Part shown: piece after piece, positions 1 to 64,000 of the stretch
How the letters are laid out: every line of letters begins with the position of its first letter
Numbering within the stretch: position 1 is the stretch's first letter
NCBI RefSeq assembly: GCF_947503875.1
Contig: NZ_CANNFH010000007.1
Coordinates: 116,811-180,810, forward strand
From: an uncultured Polaribacter sp.
GTDB lineage: Bacteria; Bacteroidota; Bacteroidia; Flavobacteriales; Flavobacteriaceae
Direction: 5' to 3'
DNA length: 64,000 nt
Translations under genes and position numbers: made by a program
The notes under the pieces: generated by a model
Database searches by the model: none
What the model was told of the DNA's origin: nothing
The model's input: the letters and a program-made list of their open reading frames with translations, nothing else

Positions 1-1
1 A

Positions 2-400
2 GGAGACATTTTAAGTGTTAGAGTATTAGGTTATGGTGTAGATGAAAGCACAGCAATTCAAGATGCACAAATAAGGGCAATTGAAACACTTTTTTTTAGA
101 GGAATACCAAACTCTAATATTGCTAAGCCTTTAATTGGCTATAATGAAAATGAATTAAAGCGAAAGCACTCTTATTATTTTAGAGATTTTTTTACAAATA
201 AAAAGTTTCTTTCTTTTATTTCTGAAACCATTTTTATTGGTGGTCAAAATCAAAAAGTAATTGCTACTAAAATTAATAAAAAAGAGTTAAAACAAGGTTT
301 AGTTAATGCGCAAGTTGTGGCAATTGATCTTTTAATTAATGTTAAACCTTTAAGAAAAAACCTAGAACAACAAAGCGTAATTAAAAAATTCGGATTTTAA
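2..400 (+). CDS. C-terminal part of a hypothetical protein truncated by the window edge
   Basis: Open frame from base 2 (GDILSVRVLGYGVDESTAIQDAQIRAIETLFF...) to the TAA at 398-400, just before the next ORF. Confidence 0.7.
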   Translation, partial: GDILSVRVLGYGVDESTAIQDAQIRAIETLFFRGIPNSNIAKPLIGYNENELKRKHSYYFRDFFTNKKFLSFISETIFIGGQNQKVIATKINKKELKQGLVNAQVVAIDLLINVKPLRKNLEQQSVIKKFGF

Positions 401-409
401 ACACAAATT

Positions 410-1324
410 ATGAAAACAAAAATTTTAATAATTGCCTTTATGGCAATAATTACACCTAAACTTCTAGGGCAAGATACGATAGAACAAATTCAACCTACAA
501 TTATGGTAATGCCGTTTACAAAGTCTGGGCAGAATGCATTAGATCTTTTTGAAAACGATTTTAAATGGCAATCTATTATTGCAAGAGTAAATAATGCATT
601 TCAAGAAAGAGGTTTTAGACCAAAAGATTTACAAGAAACTATAAATCAAGTTAAAAAGACCAAAGCAATTAGCTCTTTAAAAAACGCAAATTTTAATGTG
701 GAAGAAGCTATTTATATGGAAGCCAGAACAGATATTATTGTAAAAGCTTTTATAAATATTTTTTCTGAAGATGGCATTAATAATAGCGTACAAGTTTCAT
801 TAAAAGCTATAGAAACATCGTCTAGAATGTCTTTGTATGATTTACCTACAGCTACCTCACCACCATTTAAAACAACAGATTATGGATATTTAGTGGATAG
901 AATTTTAACAGAAGAAAATAGAATCGAAAAATTTATAGATGGTTTAAATGAAGCATTTAAACAAATTGTAGACTTAGGAAAGGCTATTACTATAGAAATT
1001 ATGGTAACCGAGGACAGTTTATTTAAATTGGATGATGAGATTGGCGAAGATGCCGATTTTATTTCTGAATTAATTACAGATTGGGTAAAGCAAAATGCTA
1101 ATAAAAATCAATATAGAATTAAACAAGACTCAGAAAATATATTGAGTTTTGATGAGGTTAGAATCCCTTTAAGAACAGAAAGTGGTAATAACTATTCTAT
1201 AAACGATTTTGCAAAAAGTATCTCTAAAGCAATAGCTAAAATTTGTAGTCAAAAAGAAGGCATAAAAGCTAAGAGAAGAAGAGCTTCTGTTTCAGAGGGA
1301 ACTATAAGAATAATTTTACCTTAA
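410..1324 (+). CDS. Secreted hypothetical protein, resembles DUF6175 family
   Basis: Signal peptide; QPTIMVMPFTKSGQ motif; family name from recall. Confidence 0.65.
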   Translation: MKTKILIIAFMAIITPKLLGQDTIEQIQPTIMVMPFTKSGQNALDLFENDFKWQSIIARVNNAFQERGFRPKDLQETINQVKKTKAISSLKNANFNVEEAIYMEARTDIIVKAFINIFSEDGINNSVQVSLKAIETSSRMSLYDLPTATSPPFKTTDYGYLVDRILTEENRIEKFIDGLNEAFKQIVDLGKAITIEIMVTEDSLFKLDDEIGEDADFISELITDWVKQNANKNQYRIKQDSENILSFDEVRIPLRTESGNNYSINDFAKSISKAIAKICSQKEGIKAKRRRASVSEGTIRIILP

Positions 1325-1335
1325 AATACAATATC

Positions 1336-2283
1336 ATGAAAATTAAAATAACATTTATTTTTTTATACTTAATTTCTTTACAAAGTATAAAATCTCAAGA
1401 AAGTGAAGAGTTATTAAGCTCTCGAATAAATTTATCTATTGTAATGCCTCAAAATGAAGAAAAAATTAATGCCGCAAATTTTGCTAAAATAAAATCTAAA
1501 ATAAAACAGATTATTTCTAAAAATGGGGTCGCATCTACTGGGTATTATTCAGATTTTTTAATTTACCCAAGTATAGAAATTTACGATGAAGAAACTATAG
1601 ATGCAGGTTTACAACCAATTCATATTATAAGTGGAGATTTTACACTTTTTGTAAAACAAGCTTCTACGAATAAGGAATTTGGTAGTGTTTCTATAAACTT
1701 TAAAGGTTCTGGTAGCAATAAATATAAGGCCATAAAAAACGGAATTTCTAAAATAAACACTAATAGAAGAGAATATGAAACTTTTTTAAAAAAGGTAAAA
1801 TCTAAAATTGTAACACATTATCAAAACAATTGTAGTTTATATATTTCTGAAGCGAACAAATACAACGCTAGTAAAAAGTATGATCAGGCGCTAGTTCAAT
1901 TATTATCAATTCCTGCGGGAATTACAAACTGTAATTCAAAAATAAATTCAAGAATTATTCAATATTACAAAAACTACACAAACAGCGTTTGCGAACAAAA
2001 ATTACTTAGAGCAAATGGTTATTATAGCGAAAAACAATACTCTAAAGCCATAATCTCTTTACAATCCATAAGTCCAGAATCAAAATGTAAGACCAATGCA
2101 TTTTCATTAATGAAAAAAATTGAGAAGAATATTAATAACAAACAAAAGCAAGAATTAGATATTGCTAAGAAAATTTATACAGATAAGGTTGCTATGGAAA
2201 AAAGTAGAATAGCCGCTATTAAAGAAATTGCTTTAGCGTATTACAAAAACCAGCCCGATACTAAAATTAATATTATTAAATAA
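1336..2283 (+). CDS. Secreted hypothetical protein
   Basis: Signal peptide, tightly linked to upstream ORF. Confidence 0.65.
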   Translation: MKIKITFIFLYLISLQSIKSQESEELLSSRINLSIVMPQNEEKINAANFAKIKSKIKQIISKNGVASTGYYSDFLIYPSIEIYDEETIDAGLQPIHIISGDFTLFVKQASTNKEFGSVSINFKGSGSNKYKAIKNGISKINTNRREYETFLKKVKSKIVTHYQNNCSLYISEANKYNASKKYDQALVQLLSIPAGITNCNSKINSRIIQYYKNYTNSVCEQKLLRANGYYSEKQYSKAIISLQSISPESKCKTNAFSLMKKIEKNINNKQKQELDIAKKIYTDKVAMEKSRIAAIKEIALAYYKNQPDTKINIIK

Positions 2284-2654
2284 CCTAGAAATTATAACAA
2301 TAAATAGCAAACGAAATGATCAAGAAAGGTTGTTGCTTATTATTTTATTTTCTACTATTAAAATACTAATAATAATTGGCATGACTAGAATCTACCTAAA
2401 GTATTTGCTTTTAAATTTTAGTACATCTCAACAAATACATAAATAAATAAGGATATTAAAATTGGAAACAGAAGATATTATAAACAAAATACAGGAATAG
2501 CAATACTCTAACTGTGAATCTATTCATTAAAAAAAAATTTAATCGGAGATATTTTTGTTTTATAAACTATTTTAAAACTTACCTAATTGTAGGTATTTAA
2601 ATAACCCAAAAGAACTTGTAATTTTACCCCATATTAATCAACATATTCTATATA

Positions 2655-2933
2655 ATGAAAAAGAATAATTTATTACTTACAGGTTTAGTATTAGCAATAA
2701 CTATTGGATTTTCTTCATGCGAAGCTACCGAAGAAGTTGTTTGTAACACAGACGCAGCTTATGACGCTTATTTAAGTTCAGTTAGTAAATTTTCGAACAA
2801 CCCAACTAAATCAAACTGTAACAATATGAAATCTAAAGCTAGAGATTTTATAAGTAAAGCAGGCGCTTGTGGTGGTATAGATACTAGTGCCGCTCAAAGA
2901 TCAATAAACAGTATTGATTGTTCTGATTTTTAG
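2655..2933 (+). CDS. Small putative lipoprotein
   Basis: 92 aa; lipobox-like IGFSSC after a hydrophobic segment; four Cys in the mature part. Confidence 0.65.
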   Translation: MKKNNLLLTGLVLAITIGFSSCEATEEVVCNTDAAYDAYLSSVSKFSNNPTKSNCNNMKSKARDFISKAGACGGIDTSAAQRSINSIDCSDF

Positions 2934-3005
2934 TTAAACAAGCAATTTTTTATTGTAATTTTTAATGTAAGATAAAGATAGAATTTTAACTATCTCTATC
3001 TTACT

Positions 3006-5189
3006 TTAATTTCCTACTTCATTTATAAATTTAATACGCATTAATCGCAATTCATCTTCATCATAATCCCCATCAAATTCATCTAAAGCTTCTTGAATAT
3101 TATCTGATTCTGCTTCCATAAAATACTCATGTATTTCCTCTTGTTGGTCTTCATCTAAAAAATCATCTAAAGCATAATTAATATCTAATTTAGTACCAGA
3201 ATAAATAATTACTTCCATTTCTTTAATTAAGGTAGGTAATTCTATTCCTTTAGATTTCGCTATATCTTCTAATGGCAATTTTCTATCTGTATTTTGTATA
3301 ATATATAACTTTAACCCAGAGTTTGTTCCTGTACTTTTTACAATTAAATCATCTGGTCTTAAAACTTCATTTTCATCTACATAAGCTGCTATTATTTTCA
3401 CAAATTCTTTACCAAATTTTCTGGCCTTACCTTCTCCTACTCCATGCACAGTTGCTAGTTCTTCCAAATTTGTGGGATATTTTAAAGCCATATCATCTAA
3501 AGATGGATCTTGAAAAACAGCAAAAGGAGGAACTCCTAATTTAGTAGCTACCTTTTTACGTAAATCTTTTAATAATTTCACTAAATTTACATCAGTAACG
3601 CCAGCAGAAGATTTTGCATTGGTAATTATAGCATTATCATTTTCTTCAGAATACACATGGTCTTCTGTCATTAAAAAAGAAGTAGGGTTTTCTAAATACT
3701 TTTTACCTTCTTCCGTAAGTTTAACAACCCCATATTGCTCAATTTCTTTTTTAATGAAATTCACCACAAGTATCTGCCTAATTAAAGCCATCCAATAGCC
3801 TGCAGATTTATCTTTACCAATACCAAAAAAAGGTTGTGTGTGTGTTTTATGGCTGGTTAATAAAGCATTTTCTTTACCAACTAAAGTATTTACAACTGCT
3901 TTAGATTTGTATTTTTGCATGGTGTTTTTAATAACAGAAAGCAATTTTACAACATCTTCCTTGGCCTCGTGTTTTTTCTTTGGATTTCTAGAGTTGTCAT
4001 CCATATCTGCACCTTCTCCATTCACTTCATCAAAATCTTCACCAAAATAATGCAATAAATATTTACGCCTATTCATAGACGTTTCTGCATATCCTACAAC
4101 TTCTTGTAATAACGCATGGCCAATTTCTTGTTCAGCCACAGGCTTACTTGCCATAAATTTCTCTAGCTTTTCTATATCTTTATACGCATAAAAAGCCAAA
4201 CAATAGCCTTCACCATCATCTCTACCTGCTCTACCTGTTTCTTGGTAGTAACTTTCTAAGCTTTTTGGAATATCATGGTGAATTACAAAACGCACATCTG
4301 GCTTGTCTATTCCCATACCAAAAGCTATGGTTGCAACTACAATATCACAATTTTCCATTAAAAACATATCTTGATGCTTTACACGTGTTTTCGCATCTAA
4401 ACCTGCATGATAAGGCACTGCATTTAAACCATTTACTTGTAAAATTTGCGCAATTTCTTCTACCTTTTTCCTGCTTAAGCAGTAAATAATTCCAGACTTA
4501 CCAACGCGTTGCTTTACAAAACGGATTATGTCTTTTTCTACTTCTTTGGTTTTTGGCCTTACTTCATAAAACAAATTTGCTCTATTAAAAGAAGCCTTAA
4601 ATCTATTGGCATCTGTAATGCCTAATGTTTTTAAAATATCTTCTTGTACTTTTTCTGTGGCTGTAGCTGTTAAACAAATTACAGGTACATCATCTATCGC
4701 CTTTATAATGTGTTTTAAATTTCTATATTCTGGTCTAAAATCATGACCCCATTCAGAAATACAATGGGCTTCATCAATAGCAACAAAAGATATTTTTTGA
4801 GTCTTTAAAAAAGCCACATATTCTTCTTTTACTAAAGATTCTGGTGCAACATATAAAAGTTTGGTAATTCCGTTACTAATATCATCCTTTACCTGTGCAA
4901 CATCTGTCTTATTTAAAGAGGAATTTAAAACATGAGCAACCCCATTATTTTCTGAGATCCCTCGAATTGCATCTACCTGATTTTTCATTAAGGCAATTAG
5001 AGGAGAAACTACAATTGCAGTGCCTTCTTGCATTAAAGCAGGCAATTGGTAGCAAAGCGATTTACCACCACCTGTTGGCATAATCACAAAAGTGTTTTTA
5101 CCGTTAACAATACTTTTAACTACTTCTTCTTGTAAGCCTTTAAATTTACTAAATCCAAAAAACTTTTTAAGAGGACTGTGTACATCCAT
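3006..5189 (-). CDS. recQ: ATP-dependent DNA helicase RecQ
   Basis: MPTGGGKSLCYQLPA, DEAHCISEWGHDFRPEY, QETGRAGRDDGEG motifs; RQC/HRDC-like C-terminus. Confidence 0.97.
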   Translation of the reverse strand: MDVHSPLKKFFGFSKFKGLQEEVVKSIVNGKNTFVIMPTGGGKSLCYQLPALMQEGTAIVVSPLIALMKNQVDAIRGISENNGVAHVLNSSLNKTDVAQVKDDISNGITKLLYVAPESLVKEEYVAFLKTQKISFVAIDEAHCISEWGHDFRPEYRNLKHIIKAIDDVPVICLTATATEKVQEDILKTLGITDANRFKASFNRANLFYEVRPKTKEVEKDIIRFVKQRVGKSGIIYCLSRKKVEEIAQILQVNGLNAVPYHAGLDAKTRVKHQDMFLMENCDIVVATIAFGMGIDKPDVRFVIHHDIPKSLESYYQETGRAGRDDGEGYCLAFYAYKDIEKLEKFMASKPVAEQEIGHALLQEVVGYAETSMNRRKYLLHYFGEDFDEVNGEGADMDDNSRNPKKKHEAKEDVVKLLSVIKNTMQKYKSKAVVNTLVGKENALLTSHKTHTQPFFGIGKDKSAGYWMALIRQILVVNFIKKEIEQYGVVKLTEEGKKYLENPTSFLMTEDHVYSEENDNAIITNAKSSAGVTDVNLVKLLKDLRKKVATKLGVPPFAVFQDPSLDDMALKYPTNLEELATVHGVGEGKARKFGKEFVKIIAAYVDENEVLRPDDLIVKSTGTNSGLKLYIIQNTDRKLPLEDIAKSKGIELPTLIKEMEVIIYSGTKLDINYALDDFLDEDQQEEIHEYFMEAESDNIQEALDEFDGDYDEDELRLMRIKFINEVGN

Positions 5190-5324
5190 TTGTAAAATAT
5201 TCGTTTAAAATAAAAAGAACCTACAAACCTACTTTATAATTTGATGTAACTATTTTTTGTAGTAAATTTGTCTGTTTCTTAATCTAAAGATATAACTTTT
5301 TTTTATTCTGATAAATACAAACTA

Positions 5325-6293
5325 TTGAAAAATTCAAATACTATTTTACAAACCGCGAAAAACACCATTATACTGGAAAGTGAAGCTATTAAAAATCTTG
5401 CAATTCTTTTAGATGATAATTTTGAAAAGGCTGTAAATTTTATTTTAAATGCAAATGGTAGAGTTGTAATTACAGGAATAGGAAAAAGTGCAAATATTGC
5501 TACCAAAATTGTGGCAACCTTAAACTCTACAGGCACACCCGCTATTTTTATGCATGCTGCCGATGCCATACATGGCGATTTAGGTAACGTACAAAAAAAT
5601 GATGTGGTTATTTGTTTATCTAAAAGTGGCAATACTCCAGAAATTAAAGTGTTGGTACCTTTAATTAAAAACTACGGTAATAAAATTATAGCAATAACAG
5701 GAAATATCAACTCTTTTTTAGGCAAAAATGCAGATTATACCTTAAACACCTTTGTAGAAAAAGAGGCTTGTGGCAACAATTTAGCGCCAACTAGCAGCAC
5801 TACTGCACAATTGGTTATGGGAGATGCTTTGGCTATTTGCTTGCAAGAACTGAGAGGTTTTTCTAGTAAAGATTTTGCCAAATATCATCCTGGAGGTGCT
5901 TTAGGCAAACGTTTATATCTTAGAGTAGCAGATTTAATTAGTAAGAATGAAGTTCCTAAAATTAAAAGCACAGATAGTATTGCAAAAGTAATTGTAGAAA
6001 TTTCTGAAAAAAGATTAGGTGTTACAGCTGTTATAGAAAATGATAAACTTGTAGGTATTATAACAGATGGTGATATTAGAAGAATGCTCGCTAAAACTAC
6101 CGCAATTGATAATTTTAAAGCCAAAGACATCATGGGTAAAAACCCTAAAACGATTGGTATAAATGCTATGGCAGTAGAAGCTTTAGAAAAGCTAGAAAGC
6201 AACAATATAACTCAGATTCTTGTGGTAGATGACAACGAAAAATATACAGGAGTTGTGCATTTACACGATTTAATTAAAGAAGGAATTTTCTAA
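5325..6293 (+). CDS. kdsD: Arabinose-5-phosphate isomerase, KpsF/GutQ family (SIS plus CBS domains)
   Basis: GIGKSANIATKIVATLNSTGTPA SIS motif, HPGGALGKRL, two CBS repeats; TTG start. Confidence 0.92.
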   Translation: MKNSNTILQTAKNTIILESEAIKNLAILLDDNFEKAVNFILNANGRVVITGIGKSANIATKIVATLNSTGTPAIFMHAADAIHGDLGNVQKNDVVICLSKSGNTPEIKVLVPLIKNYGNKIIAITGNINSFLGKNADYTLNTFVEKEACGNNLAPTSSTTAQLVMGDALAICLQELRGFSSKDFAKYHPGGALGKRLYLRVADLISKNEVPKIKSTDSIAKVIVEISEKRLGVTAVIENDKLVGIITDGDIRRMLAKTTAIDNFKAKDIMGKNPKTIGINAMAVEALEKLESNNITQILVVDDNEKYTGVVHLHDLIKEGIF

Positions 6294-7123
6294 TGGCAGA
6301 TACACAAAAAGAAATGTCCTTTTTAGGACATTTAGAAGAATTACGTTGGCATTTGGTAAGAAGTGCAGCTGCAATACTAATTATTGCAATTGTTATTTTT
6401 ACTTTTCAAAAAGAAGTGTATGAGCATTTTTTATTGGCGCATTTAAAGTCAGACTTTGTTACCTATCGTTATTTTTGTCATATTTTTCAACTTATACATA
6501 TTGAGAGTGCTTTTTGTGAGGTTTCTTTTTCTGATACCAAACTGCAAAGTATAGAGGTTACTTCACAATTAATGAGTGCAATTTGGACTTCATTAATCTT
6601 GGGTATTATTTTATCTTTTCCTTATATATTGTGGGAAATTTGGCGCTTTGTTTCACCAGGATTAACCGCTAAAGAAATTAAAAACTCAAGAGGATTTATC
6701 TTTGTAGCTTCTTTATTGTTCTTTATTGGTGTAGCCTTTAGTTTTTATGTAATTGCACCTATTTCTGTGCACTTTCTATACAACTATCAAATAACAGATG
6801 AAATTGTAAATAGTTTTAAACTAAGATCTCATATTGGCTTAATTACAAATATGTTGCTCGGTGTTTCAATTCTTTTTGAATTGCCAGTTTTAGTTTACTT
6901 TTTAACAAAAGCAGGTCTTATAACACCAGAATTTTTAAGAAAATACAGAAAACATGCTTTAGTGGTTGTATTAATAGTGGCAGCAATTATTACGCCACCA
7001 GATATTGCCAGTCAGGTAATTGTAGCCATACCCATATTAATATTGTATGAAATAAGTATAAGAGTTTCTAAAATAGTGATAAAAAACCAACAAAAGAATG
7101 CACAAAAAAGTCCAAGAATTTAA
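6293..7123 (+). CDS. tatC: Sec-independent protein translocase TatC
   Basis: FLGHLEELRWHLVRS N-terminus, multiple TM helices, ITPPDIASQ motif. Confidence 0.95.
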   Translation: MADTQKEMSFLGHLEELRWHLVRSAAAILIIAIVIFTFQKEVYEHFLLAHLKSDFVTYRYFCHIFQLIHIESAFCEVSFSDTKLQSIEVTSQLMSAIWTSLILGIILSFPYILWEIWRFVSPGLTAKEIKNSRGFIFVASLLFFIGVAFSFYVIAPISVHFLYNYQITDEIVNSFKLRSHIGLITNMLLGVSILFELPVLVYFLTKAGLITPEFLRKYRKHALVVVLIVAAIITPPDIASQVIVAIPILILYEISIRVSKIVIKNQQKNAQKSPRI

Positions 7124-7448
7124 TGATTATCGTTCTAAAATGAACGAAAGAATATTAGAATCTGATAATAAAGTAATAAAAAGAATTTTTAATTTAGACA
7201 CCAATACCTTTGCAGCAGGACATTTACCTGTTAAAACGAAAGAGTTACTAGGTTTAGTAGCATCTGCAGTTTTAAGATGTGATGATTGTGTGCAATACCA
7301 CTTAGAAGCCGCAAAAAAAAATGGAGTAACCACAGCAGAAATGATGGAAACTATGGCCATTGCTAATTTAGTTGGTGGTACTATAGTAATTCCGCATTTA
7401 AGAAGAGCTGTAGAATATTGGGATTTTCTTGAAAATAAAGAAGCATAA
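7098..7448 (+). CDS. Carboxymuconolactone decarboxylase/AhpD-like protein
   Basis: RCDDCVQYHLEAAKKNG CxxC-H motif; overlaps the tatC 3' end by 26 bp. Confidence 0.88.
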   Translation: MHKKVQEFNDYRSKMNERILESDNKVIKRIFNLDTNTFAAGHLPVKTKELLGLVASAVLRCDDCVQYHLEAAKKNGVTTAEMMETMAIANLVGGTIVIPHLRRAVEYWDFLENKEA

Positions 7449-7559
7449 TTATTGATTTGTTTTGCTATGCGAATGTTTGTGATGGATTTAAGAATTTTAC
7501 AAATTTAGATTAAATACATTTAAACAATTCAACAGTTCAACAATTACACATTTTTAAAT

Positions 7560-8297
7560 ATGATTTTAAAGGCAGAAAATATTCAAAAAATCTACGGCAG
7601 TAGAAAAGTAGTACAAGGCATTTCTTTAGAAGTACAACAAGGTGAAATTATTGGACTTTTAGGACCAAATGGCGCTGGAAAAACAACTTCTTTTTACATG
7701 ATTGTGGGCATGATAAAGCCTAATTTTGGTAAAATCTATTTAGATGATGAAGAAATTACGCAAGATGCCATGTACAAACGTGCACAAAAAGGTATTGGAT
7801 ATTTAGCGCAAGAAGCTTCTGTTTTTAGAAAATTATCTGTAGAAGATAATATCATGTCTGTATTGCAATTTACAGGGCGCTCTAAAAAAGAACAAAAAAT
7901 AAAATTAGAATCTTTAATTGAAGAGTTTAATATTGGTCATGTGCGTAAAAATAGAGGAGATTTATTGTCTGGAGGAGAAAGACGTAGAACAGAAATTGCA
8001 CGTTGTTTGGCCTCAGATCCTAATTTTATACTTTTAGACGAACCTTTTGCAGGTGTAGATCCAATTGCTGTAGAAGACATACAAAGCATTGTAGCACAAC
8101 TGAAAAATAAAAATATAGGTATTTTAATTACAGATCATGATGTGCAAGCAACTTTAGCTATAACAGACAAAACCTACTTAATGTACCAAGGAAGCATTTT
8201 AAAAAGTGGTACTCCAGAAGAATTGGCTGCAGATGAAATGGTGCGTAAAGTGTATTTGGGTAAAGATTTTGAGTTAAAAAAGCGAAAGTTTATTTAA
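7560..8297 (+). CDS. lptB: LPS export ABC transporter ATP-binding protein
   Basis: GPNGAGKTTSFYMIVG Walker A, LSGGERRRTEIARCLA signature, LptB-type length. Confidence 0.94.
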   Translation: MILKAENIQKIYGSRKVVQGISLEVQQGEIIGLLGPNGAGKTTSFYMIVGMIKPNFGKIYLDDEEITQDAMYKRAQKGIGYLAQEASVFRKLSVEDNIMSVLQFTGRSKKEQKIKLESLIEEFNIGHVRKNRGDLLSGGERRRTEIARCLASDPNFILLDEPFAGVDPIAVEDIQSIVAQLKNKNIGILITDHDVQATLAITDKTYLMYQGSILKSGTPEELAADEMVRKVYLGKDFELKKRKFI

Positions 8298-8319
8298 GAA
8301 AACTACCTATATTTAATTG

Positions 8320-9075
8320 CTAAGACAACTTTGCTGTTTCTTTACTTTTAGAATTCGCTATTACAGATAAAACAATATACAAAATAATTATTAGCGGTAT
8401 TGAAGCATATTTTGTGGTCACAATTAATAAAATTGAAGCCAATAAGAAAATATATTTAATCCAATTATTTTTAATGGAATACTCTTTAAATTTTAGAGAA
8501 AATAAAGGGATTTCTGCATTCATTACAAAAGTTAAACACAACGTAATACAAATTAAAACGTATTTATTTTGCAATAAAATTTCTACAAAGTATAAATCGG
8601 TTTGCATTTTAATTAAAGGTAAAGAAATTATAAACAAACTCATGGCAGGCGTTGGTAAACCTATAAAAGAATCAGTTTGCCTAGTATCTATATTAAATTT
8701 AGCAAGCCTGTAACAAGCGCCTAAAGTTAACAATAAACCTAAAAATTGTATGGGTGCAAACTGAAGTCCATATTCAGTTATTGTTTCAATTTCTTCAAAA
8801 GAACCTTCAAAAGTATTTAAAGCCAACAATTGAAACATAATTATACCAGGTACAACACCACTAGTAACCACATCTGCTAACGAATCTAGTTGTTTTCCCA
8901 ACTCGCCAGAAACGCCTAATAAACGCGCCGCAAAACCATCAAAAAAATCTAATAAAATTCCTAACACTACAAATAAAGCAGCCATGTCAAACGCCTTTTC
9001 TACGGCATAAATTGTAGCAATAATACCACAGAAAAGATTACCAAGCGTAATTAAATTGGGGATGTGTTTTTTCAT
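8320..9075 (-). CDS. pssA: CDP-diacylglycerol-serine O-phosphatidyltransferase
   Basis: CDP-alcohol phosphatidyltransferase-like DFFDGFAARLLGVSGELGKQLDSLAD motif, multiple TM helices. Confidence 0.9.
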   Translation of the reverse strand: MKKHIPNLITLGNLFCGIIATIYAVEKAFDMAALFVVLGILLDFFDGFAARLLGVSGELGKQLDSLADVVTSGVVPGIIMFQLLALNTFEGSFEEIETITEYGLQFAPIQFLGLLLTLGACYRLAKFNIDTRQTDSFIGLPTPAMSLFIISLPLIKMQTDLYFVEILLQNKYVLICITLCLTFVMNAEIPLFSLKFKEYSIKNNWIKYIFLLASILLIVTTKYASIPLIIILYIVLSVIANSKSKETAKLS

Positions 9076-9178
9076 TTAGTTTCTAGTAAAGCGCTAAAGT
9101 AAGCAATCCTATTTTGAAGTTTTTTAAAATCTTTCTTTTTTTATGTACTTTTAATAAATTTAGCAAACTAAATGTAAT

Positions 9179-10153
9179 ATGCCAATTATAAAATCTACCT
9201 TCTCACCTACTTTACCTTTTAAAAACGGACATTTCAATACCATGTATCGTCCTCTTTTTAGGAAAGATACTTGCAAATATCAAAGAAAAAGAATTACAAC
9301 TTGGGACAAAGATTTTATAGATTTAGATTTTTCTTTTCAAAATTCTAAAACCTTAGTAGTACTTATACATGGTTTAGAAGGCAGCTCACAATCTACATAC
9401 ATTACAGCAACAAGTAATTATTTAAATGCTAAAAAAATAGACACGGTTTGTTTTAACCTAAGAAGCTGCAGTGGCCAGGATAATTTACTTTTAGCAACCT
9501 ATCATACTGGGAAAACTGATGATGTGCATTTTGTTGTAAACCATCTGCTACAAAATTATGCTTATGAAAATGTGATACTTGTTGGATTTAGCTTGGGTGG
9601 CAATTTAACTTTAAAATATCTTGGGGAATATCAACAACAATTAAACGAGCGTATTAAAGGTGGTATTGCCATTTCTGTGCCTGTAGATATTGCCTCTGCC
9701 GAATTGGAATTGGATAAATTAAAAAATAAATTGTACGTTGAATTGTTTTTTAAAACCATGAAAAACAAAATCTTAGAGAAGGCATTTAAATTTCCTGAGT
9801 TTCATTTAGACAAAGAAAAACTATTTAAAGCTACTAAATTTAAGCATTTAGAACATTTGTACACTGTACCTGTTTTTGGTTTTAAAAGTCCGGAAGATTA
9901 TTGGCAAAAAGCAAGTTCAAAACCCTATATTCCAAAAATAAAATTGCCTTCACTACTTATAAATGCTAAAGATGATAGCTTTTTGTCTGCTGCATGTTAT
10001 CCTGAAAAAGAAGCCAAACAATCGGATTATTTCTATTTAGAAACTCCAAATTATGGCGGACATTGTGGTTTTATAAGCTCTTTTAAATCTCAAGAAAACA
10101 ATTGGTTAGAACAAAGAATATACAATTTTATTCGAAAAAAAATATTAATTTAA
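9179..10153 (+). CDS. Alpha/beta hydrolase, YheT-like
   Basis: GHFNTMYRPLFR, VVLIHGLEGSS, GFSLGGNLTLKYLGE nucleophile elbow, GGHCGF. Confidence 0.85.
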   Translation: MPIIKSTFSPTLPFKNGHFNTMYRPLFRKDTCKYQRKRITTWDKDFIDLDFSFQNSKTLVVLIHGLEGSSQSTYITATSNYLNAKKIDTVCFNLRSCSGQDNLLLATYHTGKTDDVHFVVNHLLQNYAYENVILVGFSLGGNLTLKYLGEYQQQLNERIKGGIAISVPVDIASAELELDKLKNKLYVELFFKTMKNKILEKAFKFPEFHLDKEKLFKATKFKHLEHLYTVPVFGFKSPEDYWQKASSKPYIPKIKLPSLLINAKDDSFLSAACYPEKEAKQSDYFYLETPNYGGHCGFISSFKSQENNWLEQRIYNFIRKKILI

Positions 10154-10235
10154 TTCCTTCCAACAATAAGTTTATAAAACTAGGGTTTATTTTAATAGGA
10201 TTTAAGATATTTGTTATTGTTAAATAGAACATTAT

Positions 10236-11306
10236 TTGAAATTTAAAGCTTTATACATATTCCTTTTTAGCACCATAATTTGCAGTGCACAAGCCTTTAG
10301 AAATTATTCTAACGAATTTTTAAATATTGGGGTAGATGCTGCTGCACTTGGAATGAGCAAAGCAGTAGTAGCCTCTACAAATAATGTAAATGCTATTTAT
10401 TGGAATCCTGCTGGTTTGGTGGGTATAGAAGATTATGAAGGTTCTGTAATGCATGCCTCCTATTTTGCAGGTATTGCTAATTTTAATCATGCTGCTTTTG
10501 CAATGCCAATAGATAAAGAAAGTGCCTTAGGTATTTCTATCATTCGTTTTGGTGTAGATGATATTTTAAATACAACAGAATTAATTGATGCAGAAGGAAA
10601 CATAGATTTTAATAGAATTAGTTTGTTTTCTGCAGCAGATTACGCTTTTAATTTTTCTTATGCTAGAAACCTTATTTTTAAAGACTTAAAATTTGGTATG
10701 AATGCAAAAGTTATCAGAAGAACCATTGGTAATTTTGCTTCTTCTTGGGGTGTTGGTTTTGATGCAGGTATACAGTTTGAAAGAAAAGGTTGGATGTTTG
10801 GACTTATGGTTAGAGATATTACAACCACCTACAATACATGGACAGTTAATGAAAATGAATTTGAAAAAATAAGAAATGCCATTCCTGGCCAAAATCAAGA
10901 GTTACCAGAAACTACAGAAATTACCAAACCTAAGATGCAATTAGGCGCTGCAAAGGTGTTCAGAATTGGTAGATTTATGAATTTACTTACAGAAATTGAT
11001 TTAAATGCGCGCTTTGCAAGAACAAATGATGTAATTTCTACTAATTTTGTAAGTATAGATCCTGCTTTAGGCTTTCAATTAGATTATGAAAATATGGTAT
11101 ATTTAAGAGCTGGAGTTGGTAATTTTCAAAACACAACAGAATTTGACAACAGTACATCTCTCTCTTTACAGCCAAATTTAGGTATTGGCTTTAATTACAA
11201 AGGCATTCAAATAGATTATGCCCTTAGTAATATTGGTAGCGTTGGCAATGCCTTATATTCTAACATATTTTCAGTTACATTTGATTATTCTTTTTTTAGA
11301 CTTTAA
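10236..11306 (+). CDS. PorV/PorQ-like outer-membrane beta-barrel protein
   Basis: ALGMSKAVVASTNNVNAIYWNPAGL motif; TTG start. Confidence 0.75.
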   Translation: MKFKALYIFLFSTIICSAQAFRNYSNEFLNIGVDAAALGMSKAVVASTNNVNAIYWNPAGLVGIEDYEGSVMHASYFAGIANFNHAAFAMPIDKESALGISIIRFGVDDILNTTELIDAEGNIDFNRISLFSAADYAFNFSYARNLIFKDLKFGMNAKVIRRTIGNFASSWGVGFDAGIQFERKGWMFGLMVRDITTTYNTWTVNENEFEKIRNAIPGQNQELPETTEITKPKMQLGAAKVFRIGRFMNLLTEIDLNARFARTNDVISTNFVSIDPALGFQLDYENMVYLRAGVGNFQNTTEFDNSTSLSLQPNLGIGFNYKGIQIDYALSNIGSVGNALYSNIFSVTFDYSFFRL

Positions 11307-11322
11307 AAAACAGTACTAAACA

Positions 11323-12498
11323 ATGACAAAAAAGTACTTTCTTTTATTTTTTAGTATCTTTCTTTTAAACAGTTTTTTTGCACAAATAAAACTTTCTGAA
11401 ACTGCAGAAATCGGTATTATTACTGCAGGTCCTGGCAAAGCTTTGTATGAAAAATTTGGGCACTCTGCCATACGTATTAAAGATCCTGCAATAGGTTTAG
11501 ACGTTATTTACAATTACGGTATTTTCGATTTCAATCAACCCAATTTTTACACCAATTTTGCACAAGGTAAAATGTACTATTTATTGGCGAAATACGACTT
11601 TAAATATTTTTTAAACAGTTATAGACACGATAAACGCTGGGTAAAACAACAAGTTTTAAACGTTAGTCAGAAAGAAAAACAAGCATTTTTTAACTATTTA
11701 GAAAAAAATACTTTAAAAGAAAATGCCACGTATTTGTATGATCCTTTTTTTAACAACTGCGCCACCAAATTAAGAGACATCACCAAAATAGCTTTCCAAA
11801 ATAAAATAGACTTCAACCCTAAAACAATACCAGAAAAACAATCTTTACGGTTTTTAATGAACAAAGAATTACATTGGAATTCTTGGGGTAATTTTGGTAT
11901 CAACCTTATTGCAGGTACAATTTTAGATAAGGAAAGAAAGATAACGGAATATATGTACTTACCAGATTATGTGCATGCATTGTTTAAAGAGGGCAAAATT
12001 TTAGGAAATACAAAAAATCAAAATTTAGTAAAACGAGAGGATGTTCTTTTAGATTACAAAGAAAATACTGAAAGCTTCTCAATTTTTAGTCCCGTTGTAA
12101 TTTTTTCTGCCCTATTTATATTTGTACTATGGACTACCTTCAGAAATAAACAGACGAATCAGCGGAATAAATACTTAGATTTTATACTACTATTTACAAA
12201 CGGCCTCCTTGGCTTTTTTCTATTATATCTATGGCTTTTTTCATCACATATAACAGCACCAAACAATTTTAATATTTTATGGGCATTTGCTCCAAATTTG
12301 TTTATTGCTTTTTTAACCTTGCAAAAAACTCCGAAAAAATGGTTACCATTTTATTTTAAAGGACTTGTAGTTTTACTTGTTTGTGTTGGTTTGCTATGGA
12401 TTTTGAACATTCAAGTTTTCGCCCTCACTAACATTCCTATCTTATTACTAATTTTTGTAAGGTATTTGTACCTATCTAAACATTACTATCCTTTATAA
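11323..12498 (+). CDS. DUF4105/Lnb-type N-terminal domain membrane protein
   Basis: GPGKALYEKFGHSAIRIKDP...YNYGIFDF and FNNCATKLRDI motifs, C-terminal TM helices. Confidence 0.8.
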   Translation: MTKKYFLLFFSIFLLNSFFAQIKLSETAEIGIITAGPGKALYEKFGHSAIRIKDPAIGLDVIYNYGIFDFNQPNFYTNFAQGKMYYLLAKYDFKYFLNSYRHDKRWVKQQVLNVSQKEKQAFFNYLEKNTLKENATYLYDPFFNNCATKLRDITKIAFQNKIDFNPKTIPEKQSLRFLMNKELHWNSWGNFGINLIAGTILDKERKITEYMYLPDYVHALFKEGKILGNTKNQNLVKREDVLLDYKENTESFSIFSPVVIFSALFIFVLWTTFRNKQTNQRNKYLDFILLFTNGLLGFFLLYLWLFSSHITAPNNFNILWAFAPNLFIAFLTLQKTPKKWLPFYFKGLVVLLVCVGLLWILNIQVFALTNIPILLLIFVRYLYLSKHYYPL

Positions 12499-13862
12499 AA
12501 TAAAACGATAGTTATGGTTTTCATTAAGATTTTAAAATCTAAAAATGTATTGCGCTCTTTAATGTAGTACAAGTCGTACATCAATTTTGTCTCTTGCTCG
12601 GCAATGGTTTTGGCATAAGGGTAATTTACTTGCGCCCATCCTGTTAATCCTGGCCTAACTACATGTCTTATTGTATAAAACGGAATTTTCTCTTCCAAAT
12701 CCTTTACAAACTCAGGTCTTTCTGGCCTTGGACCAATAATACTCATTTCTCCTTTTAAAATATTAAAAAACTGAGGTACTTCATCTACACGAGTATTTCT
12801 TAAAAATTTTCCAAAGGTGGTTATTCTATTGTCATTTTGTTGTGCCCAAACTGCACCATTACGTTCTGCATTTTGAACCATAGAGCGTAACTTAAATATT
12901 TTAAAACAATTGCCATTCTGCCCTACTCTTGTTTGCGTGTAAAACAAAGGACCTCTATTCCCAAATAAATTACCAATACTAATAAGTGGACTCAAACATA
13001 AAAACACAAAAAGACCAAATACTGCAACTAAGATATCTACAAAGCGCAAACCAAACAAATATAATCTACTGGTATTATTTTTACTAAAATTTAAATATTC
13101 ATAAAAATTAGCAGCTAAATAGTCTTTAGGTACCCTGTTATTAATTTCCTCATAAAAATTAGAGTAACTAACAATATTAATCCCTTTTTTAAAAAAAAGA
13201 ATGAGCTCTTTATTTAAATTATTTATAAAGTCTTTTTCTAAACCTATTCTAGAAATCACCAATTCATTTACTGGCAAACAGTTCAAAGAATCTGATATTT
13301 TTGTAGTTGCTAAGTTTTTAAAACCGGGCACACCTTCTATTTTTTTATCTGTGTAATATGCAATTAAATTATGAATATGGTCTTCATATACTGCACGAAC
13401 CATTTCTTCTATGCGCTCTTTTTTACCTACAAATATTATGGTTTTAAAATATTTTGGCGAAAAAACAAAGGCAATATAAATAAACCTCCAGATAATTACA
13501 GGTACTGTTATGGCCAAGAAAAAATAGACAATTTGTAGACGGTTTGTTGGTAGAACAGGAGAGATATAAGGCGTAAAAATATAAAATACTACCGTAGCAA
13601 AGGTAGTTACCACAATACTTCTAATTACCAAATACCTGTTATTAGAAATCTTTAAATTAAAAAGTTGAAATATTTCTCCAAAAATTAAGTAGTACGCTGC
13701 TAAAAGTAACAGCCAACGAAATATGTATGCATTATAAAAACTAAGATAACTAAACTTAAAGAATTCAAAAGACACGAATAAACCTAAAATAATAGCAAAC
13801 ACATCTATTAGACGTAAAAAAAACTTACGCTCAGAAATGTTAAAATTATATTTTTTATTCAT
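12486..13862 (-). CDS. Exopolysaccharide polyprenyl glycosylphosphotransferase (WcaJ/WbaP type)
   Basis: KIFKLRSMVQNAERNGAVWAQQNDNRITTFGKFLRNTRVDEVPQFFNILKGEMSIIGPRPERPEF. Confidence 0.93.
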   Translation of the reverse strand: MNKKYNFNISERKFFLRLIDVFAIILGLFVSFEFFKFSYLSFYNAYIFRWLLLLAAYYLIFGEIFQLFNLKISNNRYLVIRSIVVTTFATVVFYIFTPYISPVLPTNRLQIVYFFLAITVPVIIWRFIYIAFVFSPKYFKTIIFVGKKERIEEMVRAVYEDHIHNLIAYYTDKKIEGVPGFKNLATTKISDSLNCLPVNELVISRIGLEKDFINNLNKELILFFKKGINIVSYSNFYEEINNRVPKDYLAANFYEYLNFSKNNTSRLYLFGLRFVDILVAVFGLFVFLCLSPLISIGNLFGNRGPLFYTQTRVGQNGNCFKIFKLRSMVQNAERNGAVWAQQNDNRITTFGKFLRNTRVDEVPQFFNILKGEMSIIGPRPERPEFVKDLEEKIPFYTIRHVVRPGLTGWAQVNYPYAKTIAEQETKLMYDLYYIKERNTFLDFKILMKTITIVLFYKG

Positions 13863-13931
13863 GATAAACCTTTTCTGCTAAAACCTAATTAAAAGGACAC
13901 TTTCCCAAAAATAGGTTAATATGAGGTGGTT

Positions 13932-15143
13932 TTAAAATATTTTTTCATATAAATTACTTAAATAACTATAGCTGTGGTATTTTTTTATGAAATCATAGCC
14001 TTTTAAGCCCAAATCTTTTCTTTCTTTTTCAGTCATTTGATACAGCTTATCTATCCCTTTAACTATAGCATCAGAAGATTCTGGAGCTACTATAATACCA
14101 CAACCAGATAATTCTACTTGATCTTTTATTAATTCTGAAGACACTAAAATAGGTTTTTTAGCAAGCATATAGTCAAAATATTTGTTGTAAGAAACCCCAT
14201 AATGATAAAGTTCAGATTTATACCTACTTACATAACAAACATCAAAATAATATAATATCGCTTGTACTTTAGCTTTACTTACTTTTCTTAAAAAGGTAAT
14301 ATTCTTAGCGTTTTCAACTTTCTTTTTTAAAGATTCTTTCAAGTAACCATCTCCAACTATTACAAAATGTATATTCGTATTTGTTTTCATTACTACTGAA
14401 GCTTGCACAAAAAACTCCATTGCATTTGCTAATCCTATAGTACCCGTATACCCAACAATAAATTTATGTTTAGGTATTAAGTTAACTATTTCTTTTTCTA
14501 AGTTTGTTTTTTCTGCTAAAGATTCATCAAAACCATTAGGGATGTACTTCACATTAACCTTATTTTTAGCTACAGTACTAATATATTCTTTTGTATTTGG
14601 TAATAATGAAACTACTTCATCAGCTTTATTATAGGCATATTTTTCAAAAAAACTTAAAAATTGTATAAACGCGTGCTTTTTTGAATATCCTTTTAAATGT
14701 ATAGGAGTTAAAGGCCACAAATCTCTAACTTCAAAAATTAACTTTACATTTTTATATTTTTTTCTAAAAAACACACCATTTATAATGGGAAACATAGGCA
14801 TTGAAGAAACCAAAATTATATCTGGTTTCTCAATAATAGTTGTATTTAAAAAAAATAATTTTAAGGTAAAAATGAAGTTACTAATAATTTTATAAAATCC
14901 TGTATTGGAATATTTAGGTGTTTTAATCCAATAAAAATCAATACCTTTTTTTATGTTTTCTTTGGTATACCATTTATTAGACAAATTAGGTTGTTTTATA
15001 AACAGATGATTATAAGACCCAGAAATAATTTTAATTTTATACCCTTTTTCTACCCACTTTTTACTTAAAAAAAAATGCCTTTCTCCCCAACCAGACTCTA
15101 AATTTCCTGCCGTTTGATTAATTACCCAAATTACTTTAGCCAT
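13932..15143 (-). CDS. Glycosyltransferase family 4 (WbuB-like)
   Basis: FEVRDLWPLTPIHLKGY, IPNGFDE, VGYTGTIGLANAMEFF. Confidence 0.88.
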   Translation of the reverse strand: MAKVIWVINQTAGNLESGWGERHFFLSKKWVEKGYKIKIISGSYNHLFIKQPNLSNKWYTKENIKKGIDFYWIKTPKYSNTGFYKIISNFIFTLKLFFLNTTIIEKPDIILVSSMPMFPIINGVFFRKKYKNVKLIFEVRDLWPLTPIHLKGYSKKHAFIQFLSFFEKYAYNKADEVVSLLPNTKEYISTVAKNKVNVKYIPNGFDESLAEKTNLEKEIVNLIPKHKFIVGYTGTIGLANAMEFFVQASVVMKTNTNIHFVIVGDGYLKESLKKKVENAKNITFLRKVSKAKVQAILYYFDVCYVSRYKSELYHYGVSYNKYFDYMLAKKPILVSSELIKDQVELSGCGIIVAPESSDAIVKGIDKLYQMTEKERKDLGLKGYDFIKKYHSYSYLSNLYEKIF

Positions 15144-16557
15144 TTGTTATGTTATTTATAACGGCTCTAAATTTACCATTTTTGTTTTTCGGAACATCTT
15201 TTAAATAAATAAATTTAACCTCGATATTATCTCCAATTTGATTTTCTAAACGACTTTTAATAATATTTTCAGAAGATTTAGCGTAGGTGTTTTCTACAAC
15301 TAAATTAATACGAAAGTTTTCAATTTCCTCTTGTATAATTTGACCTAACATTAAGCCTTTAATTTCTAAAAATAAACTATGAAACCTATTAATTTCTCGT
15401 CCGTCTTTAGTAAAAACACAATCTTCTATCCTACCATTTATTTCTAAAATAGACGGCATATTTAGTTCTGAAACAGTATTTTGATTTATATTTTTAGTAG
15501 CTCTATCTCCTATTCTATACCTAATTAAAGGCTGATCAAAATTTAATAAGCCAGTTAATAAAACTTCCCCTTCCTTTCCATTTTCTACAGCATTTCCTTG
15601 TTTATCTACTAGCTCTAATACACCTGTATCTGGGCTAAAAAGAAAATCACCAAACCTATTTTGTGATACTAAACCGCAAGCTTCCATTCCACTATAAGTA
15701 TCAAATGTTTTACAACCGTAGACTTTTTCTAAAATCTTTCTCATACTATCAGTCAATTTCTCACTAGAAGTGATTACTGCTTTTAGCTTTGGAATATTAA
15801 TTTTATGCTCTAAAAATAATTTTGCCAAATAGTAATTACTCATTGCATACCCTACCATGTATTCAACTTTATTATCTATAATACCTTTTGCATAATTAGC
15901 CACTGTTTTATTGTTAATGTGATAAGCAGAAAAATAAGTTTGTTGTTCGGCTTTATTTATTCTGAAATATGGCGGTTTGGATTTAGTATCTCCAATTACT
16001 TTTCTTCCACCTATCATTCCTCTTGGTGTTTCCGCAGAAACTCCTGCCCAATTTAAAACCCTTGCCTCATAGGCAGCAAACCATTTTTGATGTGTTTTTT
16101 TAGAAAAATAAATACTTACTGGTGTTCCTGTACTTCCACTACTAAAAAGAAATTTCCCTTTCTCTTTTTCTTTTTCTTTTGATAATAATGTTGTTGTACC
16201 AAACTTTCTCAAGTCTTCCTTTTCTAAATAAGGCAAATTAGGTAAATCGGAAAGTTTAAAATTTGTAAAATCTTCTAAACTAAAACCAGCTTTGCTATAT
16301 TTATCGTGATAAAAAGGAACATTTTTAAAGGCATTAATTAATAATTTTCTAAGTTCTTTTTCTTGATAATTTTCCCATTCTAAATGGGTAAAACTTTCAC
16401 GCTCTTTAAATTTTAGTACTTCTCTTTTAAAAGTAGCTCCAAGTCTTCTGTTTTTCCAATAAAAACCATACATAGTAATGGCAAAATTTTGCAATTGCAT
16501 TGGTAAACCATGATACATTTTATTTAAAAAGTTCATTATTTTAAGATTTCTTTCCAA
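15136..16557 (-). CDS. Phenylacetate-CoA ligase/CapK-like adenylate-forming protein
   Basis: FSSGSTGTPVSIYFSK and YSGMEACG motifs, RYRIGDRA. Confidence 0.85.
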   Translation of the reverse strand: MERNLKIMNFLNKMYHGLPMQLQNFAITMYGFYWKNRRLGATFKREVLKFKERESFTHLEWENYQEKELRKLLINAFKNVPFYHDKYSKAGFSLEDFTNFKLSDLPNLPYLEKEDLRKFGTTTLLSKEKEKEKGKFLFSSGSTGTPVSIYFSKKTHQKWFAAYEARVLNWAGVSAETPRGMIGGRKVIGDTKSKPPYFRINKAEQQTYFSAYHINNKTVANYAKGIIDNKVEYMVGYAMSNYYLAKLFLEHKINIPKLKAVITSSEKLTDSMRKILEKVYGCKTFDTYSGMEACGLVSQNRFGDFLFSPDTGVLELVDKQGNAVENGKEGEVLLTGLLNFDQPLIRYRIGDRATKNINQNTVSELNMPSILEINGRIEDCVFTKDGREINRFHSLFLEIKGLMLGQIIQEEIENFRINLVVENTYAKSSENIIKSRLENQIGDNIEVKFIYLKDVPKNKNGKFRAVINNITNG

Positions 16558-17549
16558 GTATTTATAATTATACTACTATCAAAGGTTTCTACCTTTTGCC
16601 TTGCTTTAAATGGTATATTTTTAAATTCTCCTTCCAAAATTCTAACGATGGCTAAAGTCATCTCTTTGTAATTTTCTGGTGCAACCAATAGTGCATCTTT
16701 TTTATCTTCCAATAAATAAGGAATACCTCCAACATTTGTACTTACAACTGGTAATCCTAATGCCATAGCCTCCATAACACTAATTGGAGTATTGTCAAAA
16801 TTGGTGGTGTTTATAAAAACATCATAGTCAGCTGCTTTTTTATGCCATGCCTCTTTTATAAGAACTCCTGTAAACACTACCTTATCCTTTAAATTATATT
16901 TTTCTACTAAATTCAAACAATTTTCATAGGTCCCATCTACAATTGGGCCAACCATACATAATGTTGCCTTCGGATATTCTTGCAGTAAAGTATGCAAAAC
17001 TTCTATAGCCATTGTTGGGTTATATATTTTTTTAAACGCCCTTACCCATAATAATTTTGGCTGTATATTTTCTCGCTTTTTAAATGTATAGTTTTCAATC
17101 TCAATAATGTTTGGAATAAATTTTACCTGATACCCTTGTTTTTCAAATGCCGATTTTAAATAATGAGATGGCGCAATATTGTAATATGCATTATCAAATA
17201 TTAATTTAGAAAAGAAAGTACTTTTTTTTATTCTGTTTGGCAAATTACCTCCATGCAATATGGGTATGTATTTTATATTGCATAATCTTGCCATTTGCGA
17301 AGTACACAAAGCATAGTAAAAATTAGTGCTGCTAAACGTATCTATTAAAATATAGCTTACTTTTTTTCTATACTTTAAAACGGCAAAACACATCTCTAAA
17401 AGTCTAATTATTCTATTGCTTTTGTCAGAACTAATAAAAATAGGATATCCCTCTTCTTTCAACAAATTACTTAATAACGTAAGTGTGGAATTGTATTTTG
17501 TCTTTTGGGTAAGATTATTTCCAATATAAAGCAAATTAGGCCTCTTCAT
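16536..17549 (-). CDS. Glycosyltransferase family 4
   Basis: PILHGGNLPNR, SVMEAMALGLPVVSTNVGGIPYLLEDKKDALLV. Confidence 0.9.
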   Translation of the reverse strand: MKRPNLLYIGNNLTQKTKYNSTLTLLSNLLKEEGYPIFISSDKSNRIIRLLEMCFAVLKYRKKVSYILIDTFSSTNFYYALCTSQMARLCNIKYIPILHGGNLPNRIKKSTFFSKLIFDNAYYNIAPSHYLKSAFEKQGYQVKFIPNIIEIENYTFKKRENIQPKLLWVRAFKKIYNPTMAIEVLHTLLQEYPKATLCMVGPIVDGTYENCLNLVEKYNLKDKVVFTGVLIKEAWHKKAADYDVFINTTNFDNTPISVMEAMALGLPVVSTNVGGIPYLLEDKKDALLVAPENYKEMTLAIVRILEGEFKNIPFKARQKVETFDSSIIINTWKEILK

Positions 17550-18861
17550 AGTCTGTAATTTTAACTAAACTTAAGGCATAAACAAAACCAGGTATGGCAA
17601 TTCGCATGGCAGAATGATTAATGGTTAAAAACCACATTAAATAAAACGAAATTACAAATGCTTTTTGATAAAAATTCCCCCGGAAAAAATTAAACAAAGG
17701 AACGATTAATAGTAAAATTAAAAGTAAAAACCCAATAAGACCATGCTCTTCCAATAAACGTCCTATTTCATTATGTGAGGCTGCTGTTATTTTTCCAATA
17801 CTTTTTTGTCGTTCGTATTTTCCATTACCTACTCCAATACCTAAAGGGTATTCTAAAAAATTATCAAACTGTACTTGTATAATATCTAAACGCCCGCTAG
17901 TAATGTCTTCCTTTACTCCTATTTTGTTTTTACCTGCATATCTATTGTCCAACATTCCACCAGTAATATTAGAAGTATACAACCAAATGGCTGTTAAAAA
18001 GAAACCTCCAATAAAAATATATTTTATAAGTATTGAAAAGGAAACTTTTTTATACAAGCTGTAAAAAAATAAAAAAAGCGCAATAGAAATGATTGCTGTT
18101 AGAATTCCTCCTCTAGAAAACGTTAATAAACCTCTATAAGAGAAATAGATTAAAAAAAGCGCATCTAGGAACAAGTAACCTGAAAGTTTTGTTTTAGAGG
18201 CTATAAAAACGACTAAAATAAACATACCCAAACCAATTGCGGTGGCTACTTGGTTAGGGCCAAAACCACCTGAAGTTGCAAAATTTGCTTCTGAATTGAA
18301 TACAATTTCTTTTAAATCTGGGGTTTTAAAATACATATAGGTTACCATGGAAAACAATGGTAATAACATAAAAAAAAGTGCATTTGAAAATTCCAGTTTA
18401 GTAATCGATCTTTTATAAAAATAGATTGCAGCGATTCCTAAACCTATTGGACCACTCAAATTAAATAAAATAGCTTTCCTTAAAGACTCTCCCTCTGGCA
18501 CTTGGGTAAAAACAATACCTATTAACAACATTAGAATAAAAAAAATGTATTGAACAGCAAAAACTTGTTTAAATTTCCCGAAAAAGACACCTAACATTAA
18601 AAATAAAATCACACTGTACTTCCCTGTTTCATAGAGTATAAAACCATTAGTCATTCTTAAGAATACCTCAGCGCCTGTAATATAAGCGGCCAGCATAAAA
18701 GCTTCTTCACTTTTGTTTTGAGACTGATAGATTAGTAAAATTGGAATTACAACCACTATAAAACCATACAACTTTGGAAATACAGGTAATGTACCTAAAA
18801 AACCAAAGAGAATATGAATCGCAATAAACTGTAATTTATTATTTAAGATTTTCTCTATCAA
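17536..18861 (-). CDS. O-antigen ligase/polymerase-like membrane protein
   Basis: Many TM helices; ASHNEIGRLLEEHGLIGFLLL motif typical of the Wzy_C/O-antigen ligase group. Confidence 0.8.
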   Translation of the reverse strand: MIEKILNNKLQFIAIHILFGFLGTLPVFPKLYGFIVVVIPILLIYQSQNKSEEAFMLAAYITGAEVFLRMTNGFILYETGKYSVILFLMLGVFFGKFKQVFAVQYIFFILMLLIGIVFTQVPEGESLRKAILFNLSGPIGLGIAAIYFYKRSITKLEFSNALFFMLLPLFSMVTYMYFKTPDLKEIVFNSEANFATSGGFGPNQVATAIGLGMFILVVFIASKTKLSGYLFLDALFLIYFSYRGLLTFSRGGILTAIISIALFLFFYSLYKKVSFSILIKYIFIGGFFLTAIWLYTSNITGGMLDNRYAGKNKIGVKEDITSGRLDIIQVQFDNFLEYPLGIGVGNGKYERQKSIGKITAASHNEIGRLLEEHGLIGFLLLILLLIVPLFNFFRGNFYQKAFVISFYLMWFLTINHSAMRIAIPGFVYALSLVKITDYEEA

Positions 18862-19939
18862 ACGAAAAAGTATAAATGTTAATTAAGTTTTCTATAAAAT
18901 TTTCTTTCGAATAATTTTCTTTAACTGTGTTGTGTAAATTTTCTGCAAACATTAAAGCTTTATCCTTAGAAGATGCTAAACTTTTTAATTTGCTAGCCAA
19001 AGCAATTGCATCTTTGGTCTCCACTACATAACCCAATTTATTATTTTGAACTACTGCATTACACTGCCCTACATTAGTTACAATAACCGGTAATTTTGCC
19101 AAACCATATTCTAACAAAGCCAAAGGTAATCCCTCAAATTTAGAGGATAGTACACCAATATTTGACTGACTTAAAATAGACTCAATATCAGTACAACTGC
19201 CATATGCAAAAACAGTATTATTTAACTTCAATTCTTTTATCAAATTGAAAACCTTATCTGAATACTCATCATTATAATATTTTCCAATCAAATGTAAGGA
19301 CCAATCTTGATGATCTAAACTAAAATTGGCAAATGCTTTTATTAATGTCTCATGATCTTTTTCTTCTCTAAAACTAGCCAAATGTACAATTCGTTTGCCA
19401 TTTTCTCCTTTTAAAGTCGTTGTTTTTTTTACTTTTTGAAAAATTACAAAATTAGTTAAATAAAATACTTTTTTACAATACAATTGAAGTGCTACCCACT
19501 CTTTTAAATCTTTACTTACGGTTATTACAGCTGCAAAAAATAACGATTCTATTTTTAAAAAAAACAGTTGTAAACCTGATAAATTTAAATTTTTACCGTA
19601 GTGATTATGCCAAATCACTTTAATTTTTGGACAAACAATCTTAATACACATTACTAAAAAAGAAGAAGTGCCATGCGCATGCAATACAGTAATATTATTT
19701 TGTTTTAAAAATGTTCGTAGTCTAAAAAGGGCTCTGAAATCAACTATTTTAGCTCTTTTTAAAAACAAATAACCAACATCATCTTTTAAATTAATTTTTA
19801 AAGCGCCTTCTGCTCTTGTTGCACATAAAAAAGAACGCACATCATTAGCTGCCAGTTCATTTGCAATATTAACCGCTAAATTTTCTGCCCCACCAATATG
19901 CAAAGAATCAATTATTTGTAAAACACCTATTTTTTTCAC
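18839..19939 (-). CDS. Glycosyltransferase family 4
   Basis: LHIGGAENLAVNIANEL, SSKFEGLPLALLEYGLAKLPVIVTNVGQ. Confidence 0.88.
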   Translation of the reverse strand: MKKIGVLQIIDSLHIGGAENLAVNIANELAANDVRSFLCATRAEGALKINLKDDVGYLFLKRAKIVDFRALFRLRTFLKQNNITVLHAHGTSSFLVMCIKIVCPKIKVIWHNHYGKNLNLSGLQLFFLKIESLFFAAVITVSKDLKEWVALQLYCKKVFYLTNFVIFQKVKKTTTLKGENGKRIVHLASFREEKDHETLIKAFANFSLDHQDWSLHLIGKYYNDEYSDKVFNLIKELKLNNTVFAYGSCTDIESILSQSNIGVLSSKFEGLPLALLEYGLAKLPVIVTNVGQCNAVVQNNKLGYVVETKDAIALASKLKSLASSKDKALMFAENLHNTVKENYSKENFIENLINIYTFSFDRENLK

Positions 19940-21054
19940 TAAGCTAAAAGTTTTTTTATTTCAGCTTCAAACTTTTCTAAGGTATATTGCTGAGACCAAT
20001 TGGCTGCTTTTACCACTTGTTCTTGATATATTTTAGGGTTTGCTAAATAATTAGCCACAATAGCGCTTACTTCTTTTGCAGTAACTTCCGCAGAAACCAA
20101 AGTACCTCTTTTACCGTGGTCTAGCATATCTGCAACACAGGATACATTAGAAGCTATGGGCAAACATTTCCAAAACATGGCCTCTGCCACTACTTTCGGC
20201 CAACCTTCAGATTTTGAAATAAAAAGCAAAAAATGAGAATTATTATAGGCTTTTTTAACGGCTGCTTTAGAAGTATTGCCGTGTAAAAAAACAGAATTCT
20301 CCATCTTGTTTGTAGCAATATATTGTTGTACTTTACTAAATTCAACACCATCACCGTACATATTTAAAATAACATTAAAACCTTTATCTTTTAAATCTTC
20401 AAGAGTTTTAACGGCAAGCATAGGTTGTTTCCCTCTAGAAAAATTACCTACAAAAATTAAATTTATGGTTTGCGAAATATCCTTAATACCAAGTTTTTCT
20501 ATTTCTTCTTCTTTGTATGATGCTGTAAAAAAAGGAATGATATTTTTAGATTGATTTTCCCATTTTCCATATACCAACACTTTACAATTTTTAGTTAAAA
20601 AAGTATTGCTTAAAATCCATTTTTGTAATCTATAACTTAGCGGTTGTTTACTTCTAGGATCCCAATTACCCGCATATTTTACTGTTTTAGGCTTAGAAGG
20701 AAAGAATATTTGTACAAAACATGCTAACAATCCAATACTACCAGGTATTCTTAAATGAATATGGTCTGCCTTGTACATATTTATAAAAATTTTATAAAAA
20801 ATATTAGGTAAGAATACTAATGTTTTAATTATTTCAATATTGGAAACTAAAGATACAGCTGGTATAGAGGAAACTTTTAATTTAGTTTTAAAAGAATCTA
20901 CCAGTAATTTCTTTTTATACTTTGTTGGAGAAACAATAGTTGTTGTAGTAACATTATGAGTCCATAAATTAATTTCATTCACATAAGGAGCATATGAATA
21001 AAATTTGCCTTCTTTATATAAGGTTGGCGCGTCAGATATAATTAAAAATTTCAT
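19939..21054 (-). CDS. Glycosyltransferase family 4
   Basis: FVGNFSRGKQPMLAVKTL, ISKSEGWPKVVAEAMFWKCLPIAS. Confidence 0.87.
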   Translation of the reverse strand: MKFLIISDAPTLYKEGKFYSYAPYVNEINLWTHNVTTTTIVSPTKYKKKLLVDSFKTKLKVSSIPAVSLVSNIEIIKTLVFLPNIFYKIFINMYKADHIHLRIPGSIGLLACFVQIFFPSKPKTVKYAGNWDPRSKQPLSYRLQKWILSNTFLTKNCKVLVYGKWENQSKNIIPFFTASYKEEEIEKLGIKDISQTINLIFVGNFSRGKQPMLAVKTLEDLKDKGFNVILNMYGDGVEFSKVQQYIATNKMENSVFLHGNTSKAAVKKAYNNSHFLLFISKSEGWPKVVAEAMFWKCLPIASNVSCVADMLDHGKRGTLVSAEVTAKEVSAIVANYLANPKIYQEQVVKAANWSQQYTLEKFEAEIKKLLA

Positions 21055-21599
21055 TAAATATAGCTTTTAGAGCCTAATTTATTAATAACTTTTGCCGGTA
21101 CACCCAAAACAGTTGCATTATTTTCAATTGATTGTATTACCAAAGAGTTTGCAGCAATTGTACAGTTATTACCAACAACTATTTTACCGGCAATTACAGC
21201 ATTCGCACCAATGTAAGTATTATTACCAATTACAGGAACTCCTCTTTTTTCTCCTCTACCACTAACACCAATAGTTACTCCTTGAGAAATATTACAATTA
21301 TTACCAATAACAGTATTAGCATTTAAAATAATACCACCAAAATGTCCAATATAAAAAGAATGACCTATTTTACAAGAATAAGGTATTGAAATACCAGTAA
21401 CAATTTCTATATATTTTTGAAAAATTACAGCAATTAATAAAAGTGGCTTTTTAAAAATTATGGGTAATTTACTTTTAAATATATAATTAGAAATTCTATA
21501 AACAATAATTGCCCAAAGTCCTTGAGTTGTTATAATTAAAACTAAAGACGATTTACCACTATATTGCTTATATTTAAAAAGATCTGATTTAAAAAACAT
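21054..21599 (-). CDS. Serine acetyltransferase-like hexapeptide O-acetyltransferase
   Basis: Hexapeptide repeats, IGHFGGIILNANTVIGNNCNISQGVTIG. Confidence 0.85.
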   Translation of the reverse strand: MFFKSDLFKYKQYSGKSSLVLIITTQGLWAIIVYRISNYIFKSKLPIIFKKPLLLIAVIFQKYIEIVTGISIPYSCKIGHSFYIGHFGGIILNANTVIGNNCNISQGVTIGVSGRGEKRGVPVIGNNTYIGANAVIAGKIVVGNNCTIAANSLVIQSIENNATVLGVPAKVINKLGSKSYI

Positions 21600-21673
21600 G
21601 ATAATATTAAAAGATGAAGTAAAAATAAACTATAATATTCCAATTCAAACGCCAATTACAATTTTTAATAAAA

Positions 21674-22807
21674 TTAAATTACAGATTTATAAAAGTCTAT
21701 ATTTTGTTTTAAAATTTTATCATTATCAAATTTCTCTAAAATATGTTTTCTACTATTAATTTCTAAACCTTCCCTATTTTTTTTACTATCCAACAATTTA
21801 ATAATAACTTTCGCCATATTTTCTGATGATTCTTTATTAAACAACAAGGCAGCCTTACTATTCCCTAAAATTTCTTTAAATGGCTCTATATCACTTACTG
21901 CTATTGCCTTACCCATACACATAGCCTCTATTATAGTTAAGCCAAATGATTCAGATATCGAGGGATACACACAAATTGTTGCGCTTTCAATCGCTATAGG
22001 AATTTGCCTGTAAGGCAAAATTCCTTTAAAATGAATTCCCGTTTTTACAATCTCAACGTATTTATTTTTTAAATAGTTTATATATGAATTATTATCTTTA
22101 GATGCCCAATCTCTACCAATAATATCTAAAATAGCTGAAGGATATTTCCGCTTAACTAGCGCAAAAGCTTTTACTAGATTTTCAACTCCTTTTTTTTCAC
22201 AAACTGTACCTATAAATAGTAATTTGTGTTGTTGTTGTTTTTCTGCATCTGCTTTATAAAAATTTTCAATTTTAATACTATTATAAATGATTTCATAATT
22301 AAATTTATAATTCAAATATTGCTGTGTTTGTTTCCCTACATAGTTACTTACAGCCACAAAAAAATCTGCATTCTTAAATGATTTTTTTTCCTGATAGCCC
22401 CTCCATAAAACAGGTTTTTTATGCAACTCTATGGCAAAAAAATGATGCCCACCATGTAATCGAATTACTTTTTTATAAGAGGTTCTTTTAGGAAAAAAAG
22501 CAAAACTTAATTCGCTTCCTTCAACAATATCAATTTTTAAATTATTATTTATTTGAGCTATTTTTTGTATTATCCTTCTGTTTTGATCAAAAAATTTACC
22601 AACTTTCCATTTAGATTTCTTTAATCTAAATACATTAATTCCTGCATCTATTTCGAACTCATTTTTAAAAAGATTATTAATCCCTAAAACGGTAACCTTT
22701 ACACCTTCTAAAATTAGTTTATTGGCCAAAAAATGAACAAAAGTTCCTATTCCACCATGTGAAATATTTTTTTTAGGATACTCATTAGTTAAAAAAACTA
22801 CATGCAT
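21674..22807 (-). CDS. Glycosyltransferase family 4
   Basis: FLTNEYPKKNISHGGIGTFVHFLA, SISESFGLTIIEAMCMGKAIAVSD. Confidence 0.9.
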   Translation of the reverse strand: MHVVFLTNEYPKKNISHGGIGTFVHFLANKLILEGVKVTVLGINNLFKNEFEIDAGINVFRLKKSKWKVGKFFDQNRRIIQKIAQINNNLKIDIVEGSELSFAFFPKRTSYKKVIRLHGGHHFFAIELHKKPVLWRGYQEKKSFKNADFFVAVSNYVGKQTQQYLNYKFNYEIIYNSIKIENFYKADAEKQQQHKLLFIGTVCEKKGVENLVKAFALVKRKYPSAILDIIGRDWASKDNNSYINYLKNKYVEIVKTGIHFKGILPYRQIPIAIESATICVYPSISESFGLTIIEAMCMGKAIAVSDIEPFKEILGNSKAALLFNKESSENMAKVIIKLLDSKKNREGLEINSRKHILEKFDNDKILKQNIDFYKSVI

Positions 22808-24198
22808 TCTTTAATGGCTTTAACTATATTATTCGAATTATTTTCCAGAGGTTCTAAAACAATTCTCTTTAACCATTTCTTTCTATCCTTACCAACTTTA
22901 TTAGGTTCTAATAAACTAAGTATTACTTTTTTTCTAATTTCATCTTTATTATTTACCCATCCAACTGCTTCAATATCTTTTAAAGTTTTAAAATGTTGAA
23001 AATTATAAATATCTTCAACATTCCAAGATACATTGTTAACTGGATTGTAATTAAGATATAAACAAGGTTTATTTAAAACTGCGGCATCATGTGCCATAGT
23101 ACTTCCTAAATTAATAATAGCATCTGAATGGTAAACTGTATTTACTAGTAATTTAATATCGTTGTAAGCTGGATATATAGATGAAAATGAATTTTCTAAA
23201 TCTTTATCTATTCTCCAATCTGGATCAATACAAAATAAAATTTCTTTATATTTATTTATAACTTCATCAAACCTAGAAGATTTATCTACAGGACATCTTC
23301 TAAAAATTATTTGCGGTCTATTTTCTTCTTCAATTTTAGATACCTCTTCACAAACATCTTCTAAATAAGCAGTTTCATAAGGAGAAGTTGTAACATCGTT
23401 TCCGGAAAAACAAATTGTCTTCTTCAAAGGATTTAGACCATATGTCTTAAAAAAAGATTTTTTATCCTTAGAATAGCTTTCGATTGAATAAAACTCAAAT
23501 TGTGGTGTTCCTGTAATTTTTATTTGTGATGATTTTATTTCTTTATACAATAATTCTAATTCTTGTTTCATTAATTCAGACCAAACAAAGTAATAATCAT
23601 ATCTAAAAATTAATCTTGCTTTTGGTATGTTATCCCAAGAATAGATAACTGTTGCTGTTTTAATTTGCATTTTTTTTGCACAAGAAAAAATAGGTGAAGT
23701 TATAGGTGCTCTTTGATGAAGATTTAAAACTACATCTGGTTTGTGTTTTTCGAATATATTTTTTGCTATAACATCTGATTTACTAATTTCTTCATCAAAT
23801 AATTTATCACCAAATTTTATTAATTTATTAGATTTGGATAAAATTGCTCCTAAAATTTCAGCAATAAAATATAAAACCCTTTTTTTGAATCCTTTTTTAT
23901 TTGGACTCCAAAACTTTACTATCGTTTTATTATTTAAAATTTTCTTGTTTTGTAATAATCTAGCATAAGCTAAAGATTCTCTTAAAACTCTTGCTTTTAA
24001 GCCCTCTGTAAAATTGGGTATCTCTATAAATTTATTTAATTCGGGTTTATGTTTTCTAATTTCTTCAATTGCTCCTTTTGTTAATTTATGGCAAATTATA
24101 ATTTCATTATTATCTGCTAAAAGATGATTAACAAATTTAGAATACAAGTAATTTCTTACTCCAACTCCATCTGGTACCACAATTAAAATTTTTTTCAT
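22798..24198 (-). CDS. Uncharacterised GT-B-like surface carbohydrate biosynthesis protein
   Basis: VVPDGVGVRNYLYS; C-terminal NLGSTMAHDAAVLNKPCLYLNYNP resembling a nucleotide-sugar-binding lobe; between GT4 and neuA. Confidence 0.6.
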   Translation of the reverse strand: MKKILIVVPDGVGVRNYLYSKFVNHLLADNNEIIICHKLTKGAIEEIRKHKPELNKFIEIPNFTEGLKARVLRESLAYARLLQNKKILNNKTIVKFWSPNKKGFKKRVLYFIAEILGAILSKSNKLIKFGDKLFDEEISKSDVIAKNIFEKHKPDVVLNLHQRAPITSPIFSCAKKMQIKTATVIYSWDNIPKARLIFRYDYYFVWSELMKQELELLYKEIKSSQIKITGTPQFEFYSIESYSKDKKSFFKTYGLNPLKKTICFSGNDVTTSPYETAYLEDVCEEVSKIEEENRPQIIFRRCPVDKSSRFDEVINKYKEILFCIDPDWRIDKDLENSFSSIYPAYNDIKLLVNTVYHSDAIINLGSTMAHDAAVLNKPCLYLNYNPVNNVSWNVEDIYNFQHFKTLKDIEAVGWVNNKDEIRKKVILSLLEPNKVGKDRKKWLKRIVLEPLENNSNNIVKAIKECM

Positions 24199-24199
24199 G

Positions 24200-24850
24200 T
24201 TATTTTAAATCTTCTAAAGTATCTATATCTAAGCTTGTTTCTGTAGACATTTTATAATAAATTGTTTTGTTTGTAAATAAACGATTATTCTTTAAAAAAT
24301 GTGCAATTGAAATGATATAAATTGCTCCATTAGGTTTATAAACTTCTGGTAATTTTTGTCTTGGATAAAATGGAAAATCATTATTAATAATACCTTTTAA
24401 AAATCCGTTTTCATCAACTCTAAAAGATTTATAAGGGTGATGTTCTAAATCGCAAACACTAATTAACGAATTAGCTTTTGAATTTAGTAAACTCAAAAAA
24501 GAAAGATCAATATCTTCAAAAGTTCTTAGCGGAGATGTGGGCTGTAAAAGCACTAAATAATCGTAATGATTATTGATATTTTCTAAAACATGCGTTAAAA
24601 CTGGCTCTGTTCTAGAATCATCTAAAGCTAATTCCTTTGGTCTTTTTATACAAATAACACCTTTGGTTTTACTTGCATATTCTAAAATTTCATCATCATC
24701 TGATGATACAACAACGTCATTAATATAATTAGCTTTCTTAGCAACGTCTATAGACCATTGTATTAATGGTTTACCTCTAAAATTAATTAAATTCTTTCTT
24801 GGTATCCCTTTAGACCCTCCTCTTGCTGGTATGATTGCTAAAATCTTCAT
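24200..24850 (-). CDS. neuA: CMP-nonulosonate (acylneuraminate) cytidylyltransferase
   Basis: IIPARGGSKGIPRKNL and LQPTSPLR motifs. Confidence 0.92.
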   Translation of the reverse strand: MKILAIIPARGGSKGIPRKNLINFRGKPLIQWSIDVAKKANYINDVVVSSDDDEILEYASKTKGVICIKRPKELALDDSRTEPVLTHVLENINNHYDYLVLLQPTSPLRTFEDIDLSFLSLLNSKANSLISVCDLEHHPYKSFRVDENGFLKGIINNDFPFYPRQKLPEVYKPNGAIYIISIAHFLKNNRLFTNKTIYYKMSTETSLDIDTLEDLK

Positions 24851-24851
24851 A

Positions 24852-25976
24852 TTATAAATCTTGAAATTGTTTCTGGCAATTGACTTCCCAAAATTTATTA
24901 GAACTTAATAATTCTAAGAATAAAGAATCACTATTTCCTTCTCCAAATTCTGAAATTTTATCATTTCTAAAGTCTAACTTATTACTATTATTTATCGCTT
25001 TCAAAATTTGTAATTTCTCCAAAGTAATATTTAAAATTGTATTACCAAATGACCTCTTATTTTGTCTGCTTCCTAAATTTAAAGTAGGTACATTGTAAAA
25101 AGGTGCTTCTCTAACACCAGCACTAGAATTACCAATAATAAATTTAGATTCTTTTAATAATCTTAAGAAATATTCAAATCTTAAAGAAGGAAATATTTTA
25201 ATGTGGTCTTTCTGTTCTAATCTTTTATATTCTTGTAAAATTTCTTCCGTCCCTAAATCATTATTAGGATAAATGACAATGTAATTTAGTTTAGATTCTA
25301 TAAGAACATCCACAAAAATTTTACTTTGTGCTTTTATAGCTTCATATTCTGTAGTAACAGGATGAAACATTGCAATAGCATATTCATCAAAAGGAATATC
25401 ATAATAGTTCTTTACATCTTCCAATTTTGGAAGCTTTTGAGGGTTCATTAAATCTAAATCTGGTGAACCAATAACAAAAATTGAAGACTCTAATTCTCCC
25501 ATTTGTATTAGTCTCTTTTTTGCTTGTGAATTAGAAACCAAATGTAAATGGGACAATTTACTTACAGAATGTCTTATTAGTTCGTCTATTGTTCCAGAAA
25601 TTTCACCTCCTTCTATATGTGCGACTAAAATGTTATTTAGACTACCTACAATTGCACCTGCCAAAGCTTCTACTCTATCGCCATGCACAACTATTAAATC
25701 TGGTTTTTGTATGCCAACATATTCTGAAAAACCTTGTATTGTTTTGGCTAAAGTTCTATCCATATGTTCTGCCCCTACATGGTTTTGAAAAGTAACAATA
25801 TTTTTAAATCCACTTTTGTAAATTTCATTTACAGTTAATCCATATTTGGCATCTAAATGCATTCCTGTTGCGAAAATTTGGATATCAAATTTTAAAGATT
25901 CTTGTGTAATTTTAATTAACGATTTTAGTTTCCCAAAATCTGCACGAGTTCCAGTAAGAAATACTATTTTTTTCAT
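24852..25976 (-). CDS. neuC: UDP-N-acetylglucosamine 2-epimerase (hydrolysing), NeuC/LegG type
   Basis: GTRADFGKLKSL, VVHGDRVEALAGAIVGSLNNILVAHIEGGEISGTIDELIRHSVSKL, IGNSSAGVREAPFYNVPTLNLGSRQ. Confidence 0.93.
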   Translation of the reverse strand: MKKIVFLTGTRADFGKLKSLIKITQESLKFDIQIFATGMHLDAKYGLTVNEIYKSGFKNIVTFQNHVGAEHMDRTLAKTIQGFSEYVGIQKPDLIVVHGDRVEALAGAIVGSLNNILVAHIEGGEISGTIDELIRHSVSKLSHLHLVSNSQAKKRLIQMGELESSIFVIGSPDLDLMNPQKLPKLEDVKNYYDIPFDEYAIAMFHPVTTEYEAIKAQSKIFVDVLIESKLNYIVIYPNNDLGTEEILQEYKRLEQKDHIKIFPSLRFEYFLRLLKESKFIIGNSSAGVREAPFYNVPTLNLGSRQNKRSFGNTILNITLEKLQILKAINNSNKLDFRNDKISEFGEGNSDSLFLELLSSNKFWEVNCQKQFQDL

Positions 25977-26572
25977 TATAATAAAATCATTTTACCAGAT
26001 GTAATTACTTTCGAATTTTCTTTAACATCTTTATTTACCACAACATTAGCGCCTATAATTGAATTATTACCGATGTTTAATTCACCTATAATTGATGAAT
26101 TACAATATAGTGTAACATTATCACCAATAAAATTACCTTTACCAGAACCATTTATCTTATGCCCAATTGTACAACCTTGGTGAATTATAAAACCTTTACC
26201 TATTGTATTTCTACTTCCAATAACTAAACCTTCTCCATGCACTACATAAAAGCCCACATCGATACTATTATTAAAATAAATTTCACAACAACAAACTTCT
26301 TTTAACAACCAATGAATTTGAAATTTTAATGGCTCTAAATTATTTAAATGAATTTCATTACCTAATCTGAATAAAAAAATAGCTAATTCATTGTTATTAG
26401 AACAAATATTTTTAAGAATTTCTGTTTTAGTCTTACTTTTAAAGTGATATTGAACATCTTCTATTGTTTTTTTAAAAGCAGTTTCTATAATAAAACTGGG
26501 AATTAAAATTGATTTATAAACTTTTAATTGTAAGAATTTCACAAAATCTCTAATCTCTTTTTCTTCTTCCAT
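25976..26572 (-). CDS. Hexapeptide acyltransferase with serine-acetyltransferase-like N-terminus
   Basis: VVHGEGLVIGSRNTIGKGFIIHQGCTIGHK hexapeptide repeats. Confidence 0.8.
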   Translation of the reverse strand: MEEEKEIRDFVKFLQLKVYKSILIPSFIIETAFKKTIEDVQYHFKSKTKTEILKNICSNNNELAIFLFRLGNEIHLNNLEPLKFQIHWLLKEVCCCEIYFNNSIDVGFYVVHGEGLVIGSRNTIGKGFIIHQGCTIGHKINGSGKGNFIGDNVTLYCNSSIIGELNIGNNSIIGANVVVNKDVKENSKVITSGKMILL

Positions 26573-26589
26573 AGTTTAATGGTATCAAC

Positions 26590-27633
26590 CTAATTAAAAT
26601 CACTAAAAACTAAATGTTTATCATTATTAATATTAGTAGTTGCCTTTCTGCCTAATATTGAATTGAAATGTTCTGCTAAAACTTCTCCTGTTCCTGGTCT
26701 TTTTACCCAAATATTATCTTTCGTAAAAAGTTCTCCCTTTTTTATGGGTTTTATTGTAACTACAGTGGCAAAAGCAAAATCTATAGTAACTTGTTCTTCT
26801 TTGGCGGGTTCTTTTGTTCCTCCACGCATTTGCCAAATTAAATTACTTCCTTCAATCAATTCTTTGCAATCGTTCTCATCCATAGAGCAAACAATATCTG
26901 GGCCTGTTCTTTGTTTATGGTCTGTAAAATGACGCTCTACAATTGATGCGCCAAGAGCAACTGCACCCAAACAAGCATGATTAGTTAGTGTGTGATCTGA
27001 TAAACCAAAAACATTTTTAGGAAAGGCCTCAGATAATTCTTGCATTGCACCAAAACGAACCAAATGCACTGGTGTTGGATATAAATTTGTAGTATGTAAT
27101 AACGCTAAAGGTACGTTTGCTTTCTCAAAAATTTCAACAGCTTTGGCTACACTTTCTATGGTATTCATGCCTGTACTCAAAATTACAGGTTTGTTAAATG
27201 TAGCAATGTGTTCTAATAATGGATAGTTATTACATTCTCCAGAACCTATTTTATAGGCTGCAACATTCATTCTTTCTAACCTTTCTGATGCTGCTCTAGA
27301 AAATGGTGTAGATATAAAAATCATGCCTTTACTTTCTACATAATTTTTCAAAGCAATTTCTTCCTCTTCATTTAAAGCACAGCGTTTCATAATTTCATAA
27401 ATAGAAACATCTGCATTTCCTGGAATTACTTTCTTTGCAGCACCACTCATTTCATCCGCTACAATATGAGTTTGGTGTTTTACGCACTCTGCACCTGCTC
27501 TAAAAGCAGCATCTACCATTTCCTTGGCTACTTTTAAAGAACCTTCGTGATTGATACCTATTTCAGCTATTACAAAGGGTGGATAATCTATGCCCACTTT
27601 TCTGTCTTGTATTTCTATAAATTGATTATTCAT
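26590..27633 (-). CDS. neuB: N-acetylneuraminate/nonulosonate synthase (with SAF domain)
   Basis: [43 protein letters not shown]-terminal SAF region. Confidence 0.95.
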
Positions 27634-28213
27634 ATATACTTTCCTTATTTTTAAAATGTTTAAAAAATAATGGTTTTAAATCTTCTAATTCTTTTCCTTT
27701 TTTGTTCCACCAATCTAATTCTTCAATTTCTTTAATAATTGAATCTTTAAATCTCTTTTTTATTTTTTCTGCTGGAACACCTCCAACAATTGTGTAAGGT
27801 TCTACATCTTTAGTTACTACTGCTCCTGCTGCTAAAACAGCTCCATTACCAATTTTTACATTACCAACTATCGTTACATTATGTCCAATCCAGACATCAT
27901 TTCCAATTACAATTTTTTCATTTTTTTTTAGATTATGCAATTCACCATCAAACAAATTTTTATTAATATAGGTAGTCATATAGTTTAATGGATGGTTATT
28001 TGATATAATTGCAACATCAAAACCTAGCTGACAATATTTCCCTATTTCTACATCACCTTGAATAACATTATTGTAACCTAATGTTGTAGCCCAACCAATT
28101 CTAATATTTCCGGAAAAATTACATCTATCTGCTATTGCGTTTTTACCTTCAAACTTTACGTTTTGTAAACCTCTTGAAAAACCAAAAGTTTTCACGTTTT
28201 CATACTTCTCCAA
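27626..28213 (-). CDS. CatB/Vat-like hexapeptide acyltransferase
   Basis: [47 protein letters not shown]. Confidence 0.9.
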
Positions 28214-28271
28214 AGAATTAAGAAAAAAATATAATATTTTTTTTTATAGAAAGGCGTAAATTAAAAATCAT

Positions 28272-29270
28272 CTACTTTAATTTTATGAATTTTACTTTTT
28301 TTAAAAATCCAATAATTTTCAATCTTATCCTATAAGGAATGATACGTAAAATTAAGTTTGCTTTTGCAGATGGCAAACTATCAAAAGAAAAATCATCTTC
28401 TTTAAAAGTGCTTATTTCATCTAACTTAGTTAAGGTCCAGTCTTTTTCTAAAACGTTACCCATGTGCCAAACGTATGATTTTGGGGAAGATAATTTTAAA
28501 AGGCCTGTTTTATTGAATGGAATATCTAAATAAAGTGCTTCTGACCCGCCTGAAGCGAATTTATTTGAGTTTTCCATAGGAACAAAGTTTAAAGTGGGTG
28601 TTTTTTTTATAGTACAACAAAAATGACCTGCGCCCATAATATAATTATGATTTTCTAAAGTAAGTATTTTACTTTCTAACATTTGTACAGTAAATTCTTC
28701 AGGTTTACCAATGCTTTTATGAAAATGTATTAAATCTTTTCTAGAACAAACTTCTTCTGTTTTTTTATTTTGAAAAAACAAAATATTTAAATTTGACAAT
28801 AAAGTAGATTCTGAATAGCCATAATTTTGAGGTGTTGGATTCATTGAAATAAAACCTGCATTTGGCACATTCTTAAACATAGTATAAGTCTGTTTGAGCC
28901 ATCCTTTGTCAAAAAAAACATCGGCATCAGAGTAGGTTATAAATTTCTCAAAAGATGCTCTAGTTTCTGCAATAATAGCATTCATTTTACCTACATTTTC
29001 TTTATTAAAAATAGCCCTATCAATTTTATTGTCTTGCTTTAAACTATAAATATAATTGTTAACTTCTTTACAAGATGCGTTAGAAATTATAGATATTACC
29101 GTGTCAGAATTGATAGTTTTTAATAAGGATTCTACACAAACTTTAAATACATTTAGTGAATCTTTAAAATACCCTTCAAAATTTGGTATATATACAGGTA
29201 TTATCACCCTATGAGAAATGCTTTTAGCATTTATCGTCTTATGGTTATTTGGATTAACTCCTTTACGCAT
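28272..29270 (-). CDS. Glycosyltransferase family 2
   Basis: RVIIPVYIPNFEGYF, FITYSDADVFFDKGWL. Confidence 0.8.
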   Translation of the reverse strand: MRKGVNPNNHKTINAKSISHRVIIPVYIPNFEGYFKDSLNVFKVCVESLLKTINSDTVISIISNASCKEVNNYIYSLKQDNKIDRAIFNKENVGKMNAIIAETRASFEKFITYSDADVFFDKGWLKQTYTMFKNVPNAGFISMNPTPQNYGYSESTLLSNLNILFFQNKKTEEVCSRKDLIHFHKSIGKPEEFTVQMLESKILTLENHNYIMGAGHFCCTIKKTPTLNFVPMENSNKFASGGSEALYLDIPFNKTGLLKLSSPKSYVWHMGNVLEKDWTLTKLDEISTFKEDDFSFDSLPSAKANLILRIIPYRIRLKIIGFLKKVKFIKLK

Positions 29271-29272
29271 AG

Positions 29273-30211
29273 TTATACTCTAAAAAAGTTATTTAATTTA
29301 AGTTTATTATAAAGCTGTTGTTTTGAAACCACAACATTTTCACTAGAAAACTCTTCAAAGTTAATATTACTTTTTAACTGTACATCATGATAATGCATCA
29401 TAAACATATTTGTTTTCTTATCTAAATACGTTCTAGGTATTTCTTCTTTTGCTATCATAATTTCATGAATTTTTTCTGAAATCCTTGGTTTACCAATTGA
29501 ATATTTGAGACCAAATTCCTCTTTGTAAATTTCAAAAAGATCAGAGACTTTAAAACTAGGAATGTTTGGTATGATATTAAAACCAGTAAAATTAAAAGAG
29601 TTTTGAATTAAACTAATAGCTTCATCCACATCAATCATAAAACGAGTCATATCTTTAGAATATAACTTAAGTTCATAATTATTTTTAATTGAATCTAGTA
29701 TCAAAGGAATTATACTACCAGTTGAGTTTAAAACATTGCCATAAATAGCGGTAGTTAATTTCACATTAGATTCCTCAGCGTTTACAATAAAAGCTTCACC
29801 ACCAATAAACTTCATTGCACCATATAAAGTTGTAGCTGCTCTACTTTTATCTGATGAGATAAAGCAAGCTGCTTTAAAATTGTTTTCCTCTGCTACCTTT
29901 CTTGAATTGGTAGCTCCATTTATTATTGTTCTTATAGCAATATCTACATTTTGATCGACAGCCTCAATTTGTTTTAGAGAGGCAGCAAAAATACCATGTG
30001 TATGACCTTTAGCAGCTCTATTCATGTGATTAAAATCTGCAACGTCACCAATAATGCACTTTATCTTTGGAAATTGTTTCTTCAAAAAATAGTGTTTCGC
30101 TTCATCACGACTATAAACCGTAATTTCTGCATTACCATAATAACTTTTTACAATTTCTTTTCCCAAAAAACCTGCTCCTCCAGTAATAAATAATTTCATA
30201 TTATTAGTCAT
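29273..30211 (-). CDS. NAD-dependent SDR, polysaccharide biosynthesis (UDP-GlcNAc dehydratase-like)
   Basis: ITGGAGFLGKEIVKSYYG, SSDKSRAATTLYGAMKFIGGEAF. Confidence 0.85.
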   Translation of the reverse strand: MTNNMKLFITGGAGFLGKEIVKSYYGNAEITVYSRDEAKHYFLKKQFPKIKCIIGDVADFNHMNRAAKGHTHGIFAASLKQIEAVDQNVDIAIRTIINGATNSRKVAEENNFKAACFISSDKSRAATTLYGAMKFIGGEAFIVNAEESNVKLTTAIYGNVLNSTGSIIPLILDSIKNNYELKLYSKDMTRFMIDVDEAISLIQNSFNFTGFNIIPNIPSFKVSDLFEIYKEEFGLKYSIGKPRISEKIHEIMIAKEEIPRTYLDKKTNMFMMHYHDVQLKSNINFEEFSSENVVVSKQQLYNKLKLNNFFRV

Positions 30212-30905
30212 TCATATAACTTTTAAGTGTAGTTAGCAATTCAAAATCAAAACTACTTTTTATAATAAGAGATTTATTAGAAATGTATTGATGATATAAA
30301 TTATAAATTTTTTCATGTAATTTTAACAGATGAATTTTTTGGGTGTTAAAATTAACATTATTTCTAAACTGTAAGATTGCATTTATTGCTTTATTTATAT
30401 AAATTAATTCAAAATCTACATTATTAATAATACTCTTCTTTTCTAAAATAATATCATTACAAAAATTTGCAACAACAGAGGTGTGATAAGGTTTTGCAAA
30501 GGGTCCAAAAATGTTGGGAAACACCAATTTCACGTATTCAGTTTCCCATTCTTCACAAATATTTTTTAAATAATCACTAGAATGTCTTTTCGATTCTCCA
30601 TAAAAAGTGTCTTTTTTTTCATGTATAGAGCTCGTAAACAACATATTAGATTTTAAATTAAATTTTTTTAATGTTTCTATTAAATGAGTATTTATTTTTA
30701 TATTCTCATTAACAATTAATTTCTCTGGCGTTACTCTGTGAACTGATGCCAAATGAATTACATAATCTAATTTATCTGGTATATAAGGGTAAATAATATC
30801 ATTATATCTACTTAAATAAAAGACATTAAACTTATTTAATAAACTTAATCGATTAATTAAATTTATACCTATAAAACCATTAGAACCTGTTATTAATAAA
30901 TTCAT
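30204..30905 (-). CDS. NAD-dependent epimerase/dehydratase
   Basis: LITGSNGFIGINLINRL Rossmann motif, YGESKRHSSDYL. Confidence 0.85.
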   Translation of the reverse strand: MNLLITGSNGFIGINLINRLSLLNKFNVFYLSRYNDIIYPYIPDKLDYVIHLASVHRVTPEKLIVNENIKINTHLIETLKKFNLKSNMLFTSSIHEKKDTFYGESKRHSSDYLKNICEEWETEYVKLVFPNIFGPFAKPYHTSVVANFCNDIILEKKSIINNVDFELIYINKAINAILQFRNNVNFNTQKIHLLKLHEKIYNLYHQYISNKSLIIKSSFDFELLTTLKSYMND

Positions 30906-30909
30906 GGCT

Positions 30910-31800
30910 TTACCTCTTTATTATTATAAAAACTAGTAATTTAAAATTTCTATATTTTAAAAACCATAACTTATTTAATTTGTGCAAAACATATAGGCTT
31001 TTAAAAACACCTTTTTTTATTATTTTAATCTGATTTTCAGATAAACTTTGTATAAAGATTTTGTAATTTTTAGTTGTTATTATTTTTTGTTTCAAAAAAT
31101 CATCCAAAAAAGTTTTCATAAATAGGTTTAATTCTAAATACAATTTTTGATTTACTTTAGAATTATTTTCTTCATGAATTCTATATTTTGTTAAAGGTAA
31201 ATCTAAATAATAAAATTTAGTAAAAAAAGAAGCTCTTGCCCAATATTCAACATCTTCTCCTGCAGCTTTCATTTTTTCATTAAAATAACCTATTTCTTTT
31301 ATTAATTTAGTTCTTGTAAGCGGATAATCACTAATGGTCCAATTACCTATCATTCTCTTAGAAATTGTACCATGCTTAACTTTTGGTGTTCCTGGTTTTC
31401 CAACAAATTTATGCAAACTTTTACCATCTAAATCAATTAGTTCACAATAACAATGCACCAATCCATATTCAGGTTTATTTTCTAAAATATCAACCATTAG
31501 TTCTAACCTATTTTCTACCCATAAATCGTCGTCATCTAAAAAAGCGATATATTTACCTTTAGCCTTATCAATACCAATATTTCTAGGTTTACAAGGTGAA
31601 CCTGTGTTACTAATTTTAATGTAATTTACTTTATCAAAGGAAGCACATAGTAGTTCGTTATCTTTGCCAGAAGAGCCATCATCTACTACCCAAACCTCTA
31701 TATTTTTGTAGGTTTGTGAAATAACAGACACTAAAGTCTGTTTTAATAATAGGGTTCTATTAAATGTAGGTATTACAATACTAACTAAAGGTGCTTTCAT
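30910..31800 (-). CDS. Glycosyltransferase family 2
   Basis: VSIVIPTFNRTLLLKQTLVSVISQTYKNIEVWVVDDGSSG, FLDDDDLW. Confidence 0.92.
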   Translation of the reverse strand: MKAPLVSIVIPTFNRTLLLKQTLVSVISQTYKNIEVWVVDDGSSGKDNELLCASFDKVNYIKISNTGSPCKPRNIGIDKAKGKYIAFLDDDDLWVENRLELMVDILENKPEYGLVHCYCELIDLDGKSLHKFVGKPGTPKVKHGTISKRMIGNWTISDYPLTRTKLIKEIGYFNEKMKAAGEDVEYWARASFFTKFYYLDLPLTKYRIHEENNSKVNQKLYLELNLFMKTFLDDFLKQKIITTKNYKIFIQSLSENQIKIIKKGVFKSLYVLHKLNKLWFLKYRNFKLLVFIIIKR

Positions 31801-32726
31801 TTTAGTATCTTATTAAGAATTCTTTTAAAACCAAAAGAAATAAACTCTAAATAATAATTAAGAATTTTGAAAGGTGCTTTATCGATTGTTTTTAAAGCTT
31901 TGGTGTCTAAAACTTGGTTTTTATGTTTCCAAATATAGTATTTAATATAATGCTTTATAAACTTTTTGTATTTAGACTGTTGATTAAACATATTTAAATA
32001 AGCGGCTTTTTCATAATAAACTGAACCTTGTCTAAATTTGGTTATTTTAGTGGAAGTAGAATCATCATGTCTTCTAAAATAGTTCAACTCAATATTTAAA
32101 AAAACAAATGTATTGTGCTCTAATAAATAAGTCCATAAAAAAATATCTGATGCTTGTTTAAACTTAAAAATGTCTGATGGTATTTTTTCTTTTGGTTTTT
32201 TAAAAACAACACTGCTTCCATTTGTAATGTAAGTGTTAAAAGGCATCCCATTCATAAATACGTCTGATGTAAACAATTTATAAGAATCTATGTCTACATT
32301 TAAATCGCTTGTTCTTTTAGTAGAATTATACAAATAGTTTTCATTTTCATCTACATAATTACTGCCACAAAAGGATAAGGCTGCATTTGTTTTTTCTAAC
32401 ACTGCTAATTGCTTTTCTAAAAATTGAGGATCTGAATAATCATCAGTTTCAGCAATCCAAATGTATTTTGTTTTGGCTAATGTTATTCCTTTTTCCCAAG
32501 AAGTATAGCCACTGCCAGAGTTTTCTTTATTCACAATAAAGTGAGCAATTTTTGAGCTATGTTTTAACTGAAATTCTCTTAAAATTTTTAGACTATCGTC
32601 TTTAGAGCAGTCTTCAATAATAATCAACTCCCAATTTGTATACGTTTGATGTACAATAGAAGTTAATCTTTTGCGTAAAAATTTGCCATGATTATAGCTT
32701 GGTATTATAATGGTTACTACATCCAT
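31797..32726 (-). CDS. Glycosyltransferase family 2
   Basis: VTIIIPSYNHGKFLRKRLTSIVHQTYTNWELIIIEDCSKDDS. Confidence 0.92.
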   Translation of the reverse strand: MDVVTIIIPSYNHGKFLRKRLTSIVHQTYTNWELIIIEDCSKDDSLKILREFQLKHSSKIAHFIVNKENSGSGYTSWEKGITLAKTKYIWIAETDDYSDPQFLEKQLAVLEKTNAALSFCGSNYVDENENYLYNSTKRTSDLNVDIDSYKLFTSDVFMNGMPFNTYITNGSSVVFKKPKEKIPSDIFKFKQASDIFLWTYLLEHNTFVFLNIELNYFRRHDDSTSTKITKFRQGSVYYEKAAYLNMFNQQSKYKKFIKHYIKYYIWKHKNQVLDTKALKTIDKAPFKILNYYLEFISFGFKRILNKILK

Positions 32727-33863
32727 TTACTTATTAAAATTTGTTATAAGATTTTTAGTAACTTTTAGGTATTCCAAACCCCATCTTTTACAAGGTTCTA
32801 AATGATTTCCCTCTGCCCATTCATTCCAAGCATTTATAAATAAAAAGTTATCATCATTTACATCAACCTTGTAATTATCTAGTAAATATTTAAGCCATAT
32901 GCCATACTTTGTTGGAGTAGAGTTATGCAAAACAAAAGAGTTTGTTTTTCTTGCCGAATTATCCCACATTGGTGTTATTCCTGGAAAAACGTTTTTTCCT
33001 AAAGTATTTTTCATTTGAAGACTAGCATATTCCTCATAATCAAAAACTCTAATTTTTTTTCTATTACTAATAATCTTTTTTGATATTTTTTTTAATAACC
33101 TTAATATTATATTATTTTTTGTTTTTATTGGAACATTCGTAAAACTTGGCTGAAAATTAAAGGCAAAATCAAAACTAGTATTTTCTGGAAATGCAGAGTA
33201 TTCACTATTTTGTGAATAACCTAAGTATAAATCAGGAAAACCAGCCTTTTTAACTTCTTTTCTCCATATTTCTATTGTTCTATTTAAATTCGGAAATAAA
33301 ATTGGTCTATATATAATAAATACTGGTTTCCCTTTTACTTTAATATACCTATCATCCTTAAAGTATTTTATTAAATATTTTATATGTGCCAAATCATCTT
33401 CCTTCGAATAATTTTGCTTTAATAGAATTTTATTATTTCCACCATCCCAGGTTCCTGTCCAATTTTCATTTGCCCAACATAACATAAATGGAAAATTGGG
33501 CTTTCCACTTTTAAAAACCTCTTCAAAAGGTCTCTCTAACATACGCTTGCCATTAAACCAATAATGATAATAACAGAAGCCATGCAAACCATATTTTTTA
33601 GCTAATTTAGCCTGTTCTATTCTTATTTCTTCTAATCTTAAATCATAAAAACCTAAATCAGCAGGAAGATGTGGTTGATAGTGATTTTTAAACCTAGGTT
33701 TAGATTTAACCACATTAGTCCATTCTGTAAACCCTTTACCCCACCATTTATCATTTTCTCTTATAGGATGATATTGAGGTAAGTAAATTGCAATAGCTTT
33801 TAATTTATCGGACATTGTTTCTTTTGATTTTTTTGATGATTTTTTTGATGATTTTTTTAACAA
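32727..33863 (-). CDS. WbsX-like (GH99-type fold) polysaccharide biosynthesis protein
   Basis: IYLPQYHPIRENDKWWGKGFTEWTNV, FMLCWANENWTGTWDG, NAWNEWAEGNHLEP; true start is probably the internal Met at 33815. Confidence 0.88.
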   Translation of the reverse strand: MLKKSSKKSSKKSKETMSDKLKAIAIYLPQYHPIRENDKWWGKGFTEWTNVVKSKPRFKNHYQPHLPADLGFYDLRLEEIRIEQAKLAKKYGLHGFCYYHYWFNGKRMLERPFEEVFKSGKPNFPFMLCWANENWTGTWDGGNNKILLKQNYSKEDDLAHIKYLIKYFKDDRYIKVKGKPVFIIYRPILFPNLNRTIEIWRKEVKKAGFPDLYLGYSQNSEYSAFPENTSFDFAFNFQPSFTNVPIKTKNNIILRLLKKISKKIISNRKKIRVFDYEEYASLQMKNTLGKNVFPGITPMWDNSARKTNSFVLHNSTPTKYGIWLKYLLDNYKVDVNDDNFLFINAWNEWAEGNHLEPCKRWGLEYLKVTKNLITNFNK

Positions 33864-34674
33864 AGTAATCCCTTGGTAATATTGGAATAAAAGGTTTCAT
33901 TTTAGGATGTTTTTTTCTTAAAATGCTATAAAATTTTTTTTTGAGTATGAAATCTGGATTCGATTTTTCTGTAATGTTTGCTTGTATCTTACTAGATAAA
34001 CCGACTTGCTGTCTTTTATGCACCCTATAATAAATTAGAGATTCATTTATAAAATATAATCCATTTAGAGCCGCTGCATGAATTCCTAAAAAAGCATCAT
34101 GCCAATAGCCAAGAGGGACCCTAATGGGTAAGATATTTTTTTTTAAACTACTATGAATGCATAATGTAGCTCCTGTAATTTTATTTTTATTCATAATTAA
34201 ATCTTTAAAAACATTTTTATTATTAATCCACGAAAGCTGTAACTGCTCATTAAAACCCCATTTATCCCATAATGTTGACTCTAATCTACCTCCTTTATTA
34301 TCTATAAGTTCTCCGTTAGAAAAAAGTAATTTACAGTTCATGTTTTTAATAAAATATGATTGAAACTTATCTACTTTATTATTGCACCAAATATCATCTT
34401 GATCTGATAAAAATATTAATTCTCCAGAACAGATAGAAATTGCCTTTTCGAAATTTTTAATTGTACCCAAAGACTTATTATTAATATATATTTTTATCAA
34501 TTCTGGATATTTCAGTTTGTAAGATTTTAATATTTCAATTGTTTTATCACTTGATCCATCATCACAAATAATAATTTCATTTACTTTTAGTGTTTGATTT
34601 ATTATACTATCCAATTGCTCGGTTATAAATTCACCTCCATTAAAAGTACACAAAGCGACGGATAATATCATCAT
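33805..34674 (-). CDS. Glycosyltransferase family 2
   Basis: LSVALCTFNGGEFITEQLDSIINQTLKVNEIIICDDGSSD, LSDQDDIW. Confidence 0.92.
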   Translation of the reverse strand: MMILSVALCTFNGGEFITEQLDSIINQTLKVNEIIICDDGSSDKTIEILKSYKLKYPELIKIYINNKSLGTIKNFEKAISICSGELIFLSDQDDIWCNNKVDKFQSYFIKNMNCKLLFSNGELIDNKGGRLESTLWDKWGFNEQLQLSWINNKNVFKDLIMNKNKITGATLCIHSSLKKNILPIRVPLGYWHDAFLGIHAAALNGLYFINESLIYYRVHKRQQVGLSSKIQANITEKSNPDFILKKKFYSILRKKHPKMKPFIPILPRDYFVKKIIKKIIKKIKRNNVR

Positions 34675-35657
34675 TTATTTAAAAATCTATTAATTCGTAA
34701 TTTAAAATGCTTCTTAAATTTGTAATTTTTTAAAAAAAGGTCTGGTAAAGCAAATAAGAGAATAACACCTTTTAATTTATTATTGTTTCTAAAAAAAAGT
34801 AACGCTTTTTCATAATTAAGATTTCTTTTTATTTTTTTATTTCTTAATTTAATTATATTTAGTTTACTAATTTTTTGTTGCTTTAAGAAACTCATTACAA
34901 TGTTTCTCATTTTTAAATCTATATCAATGATCGTAATACGATCATTTGTTTTTTTTGCGCTAGCAATCACACTTCTATTATGATATCTAAAACTATTTAA
35001 TTTTTTAGAATTATAACAAATCTCCTTATTTACAACAAGCTGTATATAAAACAACCAATCTCCACAGTATTTTAAATATGAACTTTGATTTAACTTTTTA
35101 ATCTTTTTAAAGACTTCATCCCTTCTGAAAATAACTGCACTTGCATTTGGTATAACATTCTTAAAAATTAAAAAATTCTCAATGAAATCATTTCCTTTCA
35201 TTATAAAGTCTGATAAGAATAGTTCTTTGTCTAAATCATCAGTGTGGCTTAACCAATCACCTGTATTTAAAGACTCACAATTGACTCTATTCGACTGACA
35301 GTATGATAGGACGATATTTTCATTTTGTTTCATAGGCTTTAGTAATTCCTGTAATAAATTAACGTCACAGAAATCATCACTTTCAGCTATCCAAATAAAC
35401 TCCCCTTTTGCTAAAGCAAGCCCCTTATTCCATTGTGAAAAAGTATTCCCTGTATTTCTTTCATTAAATACGCAATGAGTAACTTTTGGTTGTAAAGCAT
35501 AATTTGACAATATTTCAATACTATCATCTGTACTGCAGTCATCTAACAAAATGACTTCAAAATCCTGAAAAGTCTGATTAAAAACAGAATCTAATCTTTC
35601 TTTTAAAAATGCAGCATGATTATAATTAGGAACTATAACACTAACTAATGGTTTCAA
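34671..35657 (-). CDS. Glycosyltransferase family 2
   Basis: VSVIVPNYNHAAFLKERLDSVFNQTFQDFEVILLDDCSTDDS. Confidence 0.92.
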   Translation of the reverse strand: MKPLVSVIVPNYNHAAFLKERLDSVFNQTFQDFEVILLDDCSTDDSIEILSNYALQPKVTHCVFNERNTGNTFSQWNKGLALAKGEFIWIAESDDFCDVNLLQELLKPMKQNENIVLSYCQSNRVNCESLNTGDWLSHTDDLDKELFLSDFIMKGNDFIENFLIFKNVIPNASAVIFRRDEVFKKIKKLNQSSYLKYCGDWLFYIQLVVNKEICYNSKKLNSFRYHNRSVIASAKKTNDRITIIDIDLKMRNIVMSFLKQQKISKLNIIKLRNKKIKRNLNYEKALLFFRNNNKLKGVILLFALPDLFLKNYKFKKHFKLRINRFLNK

Positions 35658-36478
35658 TTTTCTTTTTTTTTTATTGTTCTTAATTTTCTTAAATAAAATC
35701 TAACCAACTGATAGTAAAACCTATGATAATTTTTATTTTGCTCCTTATAAATTTCAATAATTTTAGTACTTAAACTAATCAATTTACTTAATGTAAATAT
35801 TTTTTTACCTGATTTAAATATAATTTTGAATTTATCTGAATTAAATGTATCATCCGCTTGAGTTGAACTGAAACCCCCATCTGCATAATTTGCAATTATT
35901 ATGTTTAAATAGACATGTTTGATTTTAGAATGATAAAACCATTTAATATTATGATCCCAGTCTGCATGAACCTTATATTTTAATTGAAATATACCTATTA
36001 TTCTAAAAACCTTTCGATTAAAAAAAATTGCTTGATGACAAATATTTTGATTTTCAAGTCTTAAATACGTGAACTTCCCTGCATAGACTCCATTAAATCG
36101 AGGTGAACTTACATTACCGTAAACAACATCATATTTTTTAAAATCCTTCCATTCAAAAATTTTCTCTAATGTAGTTTCTTCATAAAAACTATCATCGCTT
36201 CCGAGAAAATATAACCAATCTCCCTCAGCTAAATGAATACCTTTATTCATAGCGTCGTAAATACCACTGTCTGTCTCGCTAAAAATTTTTATTCTATTAT
36301 CTTTAAAACTTCTAGCAATACTTAGCGTATTATCTTTTGATTTATTATCTAAAATTAGAACCTCGTAATCTATAAAAGTTTGTTTAACAATACTATCTAA
36401 ACATTTCTTAAGTGTTAAATCACAATTATAGGATGGTATTATAATTGACAAATAAGGTTTTTTAATCATATAAACCAA
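35654..36478 (-). CDS. Glycosyltransferase family 2
   Basis: LSIIIPSYNCDLTLKKCLDSIVKQTFIDYEVLILDNKSKD, YDAMNKGIHLAEGDWLYFLGSDD. Confidence 0.92.
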   Translation of the reverse strand: MVYMIKKPYLSIIIPSYNCDLTLKKCLDSIVKQTFIDYEVLILDNKSKDNTLSIARSFKDNRIKIFSETDSGIYDAMNKGIHLAEGDWLYFLGSDDSFYEETTLEKIFEWKDFKKYDVVYGNVSSPRFNGVYAGKFTYLRLENQNICHQAIFFNRKVFRIIGIFQLKYKVHADWDHNIKWFYHSKIKHVYLNIIIANYADGGFSSTQADDTFNSDKFKIIFKSGKKIFTLSKLISLSTKIIEIYKEQNKNYHRFYYQLVRFYLRKLRTIKKKEN

Positions 36479-37164
36479 AAATCTTTTCTTACCATAATAG
36501 CGTTAAGATTTGTGTTTGCATACTCATAGTATCCTTTATTAACTAAAAAATCTATTAGTTCACTTCTTCTCGCTCCTGTCCCAACTTCGGAATATTCTGC
36601 TGCTTCTACACATATAACTTTTGGTATAGATTTCTTAAAATTTATAGATTTTAAAATATCAAAATCCATACCTTCAGCATCTAAAGATAGAAAATCAGGA
36701 AATACTCCTGAACTATATTTATTAATTATTGTTTCCACAGTTGTTATATTTATTTGTTTTGTTTCTTCTATATTATACTTTCCTGTTTTAATATAGCTCT
36801 CACATTCATCTTTAGAAAATGAACTTAATGTAACGTCATTCATTATATAGAAATCTAAAGAATCTTCTTTTGCGCCTATTCCAATATTTAAGTTAATATC
36901 ATTTTTTCTGTGTTTTTTAAATGACTCTATCAAATAAGGATTTGCTTCAATATTAATACCTCTGGAACCATTTTTATAAAAAATAGCTGTATTATTTATA
37001 AAAAAAGGATCATTTGCTCCAATATCAATATAGGATGGTTTATTTATACCTCTGAGTAAAAAAATATATTTTATAATTAAATCTTCTCCAGATTGTGAAT
37101 AAGAAGTATTGCCCTTTGGTAATTTACCTTTATTCTTTTTGCTAGTTTTAAATATACTTATCAT
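36466..37164 (-). CDS. FkbM family methyltransferase
   Basis: YIDIGANDPFFINNTAIFYKNGSRGINIEANP, FLSLDAEGMDFDIL. Confidence 0.87.
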   Translation of the reverse strand: MISIFKTSKKNKGKLPKGNTSYSQSGEDLIIKYIFLLRGINKPSYIDIGANDPFFINNTAIFYKNGSRGINIEANPYLIESFKKHRKNDINLNIGIGAKEDSLDFYIMNDVTLSSFSKDECESYIKTGKYNIEETKQINITTVETIINKYSSGVFPDFLSLDAEGMDFDILKSINFKKSIPKVICVEAAEYSEVGTGARRSELIDFLVNKGYYEYANTNLNAIMVRKDFWFI

Positions 37165-37232
37165 TTTCTATTTTTTGTAAATGATTAATTTCAAATGTAT
37201 TAGTTTTAAAATAATAAAATAAGTAATTTAAA

Positions 37233-38600
37233 TTACATTCCCCATTTGATTAAAGGCATTATTACTCCTGGTCTTTTATCTGCATAGTTTTTATTAATTC
37301 CATTAATATTAAAAATAGTAATTGGAATATTAATTTCCCCTAAGGAAATCCACCTAACATTATGTATACCTATTGCAACACTAATTAAATAATTACCTGG
37401 TTTCAATAAATTTTTGGGTATACTAGCATTTAAATTGTAAGAACCTTTCATATAGCACTCTTGTTCCATAAGGTCGTCATTAAAAGATCTAAATACTACT
37501 TCACTGTTATTATTGTCTATTAGATCAAAACCTATTCGTAAACCATTAAGTGTTTTTTTTAACAGAAAATTAAACTCAAAACTTATTTCCTGATTGGTGT
37601 AAAAATTATAGTTAGATTCTCCATTTTCATTAATTAAATCAAAATTAATTAATTTAAATTCATCATCTTCTATTAACTTATCTTGGTATAAATGATTATT
37701 ATCTTTTTGATTTTTTAAATAATTTTCCACAGCATCTTCTGTAATACCAATAAATTTTATCGCTCCATCTTTCAAAACTATAACTTTACTGCATAAATTA
37801 GCTACAGCAGTCATGTTATGACTCACAAACAAGACAGTCCTACCATTTTTTCCTGAAATGTCTTTCATTTTACCAATTGCCTTCTTTTGAAATTCTACAT
37901 CACCAACTGCTAAAACTTCATCTATAATTAAAATGTCTGGCTCTAAATGGGCAGCCACTGCAAAAGCTAACCTTACTGTCATTCCACTAGAATAACGTTT
38001 AACAGGTGTATCTATATACCGTTCACAACCCGAAAAAGCTACAATTTCATCTAACTTAGCCGCGATTTCTTTTTTGGTCATTCCTAAAATGGCGCCATTT
38101 AAAAAGATGTTTTCTTTACCGGTCATTTCTGGGTGAAAACCAGTACCAACTTCTAATAAAGAGGCAATTCTACCCTTAGATTTTATGCTTCCTGTTGTTG
38201 GTCCAGTAACTTTAGATAATATTTTTAGTAAAGTAGATTTTCCTGCTCCGTTTTTACCAATTATTCCTAAAACTTCTCCTTTTTTTACTTCAAAATTAAT
38301 ATCTTTTAAAGCCCAAACATATTCAGAATTTCCCTTAGAAGCTCTGTCGTTAGTTTCGCCTATTTTTAAATACGGGTCTTCTTTTCCTCTAATTCGCGCC
38401 AAAAACCGATTAAAATCGTGACTAATGGTTCCTGTGCCCACAGTTCCTAAACGGTATTGTTTAGAGAGATTTTCGACTTTTAAAATAACTTCAGTTGTCG
38501 GTTCTCTGTTCCCTGTTTTCAGTTGACGGCTATCCATGGTCTCATGTCGGTTTTCGTTTCTCGATTCCGTTTCTTCGTTTGATTTACTCAGGTTCTCCAT
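37233..38600 (-). CDS. wzt: Polysaccharide/O-antigen export ABC transporter ATP-binding protein with C-terminal carbohydrate-binding-type domain
   Basis: GIIGKNGAGKSTLLKILSKVTGPTTG, YSSGMTVRLAFAVAAHLEPDILIIDEVLAVGD; Wzt-like C-terminal extension. Confidence 0.93.
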   Translation of the reverse strand: MENLSKSNEETESRNENRHETMDSRQLKTGNREPTTEVILKVENLSKQYRLGTVGTGTISHDFNRFLARIRGKEDPYLKIGETNDRASKGNSEYVWALKDINFEVKKGEVLGIIGKNGAGKSTLLKILSKVTGPTTGSIKSKGRIASLLEVGTGFHPEMTGKENIFLNGAILGMTKKEIAAKLDEIVAFSGCERYIDTPVKRYSSGMTVRLAFAVAAHLEPDILIIDEVLAVGDVEFQKKAIGKMKDISGKNGRTVLFVSHNMTAVANLCSKVIVLKDGAIKFIGITEDAVENYLKNQKDNNHLYQDKLIEDDEFKLINFDLINENGESNYNFYTNQEISFEFNFLLKKTLNGLRIGFDLIDNNNSEVVFRSFNDDLMEQECYMKGSYNLNASIPKNLLKPGNYLISVAIGIHNVRWISLGEINIPITIFNINGINKNYADKRPGVIMPLIKWGM

Positions 38601-38977
38601 TCTCTTTCTACATAGGTTATAAATGTAAATAATTTTGCTCCTAATATATCATATTTCTTTTGTAAATCATTACAAGCTTCTAATTTATGTATGTTATAAA
38701 TCATCTCTAATTGTGATAAACATTCTAATAATGAAGCATGTGCATAAATTAAAAACTTTACGAAATCTTGTTTATATTTTCTTCTACCATAACCTTCTAC
38801 AATATTATCTTTAATACTTTTAGATGATCTTCTAATTTGACTACCTTGTTCATAAAGTTCATACTTTGGCAATTGCATAGTTAAATGGTGCACCTCTACA
38901 GCGTAAGAAAATGCCAATTTGTAAACATCTAAATCTTTATAGCTTTTCATTTTTTTACTTTTTAAACCATCAACCAA
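38588..38977 (-). CDS. Four-helix bundle protein, S23/IVS-encoded family
   Basis: YKDLDVYKLAFSYAVEVHHLTMQLPKYELYEQGSQIRRSSKSIKDNIVEGYGRR family signature. Confidence 0.9.
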   Translation of the reverse strand: MVDGLKSKKMKSYKDLDVYKLAFSYAVEVHHLTMQLPKYELYEQGSQIRRSSKSIKDNIVEGYGRRKYKQDFVKFLIYAHASLLECLSQLEMIYNIHKLEACNDLQKKYDILGAKLFTFITYVEREWRT

Positions 38978-39025
38978 AAACCATCAACCAAAAACCATTC
39001 ACCACCAACCACAAACCATCAACCA
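38961..39025 (-). repeat. Degenerate TGGTTGATGG-type tandem repeat between wzm stop and the S23 gene
   Basis: Minus strand reads tggttgatggtttgtggttggtggtgaatggtttttggttgatggtttttggttgatggttt directly after the wzm stop. Confidence 0.9.
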
Positions 39026-39895
39026 TTATACAGTATCTATAAATGTCTTCTCTGTTTTATTAAAAATTAGTAATCCTAAAAAGAAAACGGTAATTGTAAA
39101 TATGGCTGTGTAAATTAAACCAAAAGCGGAAAAATTACCATCGTTTAACAAAATATATCTTCCAAATTCTATTAAATGTGCTAGAGGATTATAATCTACA
39201 ATCCAAGATAAATTGTATCCTTTTATGTTGTTTAATTTATCGCGCATTAAATCTAAAGGATACATTACTGCAGATAAATACATGAGTAATTGCACACCAA
39301 AGCCTACTAAAAAAGTGACATCTCTATACTTGGTTACCATTGAAGAAATAATCATACCTAAACCCAAACCAACCATACCCATGGCTACTATTAAAATAGG
39401 TAAAAAAATAAGTAATTTATTTGGTGTTATAGTAGCTCCAGAAAGATAATAATACAAATAAAAACAGATAAATATAAAAATCTGAATTCCGAATTTTAAT
39501 AAATTAGAAACCACTATAGACATGGGCATAATAACTCTAGGGAAATACACTTTCCCAAAAATGGCGGCATTTTTTTTAAAGGTATCTGAGGTAGCCGTTA
39601 AACAATCTTTAAAATAATTCCAAATGGTAATACCTGCTAAATTGAATAAAAAAGGCGGAATTTCACCCGTAGAAATACCTGCGATATTATTAAAAACTAA
39701 AGTAAAAATTACGGAGGTAAAAAGTGGCTGAATTAAATACCAAAGTGGTCCTAAAATGGTTTGCTTATAAACGGTAACTACATCTCTTTTTACAAACAAA
39801 AAAAGTAAATCTCTATATTGCCAAACTTCTTTTAAATTTAAATCGAATAAGTTGGTTTTTGGCGAAATTTCGAAAAGCCATTTTTCTTTCTGCAT
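39026..39895 (-). CDS. wzm: Polysaccharide export ABC transporter permease
   Basis: YRDLLFLFVKRDVVTVYKQTILGPLWYLIQPLFTSVIFTLVF, ABC-2 type membrane topology. Confidence 0.94.
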   Translation of the reverse strand: MQKEKWLFEISPKTNLFDLNLKEVWQYRDLLFLFVKRDVVTVYKQTILGPLWYLIQPLFTSVIFTLVFNNIAGISTGEIPPFLFNLAGITIWNYFKDCLTATSDTFKKNAAIFGKVYFPRVIMPMSIVVSNLLKFGIQIFIFICFYLYYYLSGATITPNKLLIFLPILIVAMGMVGLGLGMIISSMVTKYRDVTFLVGFGVQLLMYLSAVMYPLDLMRDKLNNIKGYNLSWIVDYNPLAHLIEFGRYILLNDGNFSAFGLIYTAIFTITVFFLGLLIFNKTEKTFIDTV

Positions 39896-39916
39896 TAGTA
39901 GTAAAGGTTAGGGACA

Positions 39917-39949
39917 CAAATATAATTTTTTTAATTTAAAATCGACCAA
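39917..39949 (-). promoter_or_regulatory. Candidate Bacteroidota-type promoter for the polysaccharide operon
   Basis: Minus strand TTG-N22-TATATTTG, matching TTG/TAnnTTTG, about 20 bp upstream of wzm. Confidence 0.65.
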
Positions 39950-39997
39950 CTTTAATAGGAAGGGTTTTATTTTTACATTTGATAAATCTTTGAAGTT

Positions 39998-40375
39998 TTG
40001 AACTCAATTTCTATTGAAATTATCCCTTTTAAAGACGAGCTTTCTAAAGATTTTTAAGAGGTAGACGTTGCGTGGTAAACCAAATATTTTTACGCAGAGC
40101 CTTATGATGAACAAGTACTAAGCAAACTACAAGAACATATTATAACGCAAGGTGGTTATCTGTTTTATACCAAATAAGGAAAAATCGATTTAGAAAATAC
40201 CGTTTGTTAGTCAGTTACAATTTATACTATTTTAAAACGAATGTCATTTCAACTTTACGGAGAAATCTTAAATTTAATAATAGATTTCCCAACTACACTG
40301 CGTTACGTTCAAATGACAAATATTTGATTTTCAATCAAGGTCATTAAAAAAACAGATTATGAGACAAGTTTAGCA
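39998..40375 (+). pseudogene. Decayed GNAT-type N-acetyltransferase gene, interrupted by a dispersed repeat
   Basis: One frame reads LNSISIEIIPFKDELSKDF*EVDVAW*TKYFYAEPYDEQVLSKLQEHIITQGGYLFYTK*GKIDLENTVC* and resumes at 40340 as VIKKTDYETSLA; stops at 40055, 40076, 40175, 40208. Confidence 0.7.
40202..40335. repeat. Partial copy of the dispersed GTCATTTC...GAAATGAC element
   Basis: tttgttagtcagttacaattta ... gtcatttcaactttacggagaaatc ... agatttcccaactacactgcgttacgttcaaatgac; similar to 49119-49309 and 54771-54982. Confidence 0.7.
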
Positions 40376-40789
40376 CTACAAAAAACTCTGAATTGCCAAA
40401 TCATAACCTTTTAAACCAAAACCAAACAAAACACCACTTGCATTTGGCGATATATAACTGTGCTGTCTGAATTCTTCTCTGGCATGTATGTTAGAAATAT
40501 GCACTTCTACAACAGGAGTTTCTATTCCTTTTATAGCATCTCCAATACCAACAGAGGTATGCGTATAAGCCGCTGCATTTAATATAATACCATCACAATT
40601 AAAACCAACTTCATGCAATTTATCTATCAGTTCTCCTTCAATATTCGATTGAAAATAGGATAATTCTACATTTTTAAATCGCAATTGTAAGTCTTTAAAA
40701 TAATCTTCAAAAGTTTGAGAACCATAAATTTCTGGCTCTCTTTTTCCTAAAAGATTTAAATTTGGTCCGTTAATTATAATAATTTTCAA
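40376..40789 (-). CDS. aroQ: 3-dehydroquinate dehydratase type II
   Basis: IIINGPNLNLLGKREPEIYG, NAAAYTHTSVGIGDAI, EVHISNIHAREEFRQHSY. Confidence 0.96.
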   Translation of the reverse strand: MKIIIINGPNLNLLGKREPEIYGSQTFEDYFKDLQLRFKNVELSYFQSNIEGELIDKLHEVGFNCDGIILNAAAYTHTSVGIGDAIKGIETPVVEVHISNIHAREEFRQHSYISPNASGVLFGFGLKGYDLAIQSFL

Positions 40790-40832
40790 AAGATTGTAAT
40801 TTTAGTTTGTAAATATATTTTATTTTTAACAA

Positions 40833-41738
40833 ATGAAATGGCAAAATGCAATTAAAGATTACCAAACGTATTTAAAAATAGAGCGTGGTCTCGCAAAAAA
40901 CACGATAGACAGCTATTCTAAAGATTTAGAAAAATTGGTTTTGTTTTTAAATGATAGTAACCTAATTGTTTCTCCAATTGCTATTGATAACGAAACTATA
41001 AAAGAATTTATTTATCAAGTTGCTAAACAAGTAAACCCTAGAAGTCAGGCAAGAATAATATCTGGTTTGCGCAGTTTTTTTGATTATTTGGTTTTTGAAG
41101 ATTATAGAGAAACCAACCCAACAGATTTATTAGAAACGCCTAAAATTGGTAGAAAATTACCAGATACCTTATCGCAATTTGAAATTGATAAACTAATCGC
41201 TAGTATCGACTTAAGTCATCCACAAGGAGAAAGAAACAGAACTATTTTAGAAACTTTATACAGTTGTGGCTTGCGTGTAAGTGAAGTAATTACCTTAAAA
41301 ATTTCTGATTTATTTTTTGAAGAAGGTTTTATAAGGGTTTTGGGTAAGGGAAACAAAGAGCGCTTTGTACCCATTCACCCTTCTGCACAAAAATATATTT
41401 TATTTTACATAAATGATATTAGAGCACACATAAATCCTCAAAAGAACTTTGAAGACACCTTGTTTTTAAATAGAAGAGGCAAAGGTTTATCTAGACAAAT
41501 GGTATTTCTAATTTTAAAAGATTTAGCCATCAAAATCGATTTGAAAAAGAAAATTAGTCCACACACATTGCGCCATTCTTTTGCTACACATTTACTGCAA
41601 AATGGAGCCGATTTAAGAGCTATTCAACAAATGTTAGGTCATGAAAGCATCACCACAACAGAAGTTTATGTGCATGTAGACAAAACCTATTTAAAAGAGG
41701 TCGTAGAAACGTTTCACCCAAGGGCTTCTTATTCTTAA
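40833..41738 (+). CDS. xerD: Site-specific tyrosine recombinase XerD
   Basis: LYSCGLRVSEVITL, SPHTLRHSFATHLLQNGADLRAIQQMLGHESITTTEVYVHVD. Confidence 0.94.
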   Translation: MKWQNAIKDYQTYLKIERGLAKNTIDSYSKDLEKLVLFLNDSNLIVSPIAIDNETIKEFIYQVAKQVNPRSQARIISGLRSFFDYLVFEDYRETNPTDLLETPKIGRKLPDTLSQFEIDKLIASIDLSHPQGERNRTILETLYSCGLRVSEVITLKISDLFFEEGFIRVLGKGNKERFVPIHPSAQKYILFYINDIRAHINPQKNFEDTLFLNRRGKGLSRQMVFLILKDLAIKIDLKKKISPHTLRHSFATHLLQNGADLRAIQQMLGHESITTTEVYVHVDKTYLKEVVETFHPRASYS

Positions 41739-41765
41739 ACTCCACAAGTGGAAGATCACTATTTA

Positions 41766-42261
41766 ATTTTGAGCGAAACAGAGTGAAGTCGAAAAATCTC
41801 ACATCAAAACAAACAAAGACTTCTCCACAAGGTCGAAATGACAGAAATGACAAAAAGGTTTTACTATGCAACACAACAGTAAGCACACAAACTTGTCACT
41901 TCGATTTTAAGAGAAGTCCCATTAGAGTAAGAAATACATCTGTTATACTTTATTAAATGCTTTGCTTTATAAGATTTCTCCACAAGGTCGAAATGACAAA
42001 CAAACGTCATTTTGAGCGAAACAAAGTGAAGTCGAAAAATCTCACATCAAAACAAACGAAATTTCTCCACAAGTTCGAAATGACAATCAATTGTCATTTT
42101 GAGCGAAACAAAGTGGAGTCGAAAAATCTCATATCAAAACAAACAAAGATTTCTCCACAAGGTGGAAATGACAATCAAATGTCATTTTGAGCGAAACAAA
42201 GTGAAGTCGAAAAATCTCACCTCAAAACAAACAAAGATTTCTCCGCAAGTTCGAAATGACA
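41766..42261. repeat. Array of hairpin repeats (three adjacent units of 87-88 bp period plus one separate copy and two half copies)
   Basis: gtcattttgagcgaaacaaagtgaagtcgaaaaatctcacatcaaaacaaac...gatttctccacaaggtcgaaatgac; GTCATTT starts at 42006, 42093, 42181. Confidence 0.93.
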
Positions 42262-42375
42262 ACTATAAGAAAAATAACAAAAAACAAAAAGACTTTTCTG
42301 CAAATAGCAAAAAAGTCTTTATTCTATAAAATACACAAGAGTGTCTCTTCCCTCAGGGAAGATTAAGATGGGATA

Positions 42376-43941
42376 CTACTTTGCCACATTCACCGCTCGT
42401 GTTTCTCTAATAACTGTAACCTTAACTTGCCCTGGATACGTCATATCATTTTGTATTTTCTGAGAAATACTAAAAGACAATTCTGATGCTTTGGTATCAT
42501 TCACTTTAGTGCTTTCTACCATAACACGTAATTCTCTACCCGCTTGAATTGCATAAGCCTTCTGTACTCCAGAAAAACCAAAAGCAATGTCTTCTAGGTC
42601 TTTTAAACGTTGTATGTAAGAATCTAAAACCTGACGTCTTGCACCTGGTCTTGCTCCAGAAATTGCATCACAAACTTGCACTATTGGAGAAATTAAAGAT
42701 TTCATTTCAATCTCATCATGGTGTGCACCAATGGCGTTACAAACATCTGGCTTTTCACCATATTTTTCTGCCCATTGCATTCCTAATAATGCGTGTGGTA
42801 ATTCACTTTCTTCATTAGGTACTTTACCAATATCGTGCAACAAACCAGCTCTTTTGGCAACCTTCGCATTTAAGCCCATTTCTGAAGCCATAATACCGCA
42901 TAAATTTGCCACTTCTCTAGAGTGCTGCAATAAATTTTGACCGTAAGAAGATCTATATTTCATTCTACCCACAGCTTTTATCAATTCTGGGTGTAAACCA
43001 TGAATTCCTAAATCGATAACCGTTCTTTTACCAACTTCTATAATTTCTTGGGTAATTTGTTTTTCTGTTTTCCCTACAACTTCTTCAATTCTTGCTGGAT
43101 GAATTCTACCATCTGTAACCAATTTATGTAAAGATAAACGTGCAATTTCTCTTCTAATTGGATCAAAACAAGACAAAATAATAGCATCTGGCGTATCGTC
43201 TACAATAATTTCTACACCTGTTGCAGCTTCTATTGCTCTAATATTACGTCCTTCTCTACCAATTATTCGACCTTTTACATCATCAGACTCTAAATTAAAA
43301 ACAGAAACACAATTTTCTACAGCTTGCTCTACACCTACTCTTTGTATAGTACCTAAAACTACTTTTCTGGCTTCTTGTTCCGCAGTTAATTTCGCCTCTT
43401 CAACAGCTGTTTGTATAAATGCCATTGCCTCTGTCTTTGCTTCATCTTTTAAAGAAGATACCAATTCTTTTTTAGCTTCATCTGCAGATAGACCAGAGAT
43501 TTGTTCTAACATATCTACATGTCTTTTGTGCATTTTGTCTAATTCTCCTTCCTTCTTTTCTAAGAAATCTAGTTTAAAATCGTAATCTTTATTTTTAGCT
43601 TCTAAAGATTGATTTAATCGTTTATTTTTATCTACTTCAGAGGCAACTTTAGATTCTCTATCTCTAATTCTTTTCTCTACATCAGAAATCTTTTTTTCTC
43701 TAGAAAGTATAACTTTTTCGTGCTCAGATTTAAGCTCTATAAACTTTTCTTTTGCCTGTAAAATCTTATCTTTTTTTATTGATTCTGCATCAATTTTTGC
43801 CTCTTTTATAATTGTTGAAGCTTCTTTCTTGGTATCATTTAACAATTTTGTACCCTTTGATTTCTCTATAGTTTTGGCAATAATAAAGCCGACTAATATT
43901 CCAATAATTCCCACAATAATGGGAAGTAACATTCCATCCAT
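42376..43941 (-). CDS. rny: Ribonuclease Y
   Basis: N-terminal TM, coiled coil, KH motif [34 protein letters not shown] motif LLHDIGKV. Confidence 0.97.
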
Positions 43942-43960
43942 AATTTAAGTTTAGTATATA

Positions 43961-44144
43961 AAAAAAGCCTACGATAGTTTGGTTTTTATAAACTCCATTA
44001 TGACAAGTTTAGGACTAACTAGCTGATCAAGAATCCATCTAAAAACTGAAACAAGTTCAATAATAATGGCGTGCTTTGGCAACTAAGACTCATCCTTCAT
44101 AATAGGTATTTGTTGAGTTTATCAAACAATTTACTAACGTAGGC
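43961..44144 (-). ncRNA. ssrS: 6S-like RNA candidate
   Basis: About 180-nt gap between zapA and rny; complementary ends (minus strand gcctacgttagt ... actatcgtaggc) followed by ttttttt. Confidence 0.65.
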
Positions 44145-44172
44145 AGTGTTTTGTTAATGTGTTTTAAAGAAC

Positions 44173-44463
44173 TTATTTTAAATGAGTTTGCACCAATTGT
44201 GTTAACTCTTTAATTTTATTTATCGTTTCAACTTGTTCTGTATCTTTTTGTAGTGATGAAATTTCTAATTTTGATGCAAATTGTAATGCACACATGGCTA
44301 AAACATCTTGTTTATCGCTAACTGCATAGTTTTGTTCAAACCTAGAAATTAAGGTATTAATTGCTAAAGCCGCTTTACGCATCCCCTCTTCCTCTTTAAT
44401 GTTATTTACACTTAAAGGATAGGTTCTACCTGCAATTACAATATTAATTTTTAATTTATCCAC
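44173..44463 (-). CDS. zapA: Cell division protein ZapA
   Basis: IVIAGRTYPLSVNNIKEEEGMRKAALAINTLISRFE. Confidence 0.9.
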   Translation of the reverse strand: MDKLKINIVIAGRTYPLSVNNIKEEEGMRKAALAINTLISRFEQNYAVSDKQDVLAMCALQFASKLEISSLQKDTEQVETINKIKELTQLVQTHLK

Positions 44464-44477
44464 TATTTAAAAGAACG

Positions 44478-44768
44478 TTATTGTTGTAACTGAATAATAC
44501 ACTTATCAATTTCTTTGATTAATGCATTTATTTTGAGTTTTGTTTCTCTTGTATTTTGATTACTGCCTTCAATAGTTTTTGCAATTTTTAAAGTATCAAA
44601 ATTGTCTTTTTGTTGCTGTAAAAGTTGCTCTTTTTCTAGTAATTTTTGTTGTAATTTTGTGTTCCTTTTTAGCAAGATCTCATTTTCTTCTTTTAAAAAA
44701 TTATAATTAAAAAGTAAACTTTTTAAGCTATCTTCCAATAAATGAACTACTTCTAAGGTATTACTCAT
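44478..44768 (-). CDS. Small coiled-coil hypothetical protein (ZapB-like by size and context)
   Basis: Heptad-rich 96 aa ORF immediately upstream of zapA. Confidence 0.75.
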   Translation of the reverse strand: MSNTLEVVHLLEDSLKSLLFNYNFLKEENEILLKRNTKLQQKLLEKEQLLQQQKDNFDTLKIAKTIEGSNQNTRETKLKINALIKEIDKCIIQLQQ

Positions 44769-44912
44769 AAAAAAACTAGAATAAAACTATCTAGACAAAG
44801 TTAGCAATCTGTTTTAAACTTTACAACATTTAATTGCAATAATAATAAGTGACTAATTATTAACAGTTTAAATGAACAGTAAAATTTTACTATTTTTACC
44901 AAAAATTAACCT

Positions 44913-46625
44913 TTGAAAGCATACCTATTTGCCCTACTTTTTTGTTTTACCTTAGGTAGTTTTACCCAAGAAAAATACCCTAAAGATTATTTTAGAAGTC
45001 CGTTAAACATTCCTATTGTGCTTTCTGGTACTTTTGGTGAATTACGAAGCAATCATTTTCACTCGGGTTTAGACATCAAAACCCAAGGTAAAGAAGGTTT
45101 GCCTGTTTTTGCAGTTGCAGATGGTTATGTTTCTAGAATAAAAGTACAACAATTTGGTTATGGTAAAGCCATTTATGTAACTCACCCAAATGGTTATACT
45201 AGCGTTTATGGCCATTTAAGCAAGTTTTCTGATGAAATTGAAACGTATGTAAAAAGCATTCAATACAAAAAAGAGAATTACCAAACGGGAAATCTTTATC
45301 CGAAGAAAAACCAATTTACACTTACAAAAGGACAGATTTTTGCTTTTTCTGGAGATTCTGGTGGCTCTGGAGGACCTCATTTACATTTTGAAATTAGAAA
45401 TACAAAATCTGAAAATGTAATAAATCCCATGTTTTTTGGGATTACTACACCAGATACAAAAGCACCAACTTTTCAAGCATTACATGTTTATCCACTAAGT
45501 GATAATGCAAGAATAAACAAACAGTTTAATTCTTTTAAGGTTAATATAAAAAATATAGGAAAAGGAAAATATCAAGCAGATAGAATTTCTGCCAGTGGTG
45601 CTATTGGTTTTGGTGTAAATGTTTTTGATAGATTAAACAGAGCTCCCAATAAAAACGGAATTTACAGCTTAGAAATGCTTGTAAATGGCAAACGCTATTA
45701 TTATCACGATTTAGAAACCTTTTCTTTTGCAGAAACCAAATATTTAAATTTATTAATAGATTACAGCTACTTTAAAAAATATAGAAGCAGATTGCAAAAA
45801 ACGTATAAAAAAGAAGCGAATAAATTATCTATTTATCAAGATTTACTTAATAATGGTAAAATTGAAATAGAAGATAAAAGAAATTATTCCGTAGAAATTA
45901 TTGCAAAAGATTTTAATGGCAATGCAAGTAGCATTAAAATACCGGTTGTAGGTGCAAGTTCTAATGCTATTTTTAAAAAACAAAAAGATACTACTGCCTA
46001 TAAAATAAAGGCAAAGGCATTTCACAAATTCACTTTGGAAAATGTTACAGTTGCTTTTCCTAAAAACACATTTTACGAAGATTTGTTTTTAGATTTTAAG
46101 GTTACCAATGGCATTGCACAAATACACACACCTACTGTGCCTTTAGATAAAAGTTATACACTTACATTTAATGTTTCTAAGTATTCTGAAGACGAAAAAA
46201 AACAACTGTACATTGCTAATGTGGACTATGCAAAATACCCACGTTACCAAAACACCAGAAAAAGAGACAGCACTTTTTTCACCACAACCAAATCATTAGG
46301 AAAATATACCTTGAAAAAAGACAGTAAAAAACCGACTGTGCGTGCTTTGTATTTTAAAGATCAACAATGGATTAGTAGTTTAAAAACATTGCAGGTAAAA
46401 ATTGCAGATGTAGGTTCTGGAATAAAAGATTGGTATGCTACTATAGACGGTAATTGGATTTTAATGGAGTTTAATCATAAAAAAGGGATTTTAACCTATA
46501 ATTTTAATGATAAAAAATTGGTGGGTAGCAAACATATCTTTAAAATTGTAGTCTCAGATAATGTTGGCAATACTACAAGCCTTTCTAGAACGTTCTTTAG
46601 AAAGACAACCGATATTAAAAGATAA
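44913..46625 (+). CDS. M23 family metallopeptidase
   Basis: NHFHSGLDIKTQGKEGLPVFAVADGYVSRI, GGPHLHFEIR; TTG start. Confidence 0.93.
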   Translation: MKAYLFALLFCFTLGSFTQEKYPKDYFRSPLNIPIVLSGTFGELRSNHFHSGLDIKTQGKEGLPVFAVADGYVSRIKVQQFGYGKAIYVTHPNGYTSVYGHLSKFSDEIETYVKSIQYKKENYQTGNLYPKKNQFTLTKGQIFAFSGDSGGSGGPHLHFEIRNTKSENVINPMFFGITTPDTKAPTFQALHVYPLSDNARINKQFNSFKVNIKNIGKGKYQADRISASGAIGFGVNVFDRLNRAPNKNGIYSLEMLVNGKRYYYHDLETFSFAETKYLNLLIDYSYFKKYRSRLQKTYKKEANKLSIYQDLLNNGKIEIEDKRNYSVEIIAKDFNGNASSIKIPVVGASSNAIFKKQKDTTAYKIKAKAFHKFTLENVTVAFPKNTFYEDLFLDFKVTNGIAQIHTPTVPLDKSYTLTFNVSKYSEDEKKQLYIANVDYAKYPRYQNTRKRDSTFFTTTKSLGKYTLKKDSKKPTVRALYFKDQQWISSLKTLQVKIADVGSGIKDWYATIDGNWILMEFNHKKGILTYNFNDKKLVGSKHIFKIVVSDNVGNTTSLSRTFFRKTTDIKR

Positions 46626-46639
46626 CATCAAAACCAATA

Positions 46640-49087
46640 ATGAAAAATATTTTACTATTTCTTTTAATTTGCCCCACTCTTCTAATAGCACAAAAAACTA
46701 CTATTCTAAAAGGTACAGTTAAAAACACCTCTAAAATTCCCATAGAAAATGTATCTGTTAAATTTGGAAAAACTGGTACCATAACAGATAAAAATGGAAA
46801 TTATAGCTTAAGAATTCCGCTTAAAAAAGAAGTTACTTTAGTTTTTAGACACATTTCTTATCATACGTTTACTCATAAAATTACTGCCAAAAGCAGGAGT
46901 TTAATGCGCTACTCTCCTACACTAATTTCAAAATCGGAAAGTCTGGAGGAAATTGTTATAAAAAATAGAGAAAAAGAGGCACAGGGCATTACCACTATAG
47001 ATGCTTTAAAAGCAAGAACAATTATTGGTGCAAATGCAGGTGTAGAAAACATACTAATGACCTTGCCTGGTGTAAATAATAACAATGAACTTAGTACCCA
47101 ATATAATGTAAGAGGTGGTAATTTTGATGAAAATTTGGTTTATGTAAACGGAATTGAAATTTACAGGCCTTTTTTAATAAGATCTGGGCAACAAGAAGGT
47201 TTAAGTTTTGTAAACGCAAATATGGTGCAAAATATTAATTTTTCTGCGGGTGGTTTTCAAGCCAAGTATGGCGATAGATTATCGTCTGTTTTAGATATTA
47301 CTTATAGAAAACCAAAAGAAACAGCCACTTCAATAGATTTTAGTTTGCTTGGTGGTAGTGCTACTTTTGAAACCAATGCACTTGATAAAAAACTAAGTGT
47401 AATTACCAGTTTACGTTATAGAGACAACAGTTTGTTTGTAAATAGCAAACAAATAGAAACCAATTTTAGACCTCGTTTTACAGATTTACAATCGTTTGTT
47501 ACTTATGATTTCTCTGAACGTTTTTCTTTAAATTATTTGAGTAATTTTTCTATGAATAATTACGATTATCAACCTGTAAGCAGACGAACACGTTTTGGAA
47601 CAATTGCAGATCCTGTAGAGTTGGTTGTGTTTTATAATGGTAAAGAAGAAAATAATTATTTAACGTTGTTTAATGCCTTATCTGGTAATTACAAAGTGAA
47701 TGAAAATTTTACATTAACCACTACTGTTTCTAGCTACAACACCCAAGAAGAAGAGTATTTTGATATTGCTGCTTCTTATAATATAGGTGCTGTTGATGCC
47801 AATATTGGTTCAGAAAACTTTGGCGAAGTTGGTTTTTCTGAAGGAATTGGATCACAACTAAATCATGCTAGAAACGATTTAGATGCACTAATAAACAATG
47901 TACAAATAAGAGGATCTATTAAAAACGACAAACAACAGTGGAATTTTGGCGTAAAATATCAAAATGAAGACATTAGAGAACGTATTAGAGAATGGGAAGT
48001 TATCGATTCTTTAGGTTTTTCTGTAAGACCTCCAGGTACTCCTGGCAACAATCAACCTTTTACACCTTTTGATGGTGCTATTATACCTTTTCAAAGCATT
48101 AGAGAAGACAATCGTGTAAATATTAATAGAGTAGCTGCTTTTTTACAATTTAACGAACGTTTGTTTCTTGGTGAGAATGAAGTATGGTATAATATTGGTG
48201 TGAGAGCACAAAACTTTTTAGTTAGTTCTGGTGGAAAATCCTCTAAAAACACAACGATTATAAGTCCTAGAGCACAATTTGCCATAAAACCAAATTGGAC
48301 TAAAGATATGCTGTTTCGTATTTCTGGAGGTTGGTACTTGCAACCACCAAATTACAGAGAGTTAAAAGATTTTAACGGAAAAATAAATGTAGATGTAAAA
48401 GCACAAAAATCCATTCACCTTGTAACTGGTATGGATTATAGTTTTGATTTATGGGAAAGGCCTTTTAAGCTTACCACAGAAGCATATTATAAAGATTTAA
48501 TAGATGTAAATTCGTACTCTGTAGATAATGTAAGAATTAGATATAGAGCAGACAACCTTACAAAAGCCTATGCTTATGGTTTTGATGCTAGGCTAAATGG
48601 AGAGTTTGTACCTGGTAGTGAAAGCTGGGTGAGTTTTGGCTATTTAAAAACCGAAGAAAATATTGATGGTAGAGGTTATATTGCAAGACCTTCTGATCAA
48701 AGATTAAAATTTGCCATCTTGTTTCAAGATTATGTACCCAATTTACCTAACCTAAAAGCTTATTTAAACTTAGTGTACAATACTGGCGTTCCTGGTGGCG
48801 CGCCTGCCTATGCAGATGTTTATGATTTTCAGGCACGTTTAAGAGATTATAGACGTGCAGATTTGGGTGTTTCTTATGTATTTACAGATGCAAACAAACA
48901 ATATGAAAATGGTTGGCTGGCAAATTTTAAAGAACTTACAGCTGGTTTAGAGCTTTTTAACATGTTTGATATTCAAAATGCAATTACCAATACTTGGGTG
49001 AGAGATGTAAATTCTAAAAATCAATTTGGCATCCCAAATTTTATGACGGGCAGAGTTTTAAACTTTAAAGTTGCTATGCAATTTTAA
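46640..49087 (+). CDS. TonB-dependent receptor with carboxypeptidase-like regulatory domain
   Basis: ILKGTVKNTSKIPIENVSVKFGKTGTITDKNGNY, plug GVENILMTLPGVNNNNELSTQYNVRGGNFDENLVYVNGIEIYRP, beta-barrel. Confidence 0.94.
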   Translation: MKNILLFLLICPTLLIAQKTTILKGTVKNTSKIPIENVSVKFGKTGTITDKNGNYSLRIPLKKEVTLVFRHISYHTFTHKITAKSRSLMRYSPTLISKSESLEEIVIKNREKEAQGITTIDALKARTIIGANAGVENILMTLPGVNNNNELSTQYNVRGGNFDENLVYVNGIEIYRPFLIRSGQQEGLSFVNANMVQNINFSAGGFQAKYGDRLSSVLDITYRKPKETATSIDFSLLGGSATFETNALDKKLSVITSLRYRDNSLFVNSKQIETNFRPRFTDLQSFVTYDFSERFSLNYLSNFSMNNYDYQPVSRRTRFGTIADPVELVVFYNGKEENNYLTLFNALSGNYKVNENFTLTTTVSSYNTQEEEYFDIAASYNIGAVDANIGSENFGEVGFSEGIGSQLNHARNDLDALINNVQIRGSIKNDKQQWNFGVKYQNEDIRERIREWEVIDSLGFSVRPPGTPGNNQPFTPFDGAIIPFQSIREDNRVNINRVAAFLQFNERLFLGENEVWYNIGVRAQNFLVSSGGKSSKNTTIISPRAQFAIKPNWTKDMLFRISGGWYLQPPNYRELKDFNGKINVDVKAQKSIHLVTGMDYSFDLWERPFKLTTEAYYKDLIDVNSYSVDNVRIRYRADNLTKAYAYGFDARLNGEFVPGSESWVSFGYLKTEENIDGRGYIARPSDQRLKFAILFQDYVPNLPNLKAYLNLVYNTGVPGGAPAYADVYDFQARLRDYRRADLGVSYVFTDANKQYENGWLANFKELTAGLELFNMFDIQNAITNTWVRDVNSKNQFGIPNFMTGRVLNFKVAMQF

Positions 49088-49118
49088 ATAAATAAAGACT
49101 ATCAAGAAATCTTATAAT

Positions 49119-49309
49119 TTAACGCGAGTTCGATATAACTACAACAGTTATACTTATTATAATTAGTTATTTGTCATTTCGAACGAAACGAAGTGTAGTT
49201 GAGAAATCTCGTATTTAATTAGAGATTTTTCCATTTTCAAACGAAATGAGATAAATTTTAAATAGTAACTGACAAACAAACAATATTTTTTAAATCGAAC
49301 TCACGTTAA
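49119..49309. repeat. MITE-like dispersed element with imperfect 16-bp terminal inverted repeats
   Basis: ttaacgcgagttcgat (49119-49134) and atcgaactcacgttaa (49294-49309), 15/16 complementary. Confidence 0.7.
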
Positions 49310-49317
49310 TTTAGATA

Positions 49318-49770
49318 TTATTCTAAAATCTGTGCTGTATGGGCTTTGGTTTTTACCTTAGCAATAATAGCTTCAATTACGCCCTTTTCATCAATAACAA
49401 AAGTAGTTCTATGAATACCATCATATTCTTTGCCCATAAATTTCTTTGGTCCCCAAACACCAAAAGCTTCAATAACAGCTTTGTCTTCATCCGCTAAAAG
49501 CGGAAAAGGCAACTCGTTTTTATTTATAAAATTTTGTTGTCTTTTTGCCGAGTCTGCACTAACCCCTAAAACATCATATCCTTTAGCTAAAAAAGATTGA
49601 TAATTGTCTCTTAAATCACAGGCTTCTGCTGTGCAACCTGGTGTACTTGCCTTTGGGTAAAAAAATAACACTAGTTTTTTACCTGAATAATCTGCCAGTT
49701 TTATGGTGTTTCCTGCGTTATCTTTTGCTTCAAATTGTGGAGCCTTATCTCCTATTTTTAGTGTTGTCAT
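49318..49770 (-). CDS. bcp: Thioredoxin-dependent peroxiredoxin, Bcp type
   Basis: LVLFFYPKASTPGCTAEACDLRDNY. Confidence 0.95.
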   Translation of the reverse strand: MTTLKIGDKAPQFEAKDNAGNTIKLADYSGKKLVLFFYPKASTPGCTAEACDLRDNYQSFLAKGYDVLGVSADSAKRQQNFINKNELPFPLLADEDKAVIEAFGVWGPKKFMGKEYDGIHRTTFVIDEKGVIEAIIAKVKTKAHTAQILE

Positions 49771-49892
49771 TGTTTTAACTTTTAAGTTTATAAAACGGAA
49801 AGTTAAAAAGTAAAATTCATTCTAAAAACTTTTTAGTTTACTATCTATAAAACTTTAGAAACTTTTAACTTTACAATTTTAGAATCTAAATT

Positions 49893-50549
49893 ATGACGAA
49901 ACAACAAAAAGTACAATTTGTAATTGATAAATTAGAAGAATTGTATCCAGAAATTCCTATTCCTTTAGATCATAAAGATCCGTATACCTTATTAATAGCT
50001 GTCTTATTATCTGCACAATGTACAGATGTTCGGGTAAATCAAATTACACCTTTATTATTCGCTAAAGCGGATAACCCTTTTGATATGGTTAAAATGACGG
50101 TAGAAGAAATTAAGGATATAATAAGACCTTGTGGTTTATCGCCCATGAAAAGCAAAGGCATTTATGGCTTATCTAAAATTTTAATCGAAAAATACAATGG
50201 GGAAGTTCCGCAATCTTTTGAAGGTTTAGAGGAATTGCCTGCAGTTGGTCATAAAACGGCGAGTGTTGTTATGAGTCAGGCTTTTGGTGTACCTGCCTTT
50301 CCTGTAGATACCCATATTCAGCGTTTAATGTTTCGTTGGAATTTATCTAACGGAAAAAGCGTTGCACAAACCGAAAAGGATGCAAAACGTTTGTTTCCCA
50401 AAGAATTATGGAATGATTTGCATCTGCAAATAATTTGGTATGGTAGAGAATATTCACCTGCAAGAGGTTGGAATTTAGAAAATGATATTATTACCAAAAC
50501 AGTTGGTAGAAAAACAGTTATCAATGATTATTATAAGGGTAAGAAATAG
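49893..50549 (+). CDS. nth: Endonuclease III-like DNA glycosylase without C-terminal Fe-S cysteines
   Basis: LLSAQCTDVRVNQITPLLF, EELPAVGHKTASVVMSQAFGVPAFPVDTHI; ends GREYSPARGWNLENDIITKTVGRKT. Confidence 0.92.
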   Translation: MTKQQKVQFVIDKLEELYPEIPIPLDHKDPYTLLIAVLLSAQCTDVRVNQITPLLFAKADNPFDMVKMTVEEIKDIIRPCGLSPMKSKGIYGLSKILIEKYNGEVPQSFEGLEELPAVGHKTASVVMSQAFGVPAFPVDTHIQRLMFRWNLSNGKSVAQTEKDAKRLFPKELWNDLHLQIIWYGREYSPARGWNLENDIITKTVGRKTVINDYYKGKK

Positions 50550-50660
50550 ATTTTACTCAAAGATTTACAGAAAAAGTATAAAGTAATACATAACAGTGTC
50601 CCTTACCTAGCCTGTATTGAGCGCAGTCGAAATAGGAAGGTTAAGGTGGAAACAGAGCAT

Positions 50661-50693
50661 AAAAAAAGCCTCAACTTTCGTTGAGACTTTTTC
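50661..50693. terminator. Bidirectional intrinsic terminator
   Basis: aaaaaaagcCTCAACtttcGTTGAGactttttcc. Confidence 0.8.
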
Positions 50694-50698
50694 CACTT

Positions 50699-50842
50699 TT
50701 AATTCAAATTCAACTCAATGAAATCTTTTGATTTGGTTTTTACAACAGCTAACGATTTGGAAAAATTAATCAAAAATTGAATTGTTTCTTTTTGGGGTTG
50801 CATCTGCTTAGCAGATAATTTTTTAGAGTAAAGTTGCATCAT
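50699..50842 (-). CDS. 47-aa small ORF downstream of the ECF sigma factor
   Basis: MMQLYSKKLSAKQMQPQKETIQFLINFSKSLAVVKTKSKDFIELNLN*; below the ORF-track length cutoff. Confidence 0.7.
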   Translation of the reverse strand: MMQLYSKKLSAKQMQPQKETIQFLINFSKSLAVVKTKSKDFIELNLN

Positions 50843-50901
50843 ATATACTTTTTTAAAATGTTGGTTTCTAAAAGTATAACGCTACTTATTTCTATTTATT
50901 A

Positions 50902-51510
50902 TTAGTTCACCAAAATTATATTGTGTTTCTCTATTAACTTACGCATATTAATTAATGCATAACGCATTCTACCTAAAGCTGTATTTATGCTAACACCAGT
51001 ATTCTCGCTTATTTCTTTAAAACTCATATCTTTATACATACGCATTACCAAAACCTCTTTTTGTTCTTCTGGCAACTCATTTACAAGTTCTCTAACATCA
51101 TCATAAATCTGTTCTTGTATAATTTGTTTTTCGGCATTTAAATTTCCATCGCCTAAAACAGAAAAAATATCAAATTCATCTGTATTTCTAAACTTTGGCA
51201 TTCTATTATTCTTTCTAAAATAATCAATTACCAAATTGTGTGCTATACGCATTACCCAAGGTAAAAACTTACCTTCCTCATTATAGCTCCCTTTTTTTAG
51301 CGTTCTAATTACTTTAATAAAAGTATCTTGAAAAATATCTTCTGTAATATTTTTGTCCTGCACCTTACTGTATATAAAACTAAATAAACGTTGCTGGTGT
51401 CTATTAATTAAAACGGCTAAAGAAGCCTCTTTACCTTTAATATATTCACTTACTAAAAGACTATCTTTATTCTTGTTATCACGCATAATAATTACTTTAA
51501 GGATAAGCAA
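50902..51510 (-). CDS. RNA polymerase sigma factor, sigma-70/ECF family
   Basis: DIFQDTFIKVIRTLKKG, FLPWVMRIAHNLVIDYFRK, MRMYKDMSFKEISENTGVSINTALGRMRYAL. Confidence 0.94.
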   Translation of the reverse strand: MLILKVIIMRDNKNKDSLLVSEYIKGKEASLAVLINRHQQRLFSFIYSKVQDKNITEDIFQDTFIKVIRTLKKGSYNEEGKFLPWVMRIAHNLVIDYFRKNNRMPKFRNTDEFDIFSVLGDGNLNAEKQIIQEQIYDDVRELVNELPEEQKEVLVMRMYKDMSFKEISENTGVSINTALGRMRYALINMRKLIEKHNIILVN

Positions 51511-51704
51511 GATTGCTTATCGTTTATTATTTTTTAATAATTCTAAAAGTAATTTTAATCTATATGCGCCTAATTTTGTGAGGATTAATAATGCCAAAGA
51601 TGTATAATATTTTCTAAAATCACAAATATTTAACAAAAAAAGATTTTTACAACTTCTAAAATGCGTGTTTTTTTTGGTAATTTTATCGCTTATTTTTTTG
51701 ATAT

Positions 51705-54497
51705 ATGAAGAGAGACATTTCGCAAGTAAATCCTAAGGAAAACATTATTATTAAAGGTGCAAAATTGCACAACTTAAAAAATATAGATGTTGTAATTCCA
51801 AGAAATAAATTAGTAGTAATTACTGGGCTTTCTGGCTCTGGTAAATCTTCTTTGGCTTTTGATACGCTTTATGCAGAAGGACAAAGACGTTACGTAGAAA
51901 GTTTAAGTTCTTATGCGCGCCAATTTTTGGGTAAATTAGACAAACCAAAGGTAGATTATATTAAAGGTATTGCCCCAGCAATTGCCATAGAACAAAAAGT
52001 AAACTCAACAAACCCAAGATCTACAGTTGGTACAAGCACAGAAATTTACGATTATATAAAATTATTATTTGCTAGAATTGGCAAAACCTACTCGCCTATT
52101 TCTGGAGACGAAGTAAAAAAAGATACAGTTACAGATGTTGTAAAATTCATTCAAAAATTTGAAGAAAAAACCAAACTTTTACTGCTTGCACCAATAACTA
52201 TTGATGAAAACAGAGATTTAAAAACCGTTTTACAAGTTTTAGAACAACAAGGCTACGCACGTTTAAAATGGAATGATAAAGTACACAGAATTCCGAATTT
52301 TCCACAAGAGGAGTTTAAAAATGAACCTTTATATTTAGTTGTAGATAGAATTGTAACTAAAAATGATGAAGACTTTTACAATAGATTAGCAGATGCTATA
52401 CAAACTGCTTTCTTTGAAGGAAAAGGAATTTGTTTTGTAGAAAATTTGGCAGACAATAAAGTATCTGAATTTAGCAATAAATTCGATTTAGATGGCATGT
52501 CTTTCTTAGAACCAAACACCCATTTGTTTAGTTTTAACAATCCTTATGGTGCTTGCCCAACTTGCGAAGGTTATGGAAACGTAATTGGTATAGATGCAGA
52601 TTTAGTTATACCAAATACAGGTTTATCTATTATGGAAGACGCAATTTTTCCGTTTAAAACACCTTCTTACGTTCATTATAAAGAAGCGTTAATAGATGTT
52701 GCATATCAATTTGATATTCCAATACACAAACCTTGGTTTCAGCTTACAGAAAAACAAAAAGATTTGGTTTGGTCTGGTAATCAAGCTTTTTACGGAATAA
52801 ATCACTTTTTTACCGTTTTAGAAGAAAAAAGCTATAAAATTCAGAATAGAGTTATGCTTTCTCGCTATCGTGGAAAAACAAAATGCACCACTTGTAACGG
52901 CAAACGTTTGCGAGAAGAAACCAATTACGTAAAAATTAATAACAAAAACATATCTGATTTAGTAGCATTGCCTTTAGATGAACTTTCTGTATTCTTTAAA
53001 AATTTAAAGCTAGACAAATACCAAGAAAAAATAGGAAAACGTTTACTTACAGAAATTAACAATAGATTGCAATTTTTAACCAATGTTGGTCTAAATTATT
53101 TAACCATCAACAGAACTTCTAACACACTTTCTGGTGGTGAAAGTCAGCGTATAAACTTAGCCACTTCTTTAGGCAGTTCTTTGGTAGGTTCTATGTATAT
53201 TTTAGATGAACCAAGTATAGGTTTACACCCAAAAGATACAGAACGTTTAATTGGCGTGCTAAAAGATTTAAGAGATTTAGGCAATACAGTTGTTGTGGTA
53301 GAGCATGATGAAGACATTATGAAAGAAGCCGACTATATTATAGATATTGGTCCAGAAGCTGGTACTTTTGGTGGTAACGTAGTGGCTGAAGGAGATTTTG
53401 CAGCAATTCTAAAATCAGAATCTTTAACTGCAAAATACCTTAATGAAGATTTAAAAATTGAAGTACCCAAAAAACGTAGAACTTCAAAAAATAAAATTGA
53501 AATTTTAGGCGCAAGAGAACACAACTTGCAAAATATAGATGTAACCTTTCCTTTAAATTGTTTAAGTGTAATTACAGGTGTTTCTGGTTCTGGAAAAAGT
53601 ACATTGGTAAAGAAAATTTTATACCCAACAATGCAAAAAAAATTAGTGGGTTATGGAGATAAAATTGGCCAGCATACAGCTGTAAAAGGAGATTTTAACA
53701 CTTTAAAAAACATAGAATTTATAGACCAAAATCCAATTGGGCGTTCTTCACGTTCAAATCCCGTTACTTATATTAAGGCTTATGACGATATTCGTGCGTT
53801 GTTTTCCAATCAAAAATTAGCAAAAGTTAGAAACTACAAACCCAAACATTTTTCTTTTAATGTAGAAGGCGGGCGCTGTGAAACCTGCAAAGGAGAAGGC
53901 GAAGTAACTATAGAAATGCAATTTATGGCAGACGTGCATTTAGAATGTGACGTTTGTAACGGAAAACGCTTTAAAAAAGAGGTATTAGAAGTAAAATTTT
54001 ACGAAAAAACCATAGACGATATTTTAAATTTAACTATAGATGATGCCGTTGCTTTTTTCAAAGAAAATTTAGTAACTAAAATTGCTAAAAAACTACAACC
54101 TTTGCAAGACGTTGGTTTGGGCTATGTTACTTTAGGGCAGTCATCTTCTACCCTTTCTGGTGGTGAGGCACAACGTATAAAATTGGCATCATTTTTAGTA
54201 AAAGGTACCACAAAAGACAAAACACTATTTATTTTTGATGAACCCACAACAGGTTTGCATTTTCACGATATTAAAAAGCTATTGGCAAGTTTTAATGCAC
54301 TTATAGAACGCGGGCATTCTATAATTGTAATAGAGCATAATATAGAATTAATTAAGTGTGCAGATTATATTATAGACCTTGGTTTAGAAGGTGGTAAAAA
54401 TGGCGGAAGTTTACTTTTTCAGGGTACTCCAGAAGATTTGGCAAAAAATAAAAAATCGTATACCTCTAAATATTTGGCAGAGAAATTAGTGCTTTAA
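51705..54497 (+). CDS. uvrA: Excinuclease ABC subunit A
   Basis: GLSGSGKSSLAFDTLYAEGQRRYVESLSSYARQFLG, CPTCEGYG and CETCKGEGEVTIEMQFMADVHLECDVCNGKRF zinc motifs, two ABC signatures. Confidence 0.97.
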   Translation: MKRDISQVNPKENIIIKGAKLHNLKNIDVVIPRNKLVVITGLSGSGKSSLAFDTLYAEGQRRYVESLSSYARQFLGKLDKPKVDYIKGIAPAIAIEQKVNSTNPRSTVGTSTEIYDYIKLLFARIGKTYSPISGDEVKKDTVTDVVKFIQKFEEKTKLLLLAPITIDENRDLKTVLQVLEQQGYARLKWNDKVHRIPNFPQEEFKNEPLYLVVDRIVTKNDEDFYNRLADAIQTAFFEGKGICFVENLADNKVSEFSNKFDLDGMSFLEPNTHLFSFNNPYGACPTCEGYGNVIGIDADLVIPNTGLSIMEDAIFPFKTPSYVHYKEALIDVAYQFDIPIHKPWFQLTEKQKDLVWSGNQAFYGINHFFTVLEEKSYKIQNRVMLSRYRGKTKCTTCNGKRLREETNYVKINNKNISDLVALPLDELSVFFKNLKLDKYQEKIGKRLLTEINNRLQFLTNVGLNYLTINRTSNTLSGGESQRINLATSLGSSLVGSMYILDEPSIGLHPKDTERLIGVLKDLRDLGNTVVVVEHDEDIMKEADYIIDIGPEAGTFGGNVVAEGDFAAILKSESLTAKYLNEDLKIEVPKKRRTSKNKIEILGAREHNLQNIDVTFPLNCLSVITGVSGSGKSTLVKKILYPTMQKKLVGYGDKIGQHTAVKGDFNTLKNIEFIDQNPIGRSSRSNPVTYIKAYDDIRALFSNQKLAKVRNYKPKHFSFNVEGGRCETCKGEGEVTIEMQFMADVHLECDVCNGKRFKKEVLEVKFYEKTIDDILNLTIDDAVAFFKENLVTKIAKKLQPLQDVGLGYVTLGQSSSTLSGGEAQRIKLASFLVKGTTKDKTLFIFDEPTTGLHFHDIKKLLASFNALIERGHSIIVIEHNIELIKCADYIIDLGLEGGKNGGSLLFQGTPEDLAKNKKSYTSKYLAEKLVL

Positions 54498-54508
54498 TTT
54501 TTTTTGAA

Positions 54509-54595
54509 GCTATTTCCTGCTTTCACCACTCGCTTTGCACAAAAAAGTGCAAGAGCTCAAACAAATGGTTCAATCAGGGCTAAACTCGTTTGCTA
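54509..54595 (+). repeat. Possible dispersed flavobacterial intergenic element
   Basis: gctatttcctgctttcaccactcgctttgcacaaaaaagtgcaagagctcaaacaaatggttcaatcagggctaaac, resembling from memory a common flavobacterial intergenic sequence. Confidence 0.4.
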
Positions 54596-54645
54596 ACTAT
54601 ATTACAAATAGCAAGTAAACCCAATTTTAAAAACCAATTTCACTA

Positions 54646-54678
54646 ATCCCTCAAAGGGTTCAAAACCCTTTGAGGGAT
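54646..54678. terminator. Perfect 15-bp stem hairpin, possible terminator or REP-like palindrome
   Basis: atccctcaaagggtt-caa-aaccctttgagggat. Confidence 0.6.
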
Positions 54679-54770
54679 AAAATAAAACCCAACTATGAAC
54701 TAACAATTTTTTATGTAAACGCATACATCAGATAAAATAATACGGTAAAAAACAACTTACAATTTTAAAA

Positions 54771-54982
54771 ATAAAGTGAGTTCCATTTAAAAAAAACACT
54801 ATTTGCTAACAATTACAACTTCTAATATTAAAAATCAATGTCATTTCAACTTTATAGGGAATTCTCAAACTAAGTAAGAAATTTCTCAAGTACACTGAGT
54901 TACGTTTGAAATTGCAGAAATCAACAAATTTTTAGCTACATAGAAAACATAAACTATAATAGTTATATAGAATTCAGGTTAA
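54771..54982. repeat. Second, diverged copy of the MITE-like element (inverse orientation to 49119-49309)
   Basis: Ends ataaagtgagttccat and atagaattcaggttaa; shared internal gtcatttcaact...agaaatttctcaagtacactgagttacgtttgaaat and aactataatagttatat. Confidence 0.6.
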
Positions 54983-54985
54983 ACT

Positions 54986-55018
54986 ACGAATTCTAATTGA
55001 TACTTCACGAATTCTAAT
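54986..55018 (+). promoter_or_regulatory. Direct repeat ACGAATTCTAAT x2 at 21-bp spacing, candidate LytTR-type operator
   Basis: acgaattctaat at 54986-54997 and 55007-55018; candidate TACTTTTA promoter box at 55048-55055; lipoprotein start at 55087. Confidence 0.5.
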
Positions 55019-55086
55019 ACAGGGCAAATTTAACTTTTTTTCCGTTTTACTTTTACAGTGTATTAACACCTAAAAAAGTAAAAATT

Positions 55087-56178
55087 ATGAAAACATTTGT
55101 AAAAACCACCACATTTTTAGTAGCAAGTATTTTAACTACTTCCCTATTTATCAGTTGCAATTCTTCCGAAGAAAAAACACCAAAAACTCCAAAAGTTATT
55201 GTACAAAACACAATACCCATTCCCAAAAAAGTGGCAGCCAAAGTTTATCAAAAACCAATTGTATTTATTGCTGGCTTTGATAAGGGTACTGAAAATTTTT
55301 ATGCAAATGCCAGAACATATTTTAAAGAAAAAGGATTAAAAGTAATTGATGGCCAATATTCTTTAGAAGAAATAATTTTATGGTTAAATAAAAACGGAAA
55401 GTCAAATCCATTTGGCGAAATTCATATTGTAAACAAGAGCAACCCTTACAAAGGCATGAATTTAGAAACTACAATTCATGGTAATAAAATAACTGCAGAA
55501 ACTTTAAGAAGAACAATTACACAAGGAACTTTACCAACACTAGAAAACGTTGTAAATAACAATTCTAAAATAATATTTCATGCCTCTGGATTGATAGAAA
55601 ATTTAGAATTGCTAAGAACATTAAAAGATGCTTTTCATGCCAAAGAAAATCCAAAAGTAGTGGCATCTCCTTATCATACTATTTTTGGCGGCAAATTTTC
55701 TAATCACTATTTAGCAAAACCTTTTTATGTATTTTATCCCACTGCAAATTCACCTGGTATCACAGATTTGTCTAAAGAAATTGCAAAAAAATACCCAGAA
55801 GAAACAGAAATAAATTGGTATGATGCTTTAAATAATAGTGAAGAAAGATATGTTGGAGAAGCATTTACCACACAATTCTCCATACCAATTAAATGGGAAT
55901 TCGATTTTCATAACACAGATAATGAAATGCCAAATTTTAAAATTTCTGAAGAAGTTATGGATTGGATAGAACAAGATGATTTGTTAATGGCAGAGTTGGA
56001 AAAATACAAGATTCCTGTGGAAAAATTTAGATGGAATTGGAAAGCAAAAGGGAGCAAATTAACCATTAGAGGCAGGGCTACAGGACTGTGCGTACTTAAA
56101 CCGTTAATTAAACCTTATGGCGATTTAAAGCATGTAAAGCCAGACACCAACAATAAACGTTTGTATGCTTTAAAATAA
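55087..56178 (+). CDS. Putative lipoprotein of unknown function
   Basis: Lipobox LFISC after hydrophobic segment; no recognised domain. Confidence 0.75.
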   Translation: MKTFVKTTTFLVASILTTSLFISCNSSEEKTPKTPKVIVQNTIPIPKKVAAKVYQKPIVFIAGFDKGTENFYANARTYFKEKGLKVIDGQYSLEEIILWLNKNGKSNPFGEIHIVNKSNPYKGMNLETTIHGNKITAETLRRTITQGTLPTLENVVNNNSKIIFHASGLIENLELLRTLKDAFHAKENPKVVASPYHTIFGGKFSNHYLAKPFYVFYPTANSPGITDLSKEIAKKYPEETEINWYDALNNSEERYVGEAFTTQFSIPIKWEFDFHNTDNEMPNFKISEEVMDWIEQDDLLMAELEKYKIPVEKFRWNWKAKGSKLTIRGRATGLCVLKPLIKPYGDLKHVKPDTNNKRLYALK

Positions 56179-56263
56179 AGTGTAGATTAAAATATTGTAA
56201 GTAAATAAACGTCGTTACCTAAAAACTCTGTGTAATGGCGTTTTAATTAGTAAGTTTGTTTTT

Positions 56264-58303
56264 ATGAAATTAATTTTAAAAAATTTCTTAGCAGTTGTTG
56301 CAAATTTTCTTTTAAATTTTAAAAGAAGTTTGTCTACAATACTTATGCTGCATTGTTTGCATTCAGCAGCCCAAGAAAATACTTTTAAAAAAATAACTGG
56401 GTCTAAAAACTTTAAGATACATACAATTACACAAGATGACTACAATAATATTTGGCTAGCCACCAATAAAGGCTTAGTTAAGTATGATGGAATTGCATTA
56501 AAAAATTACGATTTTAAAATCGGGAATTCTTCGCAAGAAGTACAAACCTTATTCAGTAAAAATGATTCTTTATTTATTGGAAAAAATAAAAGCATAAACT
56601 TAAAAACAAAAGACACACTTTTAACTTTTGAATCCAAAAGTGTACAGAAAATAGTAGAGCATAACAATCAGTATTATTTTGCTACAAACCAAGGTGTTTG
56701 GCATTTTAGAGGCGATTATTTGCAACCTTTAAAAACCAAATACAATTTAGATTTTTCTTTAATAAATGATATTTTATTTTACGATAACAGCTTTATAGTA
56801 GCGAGTAATAGTGGCCTTTGGAAATTAGATGCGCTTATAAAACCCAAAAAGATTACAAAGCTAAGTTCTGGCGAATTTTCTTCACTTTTAAAAATAGAAA
56901 ACAAATTATTTGTACTTAAAAATAAAAATGAAATTTTAGAAGTAAAAGAAGATCATAAGCTCGACTTAAAATACATTTTAAATGAAATAAATACGATTAA
57001 AAATATTGATGATAAAATTTATGTAATTTCTAAAAACAACGGAATTGATGTTTTAAATGCAACCACTTTTATTTTTGAAAAAAGACTAAATAAGTACAAT
57101 AGTAATTTAAACTCTAATACTATTTACACTGCTTTTCAAGATAGCGAAAAAAATGTATTTATTGCTTCAAATACTGGCTTATACCTTAAAAAAAATACAA
57201 GTATAACAGCATATACAAAGCTACAAATAGCAGATATAAGCATTAATTATACTCCTTTAAATAAAAGTATTCAAACAAATAGCAACAATGCTTTGCAGCT
57301 AAATCGAGATCAAAATAACATTGCTTTTTTATTGCAAAGTATTTCAATTTGCAACCCAAAAAGTATTGTTTATAGGCATCAATTAAACAACGGTGAATTT
57401 TCTCCTTGGAGCACTCAAAATCAAATTAATTTTGCAAATTTAGAAAGTGGCAAGTATACTTTTATCGCGCAAAGCAAATTTATAAACAGTAATAAAATAA
57501 CTTCAGAAAAATTTCATTTTTCAATAGATAAACCCATCTATAAAAAAGTTTGGTTTATTACCCTTTGTATTGTTTTATTCTGTTTAGTTGCCGCTAGTTT
57601 ACTAGAAATTTATATTCGTAAGCTTAAAAAGAAAAATGAACAAAAAGTTACCGCCTTAAAATTAGAAAACCATCTCTTGTCTTTAGAGCAAAAAGCATTG
57701 CAATTACAAATGAATCCGCATTTTATTTTTAATGTGTTAAATGGTATAAAAGCATTAGGTAATACCAACAATAAAAAAGAGTTAAACAGTACTATTTCTC
57801 AGTTTGCAGTGCTTTTAAGAAGTGTTTTAAACAATTCTAATTTAGCAGAAATTAGTTTAAAAGAAGAAATAAATACGCTTAAAAACTATTTGTTTTTAGA
57901 GCAAAAAATGAATACAAATGCCTTTGAATTTAGCATTACAGAAAACTTAAATAGTATAGATGCAGAAGAAATTTTAATTCCGCCAATGTTAATACAGCCT
58001 TTTGTTGAAAACGCTGTAAAACATGGAATTTCTAAAATCCAAAAAAAGGGAGAAATCGAAATTAGTTTTAAAGTAAATCATCGTTTTTTAGAATGTTGCA
58101 TTACAGATAACGGAATTGGTATTTATGAATCTCAAAAAAACAAATCACATAAAAGCCATAATTCCTTGGCTTTAAAAATAACTAAAGAAAGAATTAAAAA
58201 CCTGAATAAGTACGCTAATTTTACAATTAAAGAATTGAAAAACAAAACTGAAGTTAAAGGCACTTCTATTCAGTTTAAAATACCTTTAAAAACAGATTTT
58301 TAA
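56264..58303 (+). CDS. LytS/YehU-type sensor histidine kinase with ligand-binding propeller and Y_Y_Y-like region
   Basis: QDDYNNIWLATNKGLVKYDG repeats, TM, LQMNPHFIFNVLNGIKALGN, PPMLIQPFVENAVKHGI. Confidence 0.9.
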   Translation: MKLILKNFLAVVANFLLNFKRSLSTILMLHCLHSAAQENTFKKITGSKNFKIHTITQDDYNNIWLATNKGLVKYDGIALKNYDFKIGNSSQEVQTLFSKNDSLFIGKNKSINLKTKDTLLTFESKSVQKIVEHNNQYYFATNQGVWHFRGDYLQPLKTKYNLDFSLINDILFYDNSFIVASNSGLWKLDALIKPKKITKLSSGEFSSLLKIENKLFVLKNKNEILEVKEDHKLDLKYILNEINTIKNIDDKIYVISKNNGIDVLNATTFIFEKRLNKYNSNLNSNTIYTAFQDSEKNVFIASNTGLYLKKNTSITAYTKLQIADISINYTPLNKSIQTNSNNALQLNRDQNNIAFLLQSISICNPKSIVYRHQLNNGEFSPWSTQNQINFANLESGKYTFIAQSKFINSNKITSEKFHFSIDKPIYKKVWFITLCIVLFCLVAASLLEIYIRKLKKKNEQKVTALKLENHLLSLEQKALQLQMNPHFIFNVLNGIKALGNTNNKKELNSTISQFAVLLRSVLNNSNLAEISLKEEINTLKNYLFLEQKMNTNAFEFSITENLNSIDAEEILIPPMLIQPFVENAVKHGISKIQKKGEIEISFKVNHRFLECCITDNGIGIYESQKNKSHKSHNSLALKITKERIKNLNKYANFTIKELKNKTEVKGTSIQFKIPLKTDF

Positions 58304-58308
58304 ACAAA

Positions 58309-59150
58309 ATGAAAAAAAGAAAGTTTATAAAGAAGTCGCTTTTAAGTGCCACAGGACTTTTCTTAGCAACCGGAATTTACTCTTGGCAAGTAGAACCTTT
58401 TTGGTTAGAGTTTGTAAAAAAAATATGCCTATTAAGATTTTACCTGAGCATCTTGTTGGTAAAACACTCATGCAAATTAGCGACATACATGTGGGAAACA
58501 GGTTTAATTATCAATTTATAATTGATTCTTTTAAAAAAGCAAAGCTGTATAAACCAGGTTTTGTAATGTATACAGGAGATTATGTTTCTTACGAAGATGA
58601 GCAACAATTTAAGCAATTACAAGAGGTAATGCAAAAGCCTGTTTTAGGTAATTTAGGTACTTTTGGCATTCTTGGAAATCATGATTATGGGATAAATTGG
58701 TACCAACAAGAAGTTGCCGATCAGATTAATACCATTTTAGAAGATTCTGGAGTTACAATGCTCAACAATCAACAAAAAGAAAATAGTGGTTTATATATTA
58801 CCGGTTTAGACGATTATTGGGGATTAAATTTTAACCCTAAAAAAGTGCTTTCAGAAATGAATCATAATAAAGCAAACTTAATACTATGTGATAATCCAGA
58901 TTTTTGTGATTTAGATGTTTGGGGCAAATATTCTGGTTGGATTTTATCTGGTCACACAAATGGAGGCCAAGTAAAACCACCTTTTTTAAAACCACCTGTA
59001 TTGCCTGTAAAAAACAAGCGATATACTGCTGGAGAAATTCCATTAAAAAAAGGCCGTACACTTTATATAAACAGCGCTTTAGGTAACTCTCGTCAAATTC
59101 GTTTTAATGTAAGACCAGAAATTACTTTATTTACACTAAAAAAAGCATAA
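58309..59150 (+). pseudogene. Metallophosphoesterase split by a frameshift at an A8 tract (58309-58521 frame carries the N-terminus; 58383-59150 frame carries the catalytic domain)
   Basis: MKKRKFIKKSLLSATGLFLATGIYSWQVEPFWLEFVKK in one frame, NMPIKILPEHLVGKTLMQISDIHVGNRF...YTGDYV...GILGNHDYG...LSGHTNGGQ in the next. Confidence 0.75.
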
Positions 59151-59153
59151 AAA

Positions 59154-59903
59154 ATGAACAAAACAACAGCCATTTTAGTAGAAGATAATCCTTTAGCATT
59201 AGAAATGCTAGAAAATGATATAAGCACTAATCACAAAGATTTAACGCTGGTTGGCAAAGCAAAATCTGTTGTTGAAGCCGCAAAATTACTAAGAACAATA
59301 ACACCTGACATTTTATTTTTAGATATAATGTTGGGAGACGGAACAGGATTTGATATTTTAGAAATTTTCCCCGATTTAACTTCTAAAATTATTTTTGTTA
59401 CAGCAAGCGATGCTTATGCTATTAAAGCTTTTAAGTTTGCAGCAATAGATTATATTTTAAAACCATATACAGACAAAGATTTGGCAAATGCAATTGCCAA
59501 AGCATTTTCTCAAATTCAACCAAAAAACGAACAATTAAGTGTTTTAAAGCAAGCGATTACTGCTCCAAATTCTAGTTTAGAAAAAATATCTTTACATACC
59601 ACAGAAAAAATAATTGTGGCTAATATTATCGATATCATTCGCTGTAAATCTGATAATAATTATACTACTTTCTTTTTTAAAGATAGCTCTAAAATACTAG
59701 TTTCTAAAACCTTAAAGTTTTACGCAGATTTATTAAAAGAAGTTGGCTTTATTAGAGTGCATCAAAGTCATTTAATCAACACAAAGTATATTAAAGAATT
59801 TATAAAATCTGATGGTGGTTATTTAATGCTTACCGATAATTCTAATGTGCCTGTTTCAGTAAGAAAAAGAACAGAAGTTTTAGAGGTTTTGAATTCTTTT
59901 TGA
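59154..59903 (+). CDS. LytTR-family response regulator
   Basis: REC domain (PDILFLDIMLGDGTGFDIL) plus LytTR domain (IIRCKSDNNYTTFFF, FIRVHQSHLINTKYIKEF). Confidence 0.94.
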   Translation: MNKTTAILVEDNPLALEMLENDISTNHKDLTLVGKAKSVVEAAKLLRTITPDILFLDIMLGDGTGFDILEIFPDLTSKIIFVTASDAYAIKAFKFAAIDYILKPYTDKDLANAIAKAFSQIQPKNEQLSVLKQAITAPNSSLEKISLHTTEKIIVANIIDIIRCKSDNNYTTFFFKDSSKILVSKTLKFYADLLKEVGFIRVHQSHLINTKYIKEFIKSDGGYLMLTDNSNVPVSVRKRTEVLEVLNSF

Positions 59904-60052
59904 TGCTAATTTGTGGGAACTACGAATTCATTGGTTTTCATTTTGCACACATTATAAATTTGATAATAAATAACAAGGTGTGAGCTACAGTATGGGACTT
60001 CTCACTACATTCGAAGTGACAATTTGAGTTTTAATCCAAATTTCGGATACAA

Positions 60053-60088
60053 AAAAAGTCTTTCTATTTCTAGAAAGACTCTTGTTTT
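60053..60088 (-). terminator. Intrinsic terminator downstream of tRNA-His
   Basis: Perfect stem agtctttcta-tttc-tagaaagact with T run on the minus strand. Confidence 0.8.
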
Positions 60089-60089
60089 G

Positions 60090-60164
60090 GGTGGAAGACG
60101 GGACTCGAACCCGCGACACTCGGTACCACAAACCGATACTCTAACCAACTGAGCTACAACCACC
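60090..60164 (-). tRNA. tRNA-His (GTG)
   Basis: Minus strand ggtggttgtagctcagttggttagagtatcggtttgtggtaccgagtgtcgcgggttcgagtcccgtcttccacc; anticodon loop ttGTGgt. Confidence 0.95.
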
Positions 60165-60218
60165 ATATAATTGCGGATGCAAATATAAATGTTTTTTCTA
60201 TTTTAACACAATAAAAAA

Positions 60219-60935
60219 TTAAATTAATTTATCTAAATTTTCTACAGCTACGTAACGTTCTGTGGTAAAAGCTTCTGCATGCTCTGCTCCTATTAATCTG
60301 CCTAAATCTCTTGCTCTATAATTTATGCTATCTGTAAAGTTTTTACTAGTTATTGGCGTTTCTGGCTCCTTACTTTTTGGGTCGTAAAACTGAGAAGTAT
60401 ATGCCATAACTGCTTTTTCTTTAATTTCCATAAAACCAGTTACATCAACCACAAAATTAGGCTCAATATTTTTCCATTGTATGTAATGGTAGACTTGCTT
60501 AGGTCTCCATTTTTCTTGAAGTTTCCCATCTAATTTTGTTTCAATTTTTAAAAGTCCGCTTAAAAAACAAGCATCAGAAACCAATTTACTCCCTTTACCA
60601 TGATCTATATGCCTGTCATCAATTGCATTACACAAAACAATTTCTGGCCTATATTTACGAATCATTTTTATAATTTCTAGTTGATGTTTTTCATCATTAA
60701 TAAAAAAACCATCTCTAAATTTTAAGTTTTCGCGCGCTACAACGCCAAGAATTTTACCTGCATTTGTAGCTTCAATAAATCTTAATTCCGCAGAACCTCT
60801 TGTGCCTAATTCACCTTGAGTTAAATCTACAATACCTACTTTTTTACCCAAAGAAACTTCTTTGGCTATAGTTGCACCACAACCCAACTCCACATCATCT
60901 GGATGCGCACCAAAAGCTAAAATATCTAATTTCAT
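60219..60935 (-). CDS. bshB1: Bacillithiol biosynthesis deacetylase BshB1
   Basis: LAFGAHPDDVELGCGATIAKEVSLGKKVGIVDLTQGELGTRG, DDRHIDHGKGSKLV. Confidence 0.93.
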   Translation of the reverse strand: MKLDILAFGAHPDDVELGCGATIAKEVSLGKKVGIVDLTQGELGTRGSAELRFIEATNAGKILGVVARENLKFRDGFFINDEKHQLEIIKMIRKYRPEIVLCNAIDDRHIDHGKGSKLVSDACFLSGLLKIETKLDGKLQEKWRPKQVYHYIQWKNIEPNFVVDVTGFMEIKEKAVMAYTSQFYDPKSKEPETPITSKNFTDSINYRARDLGRLIGAEHAEAFTTERYVAVENLDKLI

Positions 60936-60937
60936 TA

Positions 60938-62092
60938 TTATATTGTTTTTTTTATGGCTTGCTCAATATCTTTAATTAAGTCGTTAGCATCTTCAATACC
61001 TACAGAAAAACGTATTAATCCATCTTTGATACCTCTTTCTAAACGTTGTTCTTCTGTTAATAGTGCATGTGTGGTTTGGGCCGGAGAAACTGTTGTACTC
61101 TCTAAACCTGCTAAACTCATAGAAGGTTTTATCAATTGTAAATTGTTTTGAAAAGCCATAGCATCTATTCCTTCTTTTAACTCAAAAGATAACATGGCTC
61201 CAAAACCTTTCATTTGCCTTTTTGCCAATTCATAATCAGCATGACTTTTTAAACCCGGATAATAAACACGATCTATATTTGCGTTTTTCTCTAGGTATTC
61301 TGCCATTTTTTGGGCATTTTTAGTTTGTTCTTTTACCCTTAAGTTTAAGGTTTTTAAACTACGCTCTAATAACCATACAGTTTGGTCGCTTAAATTTCCA
61401 CCAAAATTAATAGCAGTTTTCCATATTTGCGCAATATGTTCTTTAGTGGCCGCAATAGCACCAGCAGAAATGTCTGAATGGCCACCCATATATTTGGTAG
61501 CAGAATGCAGCACAATATCAATACCAAAATCTGCAGGATTCTGATTTATTGGACTTGCGAATGTATTATCAATCATAGAAATGCAGTGATTGGCCTTTGC
61601 CAAATTTGCAATTGCTTGCATATCTGTAATTCCTAATAATGGATTAGAAGGAGATTCTATATAAATTATTTTGGTATTTTCTTTAACCAAAGGTATAAAA
61701 TCTTCAATATTATCAGATTCTGTGAATGAATATTCTATGCCATACTTTTCAAATTCTTGTACAATAAAATTATAGGTTCCTCCATAAATTACTTGCTGTA
61801 TAATTACATGATCTCCTGTTTTTAAGAAAGCAAAAAGAGCGGCAGAAATTGCTGCCATACCAGAGCCAAAAATTAAACCGTCTTCAGTATTTTCTAATGC
61901 TGCAATTTTTTCACACAACATTTCTTGGTTTGGCGTATTAAAATAACGCGGATAACGTTTCACATCAACTCCATCAAAAGCATAAGAAGTAGACATGTAT
62001 AAAGGAGAAACTGCTCCTTTAAATTGCACATCTTTAACTTCTCCTGTATGCACGCAAATTGTATTTATACCTAGTTTGTTCGTTTCTTTCAT
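60938..62092 (-). CDS. PLP-dependent trans-sulfuration enzyme (cystathionine gamma-synthase/lyase family)
   Basis: FGSGMAAISAALFAFLKTGDHVI, SATKYMGGHSDISAG, SLAGLESTTVSPAQTTHA. Confidence 0.92.
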   Translation of the reverse strand: MKETNKLGINTICVHTGEVKDVQFKGAVSPLYMSTSYAFDGVDVKRYPRYFNTPNQEMLCEKIAALENTEDGLIFGSGMAAISAALFAFLKTGDHVIIQQVIYGGTYNFIVQEFEKYGIEYSFTESDNIEDFIPLVKENTKIIYIESPSNPLLGITDMQAIANLAKANHCISMIDNTFASPINQNPADFGIDIVLHSATKYMGGHSDISAGAIAATKEHIAQIWKTAINFGGNLSDQTVWLLERSLKTLNLRVKEQTKNAQKMAEYLEKNANIDRVYYPGLKSHADYELAKRQMKGFGAMLSFELKEGIDAMAFQNNLQLIKPSMSLAGLESTTVSPAQTTHALLTEEQRLERGIKDGLIRFSVGIEDANDLIKDIEQAIKKTI

Positions 62093-62166
62093 AATCTTCT
62101 ATTTCTCTTGGCTAAATTAACAATTCTTAAATAATTTTTTCTTAAAATTGTAATATCTTCGTTGTA

Positions 62167-62865
62167 ATGATATCTGTATTAATAATTGGCAATGGAAATG
62201 TAGCCACGCATCTAAATAATGTTTTTTTAAATGCTGATACTATTACTGTTACAAAAATAAAATCTAGAAATTTAATAAATGTTCCCAGTGCAGATATAAC
62301 TATTTTAGCGGTTTCAGATGATGCAATTTCTGAAGTATCCTCAAAAATTAACAATACTTTAGTTGTACACACTTCTGGTGCTTGCAGTATTACTGAATTA
62401 AAAAACACTACTAGAAAAGGTGTTTTTTACATGTTGCAGTCGTTTTCTAAGGACAAAGAAGTAAATTTTTCTGAAATTCCGATTTGCTTAGAAGCAGAAA
62501 ATGAAAAAGATTACCATCTTTTAGAAACAATTGCACAAGCTATAGGAACTAAAATTTTTAAAATTAATTCTGAACAAAGAAAAACCATACATGTAGCAGC
62601 CGTTTTTGTAAATAATTTTACCAACCATTTATTTAAAATCGGGAATGATATTTGCAAAACAAACCATGTACCTTTTGATATTTTACAGCCTTTGATAAAA
62701 GAAACTGTACTAAAAATAGAAACATTAACACCAAGTGAAGCACAAACAGGACCTGCAATTAGAAACGATGAGCAAACCATAAAAAATCATTTGGACTTAC
62801 TAAATAAAAATCAACAAGAAATTTATAGCATTTTAACAAAGTCAATTCAAAATGCTAATAATTAA
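62167..62865 (+). CDS. DUF2520/Rossmann-like domain protein
   Basis: VLIIGNGNVATHLNNVF, VHTSGACSI, HVAAVFVNNFTNHLF. Confidence 0.85.
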   Translation: MISVLIIGNGNVATHLNNVFLNADTITVTKIKSRNLINVPSADITILAVSDDAISEVSSKINNTLVVHTSGACSITELKNTTRKGVFYMLQSFSKDKEVNFSEIPICLEAENEKDYHLLETIAQAIGTKIFKINSEQRKTIHVAAVFVNNFTNHLFKIGNDICKTNHVPFDILQPLIKETVLKIETLTPSEAQTGPAIRNDEQTIKNHLDLLNKNQQEIYSILTKSIQNANN

Positions 62866-62927
62866 ATTTCAAACAAACTAACAATAGCACCTTTAGCGCA
62901 GTTTAAAGGTGTTTTTTTAATAAAAAT

Positions 62928-63452
62928 ATGGAAATTAGTTACAAGCAATTATTACCAAAAATAAACACTTTTATATTTGATGTAGATGGTGTTTTAACCA
63001 ACGGAATGTTAACAATTATGCCAGATGGCGAATTGGTAAGGCACATGAATGTAAAAGACGGTTATGCCTTAAAAAACGCGCTAAACAAAGGGTTTAGAGT
63101 TTGTATAATTTCTGGAGGAACAAATGAAGCCGTAAAAAAACGCCTAATGGCTTTAGGTATAGAAGACGTATTTTTAGGTGCACATGACAAAATAAAACAG
63201 TATAAAGAATTGTTAGAAAAATATAATTTAGATCCTGAAAATATTTTATACATGGGAGATGATGTACCAGATTACCCTGTAATGAAATTAGTAGGTTTAC
63301 CAGCTTGCCCAAATGATGCAGTTAGAGAAATTCAACAAGTTTCTAAATACATTTCAGATAAAAAAGGAGGAGATGGTTGTGTGAGAGATGTTATAGAACA
63401 AGTATTAAGAGTACAGCAAAAATGGGAAGAAAACTTTGATGCAAGTCTGTAA
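62928..63452 (+). CDS. KdsC-like HAD phosphatase
   Basis: FIFDVDGVLTNGML, IISGG, YMGDDVPDYPVMKLVGLPACPNDA. Confidence 0.9.
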   Translation: MEISYKQLLPKINTFIFDVDGVLTNGMLTIMPDGELVRHMNVKDGYALKNALNKGFRVCIISGGTNEAVKKRLMALGIEDVFLGAHDKIKQYKELLEKYNLDPENILYMGDDVPDYPVMKLVGLPACPNDAVREIQQVSKYISDKKGGDGCVRDVIEQVLRVQQKWEENFDASL

Positions 63453-63493
63453 AAAAAATCACTTTTTATTTATCACAAAAACAAATTTAAGAC

Positions 63494-63919
63494 ATGAAAA
63501 AAATAGCAGTATTAATTTTTATAGTAGGTTTTACCTTTTCAATTAATGCACAAACTATTTTTGGTAAATGGAATTCTAAAAATGATGATACAGGAGAGGT
63601 AGATTCTGTAATAGAAGTCTATAAAAAAAATGGAAAGGCCTTTGCCAAAGTTATAGAAATTAAAGATAAAATCAGACAAGATGCTGTATGTACTTTATGC
63701 GAAGGTGAAAATAAAGGCAAAAAAATATTAGGTTTAGATATTTTAACAGGCTTAGAAAAAGATGGTGAAGAATGGTCTGGAGGTACTATTTTAGATCCTA
63801 GAAATGGGAAAGTTTACAAATGTTATATTCTATTAGAAAACACGAATAAACTAAAATTACGCGGTTATATTGGTTTTTCTATGTTTGGTAAAACTGCTTA
63901 TTGGGATAGAGCTGAGTAG
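63494..63919 (+). CDS. DUF2147 domain secreted protein
   Basis: Signal peptide; FGKWNSKNDDTGEVDSVIEVYKKNGKAFAKV, ILDPRNGKVYKCYILLENTNKLKLRGYIGF. Confidence 0.9.
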   Translation: MKKIAVLIFIVGFTFSINAQTIFGKWNSKNDDTGEVDSVIEVYKKNGKAFAKVIEIKDKIRQDAVCTLCEGENKGKKILGLDILTGLEKDGEEWSGGTILDPRNGKVYKCYILLENTNKLKLRGYIGFSMFGKTAYWDRAE

Positions 63920-63923
63920 TTTT

Positions 63924-64000
63924 TGGTTGATGGTTGATGGTTGATGGTTGATGGTTGATGGTTGATGGTTGATGGTTGATGGTTGATGGTTGATGGTTGA
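63924..64000 (+). repeat. Perfect heptanucleotide tandem repeat (TGGTTGA)x11, continuing past the window
   Basis: Direct count of 77 bp in 7-bp periods up to the last base. Confidence 0.98.

Follow-up and report, generated by a model that had tools for sequence, protein, structure and literature searches.

A 21-bp tandem repeat as the probable operator of a kinase/LytTR two-component system in Polaribacter and of envelope genes in its relatives

Introduction

Regulators of the LytTR type bind sites composed of two repeats of 9–11 nt separated by a gap of 11–13 nt, for which the published description offers no common consensus (PMC4847170). In S. mutans, direct repeats upstream of the promoters of LytTR operons mediate positive autoregulation (PMC6193735). 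As that source describes HdrRM/BrsRM and the other LRS of this species, the short direct repeats (9-bp repeats with a 12-bp spacer) are mostly 21 bp apart start to start and lie just upstream of the promoter of the LytTR operon, and further targets share them; the spacing and the position are those of the locus reported here (PMC6193735). The two differ in their partners and in their half-site: an LRS combines a regulator with a membrane inhibitor and uses a ACCNCTTAN-like half-site, whereas our locus combines a response regulator with a histidine kinase and a lipoprotein, and its half-site is ACGAATTCTAAT (PMC6193735). An LRS is defined by a LytTR regulator with an inhibitory membrane protein that replaces the kinase; our system is not an LRS, because its operon contains genes for a kinase and for a regulator with a receiver domain. 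In the LRS-like operons of Bacteroides, the same source gives TCCGGTATTCA-11bp-ACCGGAAATCA upstream of a TATCTTTG box (PMC6193735). These operons share with ours the phylum-type promoter and the upstream position of the repeats, but their half-site is different, their spacing is 22 bp rather than 21 bp and, unlike here, their LytTR protein is membrane-bound and has an NfeD/DUF2154 partner (PMC6193735). Neither the LytTR half-sites given there for S. mutans nor those for Bacteroides look like the half-site of our locus (PMC6193735).

E. coli YpdA/YpdB is, like our system, a histidine-kinase/LytTR two-component pair, and the yhjX promoter is described as having tandem direct repeats, GGCATTTCAT, that are bound in sequence (PMC4847170). 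The half-site and the target are others in that case, whereas here the site heads its own operon and, in relatives, envelope genes (PMC4847170). CreBC/CreD, in Stenotrophomonas for example, also links a two-component system to creD, which encodes an inner-membrane protein connected with envelope integrity (PMC4689548); here the regulator is instead of the LytTR type, and creD, which this organism has lost at its locus, is one gene among several that are predicted as targets. In the open-access text searched, outside which most subscription papers lie, we found no title or abstract that reports a LytTR operator in Flavobacteriaceae or the regulon described below. The operator architecture is already known for LytTR regulators; the half-site and the regulon appear to be undescribed in the open-access text searched. 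Here we report that the ACGAATTCTAAT repeats very probably serve the LytTR regulator encoded at 59154 as its operator, with predicted kinase-driven binding, promoter activation, positive autoregulation and, in relatives, an envelope regulon.

Results

In the window, that is the whole 64,000-nucleotide stretch of Polaribacter DNA that was analysed, the original prediction had singled out two identical 12-mers 21 bp apart, about 69 bp upstream of a lipoprotein gene at 55087. Both 12-mers, which are 100% identical, were found on the forward strand: half-site 1, ACGAATTCTAAT, at 54986–54997 is kept in congeneric relatives, and half-site 2, again ACGAATTCTAAT, at 55007–55018 follows exactly 21 bp downstream (start to start), its end 69 bp from the ATG at 55087. 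The whole genome (3,092,121 bp) contains ACGAATTCTAAT only twice, at 54986 and 55007, and the genome scan for the half-site pair that had been proposed as a check gave a single ACGAATTC-N8..18-ACGAATTC occurrence, at the operator. Described as a pair of 10-nt cores CGAATTCTAA with an 11-bp gap, the element falls within the range of LytTR operators (repeats of 9–11 nt, gap of 11–13 nt). A lone ACGAATTC is unremarkable, with 3 in the window against 1.12 expected; the pair stands above chance because it is conserved, at the heads of the congeneric operons and in the 21-bp spacing that dominates in 99 genomes. We rejected the single related site near 59919 as part of the system: this third copy, located at 59922, is at chance frequency and carries no weight, since about 1.1 ACGAATTC are expected in the window, and no ACGAATTC is retained just behind the regulator gene in relatives.

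All genes of the operon lie on the forward strand. The first (55087–56178) encodes the lipoprotein, which matches no family in Pfam or NCBIfam; its AlphaFold model (pLDDT 77) predicts an alpha/beta domain, comparison of this fold with the PDB gave nothing significant and weak flavodoxin-like alpha/beta matches only, and H113 and H165 are invariant in the lipoprotein family. The second gene (56264–58303) encodes a sensor histidine kinase with a Reg_prop (beta-propeller) match, His_kinase (PF06580) and HATPase_c. The third, a metallophosphoesterase gene (58309–59150), has its frame broken near 58417–58425 relative to its orthologs; it goes out of frame in an A-run through which seven orthologs read, so either the gene is broken or the sequence contains an error. 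The fourth (59154–59903) bears out the LytTR regulator claimed at 59154: it encodes a response regulator with Response_reg and LytTR domains, that is a receiver and a DNA-binding domain, and is the proposed ligand of the operator. The kinase matches (His_kinase, HATPase_c) and the regulator matches (Response_reg, LytTR) all score above gathering cut-offs; the PF06580-type kinase and the receiver-LytTR regulator form a LytS/LytTR two-component system.

At the protein level, 27 of 59 genomes, all of one genus, have the lipoprotein, and we compared the operon head in 25 larger regions from 25 genomes containing congeneric orthologs. Absence of the repeat from relatives with the same gene order would have spoken against the original prediction, which withstood this check. 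The exact pair CGAATTC-N14-CGAATTC (21 bp) lies upstream of the operon in 24 of these 25 regions, and the remaining one (L047) departs from it by a single base in the second half-site; L046 and L058 have the exact pair, but the A preceding the second core is changed. The half-sites are constant in congeners, and the nine bases between them are variable. The site is usually about 100 bp from the lipoprotein gene; this distance is about 310–340 bp in L051–L054, L056 and L057, where a small gene lies between, and about 0.9–2.3 kb in L059, L061, L063 and L065 (the first ORF of L063 carries a VIT domain according to Pfam). Since extra genes intervene yet the site stays in front of them, it tracks the head of the operon and not the lipoprotein gene.

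Scanning 99 congeneric genomes for CGAATTC-N4..34-CGAATTC (spacings of 11–41 bp), we found that a spacing of exactly 21 bp dominates all others, with 79 pairs in 58 genomes, a count that includes a few apparently unrelated pairs without the CTAA extension, such as L073. The reversed control was almost nil, and a negative control with the longer core only, CGAATTCTAA-N12-CGAATTCTAA (22 bp), gave no occurrence in the 99 genomes. The LytTR regulator has an ortholog (E <= 1e-60) in 65 of the 99. Of these 65 genomes, 57 have the exact 21-bp pair, as against 1 of the 34 without the regulator (Fisher p ~1e-17, uncorrected for phylogeny). Among the eight regulator-bearing genomes without the exact pair, G034, G060, G061 and G063 carry a version that differs by one mismatch; the other four are G018, G064, G067 and G109. 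G062, the one genome with the pair and no regulator, has a completeness of 73%, and the contig in question breaks off soon after the lipoprotein gene (L096). The site is thus genetically linked to a LytTR regulator and co-occurs with it, as a LytTR operator should.

More widely, the site is present with at most one mismatch in 21 of 400 genomes of the family (16 genera, in a sample that spans 237), and an exact scan of GTDB species genomes gave at least 116 stretches. Among the matches listed (80 of at least 116) are Polaribacter, Tenacibaculum, Aquimarina, Lutibacter, Flavobacterium, Aequorivita and Chryseobacterium, as well as MAGs of Saprospiraceae and Chitinophagaceae and one gammaproteobacterium (Litorilituus). 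In Aquimarina, Flavobacterium, Chryseobacterium and a Saprospiraceae MAG, the site lies in front of kinase/LytTR operons of other kinds: in Aquimarina L172 it is followed by a Reg_prop kinase and a LytTR regulator, and in Chryseobacterium L216 by a TPR kinase and a LytTR regulator 42% identical to ours, in both cases without the lipoprotein. An HMM of the LytTR domain built from the regulators matched in 25 of the 80 fetched 8-kb loci, many of which end before a regulator would be reached; some of the other LytTR-negative loci carry no identified LytTR link. In eight Aquimarina loci (L169, L181, L183, L194, L195, L199, L232 and L234) the same tandem operator, with its promoter box, lies ahead of a short ORF that is conserved and, to judge from the alignment, would encode a small exported peptide; an Rfam search of three Aquimarina loci found nothing. 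Three consecutive half-sites with a 21-bp period are found in L180 and L190 (contig-oriented positions ~20–125) and in L207 (~1189–1240), an arrangement that suggests seats for more than two regulator molecules.

These distributions bear on the possibility that the tandem site is regulatory but bound by another factor, a second LytTR paralog or a protein of a different family, that controls the operon from outside. The genome has other response-regulator-like candidates, 21 at first look for a LytTR query, and elsewhere the site precedes kinase/LytTR operons whose regulator is about 42% identical (L202, L216 and L231), so the same half-site sequence may be recognised by several LytTR proteins. 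Against this, the pair hardly persists where the orthologous regulator is missing, the single genome of 34 that keeps it being fragmented, and regulator-free genomes have 3-mismatch matches only, among the matches listed. We regard binding by another factor as improbable, and the regulator encoded at 59154 as the preferred ligand.

Downstream of the repeats, the promoter box proposed at 55048–55055 is present as TACTTTTA on the forward strand, a -7 box of the Bacteroidota type without a conserved -33 box, and its start at 55048 is exactly 40 bp from the C of half-site 2. This geometry is fixed well beyond our locus: of 138 distinct sites, 126 have a TAnnTTT box whose start lies 39–41 bp beyond the C of half-site 2. 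The 138 sites were chosen by an exact CGAATTC pair and a loose extension filter; the invariance of the CGAATTC bases is therefore by construction, because the set was selected on them, while the flanking A and the TAnnTTT box lie outside the selection criterion. No TTTG is conserved at the -33 position in the 138 sites. The operator thus lies immediately upstream of the promoter, as in known LytTR operons. A -7 box with an activator site replacing the -33 box would be the form expected of an activator-dependent promoter in this phylum. A transcription start about 12 bp after the start of the box would place the half-site centres near -69 and -48; the repeats of AgrA are placed near -60 in the published account (PMC4227749).

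The same geometry weighs on whether the regulator might instead repress, the repeats then being an operator for negative autoregulation. Geometry alone leaves the sign unproven, and AgrA is reported to repress one promoter as well, by binding downstream (PMC4227749). Our site, in contrast, is upstream of the promoter core, neither over nor downstream of it, TTTG is not conserved at -33, and comparable LytTR sites upstream of promoters are described as activating (PMC6193735). Repression is thus very unlikely, and activation remains our reading of the site.

A degenerate interspersed repeat lies directly upstream, at 54772–54984. It is MITE-like, with imperfect terminal inverted repeats and about 8 genome copies in a DNA search, and it ends 2–3 bp before the operator; one copy (L005) has 36-nt inverted arms, 72% complementary, and measures about 212 bp end to end. 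Further upstream, downstream of a uvrA-like gene, a perfect 15-bp inverted repeat with a 3-bp loop (54646–54678) is terminator-like. That the 12-mers are a chance artefact, part of this mobile-element-like repeat ending at ~54983, is hardly credible despite its copies and its proximity, and the interspersed repeat is refuted as their source: the other aligned copies lack the 12-mers, the operator has unrelated upstream flanks in relatives, and the 12-mer is unique to the operator in the genome.

The prediction of an operator at its own operon stood, with the correction that the site is not private to this operon: related genomes also carry it in front of a small number of envelope genes. With 0–3 mismatches, and usually followed by a TAnnTTT box at an unchanged distance, the site recurs there before an alpha-2-macroglobulin gene, PSP1-gldH-PBP1A, creD and guaA. 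We examined 55 sites away from the lipoprotein operon (15 + 40, the 40 with up to 3 mismatches), and by their first downstream ORFs 50 of them fall into five gene classes: 25 precede alpha-2-macroglobulin-like (A2M) lipoprotein genes, which are of a first type at 20 sites and of a related second type at the other 5, while 18 precede PSP1-gldH-PBP1A, 5 creD and 2 guaA. The sites outside these classes are L073, L132, L137, L150 and L152. Classes were assigned by recognisable N-terminal sequence, with Pfam run on one representative each, which confirmed creD, A2M (first type), PSP1, GldH, PBP1A and guaA; one representative of the gene after guaA was also run against Pfam. In L104, the gene behind A2M resembles, by eye, a PbpC-type penicillin-binding protein. 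CreD has been studied in Stenotrophomonas as an inner-membrane protein under CreBC (PMC4689548). Judged from sequence, these targets suggest a role in maintaining peptidoglycan and envelope, and an operator shared by A2M, PSP1-gldH-PBP1A and creD is what an envelope-stress regulon would be expected to display in these relatives.

In this genome, the autoregulatory site is the only one found intact. At the creD locus (L117, G000:C7 ~43,300), a 3-mismatch site and a promoter box are followed by the first creD codons and then by divergent sequence, indicating that creD has been lost there and that a decayed operator/promoter remnant is left. The PSP1 gene is present (85% identical), and no recognisable site lies upstream of it, the best match having 8 mismatches. 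A 300-aa A2M query, run without a positive control, found nothing in this genome. Another 3-mismatch match, at C6 (L116), was rejected, as it lies inside a coding sequence that is Fic-family-like by eye. Because the further targets have been lost, have decayed or did not turn up here, the regulon is inferred from relatives.

Discussion

Known spacing, fixed promoter geometry, position at the head of the operon and co-occurrence with the regulator support the LytTR operator of the original prediction, as far as sequence can speak for it. Site, spacing, promoter geometry, conservation, LytTR linkage and shared target genes are features read from the genomes; from these we infer how binding, activation, phosphorylation, kinase topology and stimulus may fit together. 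The kinase encoded at 56264, which shows a beta-propeller match and presumably has a sensing part in the periplasm, would phosphorylate the regulator encoded at 59154. Two regulator molecules would then occupy one half-site each, both on one face of the helix and immediately upstream of the promoter, and the bound regulator would recruit RNA polymerase to a promoter that has the -7 box TACTTTTA and no conserved -33 box. Since the site heads the operon of lipoprotein, kinase, phosphoesterase and regulator, this activation would amount to positive autoregulation. In relatives, activation by the same regulator would extend to the alpha-2-macroglobulin lipoprotein, PSP1-gldH-PBP1A and creD and, because these targets are envelope genes, the most likely stimulus of the system is stress on the envelope or the peptidoglycan.

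On balance, we favour, with appreciably less confidence than the operator itself, a so far undescribed envelope-homeostasis regulon that spans the Flavobacteriaceae, in which one kinase/LytTR pair, positively autoregulated via ACGAATTCTAAT direct repeats, would jointly control the A2M lipoprotein, PSP1-GldH-PBP1A, CreD and the uncharacterised lipoprotein of the operon, a counterpart to the Cre/Cpx-type responses of proteobacteria. A specialist would expect a LytTR operator of such geometry, but neither so sharp a half-site nor a coherent, family-wide envelope regulon. The high-information 31-bp site, the fixed promoter geometry and the coherent targets predict which genes would respond together, which regulator is key and which lipoprotein family to study. 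The operator may thus offer a testable entry to the sensing of envelope damage in marine bacteria.
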